A DNA stretch of 64,000 nt from Daucus carota subsp. sativus. Lineage: Eukaryota; Streptophyta; Magnoliopsida; Apiales; Apiaceae. The notes under the pieces were generated by a model. It did no database searches. It had not been told where the DNA came from and saw only the letters and a list, made by a program, of their open reading frames with translations. The first letter of the stretch is position 1; each line of letters starts with the position of its first letter. The DNA is taken from the NCBI RefSeq assembly GCF_001625215.2, contig NC_030384.2, positions 31,856,527 to 31,920,526 of the forward strand. Direction: 5' to 3'. This document shows, in pieces, positions 1-64,000 of the stretch. A program made the translations under genes and the position numbers.

Positions 1-289
1 GATGTATTCACTGCCTTCATGATACTTGATGTCTTGAATTTGTTTCTGCTCTTTCTTTGTATACGAGTTCTTGCTATAGATGATTAGGGTTTAGTGTGAG
101 TATTCCTGTTATAACTCTTTTTTAGAATTCGCTTAAGCTTGATCAATCATGAAAGCCACCTATTCATAGGGGGCTGCAAAGGCATACATTCTGGATCTGT
201 AAATTAAAATGAACAGGGTCTATCAGTCCAACACCTGACCAAAAACAAATATATCTATCCAGTCTTTGCCCCCGTCTGGTCCAAAGTCA

Positions 290-661
290 GAGCAAGTCCA
301 ATAGGTGTGCTAAATCAAGTCTTAAATCTAAAAATAGGGAATATGGGATAAAATTGCACTCCAACACTGTGCTAGTGATGTGCTAAATCACTAGCACAAG
401 CCTCCCCTTCCTTATTTTTAGAATATGCTAGCCACTTCTAAACTATTTTTATCATTAAAATATTCATTTCCCTCTCTCCTCCACATCATTTCCCTCTCTT
501 TTTTTCCCTCTCTCCTCCACTATTTAATATTATTATAATAATAGGGAATGGATATAGGGAGTACTATTGGAGTTCATGTACTAAATCTTGTGCTAAATCA
601 CTAAGACATATTATTTTATAATATTTTTAGAGAACCTCTTAGCATAGTGTTGGACTTGCTC
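290..661. mobile_element. Tourist-like (PIF/Harbinger-type) MITE, copy 1
   Basis: A 372-bp non-coding element starts with GAGCAAGTCCAA and ends with its exact inverse TTGGACTTGCTC. It is flanked by the trinucleotide TCA on both sides (287-289 and 662-664). A second copy with the same ends lies at 9382-9760 inside a DEGP9 intron. Short length, lack of ORF, matching TIRs and a 3-bp target duplication are those of Tourist-like MITEs; the family assignment is inference. Confidence 0.75.
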
Positions 662-1759
662 TCAGGACGAAACCGATGACATTACTCTATAGATCATCAG
701 ATTTAGGGTTGATAAATGAACACTTATGGTACTTTTGTAAACAAAAAAAATAGTTGATAAATTGTGGAATAAGATGGATCTATACTACAAACTAAATGAA
801 TGGATTTTGTGCTCTGTATAGTAAAAAAAACAATCATACAATTACTGGTTATTATTATAGGCTCTTATATTATAATAACTTACAAGGTGATATCAATCTT
901 GGTTAAACTAGTCAGAGCGGTTGAACAGAAAATCTTGATTACTCAGCCCGGGTTTTTAATAAAAGTATATGTGGGGCTTCTTCCCCACTCAACAGTTGTA
1001 GTTATCGTGGTCTCTGCTTTTCTGAGTTATGATTTGTGGTGAAGCATTGAGTCCCTGGATTTATATAGATTTATATTTCAGCATGAGCACTTCTACTTAC
1101 TAGCCGGGCGCAGTTTGTACGAGAATCTAGGGAATTATTTTACTGCATTTTTCACATTTCACAACAAAGTACTTGAAGAACTTTGACTTGTTCTTTAACA
1201 ATTTTCAAGTAGTATGAGACCTCTAAGAGTTAGACTTCCTTGAGTTTTAAATATGGGAAATATTGTGTTTCAACAAAGGAGCCATAGGCAAATCTTTTTA
1301 ATATTGATTCATATATAATTTATTTATGTGTCGTCTAATCCATAAATATTATGAATATTTTAATTATATTAATGTAAGTTGCAGGAAATATAGGGACCTA
1401 GATAATAAATTAAGATAATTTTAATGGAACCAGAGTTCATTGATTCAAGATAATAACTAAAAACTACATGTGAATAACTTGTATAAATTACGATAGCAAG
1501 TAATTGTAAGATAACAGCAGCGGAGTCTCCGTAATAACTACTAAGATTCTTAAAAGTTTTTAAGATGAACAGAACAGAGTAATGAGTCAGGTATATTTAT
1601 TCGGGAGAAGTGTGCTCTTGACTTCTCAGCAGATGCTTTTACTACCTCTGTGTTACTGGGCGGAGCTGGATATTGTTTTTCTTTTGCCTACTACCTCCAA
1701 GCAGACAATAGGATATGAATGCATTTTCAAAAGGAAGAATGTGAGTTATATGTGCTATT
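662..1759. other. Gene-poor AT-rich DNA
   Basis: I see no convincing gene. The open frames here are short, low in complexity and match no family I recognise. Nothing in the 289 bases before the first MITE stands out either. Confidence 0.5.
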
Positions 1760-1996
1760 ATGCCTTCTCTTTATTGGCTGGAATAATCAAGTGCCGTTTT
1801 GTCCCTGAGGTGGTTGCCTATACCACTCTCATTTTGGGCTTTGTTACCCAAGACAAGCCTTTGGAGGCTGAAGATTTGTTCAAGAAGCTCATCATATTTG
1901 AGCACTATTACTAGTGGCATTTGCAAGAGATACTTCTATGGCCATTGCATCGTTCAAGTATATTTGGAGAAGAGGGGTTGTAAACTCGATATATAA
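1760..1996 (+). pseudogene. PPR-repeat gene relic
   Basis: Around 1785-1905 the plus strand reads a recognisable pentatricopeptide-type repeat: PEVVAYTTLILGF, then EAEDLFKKLI, close to the plant PPR consensus in which PDVVTYTTLI is followed by EAxxLFxxM. In another frame just downstream (1912-1996) a second repeat tail continues (ICKRYFYGHC, then EKRGCKLDI). The two halves are in different frames, and I cannot find a start, a transit peptide or further repeats in register. PPR proteins bind organellar RNA, but this remnant is too short and broken to be functional. Confidence 0.5.
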
Positions 1997-3787
1997 CATT
2001 TTAGAGTTCTAATATCAATTAGAAATTTTCATCTGATTCTTGATAATTTGCGGCCCAGCATCATCTGAAACGATGAGTTTATTAGGTACCCATAGTTAAA
2101 ATTATAGGGCGATTGCATATAGCAAGCTTGATGAAAATAAATCCATGAAAAATGCAGCAGTTAAGTCTGTCTTGAACAAATGCAGCTATTCTAGACTCAA
2201 TTTCTCTCAATTCCAATCAGAATTCCTTGGCAATTCTTCTTGGTGAAAATTGAGTTCTTATATTTTATTTTATACAAAGCATTGTTACATTATAATTTTT
2301 ATGTTTTTAATCTTATACACACCTTTCTGCGAGGATCTGTGATTTAATCTTTGCATTGTTTACTATAGAGGAAAGTACCAACAAATCCCCTGTTTAACAT
2401 CTAACCCTAACCCTAACCCTTGTACCTTGTCCTCACCAGTTCAATTACACAAGAGATACGGCTATATAAGGAGCCTGAGAAACGATTTGTTACTAAGATA
2501 TAGTAACAAAGGTTATATAAGAGGTTCTGACAAACGATTGTTACAACATATCATAACAAACTGAACAAATTACATAATATACTCTCAAATAAATCAACCA
2601 ATAGTAGAAATGCAACCTTCACCTTGAGTTATCAAATCCACTGAACTCTTATCTGCACTTAAAAGAATATGATGGATAACCGGATAGATACGATGATTGG
2701 TTGTTTGTGTAATTTAAGGACAAGATAGTTGATGATTCTCTGGAGCTTCTGAGTGATAGATGTGTACAACCCGGATGTTGAAACATATAGTTCTGTCATT
2801 TAGAGTCTATTCAATCTTTGCATGCAGGGGAAGCTGATCGTGGGTTTAAAGAGATGGAGGTCCGGCTTTGCATTTTCATAGTGTATAGGTCAATGCATTT
2901 TGCAATTAAGTAATTAAAGACGCTGAGCATTTGCTTGAGGTATTGTGCCCACAATTTTCTTATATATGGATGTATTCAAAATCATAGGTACACAGAGGCG
3001 TGCGTAAAAACTAAAAACAAACAGCAGTGGTGTCTTGTTGAATGTTACACCTTGCCGTAAAGATTGTTGAGAGCCTGGCACCCACAACTCCGAAAACTCC
3101 TCTAACAAAGCAGCAAGAGCCAAATACTCGTTTGTCAATTGTTACCATCAAGCTTGCAATGCCTCTGGTTTTGGGCAATACACAGCTACTAATGAAGCTA
3201 AAAAACAACAAACTCTGCACAGATACTCTAATGACAAATGGATCATACAATTCAAATCCTTCCGGTGTACTTGAATCAAACCCTATCAATGCAAGAAGTA
3301 AATATACAATAATGCATATAAAGTTGCAACTTTCACCTGTCACATGGTAAAAAAAAAATTATATGTATTTTTCTGCATTACACCAAATATATCCCCTTGA
3401 GATATAGGGAAACATTTAAATGGAAGGTTCCCAACATAATTACGTGCAAGCTGAGAATCAAGCATCACAAAACACGATTCAGAAACACATAAAAACCTAT
3501 AGCCAGTAAGCAACACCACCGAAATGACCTCTGGACGTCCTTTGTCTACGTTCACAATATTATGATAATTATTAATAGATATTAGATATTTAGAGTACTA
3601 ACCAAATTTATTGTTTTAAAAAAAATTAACAAGTCATATTCATGAACTGAAGTCAATTGTGTGAGTGTGTGTGTGTGTGTGTGTGTGGACAATATCTGCT
3701 AAGTTCTGACTAGTATCTCAATATATAGCACAAGAGATCTCTACATAATGATTTTTGCTTCCTGCAACTTCCTAATGCATTCTTCTC
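1997..3787. other. Intergenic; telomere-like short repeat and (GT)n
   Basis: Contains three CCCTAA-type units at about 2401-2420, a degenerate direct repeat at about 2459-2495 and 2511-2547 (each ends in ACGATT(T)GTTAC), and a (GT)n tract at 3659-3687. I see no supported gene. The right end presumably includes the 3' UTR of the minus-strand protease gene. Confidence 0.5.
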
Positions 3788-6700
3788 TTATGCCTTGAGA
3801 TCATCAGACATGGCTGAAGGTATGCAATGAGTAGTTAAAATATCTGTTGTTGCAGCCTTGGCTTTTTTGGTCTGCAAGACCACAATCTACATTCAATGAA
3901 ATCAAGTGAATAACAGGCAGAAGACGGAGGCAAATAGTAATATATATTATTGATCAAAAGATATTACAATTAAAGCATAAGAGGGGAGGGAGAGAACGAA
4001 CCTGTTGATACTCGAGATTAAATTTCATGTATTCTTCATCACAGTTCTCTACCATATAAGCTAATCCCTTCAGATTCTTAACAGGTTTTCCATTAAAAGC
4101 AAGAACCTTCCGAAGTACAGTTGAAATCAGAACAGTTAGTAGCTATACCTGAAAAATGCATATCCATTACTACATAATAGGGTTATTGACATATTGGCCC
4201 TCGAAGCATACCTGTTTGTACACATGAACTCGCAAAGAAAAAGGAACTTTGATTTAGCCCTCTCAGTTTGTACAATTGGACTGTTTTCATTATTTTTATT
4301 CCAAAAAAACCCTTGCCAGATTTCGGAAGTTATCTTGCCTAAATTTTTGTTTTCATCACGGGAACTATTGTCTACCAATTATCCTAGGTTTAGGATTTTA
4401 AACCATAGAGCATGTGTACGACACTATTATATATACACTTACTTATACAACTTTATGTGTATTATAATATATATATATATATCTCTCATTTACTAGTGAC
4501 GGCAATAGAAGATCCCACAGCAGCAGCATAAATAAAATGGGAAATTAAACACCACTTGATGAGTGAATCAATCAATCAATTAGAAAGTTAAAATATGTTA
4601 GTGAGGAATATTGATATATCATATGTACGTATATATTTTACACACACACACACACACACTCACAGTCACAATTGAAACGCTCTATTTAAATGACTCCTAT
4701 AATTAACTGATTCTTAAATATTCCAACTAAAAACACATTTCAGAAACTGAGAGTTAGTTAAATCCAGCAAGCGTATTTTTGGAGAAAAATAATGAAATGG
4801 TTGATCTGTACAAATGCCAACTTAAAGGGCTGAGTTAAACTCTTTATTTCCTGAGGGCCAATAGGTTGATAACTCTTACATACATTAGTTGAAAATTGAA
4901 CTCTGCATCTCTGCTGAACATATTTCTGTCAATCCCTCAATCTTGATCTCAGAAAAAAGATCATATGAATCTCATTTCTAAGCAATTGTAGAACAAGTAC
5001 AACAAATACTAATAAAAACTTCTAATTTATACCTGGGTGTTGACTATCTCTTCATAGCCAATATTGATATCTGCCACAAGTACCTACATATTGGAGGAAA
5101 AAATATGCCGCGGCTAATTACTCAATGCACTTCATATTAAGTTTGCATATAAGATGCATGCGGTGTCACCACTACATTTTATAACTTGCATATAAGAAGC
5201 ATGCAATGTCGCATGGCAGAGGGAATACTAAGTGGTTGGTTGGCTACATAACTAAAAAAAACTGTTCTCTGTTTTTAAAAACATAAAAATCAGTTTTCAG
5301 AAAACAATGTGGTGCTTGCTCCTGTTTTAAAAAATAGTTCTCAGAAAAAATCTCAGAAAACAAAAAAATAAGAAAATGTTGTTTCCTAACAGAAAACAAT
5401 ACCAAACAGCACCTAAGGACTACGGTTGCTGGAAAGTATTTAGAATGAAAAATTCACCTGGGAAAGAACAACTACTTGTTCATCAACTGATTGTGCCATT
5501 CCATGTAGATACTTGTCCAGAAGCTTCACTGGGGCATCAAAATCATAATCCTTTCCGTACTAAACACATCACAACAAGAGTTAAAAAAGACATTTCAGAT
5601 AAGAACCCTTCCCTAAAATTCAAAACTGATTGGAACAACAAGATCAACATATGGGGGCATTTGTTCATGGTTGGTGAGTCCAATTAACTAGAATTGGAAC
5701 CTCAATCCCATGTGCCAGAATTTGAATTAGAAATTTGGTTGTTTGGAATAGGGATCCCACAACAGGTAAATCATCCCCTATACACCCTTAAGGATTCCAT
5801 ATCATTCCCACATTCATTTACCCCCAAACCCATATACTATCCAAACTCCCCCATATAAGAAACTAAGCTCAAGAAAATAGCTCAGAAAATCAAAGTGATA
5901 ACTAAAAGCATGTAGCAGACTACTAATATAATAGACATTGGTTGTGGCCTATTCTTAACCCACATATATAAACTTCTTTTTTAAAAAGATCTGAGAGAAT
6001 CTATAGTAAAATTTAATAATATTAAAGTTCGATCAAGAATTAAATATTTTGATTGTCAATTGGATGATCTAACCAAGTGGATGAGAAAGATATACTCTTT
6101 TGTATGAACTGGTAAGCTTGATCGATGTATTTTATCACGTACCAATCTATAATGTCGAATATACTTTTTTTTTAAACATTATATTACAGTAATAAATAAT
6201 AATACTTTATCACGACAAATTAAATCAACATACGTTACAGATTGCCTACAAATATCAAGAAATTAGAGAGTTGTCTTTAAAAAACATTGAAACACAATTG
6301 CTTAGAATTAAAATTTCCACTTGTCAGTTATACATACTATATTCTTCTGTCTGAACACATATTTTGTCTCTGCTATTAATACCAGAATGTTTTAATTTTG
6401 CCTTTAGAATAGTCATCACATATTTAGCTCCTATGCAGTCTTTGGTTCAGTTGATAATACGAGATGGGAATAACAGTAAACAAGAGGAGAGTTACATGAA
6501 GAACAAGAATGGAATGATGTGACCCACATGAATGGATTTCTTGCAAGAACTGAGGGTAGTCATAAAGATTATGCTCTGATGGTTATTATTACTCATTCCA
6601 TTCTGACCTACAAATGTGCAGAATAATCTTGAATATTTTCGCTTTTCAGAAAGGAAAATGAAGGGGGCGGAGGTATGATTATTTACCTGGTCACTTGTTG

Positions 6701-9700
6701 CTTACTAGTAAAATTCATTACCTTACTCCCAGCCTATATTTCCATTTCCCTAGACCCGTGATAGAGTTGGACAGGGGCCAGACATCTCTTATTGATAATG
6801 AGCTTTATACAATTGGGAAATTCATTCATTTAATTTATTCTCTACAAACTTCATTTGTTTACGACTTTCATCTCCATCTTTCCCACTCACCAATTTCTAA
6901 ATCAGCTTTTCAGGAAGTAAACAATTGGCACAGCTAGAATCATACCTGAAGCAACTGAGAATGAAAGTAAGAATAATTAACCTATACAAGCTCTAGTTCA
7001 AATTTTAATATCATTAAAATAGTGAATTCAATTATGAATATATGACATCAAGTGATACTGAAAACAGAGTACAAAAAAGCACTTAATCGAGTTGGAAGCC
7101 ACTTACACAGACCAAGTGCTATACAACAGAAAGGGAAAGTAATTTATGTAGTGAGCTAATATGTGCATATTTGGCTCACCAAACATAGCCTTTTCAAACC
7201 CCTAGTTGGATAAATCAGTTTTTTATATGAATTAAGAAAAGATGATTAGAGAAAAGGCAAAAAAATTGGTAAAGTGAAGCATAGAATTTTTAAAAAATAA
7301 TTTCAAGGTAGTGTGACATATAGTGTACCTCTGAACGCAGATATGGGACAGACACAGCTGAAAAAACAAATCCAGCAACTATGTAATAAGAAGGTGGTTT
7401 TCCCTTGATGTGCGCTGGTATAAGCCTTGTGTGAGTTGCAAGTTTTATATCAAACTCTAGTGTCTCAGAATTACGGAGAATTTTAACTAGAGCCTTATCT
7501 CCAGCATATTTTTGGGAAACAAGGTAGCTGAAACCTATGCGTTCTCCATCCCTGAAAGGAACTGAATTTTGAGCTATGAGCGCAAATGATAAACAATATT
7601 TTCTTGAAATGTGGACTGATAGTATATTTGTAGGCAAAGCTCGTAAATGAAGACTCCAGCACACAGACATTGAGCCATGCTTTTAGTAAACAAGCCATAG
7701 ATGTAACATGCAAGTATATATAAATACTAAAGAAAAAAGTAGCAATACACCGAAGGTCCCTGATGTTCCCACATGGAACCGAGGATTAATAATACACCCT
7801 CGGTCCCTGATGTCCCCACATGGACCCGAGTATTAATCTACTATTTCCTACAAAAACTTATTTGGATCAATCGATTTATCTTGATGTTGTCCGGTATTAA
7901 GATCTGGATATTAAAAATATATATGGTAGATTATTGACCATGGAAGCCAACATCATTACCTCTGGAGGTACCGGCACTCTATATAGAGGTTAGGCGGCCA
8001 ACAATATATTGAAAGACCTTCTATTCTGTGAAAGTGGTGAGACAAAATGGCCTATATAATATAAGTGACTACGGTGCCAGTACGCAAAATTTCAAGGATT
8101 TCAAACAGTACAGAAAATACTAGAACCACATGCAGTGTACATACAAGAAGTATTTCATATATTATTGTATATATGGTCACAGTTCCTTATGATGAGTGAT
8201 GAGAGAGTTTTAGGAAAAGGAATAAATAAAAATCATAATTTCGATAAGACAAGGCTCACCTGTACCATCATTAGCAATATCAACCCCGTCAAAGCTAAGG
8301 ATAACATCAGATGGCTTCAAAAGATGAGATTCTGGAGCAGTAGGTTCGATCCTTTTTATGCGTACACCCTTCTGTTCAGGCCCCATTCCCATAGACATTC
8401 GAAGATCAGGATTCTCCATCTTTTGCCACTCAACTCCAAGAATTGGAAAACCTGAAGATGGGAAGACACCCCGAAATACATTACTCTGAGTAATCAAAGG
8501 TATCCTAACTTAGGGTGGATCATTAAATGATGAAATGAATGTCATGTTAAAACTTTATCTAACAACAAGTCTGCAACTGTTATCTAGTATCAAATAAGAT
8601 TTCAATCAACAGCAGATACAGGTAAAATAATACATGTCTAGAGGAGTATCATACCTGTATACATTCCATTCTCTTCATAATCTTGAATAAAATGCAAAAT
8701 TACTGGTGTTGGTATGACATAACCAATGTTCTCAGCATCATCATGTTTAAGGGATTGAAATGCAATCCCGACACACTTGCCACTATCAGAGAAGGCAGGC
8801 CCACCAGAATTTCCAGAGTTTATGGCAGCATCTATCTGCAAATGTATCATGTAAGTGACAGACCATGACTTTAACAACAAGTTACACTTTAAACAAGATA
8901 ATAACTGAATTGTACAACCTGAAGACCAAGAAGTTCAGTAGCTCCATGAACATATGATAGTATCTCAATGCGAGATACAACACCACTTGTCACTGATATT
9001 GTGTCTCCACCAATAGGGTAGCCTACAACTGTGACAGCATCTTGCAATACAGGCAATCCTCCAAATTCAAGAGGAGATACTCCTTCCCAAAATTCTTCAT
9101 TGCTCACTGTCAACAGAGCTGTCGTCCACAATGATAAAGTTGAATTAAAATTAACCCTTCTGTAAATTTAGCAGTGCCAACACCAAATTAGGTAAAAAAG
9201 AATGTCAACAAACAGCTAATGAGGAGATGATCAATTAATAAAACGAAGGGGGTAAAAGTTTTAAAAAATGATCACAGGTTTCTGGTGGCCTAGGGACATT
9301 GCGATCAGATCCATCTTTAGCAAAGACTGTGTATCAATTTTGCTAACATTATTAAGTGATTGGGAGTGTCAATAATAGTAAGAGCAAGTCCAAGAGTGCT
9401 CTAAATTGATGTCCTAAATCAAAATTTAAGGCATTTGGAGCAAATGAGTGCTCCAACAATGTCCTAGTGGTGCCTTAAAACACTAGGACATCTAACAAAT
9501 GCCTTATTTTTGAGGCACAAGTATGCATGCCCTAAACCATTTCTATTAATAAAAAAATAGCTTTGTTCTCATTTCAAGACATCTCTCTCCTCTCTCCTCT
9601 CTCCTTTTCATTTCTCTCCATCAATAATTCAAATATATTATTATTTTAATAATAAGGCATGTTGTTGGAGTTGGTATATTAAAATGATGTCCTAAATCAC

Positions 9701-12029
9701 TAGGACACTGTTTTTTATTATATTTATAAGGCACTTGTTAGGACATTGTTGGACTTGCTTTAAGGGGGGTAAGAATTAAGAAACCTTAAAAATATTAAAC
9801 CACATATGACAGCTTGAAAGTGTATAGAATGCTGCACAGAATAAAGAAAATGCACTACAGGCCCAGCAAAAGACTAGTCTCAGAATTAGTATCTAATATG
9901 AGAGACCTGATTCTCTCTACCATCAGTTCAAGTTACTCTTTTAACAAATGATATCTTAAATGATACAATTGCCGAAGCTAGAAATAGAGACAATAGGTAA
10001 CTCTTCTCAGAATTTTTTCCCCATAAATGCTTGTCAACAAGAACTTTTACGTCACCTGAAAATAGACATCAGAGTGAACCGCTACTATAAATTGACCACA
10101 TGGCCGGATTGCAAAATCCGACAAAGGTACCAACTCTGTGTAAATCAAAATATTCCAATTAAATCACTTTTTCGCCTCCACCTACCACTATTGAGATCTG
10201 CTTTTATATACTAACCACAACAATGGTCCTTTATTTGACCTAACCAAATATTTTATCGGCATTACATATTCCCCCTTCTGCAATTATACAATAATTAAAA
10301 ACATGGGACCATAGAAATCTTTTCTATATAAATCAATCTAAAATTAGAAATCCTTGCATTTTGGCATGAAAGTAGAGAGCAGATAAGCTTATGCCAGCCC
10401 CAACAATTAATCTCCAAGGAACTTACCAGATAAGGCCTTCCGAAACATACAAAATATTAAGTAAGGTCAGACCTTTAGAGACCTACAACTGCGATTTTCA
10501 CCGACCAATCATCTTCCTCCACAACAAAACACCGGAGCCCATTTTCACCCATAACGAATTCAATCCATCAAATCTCTTAACAGATAGCTCCAAACTTTAA
10601 AGTCTTGCCAACTTTATCCCACCTAAACTAATTTAATTGACGATCCATTTACTCTAACCTTAAGAACACAATTTCGCGATGCCCTTTCAAACAAATATTA
10701 TCAACGTAAATAAAAAACAAGCAAAGAAGACAAAAATAGAGTCATTTATAATCTGTTCAAGACTCTCCACACGAAATATCCCATATAAGCGTCATAGCAT
10801 TCCATTTAGACACACACACACTGAAAAATTGTTTTTTTCCATAATGGTGAACTTCATATCAAGTTCACGATATAAATTATAAACACGATCTCATAAACCT
10901 CATCAGCATAAACTTATTGCAAGATCAAGTAACAGAGAAGATAATTATTTGCTTGCGGGACCAGTTAAGCATATTAGCTAGCTAAAATAAGGTTTCAGAA
11001 AGAGATAACATATTCACTTCAGCGAGCTGGAACTAAATAAGTTACAATCTGAGTAAGCCAAGGAGGTAACTTCTAGTCAATTTTTTTTAAAACTGTTCAG
11101 CAAATCTTCTGCTAGGATATATATGCAAGGACTATTTATATATTGTCATTGATTTAACAGATATCAAAGTTCAAATTTTTTTAATAGAATAGATACAAAA
11201 ATTGTCTTTTTTTTTTTTTTGAAACTAAAAATTGTCTTTTGCTTATCAGGAATTTGATATCTTTTACCTGACTTACTCAAAACTAACTGTAGATATCATT
11301 TTTCAAGGGAACAAGCTTGTTCGAGTCACTGGAGTTCATGTTTAAATACGGGTGAACACAGTGTTCAAGTAGGTCGTTGTCCGCAAAAGGGGGAATTATA
11401 TTGAATGTAATTAGGTTCCAGGTGAGGAGGTAGACCAGGGTAGACCAAATTCTTGTATGTTCTTTATTACGGATTGCAAATTAATCCACAACAAATATCG
11501 AATACAAGACTAAAAAGCTGTCCACTTTATAAACAACCAAAATATCTCTGAATTACAAAATCCTACATATTAATTCAAAATGTTTATAGGCAAACAATAG
11601 CTACATTCTGATAAAATTGAGAAGAAAGGAATTTGTACCGATATCGCATTCGGTTCCAATAGCCAATACAGTAGCCAAATATTTGGTATCAGACCCACGT
11701 TTCTTCAACTTAATCTGAGTAAAATGCTGAACGGAATGCGCATTTGTCAAAACCCTCTTGCCCCCAATTACAAACCCACTGCTACTTGAACTATACTGCC
11801 TCTTTCGCTGCCAGGGTAGCGAGTAATTAGGCTCCGTGTGAGTACAAAACACCTTTACCACTGCGTCCATTGACGGCATCACTTTTCCCATCGGCGGCGC
11901 GTCAACCGACGCGCAGTCGTGATCTGGGGCGACGACGTCGTTGTGGGGTTGGGGAGATGGGGTTTGAGGGAGAGGCTTGCGAGCTCCTCCTCGTTTTCTT
12001 TTGTTGTTGATGGGTTTTTGTGTGTCCAT
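3788..12029 (-). CDS. DEGP9: DEG9/DEGP9-type Do-like serine endoprotease (nucleus/nucleolus)
   Basis: Nine exons on the minus strand: 11639-12029, 8919-9118, 8655-8835, 8260-8451, 7329-7561, 5458-5559, 5033-5083, 4002-4106 and 3788-3886. All have GT-AG borders and close in frame to 517 residues. Trypsin-like protease domain with His98 (TNAHSV), Asp129 (ECDIALL) and Ser207 (GNSGGPA) as the catalytic triad, followed by PDZ regions (around [12 protein letters not shown] and later [12 protein letters not shown]). A basic KRKR stretch at residues 10-13 could be a nuclear signal. The sequence closely follows Arabidopsis DEG9, an ATP-independent protease placed in the nucleus/nucleolus and reported to degrade the response regulator ARR4. 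The N-terminus is shorter than I recall for Arabidopsis. Intron 1 (2.5 kb) houses a MITE. The ATG is the first in the frame and the catalytic core is complete, so I regard the gene as functional. Confidence 0.93.
4640..4659. repeat. (CA)n microsatellite
   Basis: About ten CA units in the intron between the seventh and eighth DEGP9 exons. A (GT)n tract lies beyond the gene's 3' end at 3659-3687. Confidence 0.9.
7748..7845. repeat. Tandem pair of about 50-bp units
   Basis: Two adjacent units inside a DEGP9 intron share the order GGTCCCTGATGT, CCCACATGGA, then CCGAG and ATTAAT. They differ at a few positions and lie head to tail. No coding sense. Confidence 0.75.
9382..9760. mobile_element. Tourist-like MITE, copy 2, in DEGP9 intron 1
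   Basis: Begins GAGCAAGTCCAA and ends TTGGACTTGCTT. Flanked by TAA on both sides (9379-9381 and 9761-9763), the usual 3-bp target duplication of PIF/Harbinger-type MITEs. The interior shares with copy 1 a motif of the form CCTAAATCACTAGGACA near the right end and a CTCTCTCCTC-rich tract. 379 bp, non-coding. It sits between the first and second exons and leaves the splice sites intact. Confidence 0.8.
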
Positions 12030-12190
12030 TTCGTATGGGCACTTGGTGTTTTATAAGGAAGAAGAGGACAGAAGCCACCTCGTGTGAAAGTGAATGTTAC
12101 TTTTTAGTTAGTGATGTTTGTTTGCTCTTTGCTTACGCTGCCTAGTGCCTACTTACTCGCTGATACTTTAAATTATGACTATATAATTTT

Positions 12191-12435
12191 CTCCTGCCTC
12201 TGACTCATTTTATTTTGACTTTTAACGGATCAAATTAATTATATTTTTACTAAAACTTATATATATTATATAATTGAAAAAATAAAAATTATACCTAAAT
12301 ATATTTAGTATTTTTTAATATGTAATTTTCAAATTTTAAAAATAATGAATAGATAATTTATAATTTTTAATCAAAAATTGGTCAATTTGACTTTTTGAAA
12401 ATCAAAATGTACATGTAAAAGGGAACAGATGAAGT
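12191..12435. mobile_element. Degenerate Stowaway-like MITE
   Basis: The left end CTCCTGCCTCTGAC and the inverse of the right end (TACTTCATCTGTTCCC) resemble the CTCCCTCYGTYCC ends of plant Stowaway elements. The interior is about 85% A+T. It lies upstream of the DEGP9 start. Confidence 0.5.
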
Positions 12436-12848
12436 ACTCATTTATAACTTGCGGTTGATTTATGATTGGATAGGAAAATATTAAGAACACAAAGAGTGTT
12501 CTCAATTTTTTTTTTCAAATCTAGCTAGATAATTTATGATTAATTTTACTCAGATTAATAATAGTGGGATTTTTTGTATACATATTAACCACCCAACTAA
12601 AATTTAACGTAATTGTGAGGTAGAATTAGTTACTATCATTTAAAGTAAATAAATTATAATACTAAAATTCTTCTATTAGTGAAATATCACTTTGATATTA
12701 AACTGATTGTAGCTTATCATTCAAATGCTCCTCCGATAATAGAGTATCTTGTATTTATTTAGGTATATTTCTTACCAGATATTCATATTTTGGTTAAATG
12801 CTGTTGAGATTTATTTTGACCGGGTTTCACACAAGAATCAAATTAATT

Positions 12849-13425
<577 letters not shown>

Positions 13426-13449
13426 TATATATATATATATATATATATA
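13426..13449. repeat. (TA)n tract between two TIR elements
   Basis: Pure TA repeat separating the 413-bp element from the left end of the 12.25-kb element. It is probably split and duplicated target microsatellite. Confidence 0.9.
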
Positions 13450-13768
13450 GGGCGAGGTTCAAATTAGAACCAATATTATAATTAGAACTTAGGACCACTA
13501 TTAACCATTAGATTGTAGTGGAATAGATGGTTATGATTTAATATACTATTAATTAAAAAAACAATATACCTTTCATATACTTAAATGAAATACGTATAGT
13601 ATACTTGAGTATTTATTAATTAGATATTAGTTGCTAAAAATACATCAATTTATAACTGATCAAATTTTGCAAAATTAATAGTAATAAAACACTTTCCTCG
13701 ATAGAACAAAACTAAGCTACTACTCTCGATTTTCTCTCAGTTTCATAATACTACTGGTTTTACAAATT

Positions 13769-16536
13769 ATGGAGAATTTTGAACCCAGCATGGAGTCTAC
13801 TCATGTCGATTCAGGTACTACTACAAATTTACACTATATTGGTGTTGTTTCGTACAAGAATTTTGTCGACATATTTCCATGTGCTGCAACAGTACGTGTA
13901 CTGCATATGCTGAAATTATGATTAATTTTATGCACTTTCATACATGTAAGATCGTGATGTAAATTTTTTACTTTCAGGTGGGGCACATCATTCACCAGTT
14001 ATTGATGAACAATTCGCAAAGAATGGAAATATACTTGAAGAGCCAATCCATTTTGAAGCGTTAGAATATACGTCCCCTGGTGGTCGTGAGTATTTTACAC
14101 CCATATGCGATGAAAAGTATAAGCCGTATGTAGATAGGGCTTTTCCCACTATTGATGCTGCATATGATTTCTACCGAGAATATGGACGTTTATGTGGATT
14201 TGATGTTCGCAAGAGTTCTGCAAAACATGCTCCTGATGGTACAGTCATTCTCAAGTACATAGAATGTAGTTGGGCTGGTACGTATGACAAAAATAAGCAA
14301 ACAACATCTGAAGTTGTTGCTGAGAAGCCCATTAAACGTCGTAGGACAAGTTCACGTAGGTGTGATTGTAATGCTATGATCAAAGTAAAATATACCGGTC
14401 TCAGTGGTTATGTTGTATCATATTTCGTTGAGGATCACAATCACGCATTAGCTTCCGCCTCCGGTAAACAGTTCTTGAGATGTAGTAGGAAGTTGAATTT
14501 CTGTCATCAGAACTTGATTTCTGACTTTTCTCGGGCAAATATTGGTCCAGTTAGAACTTATAATATAATGAAAGAGATGGTTGGTTCGTATGAGAATGTA
14601 TGTGCTACATCCACAGATTTTAAAAATTTTAAGCGCGACATGAGGGCTCGTATCGGTCCACATGATGCAGACATGATACTTGACAAGTTTAGTGGGAAAT
14701 ATGTGACGTCAAAAAAAACCTTTTACTATGAGTATAAACAAGACAATGATGGTCACTTAACTGGTCTTTTTTGGGCTGATGCTATTGGTAAACGTAACTA
14801 TAGCATATTTGGAGATACTCTGTCCTTTGATCCAACCTATCGTACAAACAAGTAGGTGAAAATTTTGTTTAGTCATTTTTCTAGTTGTCAAAATTTATGT
14901 TCTTTGTGCATGTGTGCTGTAGTAGGACCCCATATACTCTATGTCATACACCATTGCCTAATCAGATTTGTATGTTTTTTTTCCAGATATTGTATGGTAT
15001 TTATTCCTTTTACAGGTGTTGATAATCATTGGAGCAATGTGACATTTGCTGCTGCACTGGTTGAGAAAGAAGATCATACCAACATTAAGTGGGCGTTGGA
15101 TGCTTTTACCAAATGCATGGATCATATTCCTCCATGCGTCATAACAGATCAATGCCTTGGAATAAAGAAGGCTGTTTCGCTGGTTTGGCCCGAAACCATA
15201 CATCGTTATTGTATGTGGCACATTATGAATAAATTGTCTAGCAAGGTAGTTTCATATATAAAATTTTGATTTTGATTCACTCAATAAAGATTGATTAGTG
15301 CACTGATATTTTCTAAATTTTCTCAGATTCGTCCATCCTTAGCTTCTGATAAAATTTTCATGTCTAAAATGAAGTCTTTAGTCTGGGCTGATCACTTATC
15401 AATTCAAGAATTTGAAGAAGGTTGGACGTCTGTTATTGATGAATACGATTTGGGTGATAATGACTGGCTTACTGATATGCATGTCATCCGCAAAGAATGG
15501 ATCCCTGCTTATTTTAATAATGTTGCAATGGCTGGCTTGCTTAGAACAACGTCACGTTCGGAGAGCTCAAACTTCTACTTTCAACATTTTCACAAGAGCG
15601 GGGATACTTTGCTTGAGTTCTTCTCTAAATATGAAAGTGCAATTGAGAAACAACGTCATTTATTTGAAGATAACAACCAGCTCTCAATATCCGTTCCAAT
15701 ACCTGCCACCGAGTTGAAGATTGAAAAAGATGCTGCAAAAATATATACACGTCAACTGTACTACCTAGTCAGGGAAGAAATAGAATCGGCGTGGTACCAT
15801 ACAAGCATTGATGAAGTCAGTCTTATTGAAGGTGTTAAACATTTTAAAATAAAAGATGCATTATTAAAGGGAAAATTGTTTGAGGTACGTTGTTTTTTTT
15901 AAGTCAGTTAGTTTATGTAATTTTTTTATAAAACATGATGATATAGAATTTTCTATATAATTTTAGGTTACTGTAAGACTTGCTGATCACGATGTGAATT
16001 GCGAGTGCAAATTCTATGTCCGGAGAGGTTACTTATGCAGACATGCGTTTGCAAGTTTGCATCAATGTGGTGTTTCCAAAATTCCACTAGCTTTCATTAA
16101 CACACGTTGGACAAAGAATGCCGAAAATCAACCCGCGATTGTGTCCAGTGCCAATTCTCAACATTGTGTTGACAGTGAAGAGGTGAAGTTATTAGTAAAA
16201 GAAAATTGGTTTGATTTCCAGACGTGCATGAGTATTGCTGGTTTTGATAAGAGCGCGGTATGTAAGATGCGCACACATATCCAGGCGATGAAAGTTGACA
16301 TGAAAGAATTAGTGACACATAAGGAAGCAACAATTGACAAGTTTGTCGGTCCACAACCTCATTCAGATGTTGTTGTACAGAATCCAAACACAAGTCGTAA
16401 CAAAGGATGTGGCAAGAGGATCAAGAGTGGCAAAGAACAAGCGATGAACAGTAACAATGACAACCGTCGGAAGTGCAGCATATGCGGACATATTGTTGGA
16501 CATAATGCTAGGACATGTCCACTCCGAAAGAAATAA
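13769..16536 (+). CDS. FAR1/FRS-type MULE transposase (intact)
   Basis: Five exons: 13769-13814, 13978-14851, 14987-15245, 15327-15884 and 15967-16536. All have GT-AG borders and close to 768 residues. Order: FAR1-type WRKY-GCM1-like zinc domain (roughly residues 70-160, with CSW, RRCDC and DHNH), MULE transposase domain, SWIM zinc finger (Cys591, Cys593, Cys603, His605), and a C-terminal zinc knuckle (Cys749, Cys752, His758, Cys763, with one extra residue compared with the usual CX2CX4HX4C). The putative DDE residues are all present: Asp300 (SFDPTYR), Asp361 (VITDQ) and Glu472 (SRSESS). FAR1/FHY3/FRS transcription factors descend from such transposases, so a host regulatory protein is the alternative. 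Its position just inside a TIR, 320 bp from the end, and convergent with an Ulp1 gene in the same TIR pair, favours a working or recently working transposase. Confidence 0.88.
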
Positions 16537-17199
16537 AGCATTATTGCCTGATTGTTAAGAAAAATGTGTTCTTTTCAAGTCTTTTACATAATTTAACTTC
16601 TAAAAGATATTTGTAGTTGTCATGGTTATTTCATTTATCGAATAAGTTTCTTGCAGCATATTATCTATTTTGCATTGCTGAAACTTTTTTAAAAAGGTGA
16701 AATGGTTGTGGAAGTTATGTTGGGATCCCTCAGTTAATGAAAAATATCAATTTTTCTAGTAGTATGGTTGTCAATATGTATCGAGCATAGTATATATACT
16801 ACATTACATTTGATACTGGTTGCTGATAGAGCTTTCCTGAGGATTGGTCATTAACTAGTTAAATTGCCAATAAAAATGGTTCAGAATATTGGAGTAAATA
16901 CTCTGTTTTGATCTATAATCTGTGCATATGCTACCGCTCATCAACTTCAGCGGTCTTAAATCGCCTAGTTGCATTGCTTCATTCCTTAACTTACGAATCA
17001 GTCATTTTATCAATGCGTATTTGTAATATTTTTGTCCTTCGACCTGAAACAAGGTTCAGCTCTGCTGTTTTCTGCACAATACTGCAGACAGATGATGTCA
17101 ATTCCCATCAGCGGAGAATTAGTGCATCACCCATGTTTAGTTAGTTTCTATAATGTGGTCAAAATAAAGATTTCAACTAAGTGATTTCTATAATGTGCA
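16537..17199. other. Internal transposon spacer
   Basis: DNA between the transposase stop and the first RPT6 exon fragment. An open frame at 16908-17144 has no recognisable domain. Presumably holds the transposase 3' UTR and RPT6 intron sequence. Confidence 0.45.
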
Positions 17200-19586
17200 T
17201 CAGACGTGTACTGGAAACACTTTATTGGCCAGGGCAGTGGCACATCATACTTATTGTACATTTATAAGGGTCTCTGGTTCTGAATTGGTCCAGAAATATA
17301 TTGGTGAAGGCTCTCGAATGGTCAGAGAACTTTTCTTTATGGCCAGGTCTGTTTTATGTACACTAATTAAGAGTCCAACTGGTGTAGACCATAGATTACA
17401 ATGAAGGGAATAGGTTCAGTGCTTAGTAAAAAAAATCCTCTGCTATCTGCTCTTAGATATGTTCAATGTGCATTTTTGTATCTGGCCGCATCATATAGTA
17501 AGTTCATGCTAAATTAATAGCACTGCAATCAAAGATCGATTCATCTGACATAAGATATTTATTAATTTTTTCCTTTAGTTTGCATATGATCCCAACTGGC
17601 AAGTGGTTGATGGTGATGAAAGCTATGAATTAGACCGCGATAATGAACAATTTTTAACTTGCTTTTTAAATATTCTTCCACCTTTTCATACTTGTCAAGT
17701 TGTCAGTGATGCAAGTTCTTTGCTTGAAGTTTTGTTTAACAGGGAGCATGCTCCATCTATTATATTTATGGATGAGATCGACAGTATCGGGTCTGCTCGA
17801 ATGGAATCTGATAGAGGCAACGGTGATAGTGAGGTGCAGCGTACAATGCTAGAGCAAAGTTGTTTGGCACAAGGGCTCCTGCAATTACAGAAAATATGCA
17901 CAGCGCTACAAGGAGGACGAGGATGAGATGGTAATGGCCCTCTAGCCCTCTATGTGTAGTCGAGTGAAAGAAGAATAGTAAGAACTCAGCACAAAATGCT
18001 GTGGCAGCGACAAAGCATAAAGCTCCATCTGGCAAGGGAAACAAGCTGAAATATGGAGAAAGGACCATCGATCAATTAGCTGAGAATTGAGCAGTGATCA
18101 ATTGATTTACCAAAAACTGAAATTTAATCCAAACTTCCTTCTAGGCAGCAGTGTTTTATCACTGTCAATGCAGATTGACCAGTAGCATATATGGCTCTTA
18201 TACTCAAACCTATATGACAATACAACATAGCTATTTGGTTGCAAACCTTAAATTCCCTGGGCTCTTTCACACAAAAGTATAAGAGCTCTGGCTTGTGAAT
18301 AGATAACAAAAGAACGTCCTAAAGATGATCGTTAAGATCTTTTTATATTTGGGTAGAAAGTTGGGAAATGTAAATACCTGTAGCTGTTTCTGGAATAGTG
18401 TTTAGGTCTATGCAGTGAACTGAATATATGTACATATATAGGACTTGTTCAAACACAAAATTTCTTAGCCTACAAACCATACACATATGCAGAATTCATT
18501 AACAACAATCCTTGAGCCCAAACAGAATTTACCAATTTTTTTGAAAATAAAAAAAATAAAAAATAAGCTTATATCAATGAATTGTAATTTTGATTGTTAT
18601 ATAAACATTGTATCTTAGTATTTATATCTTGATTGACCACAATTAATATATTATTTAAATATTTTGTTTCAGAACTTCTGGTGAATCCTATAATGTTGTT
18701 TCAGTATAACGCTTGTCGATGTTGATGCATTCTGAAGGTTTGTAGTGTGACATGCCCCGATGTATATATACTTGTTCTACTCCGAGCTATCTAGATGTTA
18801 CAAGATTCTGCAGGGTCTTTTAAGTTTAATTATCTTGCCAAACTAAACATCCGTGTAAAAAAATTAGATACCCATGTAACAATGTGAGGTAAATACAGCA
18901 GATACTAAGAGAAACACTGACCTGGTTTTCTCAGACAGCAACATGACAACACCATAGACGAAGAACATGAGAAGCATTCCACCATGTTCAAAATCATTCA
19001 TGTGAGTTGGGTTCAATACTCCATCAACAAAGTAATTGAAGTGAGGTGAATATAAAAGCTCTATACACATATCAAGAAAAGCCCCGGCAGATATAACATA
19101 CAACTCCAAATATTTCAGTTTTCCATTGTAACCAGGAACCGGATTCCAAACTCTGACCTGAAAAAACTTGGGATTCAACACCTGCCTCACCAAAGAGCAC
19201 CATACGCGCCATACACCAATCAACAGGAATAATGTCCCCGGTACAGCATGCCCCATAAAAGACCCCATCTCTGCGATTCAATGGTAATCCAATATCAAGA
19301 CAGGAGCTGTATTTATTCCCTCTAGTTCTACACACAAGTTTGATCACAACCAATGATGCTAAGCTACGTAATATTTCACCCTCAAACTCTACAACACATT
19401 TCGATTCTTAAAGCCGGCTTTTCTCTATTTATTTTCTTCTAGTTTTTACACAAGTTTGATCACAGCCAATGATACCAAGCTACGTAATTTCTGATCCTCA
19501 AAGAACCAACCACAATAACTTACTTTTCTGATCCACAATAGCTTGTCAACCAATTGGATCGGTTCGAAGCATCAAGCAAGATCAAG
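17200..19586 (+). pseudogene. RPT6: Captured fragment of 26S proteasome ATPase gene RPT6, split by an insertion
   Basis: Three exon pieces match the AAA+ core of RPT6 (regulatory subunit 8). Piece one, 17200-17346, reads [10 protein letters not shown] through [19 protein letters not shown]. Piece two, 17742-17854, reads [20 protein letters not shown] to VQRTMLE. Piece three, about 19542-19586, reads LVNQLDRFEASSKIK. Introns survive (donor after MAR, acceptor before EHAPS), so the copy came from genomic DNA, not from mRNA. The Walker A GTGKT has become CTGNT, losing the ATP-binding lysine; Walker B (IIFMDEID) is kept. Everything before Walker A and after FEASSKIK is missing. An inverted DUF716 gene piece separates pieces two and three. 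Not a functional ATPase. An open frame upstream of piece two ([18 protein letters not shown], from about 17580) is unrecognised. Confidence 0.85.
17856..19268 (-). pseudogene. Captured 5' part of a DUF716/TMEM45-type membrane protein gene
   Basis: Two exons on the minus strand. 18922-19268 starts with ATG and reads MGSFMGHAVPGTLFLLIGVW through YLELYVISAGAFLDMCIELL and HMNDFEHGGMLLMFF. Exon 17856-18045 continues in frame (SLFPLPDGALCFVAATAFCA through [20 protein letters not shown]). The 876-bp intron is kept with GT-AG. The protein is a hydrophobic multi-pass type, as in plant DUF716 proteins of roughly 290 residues. Only about the first 175-180 are present, and the frame runs into the RPT6 exon where the two joined. 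Upstream sequence (19269-19540) may include its original promoter or 5' UTR. Function of the family is poorly known. Confidence 0.8.
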
Positions 19587-20033
19587 GAAATTTCTTTGCA
19601 CATAAAAACTGCAGTACATACTGCTAAAGTACAGTGCTGCATAGGTACACTAGTACAAATTCAGCCAAAGAGGGAAAAAATACCGCAAACAATAGGAAAC
19701 CCAGATGCTGTTATTCTGTTACAGCATCTGATGTGTAATCTATCTATATATTGTTCCTTTCCCAAACTTTGCATAAGACTGAGCCTTCCACATTATAAAT
19801 AAGAAAAAACAGCTACAGATAGATTAAATAAATACGTCATGCCTTGAATATCTCGCAAAATGATATAAATTCACAATGATAAAGTTTTAAACCAATGCTG
19901 AAACAATATTAAATATGTTACATAAAGGTTCTGGATGTGAAAATTGAATTAATAGCTCACTACTACAGCACCAAATTAATTATTAGTACCCCACACTTAT
20001 AACGCCAACAAGAAGGCAACTTGTTAACAACTT

Positions 20034-23000
20034 TTATCTTGCTCTCATAACATTCAGACTTTTGCCAACAGCTTTCATAATTTCTTCCCTTTTTTCATTC
20101 AGCGGGCTAGTCAGCATCTGATGACAATATATTTTTCGAAGCTTCTCCATCTGATTTTTCCCGACCTGTAAAAGGATTTTAAGCTTTCAGATGTTTATAC
20201 ATCAATGGTATGCACGTATCAGTAATGGTCAACACGACATTGTCAGAATGAAGCTTATCAATATAGAGTCAACTAACCTTCTCATTTTGTAGCGTACCAG
20301 CCCAAGGAATACGACGCCCACCCATGTAAGTTTCCATATGCCGCATCACAAAAATACCACAATCAACAACATTATCATTCGTTTGCCACTCCATTTCTAT
20401 GAAGTTAGGTTCTAAAGCAGACACTTTTTCCCAAGTAAGCACATTTTCTTGCTTCAGCATCCGGACGAACAACTTATGCTATATACATGTGTTATTAACA
20501 ACGAGATAAACAATACACTTGAATACCACTTTATATAATTTTAATCCTATTAAATTAGCCGAGTAATATTTTACTAGATTCTTACCAGAGTTGAAGGTGC
20601 ATCTCCATATACCGCACTAGTATCTTTGTAGTGTTTGTTGTTATCTATGATGTCCCACGATGGATGCTTTATGTTATAGCAAATAAGGTAGTGATGCACC
20701 CCTTGATGTATTGGAAAGAAAAACTGCAAATAAATGGTTCCAAAAAAGTAATAGGTATAGTCCCTTAAATGAAGTACATGCCTCTTCTATGTGTTATGTA
20801 TTACAGTGAACTTTTAAGTGCAACTCAAAAGTAGAACTTACCATATCAAAGTCAGCGATTACATATGTTTTCTGATGCAAATAATTTATAGTGCACCAAC
20901 ACATGTCCACATGTTCCATAAAGTTATCATAGCGGTGCTCGAAACTTTTTCCATTGTTTGCGAGGGCAACCAACTACAAGCAAATGGACACAAATTACAT
21001 ACCATCATACAAAATTATTAATTAAGCCTAACCTAACACAATTATAATTTTTTTTAAAACCTAACACATGTCATAATATTCACAATAAATTAGAATTTAT
21101 CCTGCTGCAGTACACAATCATAATATTCACACCTAACAAATTTGTAGGATAGCTTGAACCTAAACTTAAGAAAGTACCGTTGTTTCAACAGTCAGAAAGC
21201 ACCGAAAAGGTGAATTTGGCCCTCTTAGTCTCTCTCCATAATTCCGCAGATATGACCAGCAATCAATAACCGTTCCCTCCACCCATGAGTTAAACTTTAG
21301 AGACTGAAATTGTGCTTTAGTACACATTCTGTCGATCCACACAAAAAGGTATTCACTATCACAAAAAACAAGGCAACATTAATACAGATTTATAATCAAC
21401 AAATTATGTATATGTTACTTTTGTGACATTTATAATCTAAAAGGCATACTCTTTTCGCTTTCTGTTACTGAAAAGCCACTGCCAAACTGCTTCTTGCTCG
21501 GGGTTAATTTGCCTCCGTCGTAGGTCATTCACTATTCTAATAACATATGGGGATTTAGCATTATCAGATAGATGCACCTGACGTCGAGGTCTATCCAACT
21601 TTGCAATATTGTCATCTGTTCTTGCAACTTCTATCGCTTCCCTCCCTCCATCTGAATCTTTAGCACACTCCTTAGCAATATTCAAGACATTTATATCTTC
21701 ATTAATTTCATGAGTTTCTGTTTGTGTAAGCCCCAAAGAGAAGCTAGGAGTCTCATCATTTAAATCTCTCGCGGCAGAAATTTTACTCTTGCTAGCTGAG
21801 TATTCTACAAGAGCTCTATCAATATCTGCAATATCTTGAGTTGACAAAGGCTCAAGTGAGTCCAAATCATGTTGTGACACATTAATGTTCTGTGAAGTCG
21901 GATAATCCCCCATACACCCAATTTTCTCTTTGTAGCAACTGAATAAATCGCTCAATTTTTGCTTAATCATTGCATTTCTCTCACTGCTTGGAAACATTGT
22001 ACTGGCCTTTTCTTGTGATGTCATGAAGTCCTCAAAGATTCTACTTAGAACCGTAATCTTTTTTTCCAAAATATCAAACACTACCTGTTTGTAGAAAGAT
22101 TTAATTTTTTAGATCAACAACCCATGCTGAGATAATTTAAACAATCACTGCATCTACATACCTTCTCATCCGAAAAATCATGACAGTCAGCAGAAGCTTC
22201 ACTATCACTTACATAATCCTGAAAAAAAAAAAAAGTAGAACAAACTTCAGTTAAAATACCAATATACTGCACTAGTACACTAGTATACTGCAGCAGTATA
22301 CTAACCCATGCAGGATATACAGAGGTTTTTTACATTATATATCACAAAATTTAAATACAGTATGCTGTAGTCATAATCAATAATAAATCTTGACCAAATT
22401 AACATATCTAACGTGCTGTAGAAATCTGCACAAAGTCTATTGTCAGGTAATTATTTCTGAAGTTTAAACATAATCTTTCTACTAGATTAACAATAAATCT
22501 GTGCTAGATTAAGAACTTTAATATACAGCTAGGAAGAGGATACCGTGCCCGATTTCTCCTTACTCATCTAAGGGGTCAGGCAAGCATGGTAAGAAATAGA
22601 GAACTAATAATAATGTTCTGTAATAGTATATGCCCTAATGTCAGAACAAGCCTAGTCAATATTAAATCATATATACTTCTATTTTCCTAATGACACTATG
22701 GATGTTTAATATTATGCAGCCATTAACAAAAACCTTCTAACACCACTAAAGGTTTCCAAAAAATAGATAATAAAATAACTTATACCTTTTCTTCATTTTG
22801 GACTTCCGGTGCAGATTTCTCATTATCATTTTCCTAATAGGGTACCATTGTTAGCAAGACATCAGTAGCAAATAGGAAACAAATTAAACTTCCACAATGA
22901 ACTTACGATATCATTGTTGCATTCATCAGCAGCCCATTCAAGAATTTCACCAATGCCAAAATTGTCATCCAAAATCTCATTATCCTCTCGCTCACGCAAA

Positions 23001-25278
23001 AGTGCATCAGACCAAGCAAGATAAGCAGGTATCTCTCTAACGACTTCCTTGGTCGTATTGTTCTTTACCCTATCTACATATAAATACTATATATAACGAC
23101 AATATCAGTAATCAGCTTAATAAATAACCCATATTTAGATCACCTTCTTTATTAAAATGCAAAACTTACAATCAAAAATGCCAGTGGTCCTGCGAAATAT
23201 CTTTTTTCTGGGTCAGCTGCCCAAAATGCGTGTGTAAACTTAAGCCTTGCTATTAAAAGTTCGCACCATTTAAACTCATAACACTTGTCCAAATTTCCAT
23301 TGAAGCTCAGAATATCAGTCTTAAGAAAACAATTTTGGTTGGATTCTATCAGAAAATTTGTCATAAACACTAAAAAATTGAGCTTGAATTCCATGTTCAC
23401 TGTCTTTTCCCTCTTCAGCAATTTAGAAACCATTGTTGCTGTAACATGACTCTTCGTTGTTGGTACAAATTGTTCTGCCCAGATAGTCAAATTGTCCGCT
23501 CCTCCATCTAACTCAATCTTTTTTCTACCAATGGGAAGACCTAGAACCTTGTTCACTACAAACTCAGAAATCTCAATTGAACCATTTTTCAAAACTAAGG
23601 AAGATGTGCTCTTATCGAATGACTCAACGATATCATAACCTAATCTGTGTGGATATCTTCCCATTTTAAAATTTAAAAGTTCACCAAATCCGGTCTTATT
23701 AACCCACTCCTTTTGATTCTGATTGAATGCTGCAATAGTATCTGAGAAAATTTCTGGACGGAATTTCTTTTGTATGTACCTTTTATATACTCTCTTTGGT
23801 TTAGCATTCTTTTTGGGACTCAAATTCCGAAATTTCTTCTTTACAGGAGAATGAATAGCCTTGCCCTTCTTTCCAGCAGAATGATTAGCCTTGCCCTTCT
23901 TTTCGGCAGGATGATTAGCCTTATCCTGCAATAGCCAACAATCTCTATTACAAAATCTAACAACTGCATGTTCATTGGGAAAATGTAATATTACACTGTC
24001 GGAAAGTATGTGTGCTGCAAAAACACGAGACTAAGGCCACAAATTGCTTCTTTAATTGCTAACTGTATTTTATCTACAGAGATATCATGTACAATGACAT
24101 CATGTACTACGATCATATATCACAACTTAATTACTGCATACCATTATATTTATGTATACAACTATATTAGGAATACAAAGCAATTACAAGTAATACCTCT
24201 GCATTCATTTTCCTTCGTTTTGTTCCCCTGACAGAGTTGCTAGAATCTATTTGTTCTGCAGTCTTACTACGCTTCTCCTCTCGTTGCTTATTAAGCCCAA
24301 GTTTCCTTTCCACTTTATTATTAGTTAGCGTCCCTGCCGGTTTTGGCTTAGAACCTGCAGCACTTGATAGTTCTACTTCCACCGCATATTTCTTTTTCCT
24401 TACTGTACTCAACTTCGGACTTGTTTCAGACCACTTCTGTAGACTCATTACATGTCCTGCTCAAGCACACGTTTATCAAAGTTATAATAATACACAATTT
24501 TAATCAATAATACCGTTTAGAGTTAGATATAAACTTTGGAAATACTTTCACGGGGATGTGGTAATACTATCACAGCATCTTCTATATAATCTATTTACAT
24601 AAACTTTAAGCTACGCCTATATGCTGCAGCCTTACACTAAAAATTAAGAGGTTTATGCCCAGACAATGACTAAAAAATGCTTATGTACTAAACACATGCG
24701 ACATCATTAATTCCATACCTTTTTCTCTTAAGGCCGCTGGACTTGTAACAAAATCATCATCATCATTGCCCGACTGCATACAGGTTTTTCGCCTAATTCC
24801 TATAGAACTGAAACCTCCTTGTGGCCCCAATTTTTTCCTCTTCCCTAGTGTTGTCAATTTTAGATTCTTTTCAGGAGCCTTTTTTGAGGTCATTGCACGT
24901 CCTGCTTAAGTACAAAATCAAAACAACTAGCTATCAAGTTTAAGTTAAAAAAATAAAATTCTTGCACATACTGCTGAAGTACATACTGCAGAAGCACGAC
25001 AAGAAAAAATCCCATGAATTGAACATTAGCAATTTGCATCGCATCTTATCGTTTCAACAAATTATAAAACTCTATACTTTAGGTACCCATACATAAAAAA
25101 TTGGTTGTGCAGCAGTCTAGATTAAACGTACTTAATCCAAGTTGTTAACAATGACTAAAGCATATACATGCAAAAAAGATGTCTCAATTAACCATTAACC
25201 ATAATTTAAACACCTACATTGAAAGATAGAGAACTTACTTCTTCCCGCACTAGTATTAATCTCAGACACTGCAACCAT
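20034..25278 (-). CDS. Ulp1-like C48 cysteine protease of the transposon (intact, 13 exons)
   Basis: Thirteen minus-strand exons: 25239-25278, 24719-24901, 24197-24456, 23170-23925, 22907-23086, 22786-22833, 22162-22218, 21450-22084, 21178-21355, 20842-20973, 20586-20723, 20278-20478 and 20034-20165. Every border is GT-AG and the frame closes to 979 residues. The first 190 residues or so are very basic (repeats of KKGKANHS, KRKK), likely nuclear or DNA/RNA-binding. Next comes a domain typical of plant transposon Ulp1 proteins (around GFGELLNFKMGRYPHRLGYD), then an acidic linker. The C-terminal C48 peptidase carries the expected His834 (HHYLIC), Asp850 (IIDNN), Gln901 (EWQ) and Cys909 (VVDCG). 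Ulp1/SENP enzymes process or remove SUMO; the substrate of transposon versions is unknown. It converges with the transposase and ends 3.5 kb from it. The start is the first ATG of exon 1 and is less certain than the rest. Confidence 0.85.
24197..24901 (-). repeat. Tandemly duplicated exon in the Ulp1-like gene
   Basis: Exons 2 (24719-24901) and 3 (24197-24456) start alike, including the splice acceptor: AGCAG|GAC-TG--AATGA, then CTGAAA and TTGA. The proteins have parallel starts (MTSKKAPEKNLKLTTLGKRK and MSLQKWSETSPKLSTVRKKK). Identity fades after about 80 bp. The phase is compatible, so both can be spliced in. Confidence 0.6.
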
Positions 25279-25699
25279 TGCTCGAGGAGTCAAAGCCACG
25301 ATGCCCTTATAGCACAATATCTGCACTCGTACTGTACAGCCTTTCTCCGTTTAAATAATCAAGGTTTTGATTACGAGGAATCAGGTTTTGAATGTGGCAA
25401 AATCAATCATGATCACAAACTATTTCTTATCGAGCGATTATGTACCAAAAGGGAGCGAGCTAGAGTGTACACAAAAGATACTGATTTGCACTTTTCCTGG
25501 AGTTTTCTTTTGTTGATGTAATAAAATCCCAAAATTGTAGTTATACACCTACAGTATCTAAATCACATACCGTATAGGGAATTAAAATATACATGTATAA
25601 TACATCACTTAGATCTCAGCCTTTAATTTTTTTTCAATCTGATGGCTAATATTAAGGTTCTAAAGTTCTAATTATAATAGGTTCTATGCGGAACCTGAC

Positions 25700-25701
<2 letters not shown>

Positions 25702-25754
<53 letters not shown>
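25702..25754. repeat. (TA)n microsatellite at the right end of the 12.25-kb element
   Basis: About 53 bp of TA units between the ends of two related TIR elements. Confidence 0.95.
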
Positions 25755-25758
<4 letters not shown>

Positions 25759-26680
25759 TGGGTTCCACATAGAACCAATTAAAGCACAAAAAGCACGAGA
25801 TCTCCGATCGATCCGTCTCATCTCTCTTTCGAAACGTCGCCGTTCGACATCGAAGTGTCGTTGCCCCTATATCTCCCCATCTTTGCTCTCAAATCTTTCA
25901 ATATTTAACATATTTAATTCGTAATTATACGCTTGTGTTTGATTTCTATAATTGATTGTGCTAGTCATTATGAGATGATGGACGAATGGGTTGTAACGGG
26001 GAGGTCAAGTTGGAGCGATCCAGGGGGAAGAAGGTGGGGGAGAAGTGGGTGCTGAATATTGAAAAGAGAAGGTACCGAAGGTTATGATATGTGTATGTAA
26101 TTGGTTGCTTTTAGATTATTTCATGATTACTTCTGTGCTATTAGTTTTAATATTGGTCTTGCGGGTACTCATTTTTGCCACTTGCAACTTATTATGTAAT
26201 TAAATGTAAATTTCAAGTTTTCAACCGATTTTTTCAAAATTGTATTTGTGATTGCATATATAATTGCTAGAAGTTGCAGATATGGTTGCATATGTAACCT
26301 CCGTATTTTTACAAATACTTTTTGGAACATAGTATTTTTGGAATTTGTTTGAACAAGTGACAGTATTTTCGTAAAAATTCTTTTAGATTTGGGTATTTAT
26401 GAAAAAAGCACTATCACATATTAATATTAGACTAGTATTCAAAGATGGATAATAAAAATATTTATTATTTATACAAATGATTTCTAATATATAATTTTTC
26501 AATAGAAAATATAATCAGTCGACTAATATAATCTAATAGAATTTCAATTCATCAATATTAAAATATTAATAAAATGATGTTAAATTTAAATTATATATAT
26601 TATATTTAAAATTATATAATCATCGGGGCTTTGCACTTTGCAGGGTTCAAGACACGTATATATAACACCACACCACATCA
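25755..26680. mobile_element. Left end of a further TIR element of the same family; remainder unclear
   Basis: The first 25 bp or so (GGGTTGGGTTCC, then ACATAGAACC) match the outer end of the 12.25-kb element closely and again abut (TA)n. The following DNA includes a GC-richer stretch (about 25795-25890), then AT-rich sequence with no gene. I found no partner end, so this may be a truncated copy. Only the left boundary is supported. Confidence 0.5.
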
Positions 26681-27736
26681 GGTTTTATATCAAACTGCCA
26701 TCCGTTACGTCAAAATATCTCACTTTACCCACCCATCTCACCGGAGGCTCATTTAAGCCACTATAAACCAAATATATATTATTTTACCCACATCACTATT
26801 CATACCTCTTTACTTAATCAATTATCAAAAATTAACCGTTTCTTTTTATTACAAAATCACTTCGAGTACTTTCATACTTGTCTCTAATATTTATCAAAAT
26901 AATTTGAGGATTTATAAAGGAACATAGGTAGGGTGCTCACACACACACACACACACACACACATATAGCTATATATTTTTTTGACTACATAGCTATGTTG
27001 CTCTAGAAATTCCCAAATTATTTTGATAAACAATATAGACAACTATGAAAGTACTCAAAATGATTTTGTAGTAAAAGCGATATTGAATAAACCATTTACA
27101 GCGTTTATTAAATAAGAAACGGTGTTAAAAAGGGCATTAACATCGTTTAATATATAAAAGGCGGTGTTGAATACATGATTTACATCAGTCTTTAAATAAA
27201 AATCGATGTTAAAAAGCTCATTCACATCGGTCCTGTTTTCCGAATGATGTCTAATTCAGTTTTTACATCAATTTTTTTTAGAAAAACGATGCATATGGTT
27301 TATATTGCCCTGTGATGTATGTGTTGAAAGGGTGTCAAATCACGTAATAAATCATTATTCATGTTGTAACCAAGCAGTATATTGGTAATATCTCAGCAAA
27401 AGACATCAAATTTTTTGAGAAAACTGATGTCTGAACATGCTATTTACATCGGGTTAAAACTGATGTCTAAATATCATACATATAACATCGCACGCGAAGA
27501 TATCGGTCGGATTTTTAACAGGCATCGGCGTTTGACCGGTGTCTAATGCATTATTTGTAATATTGGTGTAGTAAAAAGTTAAACGATTAATTTTTAATAA
27601 ATGATTAAGTAAAGAGGTATGAATAGTGATGTGGGTAAAATGATATGAATTTGGTTTATAGTGACTTAAATGAGTCGTCGATGAGATAAGTAGGTCAAGT
27701 GAAATGACGTAACGATGGCCAGTTTGATATAAAACC
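26681..27736. mobile_element. Foldback element with long inverted arms
   Basis: The left arm (about 26681-26932) is the inverse of two separated blocks on the right (26993-27076 and 27577-27736). Both outer ends start GGTTTTATATCAAACT, and both arms share CACATCACTATTCATACCTC. The hinge holds (CA)n at about 26939-26962. The right arm is interrupted by a 490-bp insertion. No coding sequence. Long TIRs suggest a MULE or foldback family; the class is inference. Confidence 0.75.
27077..27566. mobile_element. 490-bp element nested in the foldback arm
   Basis: Flanked by the identical 10-mer TGTAGTAAAA (27067-27076 and 27567-27576). Removing the insert plus one copy restores the alignment to the intact left arm. 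The interior carries many degenerate copies of a CATCGGT/ACATCGTTT-type subterminal repeat in both senses. A 9-10-bp duplication fits Mutator-like insertion, although the subterminal repeats recall CACTA elements. Non-coding. Confidence 0.7.
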
Positions 27737-28101
27737 CACACCTCGTCTTAATATACACAATCGTCATCGTCTAGTCAACGCTGTCGATCATCATCCTCAT
27801 TATCACCTCATCATTCATTATTCCCAGGAAAAAGTTTGTAGAGATCAAATACGAATGTTCTGATAACATGAGATGATACATATACATTGGGATCATGGAT
27901 TTAAAGGCAGGCATTGGATAGACAAAAAGTTTCCCAAAAGGGTGCAAGTTGTAATAAACAAAAACTAACATTGTTAATTAAACATGCATCTTGGTAGTAA
28001 TCATACACAAGTCACAACAGACCTTTCGAGGTAGATCCCTGAACATCAGGAACCATTAGGAAATACTGGGAAAGCACAAATAAGACATACGTGCGTGTAT
28101 A
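27737..28101. other. Intergenic, 3' of the CYP76A-like gene
   Basis: 365 bp with no gene. Presumably includes the 3' UTR of the minus-strand P450. Confidence 0.4.
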
Positions 28102-29675
28102 TTACAACCGTGCTTTCTTTGGGACGGCTCTAAGTGGTACAAATTTTCTCACAGTGATCCCAATTCGATCATCCATGTCCATTGTCTCTGGAGACTCATA
28201 ATGCCAGTCGAACTCATGAAGCAATGAACCCAGGATCAGATGCAGCATTTTGTGAGCCAAGGGAACGCCTGCACACATTCTTCTTCCTGCCCCAAAGGGG
28301 ATCAACTCGTGATGCTGACCTTTGTAATCAATTTTTGAGCCCAAGAATCTCTCGGGCTCGAAAGACAAAGGGTCATTCCAGCATTGCGGATCCCTCCCTA
28401 TTGCCCAAGCATTTACGAAGACTTGTGTGTTCTTGGGAATGTGGTACCCCATGAAGACGGTATCTTTCATGGCCTTCCTTGGAACGAGAAGCGGAATTGG
28501 AGGATGCAGACGCAGTGTTTCCTTAACCACTGCCTGCAAATATTGCAAGTTATCAATGTCACTTTCCTCGAATCTCCTTTCCTTTCCAATGACATTTGCT
28601 AGCTCGGCTTTAACCTTGGTCATTTTTTCAGGGTTCCTTAGAAGCTCAGTGAGTGCCCATTCTGTCGTGCTGCTCGTCGTCTCTGAACCAGCTAGAAATA
28701 TTTCCTGCAATAATTTAAATCAGTATGACATTTCACAACTTCATCATTAACTTTTTTAGTTGTGCATATATTTCGTACCAGTATAAATATGTTTATGTCC
28801 CTTTCCTGTAGCCTGGGTGGTTCGTCTTTTCCTTTGCCCCGAAACTCAATTAGAACATCCAAAAAATCAGTTGTTCTGTTTCCTCCAGTTTGTTGTTCCT
28901 TCTCTTGGGCTCTCTCTTTGAAGAACTCTGCAGCTATGGCTAATGCTTTTCCAATGTCACGGTCCATGTTTCTTCTCAAACCTTGAAGATCAAACCGTCT
29001 AAGACAAGGAAAAACATCCGAAATATTTGCATGTCCACTCCACTCCATTAGCCCCATCATCGCATCAAAAAACTCAGAGCCGGCCTTGGACTGGGGATCC
29101 ACCAAGTCCCGCGACAGCATGAGATTACCAAGCATGTTAAACGATCCCAGGAACACAAACTTCGCCACTTCAATCTCTCTCCAAGCTTCATTCCCTATCC
29201 AATTCATCAAATTGCCAATACACCTCTGCCTGATCGGCTCCGTCTCATTCAGCCTCTTGCTCACCAACATCTCCACAGTGCAAACCCGCCTCAACACACG
29301 CCAGTACGACCCATACGGGGCAAGAGCCAGAGAGCCCTTGTGATAATCATGTGATTTCATCGTATGAGTGATCGTTCTTTCTGCGAAAGTGTGATCATGG
29401 TTCTTGAACAACTCAGTTGCCGCCGCGGCATTAAGAATCACCATAGAGTTCACAGTGCCAAACCTTAGCCAAACAACCGGACCATATTGTTTAGCCAGCC
29501 CAGCTAAAGTCCTGTGCGGCATTTTTCCAAGGTCGAACATATTGCCGAACAAAGGCCACCCCCGTGGACCCGGTGGCAATCTGGCGGCCCCGGACTTCCG
29601 CCGATAATAATGGAGAGCCAAGGCAGGTAGTAGAATGACAATGAACCAAAGATAAAAACCATAATTCATTTCCAT
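28102..29675 (-). CDS. Cytochrome P450, CYP76A-like
   Basis: Two exons, 28779-29675 and 28102-28704, joined by a short GT-AG intron at the usual A-type P450 position, giving 499 residues (normal length). N-terminal membrane anchor (about residues 5-22), the proline-rich hinge LPPGPRGWPLFGN, I-helix AGSETTSS (304 on), ExxR at Glu361-Arg364, PERF, and haem loop PFGAGRRMCAG with Cys443 as the thiolate ligand. The protein is closest to CYP76A members as I remember them. CYP76 enzymes oxidise monoterpenols, iridoids and other small terpenes or phenolics in the ER; the substrate here cannot be told. All P450 signature residues are present. A related P450 lies 5.3 kb upstream on the same strand. Confidence 0.93.
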
Positions 29676-29712
29676 TACTTCAAATCTTGAACAACCCTTT
29701 TGCTCCCGTAAT

Positions 29713-29721
29713 CTATTTATG
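29713..29721 (-). promoter_or_regulatory. TATA-like box of the CYP76A-like gene
   Basis: CATAAATAG on the minus strand, about 38 bp upstream of the ATG. The match is good, but so short a distance would leave almost no 5' UTR, so the assignment is tentative. Confidence 0.3.
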
Positions 29722-30084
29722 CAGCTACGATACAGTAAGCTGGATTAGAACAAAACTGCAATTATATAAAAAACAAAAAAGCAGCAGGATCTTTTTGATG
29801 GATGCCATCGAGCAAGAGTTTGTCTGGTATTCATAAAGTCATGCTATTGTCGAACATGAAAGTAAACCTTCGTAAAAAACAAGTGTAACAAAGACAGTAT
29901 AACATTTCGACCAATATCATGAGCAGCAAGAGTTTGTCAACGTTGAATAAAAAAAGACATGACATACATAAATAAATCATGAGTCTTGCTATGTGTAAAG
30001 AATTAATAACATGATAATTGTTGTAAAATGTTTTAATTAGATTGGTTGACGTGAATACAGGAATCACATTCTAATTAAAACATA
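29722..30084. other. Upstream region of the CYP76A-like gene
   Basis: AT-rich DNA with no gene; likely promoter of the minus-strand P450. Confidence 0.4.
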
Positions 30085-30292
30085 CTCCCTCCGTCTTGAA
30101 ATATATAGGTCGCTTAACTTTTTGGCACACACTTCTAAGTCTTTTGACCGCTTAGTTAAAATTATTATTTTTAATTTTTTTTTTGAATTATAATATTAGT
30201 CATATGTTTTTATTCAAAAAAATAATTTTAATTATACCGTCAAAAGAGTTAGAAGTATGTGCCTAAAAGTCAAGCCACATAAAACAGGGAAG
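30085..30292. mobile_element. Stowaway-like MITE (degenerate right end)
   Basis: The left end CTCCCTCCGTCTTGAAATAT follows TA. The right end (ACAGGGAAGCA) is a decayed inverse. The interior contains an internal inverted repeat (ACTTCTAAGTCTTTTGAC against GTCAAAAGAGTTAGAAGT). About 208 bp, non-coding. Confidence 0.6.
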
Positions 30293-30693
30293 CAAAAGAT
30301 TCTAAAGAATCATCTCATACAATATTTGATACGTACAGCTAGTGTGATACATGGGCATTAATAATACCTAGACGTCAGTGTAATCCTTTGTTTTTTCCCC
30401 TAACAGTCCAAAGCTCCACAGAAATCATCCTCTAATATCTAACTAAAAAATAAAAAGAAAAAATGATCCTATGATGAGTAGATCTTCACCTGACTATTAC
30501 TATGTTTACAGAGTACATGATGCCGAATGGAGAATCTACGAGCCGAAACAAATAATTATGCTCTGATTAACTAATAATCACTATTTAAAATCCAAGTCAA
30601 CTATTACTGTCATCTTTATTAAATCAGATGTATTATCACGTAATCTTCGTTAACATTATATCTCGCACGTCTTTATAAAAAATCAGTTTTTCT

Positions 30694-30873
30694 AATGTAT
30701 ACCCATGCGCACATGCTAAGTGCGGAATTTTATAAGTTTTATAGATTTTGATTGGCACTCATATCTTAATAATGGTGGACCCCTGCAAATACACTAACCA
30801 CACCAATCAAAAACTCTCAAATATATCAAATTTCGCGCTTAGCATGTGCCCATGAGCCCACAGTAGACAAACT
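30694..30873. mobile_element. Short TIR MITE
   Basis: Ends share CCCATG.GCACATGCTAAG and a GC.GAA.TTT core in inverse orientation over about 35 bp. Total about 180 bp. The surrounding 30.3-31.7 kb has no gene. Confidence 0.65.
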
Positions 30874-31708
30874 CATAAAAAATTTGTATATTTTCAGATG
30901 TTAAAGTTGAAAAATCAGTATTTTAGATAAAAGAACCAAGTTTGAAAAGGTGATGATGATTGCTCAACTTAGTACTCACCAAGTTAAGGTTTAAAAAAGC
31001 GAGCATATCCACTATTTTTAACTAATAAAATCTCCACACACAACTTACATATAATAACACATGAAACCTACCATTAAGCATTGATACACAAAATATTTAT
31101 GGAAGTACTCACCATTGTAGCCGACTTCTTGTACAAACTTTCACACTACAAAATCTTTACATGTTTCACATCCTATCTTGACTGCAAGCTTTAAAGTGCG
31201 AAATGAAGAAGCTATAAATTAGGTCTACTATGTGTTTGCAGATATTATGTGCCAAATATATACTATGGTTTAACTCACCGCCTTGAGATTATATTAAATT
31301 TGATAAAATGAGTCATGAATGGTGACTATACCATTCAAATGCAACGTGTCATTCACCCACTTCTCCCTGGTGTGCAACGTGTCATTTGCCTATTGTTTAA
31401 TTTTACTATTAATTTCAGTTTTCTTTTTAATGTAATCCGTTGCTTTAATTCTCATTTTTTCTTAAGGTTTTTAATGTAATCCATTGTTTTTCTTTAAGGA
31501 TGTTTAAGATTCTCCTGATGTTGTATAACATGCAAGTTATATTGGGCTGATGCTGATGTTTCTTGCCCATTCAACGATTCGGCACATTTAAAGTTTCAGC
31601 CCAATTCAACAAATTCGTTCCGTAAGTGCATCACGTGTCTACCTGATATATCCATTACCAATTAGAGAGCCCGATTACCCACTGTAGAGGGAGTGAACTT
31701 ATCACTTA

Positions 31709-31920
31709 CTCCCTCCGTCTCAATTCAAATATACTCATTTTACACACATATTAAGAATTATTAAATGATTGTCGCTTATATTTAGATGGTACATTGGAAA
31801 TGATAAATAAGAAAGAGAGCATGAAGGATTGTTGATAAATGTGCATTGAAAATAGAGAGGCTCAACTATTTTGCAATAAATTTTTTTTCAAAAAAGTCAT
31901 CTAATTTGGGATGGAGAGAG
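31709..31920. mobile_element. Stowaway MITE
   Basis: CTCCCTCCGTCTCAATTCAA at the left and the inverse of CTCTCTCCATCCCAAATTAG at the right, with TA duplicated on both sides (31707-31708 and 31921-31922). 212 bp: a textbook Tc1/mariner-type MITE. Confidence 0.85.
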
Positions 31921-32278
31921 TAGCATGACTTATGATTTAACGTGATGTATATGATAAGGTGGGTGCTTAAAATATCTGTTTGGGTAATTTTGATTTATTA
32001 TGACTTATAAATCATTAAAAACATAATAATAAAAATGATTTATGGATAACTTAATCTCAAAATTGAAAAAATTAATTAATTGAAAAAAATAACTCAAACT
32101 AACTTCTGACTTTAAGTCAGTATCAGGCTTATCTCTGACTTTAAGCTAACTTTTGATTTATTGCATAAACAGACATTTTTCAGCTTAAAGTCAAGAATGA
32201 CTTAAAACGCAGGTTTTAAGTCCTCTCAAATAGGCTAATAATCTTAAAGTAGCTCTGCGATAAGTTAATGACATATGA
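31921..32278. other. AT-rich repeat-like DNA
   Basis: Contains several ACTTTAAGT(C/A)-type motifs in both senses, probably an old MITE without readable borders. No gene. Confidence 0.35.
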
Positions 32279-32418
32279 ACCGTTTAGGCAAACTTAAAAA
32301 AAGCGACTTCTTGCTTAAAATAAAGAAGTGAATGAGAAGTGAGAATTAATAAGTTAATGAAGTGTTTTGAAAAGAAGTAGAACCTCTGATAGAAAAGTTA
32401 GCATTCTCAACTTCTAGT
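32279..32418. mobile_element. Truncated hAT-like MITE arm
   Basis: Starts AACCGTTTAGGCAAACTT and follows for about 140 bp the inverse of the element at 33386-33612 (shared: GACTTCTTGC, GTGAGAA, AAGTGTTT.GAAAAGAAG). It stops where the GC-richer segment begins. Confidence 0.6.
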
Positions 32419-32429
32419 CCGTCAAACTA

Positions 32430-33370
32430 CTCTTGCCGAAATCATTACTTTTCATTATCCCGTCCAATAGCAATGACGCTCCCTAGACCACTACCGTGTA
32501 GTTAGGTACTCAAACGAGCGGGGCCTTGAAGGTGAAGGAGAAGGAACCGTGGAGCTTGATCCCCCCTCCCCCTCTCCGGAGAAAGGTTTCTAAAATTTGG
32601 CTAGTTTCCGCTATTAGCGGAATATTCTAATCCGCCCGGCATCATCCAATTAGAAGCCTTTACACAATTTTCTACTAATCTTGATAAAGCTACTCAATGA
32701 TGAACGAAGGGGCTTTCAAGGAAGGCTATTCAATAGGTCAACCGGACGCTAGAGCCAATTTTCTACACGCAGATGGATTGATTGTAAGTTAAACAAAAGA
32801 GTTTCGCTCGATTGGCCTTTCCACGCTGACGAATGCCTCTTTTCTCTTTTCTGAAGTCTACAATAAACAGCTGCCCGAACCAAACCCATTTTTCAAGGCA
32901 CCCATACTCTAGTGTTGCTCTTCCTAGCGCGTGTTGCTCTTCCTAGCGCGAAAGGTGCTTTACTAATATTCTAATATAAGACGTGCATGTTAGCACTTTG
33001 AAAGGGAGTTTGTGGCATTTGTGGGGGCCTGCCAACCCGGATTTCCCGTCTCCGAACTGCCATGTCTTGTCTTGAAAGAGAAATTCAAAATTTAAAATCC
33101 ACATATATATCTATTTTACTTTCTTGCAATAAGAATGCTTGGTATAAATAACTCACTTCTCGGTCTCTGACCCCATCAGTCACTACGACGCCACTATTGT
33201 TGCTTTTAATGAGCCCCTTCGGGATTCCCTTGAAATGAAAGGTTTGAAAATCTTTATTATCTAAATCTTAGGAACAGGACCCTACCCTATTCTTGAACAG
33301 AGCTTCTATTTATTTACATAAACGGGTCAAGAAAAGCAGAGTTCAGGAGCAATTCCTCTGGCTTGTGATA
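32430..33370. other. Segment resembling plant mitochondrial DNA (NUMT candidate)
   Basis: This 0.94-kb block differs from its surroundings: nearer equal base composition, runs such as GATCCCCCCTCCCCCTCTCCGG, and no homopolymer-rich AT tracts. It includes a perfect 19-bp tandem pair at about 32914-32951 (GTGTTGCTCTTCCTAGCGC twice). Its texture is that of plant mitochondrial spacer DNA. I recognise no complete mitochondrial gene, so the assignment rests on composition and must be aligned. Confidence 0.45.
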
Positions 33371-33385
33371 AATACACAGAAACAT

Positions 33386-33612
33386 GGGCCTGTTTGTTTA
33401 CCAGAAGCAGCTTCTGGTTCTCGCTTCTCCTTTTCTTGATCCGTTTGTGTTAAAAAGCAAAAGCACTTTTAAGAAGCTAAGAATCCTAGCTTCTCTCTCA
33501 CAACTTCTGCTTCTTTTCCAAACACTTTATTCACTTATTTACTTCTCACTTGTGCTCCACTTTTTTTAATTTACGCAAGAAGTCAATTCTTTTAAACTTG
33601 CCCAAACGGCCC
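33386..33612. mobile_element. hAT-like MITE
   Basis: Left end GGGCCTGTTTGTTTACCAG; right end read inversely GGGGCCGTTTGGGCAAG. 227 bp rich in AGAAGC/GCTTCT motifs, as in many plant hAT MITEs. An ORF across it (33384-33569) is spurious. I could not read a clear 8-bp duplication. Confidence 0.7.
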
Positions 33613-34279
33613 CATAATCTACTATTCATAGCTTTTCGTTTCACGTACACTTTGTTTTTCTTTGGCATTTTAAATGCACGGTTTGATAGATAAAAGTTCA
33701 CAAAGAACATCTTTTCAAACCCATCACCAAAGTGAGTAATTAATACCAATTCATGTTTATGCTTATATTTTATCATTACTAGCTTATGACCGTGCCAAGC
33801 ACGAGATTTGATAATTTTCATTTTCATTTTGACATTTTTGATACTTTTAATATATTACTGAAATAATATTTTCGCTTATAAATAAAGGATATGGATATGA
33901 TGTTAGATGATAGCATATACATATGTAATATGTTGAACGTATCATAAACGGGAATTAAAATTGGATTAAACTATATGAATTACGAAAACATGTTGATAAG
34001 GAAATTTATAATTACTTAAAATAATGCTCTCAATATCAATTCTCAAAAATTCTCTTATAAAAATTGTAATTCTGTTTTTATTATCATTATCTCGACCGTG
34101 ATTTAAATGAGAATAATTATAAGCGAGAACAATAATAAAAAATTATTATCCATTATTCCAAATACGTAAATGAACTATTTTGCATATATTTTATTTTTTC
34201 TTTTATCTCAATATTCAAATTTTTCTGGTAGGAAAAATAGGCTTAACGCCTCTGAAACATGTTAAATCTAGGTTTGAGA
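33613..34279. other. AT-rich intergenic DNA
   Basis: No gene or clear repeat border seen. Confidence 0.4.
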
Positions 34280-34739
34280 GGGGTGTATTGGATTGGGATT
34301 TTAAAACATTTTTTTGCATTCATGAAATCCGAGAGTATTCGATTGGGATTGTTTGAAATCCATTAAAATCTTGAGGTATTCAATTGGGATTTCAAATTAT
34401 GCTACAAAATCCGGTGGTATTCAATTGAGATTTTAAATTATGCTTTAAAATCCGATGGTATTCAATTGAGATTGTTTAAGATCCATTAAAATCTGATGGT
34501 ATTCAAATACTGATGGATTTTTTTTCATTTCATAAAATGATGGATTTTGTGGCATTCTTCAGTGTATTTTAAGTTTTTTGAAATCCCACCAAAATCAATG
34601 GGATTTTGAAGTATTGTACCTAAATCCTATCAACTCTGCGACATTTTATGAAGAATTTGCAAAAAATCAAAATCCCATACAATCCATTAAAATCTACAGA
34701 CTAAAAACAATCCATTAAAATCTCAATCGAATACACCCC
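34280..34739. mobile_element. MITE with GGGGTGTATT ends and internal repeats
   Basis: GGGGTGTATTGGATTGGGAT at the left; the inverse of the right end is GGGGTGTATTCGATTGAGAT. The interior is built from degenerate repeats of a unit like GGTATTCAATTGAGATT. 460 bp, non-coding. It lies 260 bp downstream of the second P450 gene. Confidence 0.8.
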
Positions 34740-35000
34740 GTAGGAAATTCAGTAGCTGTTTAAAATAGCATTTTTAATCGTGTGATAAATTAGCACTTTA
34801 GCGCGAAGTGGTACGGTTGGAAAAAGATGGAACAAGCTTAAGATCTCTCACATGCACATTTAAAATTAATTACATGTATGTTTCAAATCAAAAGAAATGT
34901 AAGCAGATTTCACAAACTACAGTACTACACACATCATTTGTATCCTTTTCTCGATCACAATAATTTACACCCATATATACAGAAATCAGACTTGGTAAAT

Positions 35001-36628
35001 TTACGAAGATATATATGGAACCGGTATTGCTTTCACTGGAACTGCTTTTCTGAGGGTGATTCCCATTCGTTCACTCATGTCCATGTCTCCTGCTTTGATC
35101 CCATCCTCTAAAATCCAATCAAATGCAAGCAAGACAGAGCCCAAAGCCAAGGGGAGAAGCCGAGAGGCTAGTGGAATTGCTGGACACATTCTCCGCCCTG
35201 ACCCAAACGGTAAAAACTCGAAATTTTGTCCTTTATAATCTACCTGCTGCATTTTGGGATCAAGGAACCTCTCGGGTTTGAATTCCAGAGGATCAATCCA
35301 CGTATTCGGGTCACGTCCGATCGCCCATACGTTTACAAGCACTTGTGCTTCTTTTGCGATGTGATAGCCTAGCATGTTGCAAGAGTCCATGGCCTTGTGG
35401 GGAACAAGAAATGGGAGTGGAGGGTGGAGCCTCAGAGTCTCTTTGATTACTGCTTGTAGGTATGGAAGTTTTTCGAAATCTCTCTCAGTAGGATTCGTGT
35501 TAGGAGGATGGACAGTAAGAGCTCTCAGCTCTTTTTGGACCTTTTCTAGTATTGTTGGATTGTGAAGAAGCTCGGCCATTGCCCACTCCAACGTGCTTGT
35601 CGTCGTGTCGGTTCCAGCTGTGAACATTTCCTGGACGAAAAATTAATCGTTTTATGATTTTGTACCCAATTTCGTGCCTGAAGCACTTTCATGTATATAT
35701 TAGTTGGTAAGAAACTTACAAACACAATAACATTGATTGTGGTTGGGGAGAATTTAAGAGGCCCTTCAACACCATCACCATTATAGTCCAAGAGAACATC
35801 CAAGAAGTCGTTTTTCTTTTCTACAAAAACCTCTTTATTTTCATTGAGCCGATCTTTCAAAAATCCTCCAGCAATTTCAAACGCTTGATTCACATGATAC
35901 TGCGTTTTCCTCCTAATCCCCTGAGGATCAAGCCGTCTCAACACAGGGAAAAAATCAGCCACATTAGGCTTTCCCGCAAACTCCATCACTTTACCCGCGT
36001 GGTAGTAGAATTGCTCCCCTGTCTCCGATTTCGGGCCCAAAAGATCCTTCGAAAACAGAAAGTTCCCCACCAAGTTGAAAGTCATCAAGAAGAAAAACCT
36101 CCGAACATCCACAGCCTTCGTGCCCGCGCCTCCCGCCTCTTCAATAAACCGCACCATGTGGTCAATACATCTTCTGCGAACATGATGCATAGCGTCAAGG
36201 CTAGTGGACGAGAAGAACTCCTTGCTGCAGAGCCGTCTGAGCATGCGCCAGTGGGGGCCATATTGAGCCGTGATGAGGGAGCCTTCATTTCCGAAATCTC
36301 CTTTCATGGACTCGTATATTTTTCTCCCAGCCAGAACCACGTCGTGGTGCTTGAACATCTCACGAGCCGCCTCGTTTGATGAAATAACAACTGTGTTCAT
36401 GGACCCGAGGCTTAGGGTCATCACGGGACCGTGTTTGCGAGCCAATTTGGCAAATGACTCGTGCGGTGCGAAACCGTAGCCCAATTGAAGGAGGTTTCCG
36501 ACTAGGGGCCAGCGCCTCGGTCCCGGAGGTGACGCTTTCGCGGAAACGTGGTGGAGTTTGAGGACAGCAGCCCATAATGACCATAGTACCATTACCACTA
36601 ATGCTAGAACTAGCAGCTCAACGTCCAT
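35001..36628 (-). CDS. Cytochrome P450, CYP76-type (second, divergent copy)
   Basis: Exons 35720-36628 and 35001-35630 join in frame to 512 residues. N-terminal anchor, hinge PPGPRRWPLVGN, I-helix AGTDTTTS (308 on), ExxR Glu367-Arg370, PERF, and haem loop PFGSGRRMCPAIP with Cys452. The glycine that normally follows Cys-x in FxxGxRxCxG is alanine here; some CYP76-like sequences share this, so it need not disable the enzyme. It has the same intron position as the CYP76A-like gene, but the two differ widely, so this is an old pair and not a fresh duplicate. CYP76-level assignment is fair; the subfamily and substrate are unknown. It acts at the ER with a P450 reductase. Confidence 0.9.
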
Positions 36629-36656
36629 ATCCTGTATTTCTACATAAATATATTGT

Positions 36657-36666
36657 GATTTATATA
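36657..36666 (-). promoter_or_regulatory. TATA-like box of the second P450 gene
   Basis: TATATAAAT on the minus strand about 30 bp before the ATG. Plausible core promoter, but the region is AT-rich enough for chance matches. Confidence 0.3.
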
Positions 36667-38431
36667 ATATACAGAGAGAACAAAAGCGATATTAGTAGCT
36701 AAACTTTAATCAGTGATGAAGCTCTATGATTCGTAAGATCTTCTAAAATATATATACTCTTTAGATTTTATTGGCCTTAAACATCAACTCATGACCTTGG
36801 TTGTTCGAATATCATATATCATAAAATATAGGAAGAAACCGACGCACACCACTTAGACTTGTAATATTCTAGAGTCCAAGCCAATCTAGAAAGAAGCACG
36901 GGAACATAAGAATTTTTTTTATCAAATTGACCTGGAATTTTTAGGAATATATTGGTAATTTCCTCTAAAAATAATCCAGTTTTAATGGATCCTCCTATGT
37001 TCGGGACAGATTTAGTACGCTAATTTCCAGAAATATCAAACAAATTTTTAAAAATTATTGATATATATATATTCAAAAATTTTGGAAGCATTTTTATAAT
37101 TTTATAAAATTTATGTTGTTAGTAAAATGTCAAAAAAGGAGGACATATGACCGTGCTGCTTACTATATATTCGTCCTTAACTATACTTGTAACTTGTGGT
37201 ATGCTATATCCATGCACCACCATTTACTATAATAAAATGTGCTACATCTTGTACACTTGCAATAATTGACTTTGGTTTTAACATATCACAAGCAATACTC
37301 CTTGCTAAATTTCATACTTGCACCGTTCCGGGGAGAGGGAGTAATAGCAGTAGTACTGTAACTGTATCACTGCATGCATAATTGTATATAGTCGACACAA
37401 AGAAAATGTAACTTGTTACGGTAACTCAGGTCAACAGTCAACTCATTTACCTGCAATCATATATCTAGTGCAAGCTCCCCGCTATCTGTTGTCTCTTGAA
37501 GCTTTTATTCTTCATTTTGAACATGCATAACCAAATAGAGAGATTTAATTAGTACATCACCTACCAATGAAAAACAAGCTTGTTCAAGGGACTCTGTATA
37601 TTACCTTCAGGTGGTTGATGATTACAGTATTTTTCTTCAGACCGTATCCAGCTAATTAGTTGAGATTCTGTGTGATTAAGCTGTTTGTCTTACCAGGAGT
37701 GCCTTATGTCCAACCCATTCACTAATTATTTATAGGTGTGCTTAAACCTGATTGAGTAATTAATTAATGCATGTGATCCCAGTAATGACACGCTCTGCAT
37801 TATATAATATTATAACTTAATTAAACACAATTTGGTATCTTTTTCTTTGTTTGTCGTAACTCTGATTAATAATGTGCCTTTTTGTTTTTCTTTATTAAAT
37901 TTTATATGGCAAAAGTTTATGAATTAGTACCTTCAAGTTTTATCTTGTTTGTCATATTGCGTTTATTATTGGCAAGTTGATAGACACATTTTGCAAGGAA
38001 ACGCAGTATTAGTTTCCATTGATTAAATTCTTGTCCTATATTATATAATCAAAAAGTTCTTCTCATACCAGGTCGACTGCTATCCACTCCCCACAATTTC
38101 ACTGGACTGAAACAATTCTGTAATGGATCAGAGGTTTTAGATATTTTTACTGCTGTTATCCATTCAATTTTTCTGTATAGCATCCCAGGATGGATAGTTG
38201 ATTATAAATAAATTTTTATCAAAAATATTATATTATGCACCCGAATATATAATCTAGTTTTAAGATTCTAATATTTCATGCATCATGATGTCACAAATGT
38301 AATCACTAAAACAGTTGTATATTTTATAAGGCCCTTGATTTGATATTTTAATATTTATTTGTTTCAGTTTAGTCAGATTTTATAGATTGGGTTGCTTTTT
38401 TATTTTTTTTTTAAACAAGAACGCAGTTTTT
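36667..38431. other. Intergenic DNA upstream of the P450
   Basis: No supported gene. AT-rich, with short low-complexity tracts only. Confidence 0.4.
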
Positions 38432-38785
38432 TCACCGAGAGATATCGAACATAAGAGTCTCCAACAAAGACCTGGGAGGAGATGTAAAAATATTGTAGCA
38501 ACGTAAAAAATAAAAATACTTAGTCATTTCATGAGTTATCTTATTTGCCGGCTTTCGAACAAAAGTAATAGAGATGCCTGAGAATGTTTTAAGATGTTGT
38601 CCACAATTCTCAATGACGTTACCAACTTCCAGTCGAATTGCTTCAGTTCTGTTGACGGGATGGACTGTGCGGAGAGGGTCTGTTTCTATCACCGTGCGTT
38701 GTTGAGGTCAAGAAAGAATCCATGACAGAGCTTCGACGACACCAATGGCTTCAGCCTCAAACACTGATACCTGGCCTGGCAAACA
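38432..38785 (-). pseudogene. RNase H-domain relic of a retroelement
   Basis: Minus-strand frames read EAEAIGVVEALSW, then after a stop and frame change VIETDPLRTV, ENCGQHLKTFSGISITFVRK, PANKITHEM and TSPPRSLLETL. This is the plant 'reverse transcriptase-like' RNase H domain usually found at the end of non-LTR elements. It is broken, with no other retroelement domain nearby. Confidence 0.7.
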
Positions 38786-38904
38786 CAACTTTTTCCCAGC
38801 AACAAAATTATAATATGATTAAGTTTTTATGTGAAATAATCAAATCATTCAAACATGTGATTAAATTGATAAATATGAAGGTCAGGGGCCACGGTTATTA
38901 ACAA

Positions 38905-39085
38905 GGAAAGTGCTTGGTGCACATAATTGTATACAAAAACATGTACATAATGATATGTGGTGAGTTTTAATTGGAATAGGCCCCCGCATTTACATCAACA
39001 ACCCAATTAAAACCCACCAAATCACTTGTCACATCATTATGTACAAAAATTATGTACACAATTATGTGCACTTAGCACTACTCTA
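38905..39085. mobile_element. Nearly palindromic MITE
   Basis: The left half (AGTGCTTGGTGCACATAATT, then TACATAATGAT and GAGTTTTAATTGG) is mirrored by the right half (AGTGCTAAGTGCACATAATT read inversely, and so on). Arms of about 80 bp fold into a hairpin around a short loop. Non-coding. Confidence 0.75.
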
Positions 39086-39297
39086 TTAACAATTAGTGGC
39101 GGCATCAGATTTATAGTCATATATAGTCCGCTTGAATGACTCATTTTAATTGATTGTTTAAATTAAATATTTTGACCGGTTGTATTAAAAAATAATTTTA
39201 ACAAAAATTTTGATGAATAACTTTCAAACTAATTTCTATATTCTAAACATACATATAATAATCAGGTAAATCTAAAAATTTGCTAAGTTATAATTTA

Positions 39298-39500
39298 GTC
39301 GTCCCCTAGCTTTTAATTTTGACTAATTAAATTGATTATATTATAATTAAAATTTATATATAATTAAGATAAAAATTTAACCATTGAGAAATACTCTAGA
39401 TTATTTTAAAACATAATATTCTATTTTCTAAAATAATAGTTAAATAAATTTTAATATTTTGTAAAAATTTGATTACTATAGTTTGGGACGGAGGGAATAT
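39298..39500. mobile_element. Decayed Stowaway-like MITE
   Basis: The right end GGGACGGAGGGAA followed by TA is a typical Stowaway terminus. The left end near GTCGTCCCCTAGC is only a weak inverse. Confidence 0.4.
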
Positions 39501-40883
39501 AATTTATCAACTTTCATCAATTCAAAATTCTAATTTGATCTAAATCTTGTAATTTCTTTCTGTAAATTTCTAACTTCCCAGAAAAATTCATATATAAATT
39601 CGTGAGAGAAAATGCCCGAAATATTATAATTTTAGTAGATAGTTGCCCAATATATCACTTGATTTTCAGAGTATTCTATTTACCCATTAAAACACGCAAA
39701 TAGAACATGCGTGTGTGAAGTTTGATCCCTATCTATTCTCACAGTTTAACCGCTCAAAATATTCGTGCAATCATGATTTACACACCTTTCATCAACATCA
39801 CCTATATAAGTTTTCTCTATCTTTTCTTCGATTATTAACCCCAAATTTCACTCAAAAGCCCTTTTCAGTTTCTTCAATTATATTTGTTATCGAAGTAAAG
39901 ATATTATAAATTAAATGCTTGAGTTTGAATAATATGGATAAAGAAGAGAATCTATGTATGTATATACAAATAGTGGATATAAAGCAAGAGAGACATATGG
40001 ATTAGTTGCTGGCTACTGGGTTTGTACATCAGTCTTCATCATTTATATTTCGAAATTCGCATTTTCATTATGCAGTGTCTAGAAACTCGCATCTCAGGTA
40101 TGCGTATTGCATATTTTCACTGGATATAGATGCTAAATACGCATTCTACTATGCGCATGTTTGAAGAAAATTTTGGACAAATATCATTAAGTACGTTGAA
40201 TATATATATCCTTTTCCACGCATATTTCAAATGTGTATTTGTATGATTAGTTTGGACATAATTTCTGTCCGTGGTTATTTTGGGCACACTTCCACAAAAA
40301 TATGTTATACTGGACTTTTACCCAATTGATGGATCAAGTAAATTAAGGTCAAACCAAAAGGTGCAAAGTATAAATATTAAAAACGTTTCAAATGATGCCA
40401 ATAGTAAAAGAAAAAAGAAAAAAACTTTTTTATTTTTGTAGTCAGTGTTTCTAAAAACAGAAATCAGACTTAAACTATAAAATTAAGAAATAAAAAAATA
40501 AATTAAAATTAATCAGATAACTTTTTTTATTTTGCCAGAAAGTGAATTCGATTAATCATCGAATTAAACCGTCTTTTTTAGTACAGATTAATACTCCATC
40601 CGTTTCAAAATAAGTGTTGTTTTGGCTTTGTGCACGTAAGTTAAGATGCAGAAAAAACATGATTCTAAATATTATCTTTTAATTTTTTATCTTAATAAAA
40701 ATATAAATGTTAAATCATTATTCAGATTTTTTTTTTTAAATAATATATAGAAGTAATTTTATTTGCACCTCAGATTACTAAAAAGAAAATAAGTAACAGT
40801 GCACGCTTGTTTGGTAAACGTCTTCCCAAACAGAACAGAACCCCTGGGTTTAAGACAGAACAGGAGTTGAAGTGAGTCTGAAA
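39501..40883. other. Intergenic region upstream of KDTA
   Basis: No gene. A Stowaway-like left end (CTCCATCCGTTTCAAAATAA, about 40594) has no readable partner. The last 100 bp are less AT-rich and probably hold the KDTA 5' UTR. Confidence 0.4.
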
Positions 40884-43800
40884 ATGGGGAGACACAGAGC
40901 TGGTTACTTAGTATACACACTATACAGAAGTCTTAGCCACTGTTTGTCTCCACTCATACACCTTCATCTCCGCTTTCGTAGATTCCGAGGCATCGAGCAC
41001 CCACTCCGATGGCGTGAGCGTCTTGGTCTTCCTTCTCTTCCTCGTCCTCCTGGTCCCCTCTTTTGGTTCCACGCTGTCTCTTTAGGTATCATTTTCTAAC
41101 ATCTTTTTTATATTTTTCATTGATGATTGGTCTGTTATTTTTACGTTGTTGTGAATTGTGATGCTGATGTTATTATGTAATTGATGTATACCTAGGTGAA
41201 GGTCTGGCGGCATTGCCTGTGATCAAGCGTTGCGTGCAGCGGAGACCTGATGTTACGGTTTTGTTGACCACAACCACTCTATCTGCATTGTGAGCAACAA
41301 TTATATTATCGTTTTTCGGTTTGAATTATTTGTGCAATCTGTTGGTGGTTTTCTATTTGGCCTTTAGTATGTGAGTGTCATTGTGATTTTATCTGTTTAT
41401 TTTTATCTTTTTATTAGATTTGAATCTGTCCTATGACTTGGAAGTCTTGCATATGATATAATTTGATAATTGTCCTTTCATTTGATATTGTTAAAGAAAA
41501 TAAACTCACCATCAGAAGTGCTTTCTATTCATATATTATAAGGCAATCATCTGTTTTTTTGATTTGAGTTGTGGACCTGGTGGTCCTATTGTTTACTTAA
41601 GAGGATCCGTGAGGCCCTTTCTTGGATAATTTTAGAATTTGGTCCCAGAAATGAAGTAATCAAGAGAAGATGGAGATTAGAACTTTTCATTATAATTATT
41701 TGGTGACGGTGCCGCGGTGGGTCTACTTGCATTTCCTTGTGACTATGAATAATGTAGATGTTTAACATCTGTCATCTGCCAGAGAAATGCTCTAAGGCAA
41801 TTGAATTAAGTCTGAATTTTGTTCACAATAGTTGCTCATCCTCATCCTTTTAATAACTTTTTAATGCATCTTTGCCTGCGAGCCTTGTATATTATTCTAG
41901 TGCACATGGTATATTTCATAGTAGTGTTATGGTGGAGGCCTCCCCATAGTGTTTTATAGTTGCAGCAGTGCTCGCATTTAATTAACAAAGACTATTCTTC
42001 TTCTTCTTCTTTTTTTTTTTTGTGATATTCTGATTGTATACAATTCCGTGGGTTGTGTGTGATCTTTCAATAATTGTCTAGTTCATTTAAGTGGCATCTA
42101 TTTTCTAAGAATTACATGTGATTATGTATATTCTGATAATTAAGTGCATAAATGTACAACTACCGTGCTTCAAGGAAATTTCAATTAATAATTGTTGATT
42201 AGTGGTCCTGTGCTTCTCATCAAGAAGATTTCATGAAGGTCCATTTTGGCTGAGTATATGGTCCCTGCTACAAGTAGGTCAAAGAAATTGACCTGTATAT
42301 GGTATCATATATTATTAATGAATTTAATTAGAGGAGGGAACATGAATAGGATGTAAAAATAGTTTTAAGAGCATTCTTGCATTGATTTCATTAGTTTACT
42401 ATATAGCTGAGTATGTATCTACTTAGGATGGAATACAATCAGGTGATGGTGACTTTTGGATATGTCATCAATGTTATAAAACATTATAATACCTTGGTGC
42501 TACTTTAATTGTGGTCCTGCTTTGGGGGACAGGCGATGAAACCATTATCTAAGTGCCAAATCTTGGATACACCAGGGAGGGAAGACTATAGCAAGGTTGC
42601 TTGTGAGTTGTAAGTTACAGAATTGTGATTGGTGATTGTTACTATGAATTTGAAAACAACGTCTCCTGTTGGTGTCCAATCCCCTGGAACATACAGGGAA
42701 TAATGGAATGTACTGCAAAATATAAGTGAATTTCAAAAAATTGGTGGGTCCTCTATGGACAACAGGCAAATTAGATTAATTGTAAATATTGATTGAATTG
42801 ATATGTGAGCAAAGGTATCAGGCTGCAATTGGCCCACTAAATGTATTCGTCCAAAAATTGTTAACAAAGTTATCAGTCCGAAAGTTATAATATTTCTACA
42901 AGACTGGTTCTATGATTTTGCTGGTATAGAAAATGCATATTTCTGGGACAGTATGGTAACTCCATACTGTATGCCACTTTCCAGCGATAAAATGTATGCC
43001 GGAGTTAATCAAACGAGTTGGGACTAAAATTGTTGGAAGATGGAGTAAATAATACAAGGATGAACTCATTGGTATTTAGAGGCATATGTTTGTCTTCTGT
43101 ATATAATTCTATAATCCGTTTTCTATAACATTTCAGATTCTAATACTGCATGTGCATTACTATCTTAAGACTTCCGTTTAAACTTAGACATGGCACAAAT
43201 TGTAGCTAAATATACTGGCTAGGGAGAAGGAACCATGTGTGTAGTGCACTAAGTTATTAATCTGTATCCTTCACGTCTTACTTCTTTATTCTATTAAAAT
43301 GACCCTTATTACGACAATACTTTGACTATTCACCATGGACACCACCTCCATCTGCTTTTAGGTCGTACTGACAGGAAAATCTAAAATGATCATTTATAAT
43401 CACACTGATAAGCAGACCCCGGCCATGAAAGAAATCGGGTTGAATCTACCTTGTCGGTGTTATATAAGGCTAAAGGCGGACCGAGGCATAGGACCCTCCT
43501 AAGTCAGGTGTAAGTCTTTCTAGAGCCAAGACATGAGGCGCCTGCCTTCTCAAGCTATATGCACAGTTGCAGAAATTTTGATACATGCATATATCTGAGA
43601 AATTATATCATCAGTAAGTACCAAATCAGGTATACTAACAAGTTATTTGCAACCTAAATACAACTTAACAAAATGCAAAACTAGACATAAATCAATGTAA
43701 AGAAAAAGTGATATTTAATCATCTTTAACAAAAAGCACAAAGAGTTTACATATTTAACAAAAATATATATTTATTTTATTTGTGTTAAAAATTCTTTAGT

Positions 43801-46800
43801 TGCTCTTTAGTTATACTATTCTATTCTATTAATCATTTGTTTTGTGAATATATAAAATATATATATGACGTGCTGTACCATTGATCTTGTAAAACTAATA
43901 TTGTTTGAAACATTCAGCTTGGAGACGGGTAAGGCGAGGTTTGACTGCACTTGGAAAATATCGGTAGCAAGAACTCTGAACCAGGATAACTCATAACGAG
44001 GACCCTGAACCTATCTTTGGGGGCACGTATATGGCCCCCTAAGTGCAGAAAATTAATAAGCATTGGAGTACATAATGTATACTTTATTTGAGTAGTTTAT
44101 TTGAGTAGTGGTCCTGTTGTTGAGAGGACTTGGAAGGCCCTTTCTTGGGATAATATAAAAATTTTGTTCCAAAAACTAAGTTATCAGGAAAGAGCGGAGT
44201 ACTATAAATCATACTTACTATGGTATACTTTCTTATCCATATATTTTTAATCAATAACCAGGTTATTTTTACTTCAGGATGGGATTACGAACAATGAAAA
44301 AGTTTGACATGTGTAACATGTTATGGGTAATTGGGTTTGTCCTATTAATGGCAATTAAAGTAAGTCTGAACTATGTCAACAGTAGTTGCTTATCATCCTT
44401 GTCATTAGTTATCTTATGCTAGTACAAGAGTCATGTTTATTGGTCTTATGTATCATAGATAAAGTACTAGTAGGTCTTGCAGTGGAGGCCTCGGTTTAGT
44501 GTTTTAAAGACACAGTAACTCTCATTAGCAAATGAACTCTGTTATCATTGTCTATTTCTTACGAGTGCCATCTAATTTCTTAGGAATTACATATGATTAT
44601 GTATATTTTTATAATTTACAATCAAGTGTACCTACAAAATAATTGAGTGGTAAGTGTTCAGTTGTAGTTCTGTTCTAGTAAGAATACCAGAGGGACCATT
44701 CATTGCTACAAATTTTAGTCGCTACTATGAGCACTTTCAAGAAATTGACATATATGTACGTTGTAACTAACAATGATATTAAAAGGGGAAGGGAACATAA
44801 TTTATGAATAGGACGTGATAATTGTGTTATCATCGTGCTTTCCTAGATATCATTATGTCGCTTTATATATGAGAGTGTGATATTGACCTTTAGTGTCATG
44901 AAGGCTCTACAACTTTATAACACTGTATCTTGATGCTACTTTGATGGTGGTCCTGCTTTGGGGGGACAGGCAATATATATTCACTGCGTGATGGAAACAT
45001 ATAATTGCTAAAATCTAGGACTCATTTGGGGGGGGGGGGGGGGGGTTATGTTATGAGGTAGCTTTGTGATGGAAGGTTGTTGCTGTGAATCTGAAAGCAA
45101 CTTCTTTCTATATTATACTCCTTCAAACATACAATGGATGCTGGAATGATATAAATTATAAGAGAACTCCATAAAATGGCAGGGGCCTTTAATCTTTTTC
45201 TTTTTTTTTTTTTTTGAAAAGTGATCGACTTGCCCAGAGTTTAGGTAGGAAGTCATTTCATCATAATGCAGTGTAAAACATGCCAGATATATCTTAAAAT
45301 TATTAATGTTCCTACATTCCATTTCTATGGTTTGCTGGTTTTAGGAATGTTATATTTCTCTGATAGCAAGACAACTTGTAATAGTTATACTCAACTCTTC
45401 CAGTGTTAGATGCATCCCCAAGAGAATAAAAGAGTGTAGGACTGAAATTGTCAGAAGATGGACAAAAATAGTACAGGGATTAATCATTTGGCTCTTTTAG
45501 GCCTTTGTGTTCTGAATATAATTTTATATAGTCCTTTCTCTTTGTTTTACAAGACATTACATAAACTGTAGATAGATATAGTAGCTTGAAAATATAATCA
45601 ATTGTCTAATGCACTAAGTTAGCAACTTTACTGCATGCAAAACATACATAGGCATGCTACTTGTTAAATATGTCAGAAGTTGTTATGGGATTTTTACTGT
45701 ATATCAAAAAATGAAATTATATTGTTTCCTAATCTTAAAACTTATATTTGCAGTGAGGTACTAAAGCATCTTCTTCCATCTGAGGTCATATATCAGGTAT
45801 TATTTTATATGAAGTTCATTTTAGACCATGCTATCAATCATAGTTTGAATTTTGTACATGGTACATACAGTCTCATTGTTCTTAAATCTGTACAAGTTAC
45901 TAAGTTGGAGCAAAGTTGTCCATCATGTCATATACTAGTACCTGAAAATTAAATAACATCTGGAAAATATCTTATTTCCTATTAATTATTGGGGGTAATT
46001 GAGCTAATTCATCACTATAATAGTCATGAAATTTCAGTTGAATCACCAGCCCAAAAAAGTTTTCCGACAGATTACTAATTTACAATGTAGTCATCATACA
46101 TAAAAAATATTTCACTGTTGTTAAAATTGCTTCGACTTTAATGGAAGTCTATTAGCCGTTGACACCTCAGTTGCCAACTAGTTATCCATGTGAACCTCTG
46201 TGACTAGCACGTGCTATATCATCATCCATGTAGGCAAGCTGTCAAAACAATACAAAATTTAATTCAAAAATACTAATTACTCAAATCCAATTATTCTCCT
46301 CCAAAAAAAATTCACTTATTCCCCAACAAGAACCTTAATTCAATAAATTCACTTTCTTTCAAACTATATATCAAGATCCAAGAATTTTCAAATTCAATTC
46401 TAACCCAAAACAAATGACTAAGAACCCTAATTATTAGAATTAAATTCTTACTAAAAAAATCACCAAGAACCTAAAGCAAATTGCTAAATATCCATCTGTC
46501 AGACAACAGTTCTTACCTCATCACGTCTTCAAGGAGTGCTGTTTCTTGGGTTTAGCTTCAACTCTTAAATAAGCAACCTCGCCATTGCGGAATTCAGCCC
46601 AGACCAATTTGAAATTTAAAACAACATGTTCTTCATATAACTCAACCCAAACTTGTAGAACCCAGTCACCAGAATTAGCAGAAACATCACTACAACGTTA
46701 CTACAAAATCTCCAACACGACCTGCTTGGTTCGAAGGCAAATAAACTTGGAACTTACTTTGCCCTAAATGTAACTGAAGGGTTTGGAAGAGACAGTTTTA

Positions 46801-49800
46801 GGACTCGAGAAAGAAGGGAAGATGAGTAGCGTTGGAGAGATTTTGAAGAGGGGAGGGTGAGAAGATAATGTGCTTTTAATTAAGAATCCTGATTGAAGGG
46901 AAATTGGGTTTAACATATGGATGGGTTAAATGAAGATAACAGATGTGAGATTGGATCAGCCATGTCACCTTTCACATATACTTACCGTTAGTTTATTTAA
47001 CGGGACTAACGACTGAAATCGAATTGAATTGTTTTACTTATTCAAGTATTTGACTGAAACCTTTTTTGGGTGAGTGATTCAACTGAGTATAGTGATGCAT
47101 TAGCTTATTTACCCTTAATTATTGTGGTGATGGTAATTCAATACGTTGTTGACTCCTGATATGAAGCAGGCCTTGTAAAATTGATATAAAGTTGATCAGT
47201 CAAATAGATTTGAAGTTGAGTACAAATTACAAACTCTGTTATTGAGGAAGAATAAGAAAATGCTCTTTCTGGTTAAGAATGCTACTAGTCAGAGTCTTTG
47301 AGTAGGAGGTAGGGATATGTTTAGGGGAATTGATGATAGATGGGAAATCTTACAGTTTTTTAGTCGTGATAACTGGTAAGCTATGAAATGCAGGGTGTTT
47401 TTTTTTACTTTTGTATTATCAAACGTTGGGATAATAGGATTTGTGCACTGAAAATTTGAAGTACGATAGGAATTTGGATTGATCAAATAAGTTCATGTCC
47501 AGACTGGAAAGGTGATGTTTTTAGTTCGGAGTAGCTAGTTAGATTGTGGATCAGGTAAAGGGTTTGAACAGTTTCTTGGAAATTTTGATCTTAGCCACTT
47601 AGCAATGTCTAAATTTTGTTCACATATACGTATATTTTTCAATTGGCTAGTTTTTCTCATGCTATTAATTATGATTTAGTCGGTGCTTGTACTCCCTCAG
47701 TCGTGTCTATATCCAGCAAAGGATAGATGAGTTTCTGACAATCATAAAAGTATTTGTGTTGTTTTGCTATAGTGTTGACAAATTTTCTGTATGAACCAGT
47801 TTACACCTGTTGATACACCAGTCGCTATAGATTCCTTCTTGGCCTACTGGAAGCCAAATGCACTTTTGCTTGTGGAGAGTGAACTTTGGCCAAATCTTGT
47901 TATGAGTGCTGCAAGAAATGGTGTATGTTTATATCTCTCGTTGATAGATGTGGTATTTGTATGGGAATCATATGCATGCATATGTAGTTGGACATCTTTA
48001 TATGTAATTTGAATGAATTATGATCAATAAAAGCAAGTTTTTTCCTTCATAAGTATATTTAACTGTAGATTAAATTCGCCTATTATCAGCCTACATGTTC
48101 TTTTGTTTTGTTTATTTACACTTTATTTTTGTGCCCTTATATGCAGATTACCCTTGCAATATTAAATGCACGAATGTCTCCAAAATCTTTTAGGAACTGG
48201 TCTTTACCCGCAGTTCTTCAAATGATGAATCTAATGCTGTCAAAATTTTCATTGATTATCCCATTGGTATGTATCTGTTTTTATATCTCCAGATGAATGT
48301 TACAACCGAAGCTTATATTGCATTTGTTAAAAGAGCAACGTGCAGGCAGTCCATTTTCAGATACTGCAAGCACCACCGCTTTCTATCTGTTTTGCTGGTG
48401 ATTTGAAATTTGGTATGCCATAGTTCACTCTATTTTCTTAAAAGTTTTTACAATTGTATTCCCATTGCATAGAAATGCTGGTGAATTATTTTGTCTGAAT
48501 TTCTGTTACTGTACAGTATGACGTTACTTCAGTAGCCAAAGATGATCTTTTATTTTGTGCTGTAATCCACTTCTTATGTTGATCATCTGCTAGTGCCTAA
48601 GCAGTTTTTTCTCTTTTTCTCCCCTCATATTAGATAAATTAAGTTGAACATACTGTTTGTTCTTCAGCTGTAGAAGATTCTTTGAGTTATAATCCTGACA
48701 TTGCAATTCTGGAAGATTTGAAGCTACAAATTGATGATAGACCTGTTTGGATGGCTTCTTCCATACACAAGGGAGAAGAAAAAGGTACAACTAGTTTTTT
48801 TACTGCTTTGAGAAACTCATATTTTGTTGGCTGTACAAAATGCAGAAAGATCTATTAGCTGAAATGATCAGAACATTCCGATGAGTGTGGTTTTATTTTT
48901 TACCTACTTCCTGTTAAATTTTTGAGTTTCTGCAACTTCTTTGCCATGGTATGTACTGTATTCTCATATTTTCCTCTAATTATATCTATCTATCTCCAGT
49001 GATTGTAGATGTTCACAAGAGGTTGAAGAACATACACTCTGATATAATCACCATTATTGTGCCTCGGCGTCCACAGCTTGGTCGAGATATTACACGTGTA
49101 TGATTCTGGTGCATCTGCAAAATCCCGCATCTGAAGTCCTGTATATGTCTTTGTGGTGCACCTTTTACTATACATTACTTCCCAATAATCCCTTTCCTAT
49201 CTAAATTATTATTTTTGTTTCTGATGCACTACTTTCTTGAGATAATTTATGTAAAGCATGTCTTGTCAAGCTTAAGTCATTCATCCTAGACGGCTTGCGT
49301 TTCACAAGGGAGCATTTGGTAGTTTATCAGATGTGCTTATATCTGCTTAATATGGTGGAAAGTATATTTGCAGTTACAATTGTAAATTAGTGGGCATGAG
49401 TCTTGAGTTTACCTGTAGTTTCAAGTTTAAATTAGTGGGTATGAGCCTTGAGTTTACCTGTAGTCAAAAGTTTTAATTAGTGGGTATTATTCTTGAGTTT
49501 ACCTTATTATTCTTGAGTTTACCTGTTTCTTTAGGCACATAATACCTAAAATCTACTGTAAATGGAAAAAACTTAAAAGACACCATGAAGTAATTTGACT
49601 TCAAAAAACCCTGTGTTAGGAGAAAAGGATGTGTTTAGTTCTGTTTGTTGATGAGGGTTAAATAGCCAAAATCTTGAGCAGATCTAGGGATTTTGTTAGA
49701 ATTTTACAAGGGAATTCTGTAAACTTTGTTGGCATCAAATTTTTTACCATGTTTTCTGCATTATAGCAGACATGCTTCTAAGTTTGTCCATGCAGAATGT

Positions 49801-52672
49801 TCTATACTTCTATATCTCACTGGGTGTTCGATTTCTTCAATTATATTTTACGTATGTTGAACTCAGCTACTAATTGGTGAATTGCCTGTAATTTATGTAG
49901 GATTATTTATTTGTTCCAAAAAATTAATCTCTCTGCATCATGCCACTGCAGTAATCTTAATTATCTCAACGAAGGATAAGTTGTTGAACCTAATTAGATA
50001 CAAATTACTCCCCGGATACACACTTGTTTAGAAGTTTATTGCCTCATTACAAGTACCTAATAATGGTAATATCACTTCTCCACTTGATGAATGAAATATT
50101 CCTTTTTGACTACTGGATAATAAATTTGTATCAGTACTGCTGGTTATATGTTTATTAAAACAATTCTGCAAAAGTCTGTTACAATGCACCATATCATGTG
50201 ATTGCAGATAGGCATTATAATAGTATCTGAACTTCTCATATAACCCTGCTTCAATGATACAGGAATGGAAAAAAGATGGGGTGAGTGTTGCACTAAGGTC
50301 TAACCATGACAAACTTTTGCCAGAAACTGATATCTATATGGTAGATACGCTAGGTTTGTATTTACTCCTATCGTTAGCTGTATGTGCTCATCTTCATATA
50401 ATTATATTTTCAATTTGTCTAGAATTTAGACTGTAATCCAGTTTGTTGCTGGGGTGACTCGTATATTATTTTAATCTAAACATCAATCCTTGCACTGAGG
50501 GTACTGTTTTCACTGGCGTTCTTAGATTTCAGGCCATTTATTTAAATTTTGACCCCGTATAAAGTTGAAACATTATATTCAGTTGCTTTTAGTATAGGTA
50601 CTGTTATGGGGCAGCATGTTTAGCGTGATGCTTTGTGTTTCTTGAGCATGGTTTGAGGGGGTTTACTTTATTTTCAATATGCTCCAAGTATTATGCATAG
50701 TATACAACCCTGTAATAACCCCTTACCTCCGTACAAAATAAGTGGCTGGTATGTAATATTAGATATGCAAGAAAAGTTTTACATAATATTTTTTTTACTG
50801 ATCGTATTCCATATATTAAAATTAATCTTTTCTTCAAAATACCGCCAAACAGTTTTATGTGTTGCGCAGTTCTGCATAGATGCTGGTTTTGTATTGGGTG
50901 GAATCTTTTACAAGTTTTTTGACAATCTTTTTGCATCTCAATATAGATGTGAATGTTCCCCAGATCCTAGTTTTCCTAAATATGTGCATGGAAAAGTTTG
51001 TTTTTGACAACGTACCATAAGTGGTTTGCTTTGGTGACAACCTAATTTAAACCAGATCGCCTATTTCAATATTGGCTAAAGATATAAAGCTCACTAGCTC
51101 AGTATAAGTAGGGTAAGGTTGCCCTTTTTGAGATATGCAGTAAATAGGGTGGAGCTAGATGTCGCCAATGACTGGTGGACTGTAACTTGATCTTGGTCTT
51201 AGTAATTGCATGTTTTCGTGCCAAGAGGCCCAAGACTAATACATACATGTCATGAAAGATGAAAACCTCTATCATTTTAAATAAAATATGATGTAAACAC
51301 AAATTTTGTGGATTTAAAGTTATATTGCGATAGTATTTGTGAGGTATTTTATCAGTATAGAGAGATCTTTTCCTTTGTTTGTAGGTGAACTGAGAAGCTT
51401 TTACAGAATAACTCCGATAGCTCTCATTGGGGGTTCTCTTTTGCCTGGTTTAAGTGGCCACAATATATCAGAAGCTGCTGCTGCTGGCTGTGCTGTTTTA
51501 ACTGGTTAAAGTTTGCTGAAAATTTCCTTTATCGTCTTTCTGCATGATACAAGAAATTACTTATATTTTATTACTATCGTTAATTTTCAGGTCATCATGT
51601 TGGCCACTTCTTGAACATGGTATCAGAAATGCAACGAATAAATCCGTTGTCAGTTCATCAGGTGTATAACTTCTTATTGATCTTTAATCTCTTATTTTAA
51701 ATCTAATAACTTGCAAAAATCACCACATAATCATTTTTGTATTTATTATGCTAGAATGGAAACTATGCCCAACATGCTGAATTTGAAAACAGCTGTTTCT
51801 TGCTACTGATACTTAATTTAAATCTCTTATTTTAAATCTAATAACTTGCAAAAATCACCACATAATCATTTTTGTACACAAGTTCCTAATATTAATTATC
51901 ATGTAAGATAATAGTCTTGCTGAGCACAAATATTTCTCCTAATTGAGAGCATCAGTTTGATGCAACTTTATGGACAGCATATACTCCCCTGCTGTCAACA
52001 GTAGTATTGCTGTCCCAGGCTGACTGCTGAGTCTTAAGCTGGTATGTAGGAGCTAGTAATACTTCTCGAATCACCACTATAATGTGCAAGCATCACCTGC
52101 GTAAATTACCTATCAACTTCAGATAAGTCATAAGTTTCAACTTTCCCTCAATGCCTTCTCATCTAGTTTAGATTGTTTCTCTATTAAGATAACTCTTGCC
52201 TTTGTCTGAATTGATTTTTATGATTCAAACTTAAAGCAGTTATCTGTTTTCTAGCATGTGAGATTTGTCTACCAGCTAGATAATGCCACTTTCCACTATA
52301 CTGTTCTATTTCTGCTGTAGCTGGCCATACTATTTACTAAAAAGTGTAAGCCTTGTCATGTATATGCACCAGAATATCTTCAATTGACAGAACTGTCATG
52401 TATATATTTTTTTTCCGAAAAAAGGGTTATTTGATTTTATGTTACTAGTTCTTTGTCTTTTGCATTTGGCATGAAGTTCAAATATGCTTCAGGTTGCTGG
52501 AAATATTGAGCTCTGTGAAGTTCTTACTGAGCTCTTCAGTAATTGCATTGCTTTAGAAGCTCGCCGCGCAGCTGGAAAACAGGCCTATCATGCCCTATCA
52601 AATGGGGTAGGTGAGAGTGTGTGGAATCTTTTGAACTGTCATGTCTTTGGAAAAGCTTTGGAAGAGACTTAG
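40884..52672 (+). CDS. KDTA: 3-deoxy-D-manno-octulosonic acid (Kdo) transferase, mitochondrial KDTA/WaaA type
   Basis: Twelve exons: 40884-41085, 41196-41289, 45754-45796, 47800-47922, 48147-48266, 48346-48412, 48668-48784, 49000-49097, 50263-50353, 51385-51504, 51591-51661 and 52493-52672. All have GT-AG borders and close to 441 residues, near the length of Arabidopsis KDTA. GT30 N-terminal domain with the motif WFHAVSLGEG, in which Glu69 corresponds to the bacterial catalytic glutamate; middle part LLLVESELWPNL and LNARMSPKSFRNW; C-terminal GT-B half with GGSLLPGLSGHN and SEAAAAGCAVLTG. The enzyme transfers Kdo to a lipid A-like precursor. Plants keep this bacterial-type pathway in mitochondria. 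The ATG follows an in-frame upstream GTG that is not used. The gene spans 11.8 kb for 1.3 kb of coding DNA, with a 4.5-kb second intron. Confidence 0.95.
41560..45520. repeat. Ancient direct duplication inside KDTA intron 2
   Basis: Block A (about 41560-43110) and block B (about 44090-45520) are diverged copies in the same order. Shared landmarks: GGTCCT.TTGTT followed by AGGCCCTTTCTTGG (41589 and 44110 on), GTGGAGGCCTC (41932 and 44482), GTGGTCCTGCTTTGGGGG(G)ACAGGC (42512 and 44947), and GAAGATGGA..AAATA.TACA.GGAT (43037 and 45454). About 1 kb of unrelated DNA lies between them. No coding sense. Confidence 0.7.
45028..45045 (+). repeat. Poly-G run
   Basis: Eighteen consecutive G on the plus strand in KDTA intron 2, inside duplicated block B. 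Block A lacks it. Confidence 0.95.
45992..47114. mobile_element. MULE-like element in KDTA intron 3
   Basis: Flanked by the perfect 10-mer TTAATTATTG (45982-45991 and 47115-47124). Ends are inverted: GGGGTAATTGAGCTAATTCA against GGGTAAATAAGCTAATGCA, both followed by TCACTATA and CAGTTGAATCAC. 1.12 kb. An open frame inside (46585-46767) has no known domain. A 10-bp duplication and TIRs fit a non-autonomous Mutator-like element. It lies between intact splice sites. Confidence 0.8.
49383..49527. repeat. Minisatellite in KDTA intron 8
   Basis: About three degenerate 45-bp units sharing AATTAGTGGG(C/T)AT and CTTGAGTTTACCT(G)T, plus a partial fourth. Confidence 0.8.
51688..51877. repeat. Exact direct repeat of about 54 bp in KDTA intron 11
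   Basis: The block starting ATCTCTTATTTTAAATCTAA at about 51688 recurs without change at about 51824, ending CATAATCATTTTTGTA. The spacing is about 136 bp. Confidence 0.85.
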
Positions 52673-54170
52673 ATCAGCGAGCTGCAGTATTATCAAGGTA
52701 CTGTATGTCTGTATCCAATTTGGAATTTGTGTAAATTTGTGTTTTGCCTGTAAGAATCCAAACTCCTTTCTAATTTTGCTTCCAAGTAGTCCACTACTAG
52801 CTTGGTAGCTTAATCACTAAAATAATTTTCTCCAGACATTGCCTCGGGAAAATTTAATTAGTGATTGATATGTCAATGTTTTTATAATGGTGCTTACCTT
52901 TTGTAACAGCAAAGGGTCCATAAAAGGCAGAAGGGCTATAGAGTATAGATTATATTACTATGTATTACTTTATTACTTATAATTATCTGTTAATAAAGAA
53001 TGATGGTTAATGATTGTCAACTCCTACAAATTAAGTAATAAAAAAGTGTATAAATCATTTAACTTTCTAATTGTCACAGGAACTTGCAAGGAGTATAAAA
53101 CACTTCTGACGTGTACAGAACTTATCGTGGAACCTGAGGCAGCCTCTGGTACAGGTGGGTGTGCTTGAGCTCAATACACTTTCTTGGTAGTTAATGGTAG
53201 GAGGCACAAGCTTGCTCTCAGATGGATCGTAAAATTGAATGGAAGTGGCTGCAGCTCATGCCCAACCAACTAGAATGTACGAAGCAAATAAACTTTACAT
53301 GCCTGATGCCTTGTGCAAGCATCTCACACCTTAATGGCATCATATTATCAAACTGGTTCCAAGAGGTGAAATGGAAGCAGCAGAGAGGACACCCTTGGCC
53401 CATGTACCTGTTAGTTGCCCTCATTTCTGTAGACAAAAACTGTAATATAGAAGAAGACTCTTATCTACGTGCAAGTTGGTATAGAGAGTAAGGATGAGCT
53501 GTGAATTGTGTTAGGCAGTTTGAAACTTAAAATTGCATTTTCACTTTACATATCCAGAGTCAACTTGGCCCGAGAGGTACTGATGCATTATTTGTACTAA
53601 GTTTTAAACGCCAATCGCGCTTTCAAATTATGTGGGTTCTTCTGCTACAGCAAGCATGTGAGCTATGGAGTTCTCATTTTAATGGAAGAAACATATGGCC
53701 GACAAAGTACTTTTGTTCAACAGTTAAAGTCTGAGGTTACAAATCCACTTGGGGTGAAAACATTGAAAAATGAAGTTAATAAAATTGAGTTTCATGGGAT
53801 TCAATGAGACAGCAAATACTGTAAAGACTAGAGACTATAGTACCTGTTACATGCTTTTTCTGTAAGTGCAAGTTGGTGTTGCGACCAAAATATAAAAAGA
53901 AAAAGTGAAAAAGAAAAGACAGGGTTATGCTTTTTACCCAATGTATAATCAAAATCTGGGAAAGCGGAGAACAGCTATCATTTAACCAACCACCATTTTC
54001 TTATCGTCAATCATGTAATCAAACCAGTGGAGTGGGGGTGCTCTTGAGATGAAGCCAGTTGTAATTAGTACGTTCAAAATAAATTTATATTAAGATCGAA
54101 TACGTTTTCTCTTGCGAAAGATGTCATTTTTAAAGTACTAGCGAAATCAGAACAGTGTAAAATGACAACG
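52673..54170. other. Intergenic, 3' of KDTA
   Basis: Likely KDTA 3' UTR, then non-coding DNA. Open frames around 53220-53490 lie on both strands and match nothing I know. Confidence 0.4.
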
Positions 54171-54459
54171 GCTCTGTTTGGAAGTTAGAGGTTTGAGGTA
54201 AAATTAGAGGTTTGACCACTAGAATCTTCTAAAATTGATGTTTGGTAGTCAGCGAATTGAAATAGTAGTTTGGATAAAAAAGCTAATTTTGAAAAATCTA
54301 CTTTTGAGGAGGTTTTTCGGTTAGCGGTTTAAGTATGTGTCACAAAAAGCTCATCAAATAATTATTTACCAAACAGTTTTACAACTTAGTCAAAACTTCT
54401 ATTTCACTCAGTCAAAACATCTAATTAAATCCGCTAACCGCTAATTCCTAAACAGAGCT
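54171..54459. mobile_element. hAT-like MITE
   Basis: Left end GGCTCTGTTTGGAAGTTAG; right end read inversely AGCTCTGTTTAGGAATTAG. The interior carries (A/G)GAGGTTTGA and TCAAACT-type repeats. About 289 bp, non-coding. Confidence 0.75.
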
Positions 54460-54934
54460 TATATTTTTCTTTTGTGAATATGTCAATTTTAGAGTATACA
54501 GTTATTGAAATCAGACCAGGGGAAAATCAAAACATTTATAATTTGTAATGATTTCAGAAGGAAAGTTATATTTGCAGGCAGGGTAGCCCCGGCCTCGACG
54601 GTAACTAGTCATACAAACTTTCTTCCGCACAAGCTTCGATCCAGAAAACATGATAGTTGGAGGGTCCCAAGTTTTTTATAATTAAACACAAAGTAGTTAA
54701 GAGGGGGATTAGAAAAAATAACGGAGTTAACCTTTTCGATTAAATAATAATTGACAAGGTAATAAGTCGACTAAATTAACAATTATTTTCCGATCCCATG
54801 TGATTTCGATAAAATAATATGATAATATCTCATATGATTATAAATATTATAAAATAAAAATAACTGAGAAGTTAATATCCGTAATCTCACGTACACGGAT
54901 AATTAATATCATTAATGTCACATATATGAAAGAA

Positions 54935-55210
54935 GCGGGAAGTTAATATCGTTAAAGATAACGAATTTTTAAGAGAAGCGGGAAGTTAATACCGTTAACG
55001 ACAACGAATTTTTAAAAATAAGTCGAACGTTAATATCGTTAATCAACCACAGATCATTTAAAACTAGCGGGAAGTTAGTATCGCTGATGTCACATGTATG
55101 AAAAAAGCGGAAAGTTAATATCGTTAACGATAACGAATTTTTAAAAATAAACATATGACTAATACCGTTAATCAACTACGGATCTTTTAAACCAGCGGGA
55201 AGTAAAAACC
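54935..55210. repeat. Degenerate tandem repeat array
   Basis: At least five copies of a unit built from (A)GCGG(G/A)AAGTTAATA.CGTTAA, followed by (G/C)ATAACGAATTTTTAAAAATA or CAACTACGGATC.TTTAAA. Earlier, weaker copies start near 54868. It ends about 250 bp before the receptor-kinase start. Confidence 0.8.
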
Positions 55211-55458
55211 ATTAATCAGGCATCCACAGAAAAACAACAACGGTTACTCTGCTAATAATCACTGTAATTAATTCCCGGTGGGGGCAAAGAAATTGAAGAC
55301 AAAAATCCTAGCTTGGAATTTACTTGCCTCACACATTTCTCGACCTCACTGCCTCACTTTCACCCCTCGCTATTGTCTTTATTCACAAACAGTAGCAACA
55401 AATAACAAAAGCTCACTTAATCTCTTCCCGCCTCACCTTTCCAAATTTCTAAAACACA

Positions 55459-57542
55459 ATGGACCTTCTTCACACCCTCTCTCTCCTCTCTCTCCTCATC
55501 TCTCTCCCACTCTCGTCTCTCTCCGATGACACCGCCGCTCTCTCTCTCTTCCGCTCCACCACCGACACACACGGCGCACTTCTCGCCAACTGGACCCTCA
55601 CTTCATCCACTTCCACCGCTTGCTCGGCCTCCTGGCGTGGCGTCAACTGCACGAACAACCGTGTCATTGCTCTTAAACTCCCCTCTCTCAATCTCCGCGG
55701 CTCTCTCGACTCTCTCGCCTCTCTCGATCAGCTTCGCTTTCTCGATCTCGCTGATAATCGCCTCAATGGCTCTATTTCCGCGTTAACTAATTGTACTAAT
55801 TTAAAACTTGTGTATCTCTCTAATAATGATCTCTCCGGGGAGATTCCGGCGGAAATTTCGTCTCTTCGGAGAATTGCGCGGTTAGATTTATCTGATAATA
55901 ATTTAAACGGAGTTCTGCCTGATGAATTTCCAGCTCGGTTGCTCACTCTCCGCCTCGACAATAACGAACTCTCCGGTACAATTCCTTCGTCTCTCGACTC
56001 AATTCCGAAGCTTAAGCAGCTTAATTTATCGAATAATTTGTTGTACGGTCAAATACCTGAAAATCTTCTCGGAAAATTCGGGAATGAGAGTTTTTCCGGT
56101 AATGAAGGCTTATGTGGCGCCTCTCCGTTTCCTGATTGTTCTAGTGTTCATGTACCTCCACCTGCTGCTTCTAATCGGACTGTCGCATCATCTCCGACAT
56201 TGTCTAGTAAAAGATCGAAGCGGAAAGGCCTTAGTCCTGGCGCTGTAGTGGCAATTGTGATTGCAAGTGCGGTTGTGATAGTAGTGGTTATCTATATTAT
56301 AGTTGCTTGTTACTGTGGAAGATACTCGAGAGACTCGAATTTAGGGAGCGAGAGTGGGAGGAAGAGGAGTAGTTATGGGAGTGAGAAGAAAGTTTTTGCG
56401 AGTGATGGAGGTGGGGATAGTGATGGAACAAATTCTACTGATAAGAGTAAGCTTGTGTTTTTCGAAAGGAAGAAGCAATTTGAGCTTGAGGATTTGTTAA
56501 AAGCCTCTGCGGAGATGCTTGGGAAAGGGAGTCTGGGGACTGTTTACAAGGCTGTGCTTGATGATGGTATTGCTGTGGCTGTGAAGAGATTGAAAGATGC
56601 TAATCCTTGTGGGAGGAAAGAGTTTGAGCGGTATATGGATGTTATTGGGAGGCTAAAGCACGCGAATGTTGTTAGACTAAGAGCTTTTTATTATGCTAAA
56701 GAAGAGAAGCTTCTTGTTTATGATTATCTCCCAAATGGAAGCTTACACTATCTACTTCATGGTATCTGTAGTAATGTTTTAGACAATTCTTTATTCTTTG
56801 CTGTTTGTTTTGGTTTTGTTTATGGTTCTTAAATTTTATGAATTGTGTTTTATTGTTGATGATGATGGTAGGGAATCGAGGGCCTGGAAGAATTCCATTA
56901 GATTGGACTACAAGAGTCAGCTTGGTCTTGGGAGCTGCTCGTGGGCTTGCTCGTGTTCATGAGGAGTACGAGACTGCGAGAATTCCTCATGGAAATGTGA
57001 AATCATCGAATGTTTTGCTGGATAAGAATGGTGTTGCTTGCATATCTGATTTTGGGCTAGCATTGCTTTTGAATCCTGTACATGCTACAACAAGGCTGGG
57101 TGGATATAGGGCACCTGAGCAAGTTGAAGTCAAGAGACTTTCACAAAAAGCAGATGTTTACAGTTTTGGTGTTTTGTTACTGGAGGTGCTCACAGGAAGA
57201 GCTCCATCCAAATTTCCGTCTCCAAGTTCAGGTAATCCTGTAGCTGAGGAGGAGGAGCAAGCTGTGGATCTTCCTAAATGGGTGCAGTCAGTGGTGAGGG
57301 ATGAGTGGACTGCTGAAGTGTTTGATCAGGAATTGTTGAGGTACAAGAACATTGAAGAAGAGCTTGTTGCAATGCTTCATGTGGCGATGGCTTGTGTTGT
57401 TACACAACCGGAAAAGAGGCCTTCCATGTCAGAAGTGGCGAAACTGATTGAAGAAATCAGGGTGGAGCAGTCTCCCTTAGGAGAAGATTATGACGAGTCA
57501 CGCAACTCGCTCTCACCTTCAGCTGCTACTACTGAAGGCTGA
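55459..57542 (+). CDS. PXC1: LRR receptor-like (pseudo)kinase, PXC1 type
   Basis: Exons 55459-56761 and 56872-57542 (GT-AG) give 657 residues. Signal peptide (1-22), LRR N-terminal cap, about five leucine-rich repeats (roughly 65-205), [10 protein letters not shown] cap (211-220), transmembrane helix (261-286), and a kinase domain from about 345. P-loop GKGSLG (355-360) and the VAVK lysine (Lys376) are kept and DFG is at 494-496. The catalytic HRD is HGN (474-476), so it probably phosphorylates weakly or not at all, as in much of LRR-RLK subfamily III. The tail [20 protein letters not shown] is nearly that of Arabidopsis PXC1, a regulator of secondary wall formation in xylem fibres; that role here is by homology. 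Start: first ATG, followed directly by the signal peptide. The 5' coding part is strongly CT-rich. Confidence 0.95.
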
Positions 57543-59313
57543 TCAAATAGTTCTGTTGTATGAGACTCTGAGGTGGAACACAGTACTGTTGTCACCTTCC
57601 TAGATTTCATGTGCATTCTTGTCTCTATTTATGTGATATCTGGTTCCTGTTTTATTTATATCAATGCTGGTAGTCGAGATCTGCCTGATGATCTTGTGTT
57701 CTTGTTAACCAAACCAAGAAGTTTCAATCAGTCTGTATTTGCATAATTAAATTTCAGATATTAGACTTGAAATAATACTTCGCTGGTTTAGAAAGAATTT
57801 TACTTGCAGAATCGTTTGTTCAAGCTGGGCTGTCCATTTGAAATTTCTCTGGTATATTAAAGGAAGCCTAACATTCCCTCATCATCACCATTCATTGTAT
57901 TAAGTATTAACTACTGTATAAAGTAAGAGTAACTTTGGGCAAGACTTGCAACTAGCAACCAAAGAGCAGGAATTTATAATGATGATTGATGGACATGCTA
58001 TGATTAGGCCTGGTAAAACTAAAAAGCATGTAAAAACACCATCAGTTGCTTTTACCTTTCTTTTGCTGTTCCACAATCTTATCTTCACGACAACAAAATA
58101 TTTGTTTTTTTCCTCTGCTTTTATCTACTCATTAGAAAGTCTGCCATGGAAGTTCTTTTACAAAGAATGTCATGAATAAAGAGAGCATCTCACACTCTGG
58201 CAGGCCTTTTTCTCCTGACTTAGAGTCTTAGACCATCCACAATGGGTTTGTCATTTGGTGCATCAGGCCACTCACAGTAAAAATGAATATATATTTTATC
58301 TCTTTTTTACGTTCCATGGGTAAAGTAAAATATATGCATGACTAATTTCCTGGCCACGGCCAACTCTTGTGACTTTGTACGTCACAGCAACAAGTGCAGG
58401 TCATGGGTGTTTTTTACAACTACATTGTTAATAATAAAAATGTGGCTTGTTTGAGCTGGTCTTATAATATTGGAGAATCAATATTGGAGTGATTCGAGCA
58501 TTTCTTTTTCCCGGTATAATAAGAGTGTGGCCAGCTTGAGTTGATCATATAGCATTGGAGTGAAAATGGCCATTTTTTCTAAAAGTCGATTAAAGCATAC
58601 ATGTCTACAGACCGGCAAAAAGAGGAAGTGAGCACTGTGGATTCTCTTAATTGCAGTTCAAACTCAAAGTACCCTCTCTGTGTTAATCAATCAGTTCTTA
58701 TTGACAGCAAAACAAGCTTTTCCATAAAAGATTCTCTAAAAAAAAGTTACTTATGTACAGACATGGTGTTTATTTTCTATAATAAAAGACAACTTCAAAA
58801 TCGTCAAGTTCAGCATCGCCCTCTATATTACACTACAAATGGATATAAAAAAGAGTGATCAATAACATGTATTGTTAACCATTTCGAACTAGTAAGAACT
58901 TGGTCTGAATTTCATACATAGAGTTGCATCTTTACACAAGTAGTACAATTTTGTAAAATGTTAACTCTTTTAGACACGATTTACAAACACAACACACCTC
59001 AGCATGCAGGTGGCTTGACTAACCAGTTGCTGAAGGTATACTATCCCTTTTTCTCATGTTATCTGTACAGGTAGCATATCTTTATGTTCTCTATGGGGAT
59101 AAATATATTATCCCTCTCTCATGTTATCTGTACAGCCAGAATAATTTTATCCCCTCTTTTTTCCCGGTACAAGTCCTAAATCTACGGTATATTATTGGAT
59201 ATGTCCATTATTATCTGATAGATAATGGGAGCCCAGAAAACTTGGGGAAGCCTCTGTTTGCCTCTGGAAGGCAGACTGTAAGGGCATATCTCAGCTCTCC
59301 AAAAATACAGATG
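57543..59313. other. Intergenic; 3' flanks of two convergent genes
   Basis: No gene supported. A possible worn MITE at about 58231-58560 (starts GACCATCCACAATGGG) lacks a clear right end. A local repeat of CTCATGTTATCTGTACAG occurs at 59053 and 59118. Confidence 0.4.
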
Positions 59314-62834
<3,521 letters not shown>

Positions 62835-63439
62835 GGACGGACGTTATGGAGTGAGGGGAGTGTCTGAAGAGGGGGGTGTAGACGACGTTAGTTTGGGGAA
62901 AACAGATCGGTTACAGCACCGTTAACTGTGGAACAGATGCCGTTAATGTTATAACCTGGTTTGTGGACCTTTTGCGTTCTACGACCGAGGAGCCTGTCAT
63001 TCACTCCTCCTTAAAAAAAAAAAAAAACATACTACTAAATTTGGGTCTTATTTTCAATTAATTGTTCAATTTTAAAAGAATGAGCTTATAATTGTAATAT
63101 TTCTTCTTTTTTGAAACCATAATTATAATATTTCTTGTTTTAATGTTTATGTTATATTTCAGTAATTCAATTTAGTAAGTAGTTTTGTCGAAATCGAATT
63201 TCTTGTCTTGGACCAAAATTGGTGTGGGAGTTTTCGGCGTTGTAATGATGAATTCTATAACGATAAATAAAAATTTATTGAAGTAATCACATCAGACCAG
63301 TAATTTCAAGGAGTAAATGATTTAAATTTAAACCAGGAATACAAGAAAAAAATTCTGAAATACGAAACTAAATTGGTATACAATGTTACGACGAGGTGAG
63401 ATGGGAATATCTGAACTTATTGGATAAATAAGAAACACA
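62835..63439. other. Upstream region of the trihelix/UMP-kinase gene
   Basis: 5' UTR and promoter side (about 62835-62990 is GC-richer), then a poly-A run at about 63015-63028 and AT-rich DNA. No gene. Confidence 0.45.
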
Positions 63440-64000
63440 TTGGAGACATACAACATATGTGGCAGTTCTGGTTACAAGAATGGAAAATGAACAAATTACA
63501 CGGTTTTTTCATAAATATGCTTCGACTTGAAGAAAAATTAATTGTCCTCAACATACTAAAGATGCAAATAGGAGAACTTAAACGAAGTTCAAGAAGTTGT
63601 GACAAATTATATTTCGAAGTTGTTCAAAGTCTCGAATCAAAATGGCATGTTATTGAGTTGAGAAACAGTGGCTCAACTTACAGAAGATGAGAATAAAATT
63701 TTGGTAAATTATGCTAGAGGCTCAACTTGCAGAAGATGAGAATGAAACTTTGGTAGATTACGCTAGCGGAAGTAAATGAAGCAGTGTTTACAATGCACCA
63801 TGATAAATTACCTGGACCGGACGGTTTAAACCCAGCTTTTTTCCAAAAAATTTATAGTACAGTTTCCAGAGATATGTGAAATTTTGTAAGCGATACATGA
63901 GTACGTGTTAGCTTCCTATTGGAATTAATCAAACATTATTCTGCTTGATATGAAAAGTTAAACAATTATGGTCAATGATTGAAGACCGTCCTATCTCGTT
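63440..64000 (+). pseudogene. LINE (non-LTR) reverse transcriptase relic, cut by the window edge
   Basis: At about 63768-63878 the plus strand reads EVNEAVFTMHHDKLPGPDGL followed by NPAFFQKIYSTVSRDM, the start of a plant LINE reverse transcriptase. A stop and frame changes follow (63879 on). The preceding 300 bp read coiled, charged sequence (LRLEEKLIVLN) like the region before the RT domain. A near-exact repeat of GGCTCAACTT.CAGAAGATGAGAAT occurs at 63670 and 63720. Non-functional. Confidence 0.75.

Follow-up and report, generated by a model that had tools for sequence, protein, structure and literature searches.

The window, a 64,000-nt stretch of the carrot genome (Daucus carota subsp. sativus, GCF_001625215.2, NC_030384.2:31,856,527-31,920,526, forward strand), holds at positions 13450-25701 a single 12.25-kb transposon with terminal inverted repeats (TIRs), lying between (TA)12 and (TA)26. 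We consider it very probable that this is a FAR1/Jittery-type two-gene transposon of the Mutator superfamily, in which the second gene was inherited and the pieces of host DNA were acquired later. The structural reading of an earlier note on this DNA, namely one TIR transposon with two open genes, trapped host DNA and a TA target, is supported by the results below.

Ends, genes and captured DNA of the element

The element opens with GGGCGAGGTTC at 13450, directly after the (TA)12 tract (13426-13449), and closes with CCTGACCC at 25701, directly before a tract of 26 TA units (25702-25753). Pairwise alignment of the left TIR (13450-13515, forward strand) with the right TIR (25635-25701, reverse strand) gives 54 identities over 66/67 bases, and its score of 36 was reached by none of 5,000 random 80-mers from the window, whose maximum was 18. 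The coordinates given earlier for the TA-bordered inverted ends are confirmed, and TIRs are a feature of the Mutator superfamily.

Exon models of both genes were assembled by hand from the genomic sequence alone, with GT...AG introns. The transposase gene (13769-16536, forward strand) encodes 768 aa in five exons (13769-13814, 13978-14851, 14987-15245, 15327-15884 and 15967-16536), and a Pfam scan finds the MULE (1.6e-24) and FAR1 (2.2e-15) domains. Together with the MULE match, the candidate DDE residues D300, D361 and E472, picked by eye according to the spacing in JITA, mark a DDE transposase of the kind found in the Mutator superfamily. The FAR1 domain is N-terminal, as in Jittery/FAR1-type proteins, while the C-terminal SWIM-like (CECKFYVRRGYLCRH at residue 591) and zinc-knuckle-like motifs were recognized by eye only.

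The second gene (20034-25278, reverse strand) encodes 979 aa in 13 exons (25278-25239, 24901-24719, 24456-24197, 23925-23170, 23086-22907, 22833-22786, 22218-22162, 22084-21450, 21355-21178, 20973-20842, 20723-20586, 20478-20278 and 20165-20034). Its Pfam Peptidase_C48 score of 21.5 bits passes the cut-off of 20.7, and the His-Asp-Gln-Cys motifs of a C48 (Ulp1) peptidase were seen by eye as VHHYLI (832), WDIIDN (846), EWQTND (899) and VDCGIF (907); a PDB sequence search with the protease region gave no match. The DUF1985-like exon scores 20.4 bits, below the Pfam cut-off of 35.1. Both open frames described earlier, with catalytic residues in place, were thereby reassembled.

The DNA between the two genes is a nested mosaic from three donor loci, 89-98% identical to them. 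Piece A of RPT6, a 26S proteasome ATPase gene (17208-17354, forward strand, 97% to C4:33414387-33414533), is followed by two blocks from a second donor (17354-17721, forward strand, 92-96% to C4:42320968-42321394) and by RPT6 piece B (17719-17855, forward strand, 95% to C4:33413730-33413866). A third donor supplied 1.68 kb (17854-19529, 97-98% to C1:51083564-51085229), after which comes RPT6 piece C (19540-19614, forward strand, 89% to its donor). In the donor, piece C takes up where piece B stops; the C1 piece thus sits nested within RPT6. Inside the C1 piece is a coding stretch (18864-19277, reverse strand) that has no Pfam match and that we take to be TMEM45-like. The trapped host exons of the earlier note are therefore pieces of RPT6 and of two further loci. 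These pieces would have arrived late and in nested steps from the three loci; gap repair with template switching would be the simplest route. With its donors identified, the mosaic is a worked case of host-DNA uptake by MULEs. Pack-MULEs carry host gene pieces within MULE ends; the carrot element resembles them in this respect, but retains its own transposase.

Relatives with the same ends and a two-gene sister family

The left end (13450-13560) has at least 41 matches in the genome and the right end (25592-25701) has 16. Among the end-match stretches examined, 25 further elements of 0.45-2.2 kb each have one left-type and one right-type end, and one more, L012, has left-type ends at both sides; with the window copy, these 26 make up the 27 elements counted. 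The C9 duplicates enter this count as two neighbouring elements, L009 and L012. It leaves out six left-end and six right-end match places, and L024 (two right ends) and L029, L030 and L036 (no usable pair) also stand outside it. The search with both ends, which the earlier note had named as its own check, hence did not yield the refuting outcome, and the idea of ends derived from two different elements was rejected.

At least five TA units are present at both sides in 12 of the 27 elements and at one side or more in 16, against a baseline of 0.36% of window positions in TA tracts. Of the 15 elements that are not TA-flanked on both sides, six have an exact 10-bp target site duplication (TSD) at the predicted ends and three more match at 9 of 10 bases; none of 210 mismatched flank pairs was exact, the best matching at 9. 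This evidence comes from the relatives, the window copy's own TSD being unreadable within TA. Mutator-superfamily elements make target duplications of 8-11 bp; the exact 10-bp duplications of the relatives therefore place the element in that superfamily.

Joint mobility of the two genes, which the earlier note presented as inference, is well supported for a sister family, C9:30.08, and not for the window copy. The sister family has three two-gene copies on C9, C2 and C1, about 11.8, 12.0 and 11.6 kb long, with gene spacings of 7,275, 7,275 and 6,836, respectively. The C9 and C2 copies are identical at 811 of 813 and 854 of 855 exon bases; all six ends of the three copies lie in (TA)9 or longer, and the sequence outside differs. 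For the window copy no full-length sister was found, which counts against our explanation. In the genome search its right end alone exceeds 85% over its length, shorter partial matches reaching 90%. Relatives at C9:28.2-29.6 Mb share 95-97% DNA identity with the left 3.3 kb of the window element. A common flank was found in nine of the ten read, so these relatives represent, for the most part, duplication of a single insertion; their interpretation as independent transpositions was rejected. Neither Ulp1 nor a matching right end was found in the stretches of them that were examined.

Recurrent pairing of the second gene with FAR1-type transposases

With the window excluded, 150 transposase matches were merged by hand into at least 55 loci (best 58 of 1,146 candidates), and 57 second-gene matches into at least 43 (best 47 of 912 candidates). 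Among the matches listed, nine of the 43 second-gene loci have one of the 55 FAR1-transposase loci no more than 15 kb away, and all nine pairs are convergent; the chance expectation is a mean of 0.157, with a maximum of 3 in 2,000 random trials. Relative to the 150 best MuDR-type (PF03108) matches, a single one of the 43 loci is close. Against our explanation stand the non-independence of the nine pairs, three of which belong to a single young family and two of which have a transposase in common, and the 28 of 43 second-gene loci that have no FAR1 transposase within 60 kb among the matches listed.

Distances in the two genes are correlated over seven loci (r=0.88, 5 of 5,040 permutations), and also after removal of the same-strand family (r=0.95, 2 of 720 permutations). 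These seven loci exclude C8_33.25 and recent duplicates; a first Mantel value (11 loci, r=0.64, 1/20,000) had included the duplicates and C8_33.25 with its six transposase residues, and was set aside. In four pairs dS is similar for transposase and second gene (0.030/0.037, 0.63/0.87, 0.100/0.087 and 0/0), and the second-gene dN/dS is 0.16-0.22 in two pairs. Less favourable to our explanation are a transposase dN/dS of 0.82 in one pair, the saturation of a fifth pair, and the two gene trees, which place the junction of the window family differently with support of 0.82-0.87. The transposase dN/dS against degenerate copies (0.43-0.62) is uninformative.

The second-gene relatives were matched via residues 142-469, mainly the DUF1985-like exon, over which the closest relative in the genome has 49% identity (best 47 of 912 candidates); no copy besides the window's exceeds this value among the matches listed. 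A weak DUF1985 match is present in all nine members scanned (E up to 1, best 5.5e-4; C2_19.08 and C9_30.08 excluded), three of which match PMD too. The protease part was sought beside six loci, and similarity was found at five. The His, Asp and Cys motifs are kept in the four loci read far enough and Gln in three of them. Two details again count against our explanation: the C9:30.08 family has Arg in place of the catalytic Gln seen in others, and no protease part was found in the 4.2 kb beside the C5:12.53 exon.

Given the recurrent convergent pairing, the correlated divergence and the multi-copy two-gene sister family, the Ulp1 gene looks inherited rather than freshly captured. The pairing suggests a working partnership of the two genes instead of chance capture, and it goes beyond the published reports that we found. 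Together with the young three-copy family, the convergent pairs of correlated divergence make an inherited second gene directly testable.

Role of the second gene and comparison with published elements

In the mechanism that we favour, the FAR1-domain transposase would bind the ends, excise the element by DDE chemistry and reinsert it, as biochemistry elsewhere in the superfamily suggests; the relatives with the same ends show that insertion leaves 10-bp target duplications, with a strong preference for (TA)n microsatellites. The convergent second gene, with its DUF1985-like N-terminal region and C48 Ulp1-type protease, is very probably an old inherited part that most likely aids escape from silencing or regulates transposition, like VANC of VANDAL MULEs, and the protease may strip SUMO from chromatin or from a transposase partner. 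A putative VANC-like anti-silencing role is our best guess. VANDAL elements are, to our knowledge, not of the FAR1 type. According to the accessible parts of PMC13317346 and PMC5735166, KAONASHI and VANC of VANDAL MULEs are MULE second genes with DUF1985, and with Ulp1 in the KAONASHI type; in contrast, VANDAL elements are non-TIR, and the carrot DUF1985 match is below the Pfam cut-off. A bolder reading, which we hold less likely than not, is that the FAR1-type MULEs of carrot are an old two-gene lineage in which DUF1985-Ulp1 descended along with the transposase and may act as a family-specific anti-silencing deSUMOylase, of an origin independent of or shared with VANDAL/KAONASHI, in elements that shelter in TA.

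A second gene that serves mainly target choice or transposition, as a regulator or DNA-binding partner, and not anti-silencing, is conceivable, although we think it rather unlikely. TA flanks accompany the second gene in two families (those of the window and C9:30.08), and mudrB of MuDR has a similar convergent second-gene layout. However, elements with these ends insert outside TA too, and AutoMuTAnT of Medicago, which has a single ORF, is found in TA repeats as well (PMC4486113, accessible part), so the choice of TA need not depend on a second gene.

That the Ulp1 gene is an ordinary host gene, captured repeatedly and independently by MULEs and without a role in the element, seems to us improbable. 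In some grapevine Jittery-like families a ULP coding sequence lies downstream of the transposase, and because the ULP-bearing families are not monophyletic, repeated independent transduplication or frequent loss was proposed (PMC2528002, accessible part). Repeated capture also agrees with the uptake of host DNA by the carrot element and with the 28 second-gene loci away from FAR1 transposases among the matches listed. Against it are the nine convergent pairs out of nine, the correlated distances, the similar dS in four pairs and the low second-gene dN/dS in two; furthermore, the true captures are 89-98% identical to their donors, versus 49% for the nearest relative of the second gene among the matches listed. 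Domestication of both genes as single-copy host genes, between ends of two different elements, is hardly credible: domesticated FAR1-type genes exist (PMC2528002, accessible part), and among the matches listed there is no close copy of the second gene or of this exact right end, but 25 other elements have both end types inverted, both genes lie inside the ends, and the copies nearest to the transposase have decayed, carrying stops and deletions.

AutoMuTAnT/MuTAnT share with the carrot element a five-exon Jittery-like transposase, (TA)n targeting, small non-autonomous relatives and G-rich tips; AutoMuTAnT differs in having 4.9 kb, a single ORF and a 9-nt TSD, as opposed to 12.25 kb, two genes and 10 bp, and the accessible part of PMC4486113 mentions neither an Ulp1 gene nor captured host DNA. 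By eye, the carrot ends also differ from the published MuTAnT mask GGGGTTTGCTAGAACA (PMC4486113), and with two genes the element falls outside MuTAnT. Jitvine-1 (11.9 kb) and Jitvine-2 (14.4 kb) of grapevine are likewise large Jittery-like MULEs, whose TIR and TSD lengths and TA targeting are not given in the accessible part of PMC2528002. Plant Jittery is tabulated with one ORF (PMC6446971, accessible part), unlike the two genes found here; one ORF was not taken as defining, since ULP-bearing Jittery-like elements have been published (PMC2528002).

The earlier note had also considered the combination of traits undescribed. Each trait alone is already published, in what is accessible of the sources: Jittery-like MULEs in TA microsatellites (MuTAnT, Medicago; PMC4486113), ULP-bearing Jittery-like MULEs in grapevine and, as cited there, in melon (PMC2528002), and TA-targeted MULE arrays (SaTar; PMC5907723). 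One element joining them all was not found in the open-licence PMC literature, surveyed mostly by listings, and to that extent the claim stands.

SaTar elements of guayule and rice are MULEs joined end to end via TA microsatellites without nesting; they differ in comprising 15 small non-autonomous guayule families, with autonomous-type relatives described as defective, and an Ulp1 gene is unmentioned in the accessible part of PMC5907723. The window holds a SaTar-like TA array: three unrelated elements stand in a row, joined by TA and not nested, the third being known by one end. This end (AGGGTTGGGTTCCACATAGAACC, 25754-25900) abuts the TA tract, and the other was not found within the window. 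The TA-flanked neighbour at 13012-13425, with TIRs GGGCATTGCTC.../...GAGTGCAACCC, is 414 bp long, which leaves no room for a transposase coding region. Its family numbers 52 near full-length copies including the window's, hand-picked among the 68 matches listed, and contains 12 pairs that are adjacent by distance alone, 4-200 bp apart.

Structure and setting of the two-gene element

The 12.25-kb element occupies window positions 13450-25701 and carries a FAR1/MULE transposase gene (13769-16536, plus strand) and a DUF1985-like/Ulp1-type second gene (25278-20034, minus strand), which are convergently oriented. The gene models proposed in the earlier note were reproduced: the transposase has 768 residues in 5 exons and the Ulp1-type protein 979 residues in 13, both hand models having GT...AG introns and no stops. 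In Pfam, the transposase matches MULE and FAR1, while the second gene matches Peptidase_C48 marginally over the cut-off and DUF1985 below it. The candidate catalytic triad of the transposase, D300/D361/E472, is spaced nearly as in JITA, the transposase of Jittery, for which D337, D399 and E509 are given in PMC9569675. We conclude that this is very likely a FAR1/Jittery-type Mutator element of two genes, the second being old and inherited with a probable role in silencing escape or regulation. Two points slightly temper this confidence: the DUF1985-like exon is the basis of the pairing statistics, and one of six loci lacks a visible protease.

The window lies at C4:31,856,527-31,920,526 of a 441-Mb host genome, and its genes are plant-type. 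The element directly abuts (TA)12 at 13426-13449 and (TA)26 at 25702-25753, and its inverted ends align over 66 and 67 bp with 54 identities, a score equalled by none of 5,000 random 80-mers; the TA-bordered inverted ends described earlier are thus borne out. TA tracts of at least 12 units occur in only three places in the 64-kb window, the third being 12879-13011 (one interruption), and each of the three is flanked, on one side or both, by a GGG.../...CCC element end. Since each long tract borders an element end, three TA-joined elements stand in a row, end to end: a 414-bp element (13012-13425), the 12.25-kb element, and a third from 25754 on, of which the first end is seen.

Near full-length copies of the 414-bp family number 52 among the genome matches listed, with 12 neighbouring pairs spaced 4-200 bp apart (e.g. 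C6:20,628,991-20,630,359); by these pairs, end-to-end arrays recur across the host genome. Close to a CA tract, window 26844-27076 holds an 87-bp inverted repeat (arms 85% complementary, 59-bp spacer), a putative fold-back or MITE-like feature. Two cytochrome P450 matches, each adjoined by a long ORF, lie on the minus strand at 28102-28719 and 35001-35642.

Genomic copies and joint mobility

The genome search with both ends that the earlier note proposed yielded 25 further elements, in the stretches fetched, that pair the left and right end types, and one with the left type at both sides; these are 452-2,248 bp long. The 111-bp left end has at least 41 genome matches (the best 40 of 161 candidates being scored) and the right end 16. 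With the window's element included, 12 of 27 have at least 5 TA units at both sides and 16 of 27 at one side or more, against a background of 0.36% of window positions. Among the 15 elements without TA on both sides, six have an exact 10-bp match outside both ends, as do 0 of 210 mismatched pairings; these flank duplications place the family in the Mutator superfamily. Evidently, the family prefers TA and occasionally lands elsewhere.

The closest transposase relatives, at C9:28.18-29.56 Mb, are 95-97% identical over the left 3.3 kb, and neither a Ulp1 gene nor a matching right end was found in the stretches fetched. Independent transpositions are rejected as their main origin, since all but one of the 10 flanks read are shared; they are mainly one duplicated insertion. 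Within C9:28.18-28.32 Mb, half of a single inserted element is present at least 7 times, in either orientation, mostly at intervals of 14-33 kb and with one flank in common, which constitutes a local segmental amplification.

A sister family, named for its locus at C9:30.08 Mb, is 43-44% identical to the window element in the transposase and 34% in the second gene. Measured by their TIRs, its copies on C9, C2 and C1 span ~11.8, 12.0 and 11.6 kb. The family was read at exons and ends (for the C1 copy, exons from search hits only). Between C9 and C2, 2 of 813 exon bases differ in the transposase and 1 of 855 in the second gene; over 120 bp, the C2 and C1 tips are 98-100% identical to those of C9. 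Each of the six ends is embedded in at least nine TA units, beyond which the sequences differ. Near-identical two-gene copies with TA at every end hence argue that recent transposition into TA repeats has carried both genes in elements like the 12.25-kb one, this sister family being the well-supported case. The two-gene family at C5:21,384,900-21,400,928 carries inverted repeats that are at least 2.2 kb long (98.4% identity) and spans at least 16 kb, its outer ends lying beyond the stretch read; at C5:12.53 Mb, 257-bp inverted repeats are located beyond the exons matched in the two genes.

Pairing and probable co-descent of the two genes

Relatives of the second gene were matched via its DUF1985-like exon. 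With the window excluded, 9 of 43 such loci have one of the 55 listed FAR1-transposase loci less than 15 kb away, all convergent, versus a mean of 0.157 and a maximum of 3 in 2,000 random placements; the nine are not independent, as three represent one young family and two share a single transposase. Two further loci are convergent with a FAR1 transposase at 17 and 32 kb. Another four (C8:9.64-9.68, C6:12.66-12.70, C1:8.25-8.31 and C7:27.75-27.77 Mb) lie 19-53 kb downstream of one on the same strand; two of the four were compared, and they are apparently one family, possibly of giant MULEs or nested insertions. For 28 of the 43, the matches listed include no FAR1 transposase within 60 kb. When the 150 best MuDR-type matches are used instead, 1 of the 43 loci falls within 15 kb.

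The protein distances of one gene correlate with those of the other across a small sample of 7 loci (r=0.88, 5 of 5,040 permutations), without the same-strand family (r=0.95, 2 of 720) and in a third subset (r=0.79, 6 of 720). The gene trees, with moderate support, disagree on the placing of the window family. Silent divergence is alike in four pairs (transposase/second gene 0.030/0.037, 0.63/0.87, 0.100/0.087 and 0/0) and saturated in a fifth. For the second gene, two pairs have a dN/dS of 0.16-0.22 and one recent pair 0.53; transposase values are 0.15, 0.21 and 0.82. The window's captured pieces are 89-98% identical to their donors, whereas no relative found of the second gene exceeds 49% identity to it; on all of these data together, the second gene looks inherited.

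Likely function, precedents and captured DNA

As expected from its superfamily, the FAR1-MULE transposase would carry out transposition. In each of the 9 members scanned, the N-terminal exon of the second gene resembles DUF1985, with a best E of 5.5e-4 and the window exon under the curated cut-off; the plant mobile domain is also matched in 3 of 9. VANC proteins are depicted with a DUF1985 domain (PMC5735166), and VANC genes with Ulp1 (KAONASHI) act on their own families, according to a review (PMC13317346). By analogy, anti-silencing may be the main role, a tentative assignment.

Of six second-gene loci beside which the protease part was sought, C5:21.39, C3:51.19 and C4:26.45 retain it with His, Asp, Gln and Cys motifs. 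The young multi-copy family at C9:30.08 has His, Asp and Cys, with Arg replacing Gln ahead of the catalytic Cys, and C8:33.25 has His and Asp to the limit of the stretch read. At C5:12.53 the DUF1985-like exon is present and the protease part was not found in the next 4.2 kb.

The supposition that the element was undescribed holds only for the combination, which was not found in one element in the portions of open-licence PMC literature consulted; Jittery-like MULEs targeting TA (PMC4486113), ULP within Jittery-like MULEs (PMC2528002) and TA arrays (PMC5907723) are each in print. In a survey table, plant Jittery has one ORF (PMC6446971), unlike the two genes here.

The trapped host DNA is likewise present, although from three donor loci rather than the two host genes first claimed. 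The DNA between the two genes is a nested mosaic: three RPT6 pieces (97%, 95% and 89%) derive from C4:33.41 Mb, a piece between the first and second from C4:42.32 Mb (92-96%), and a 1.68-kb piece separating the second from the third from C1:51.08 Mb (97-98%). This nesting indicates uptake in successive steps, for which gap repair with template switching would be the probable route.
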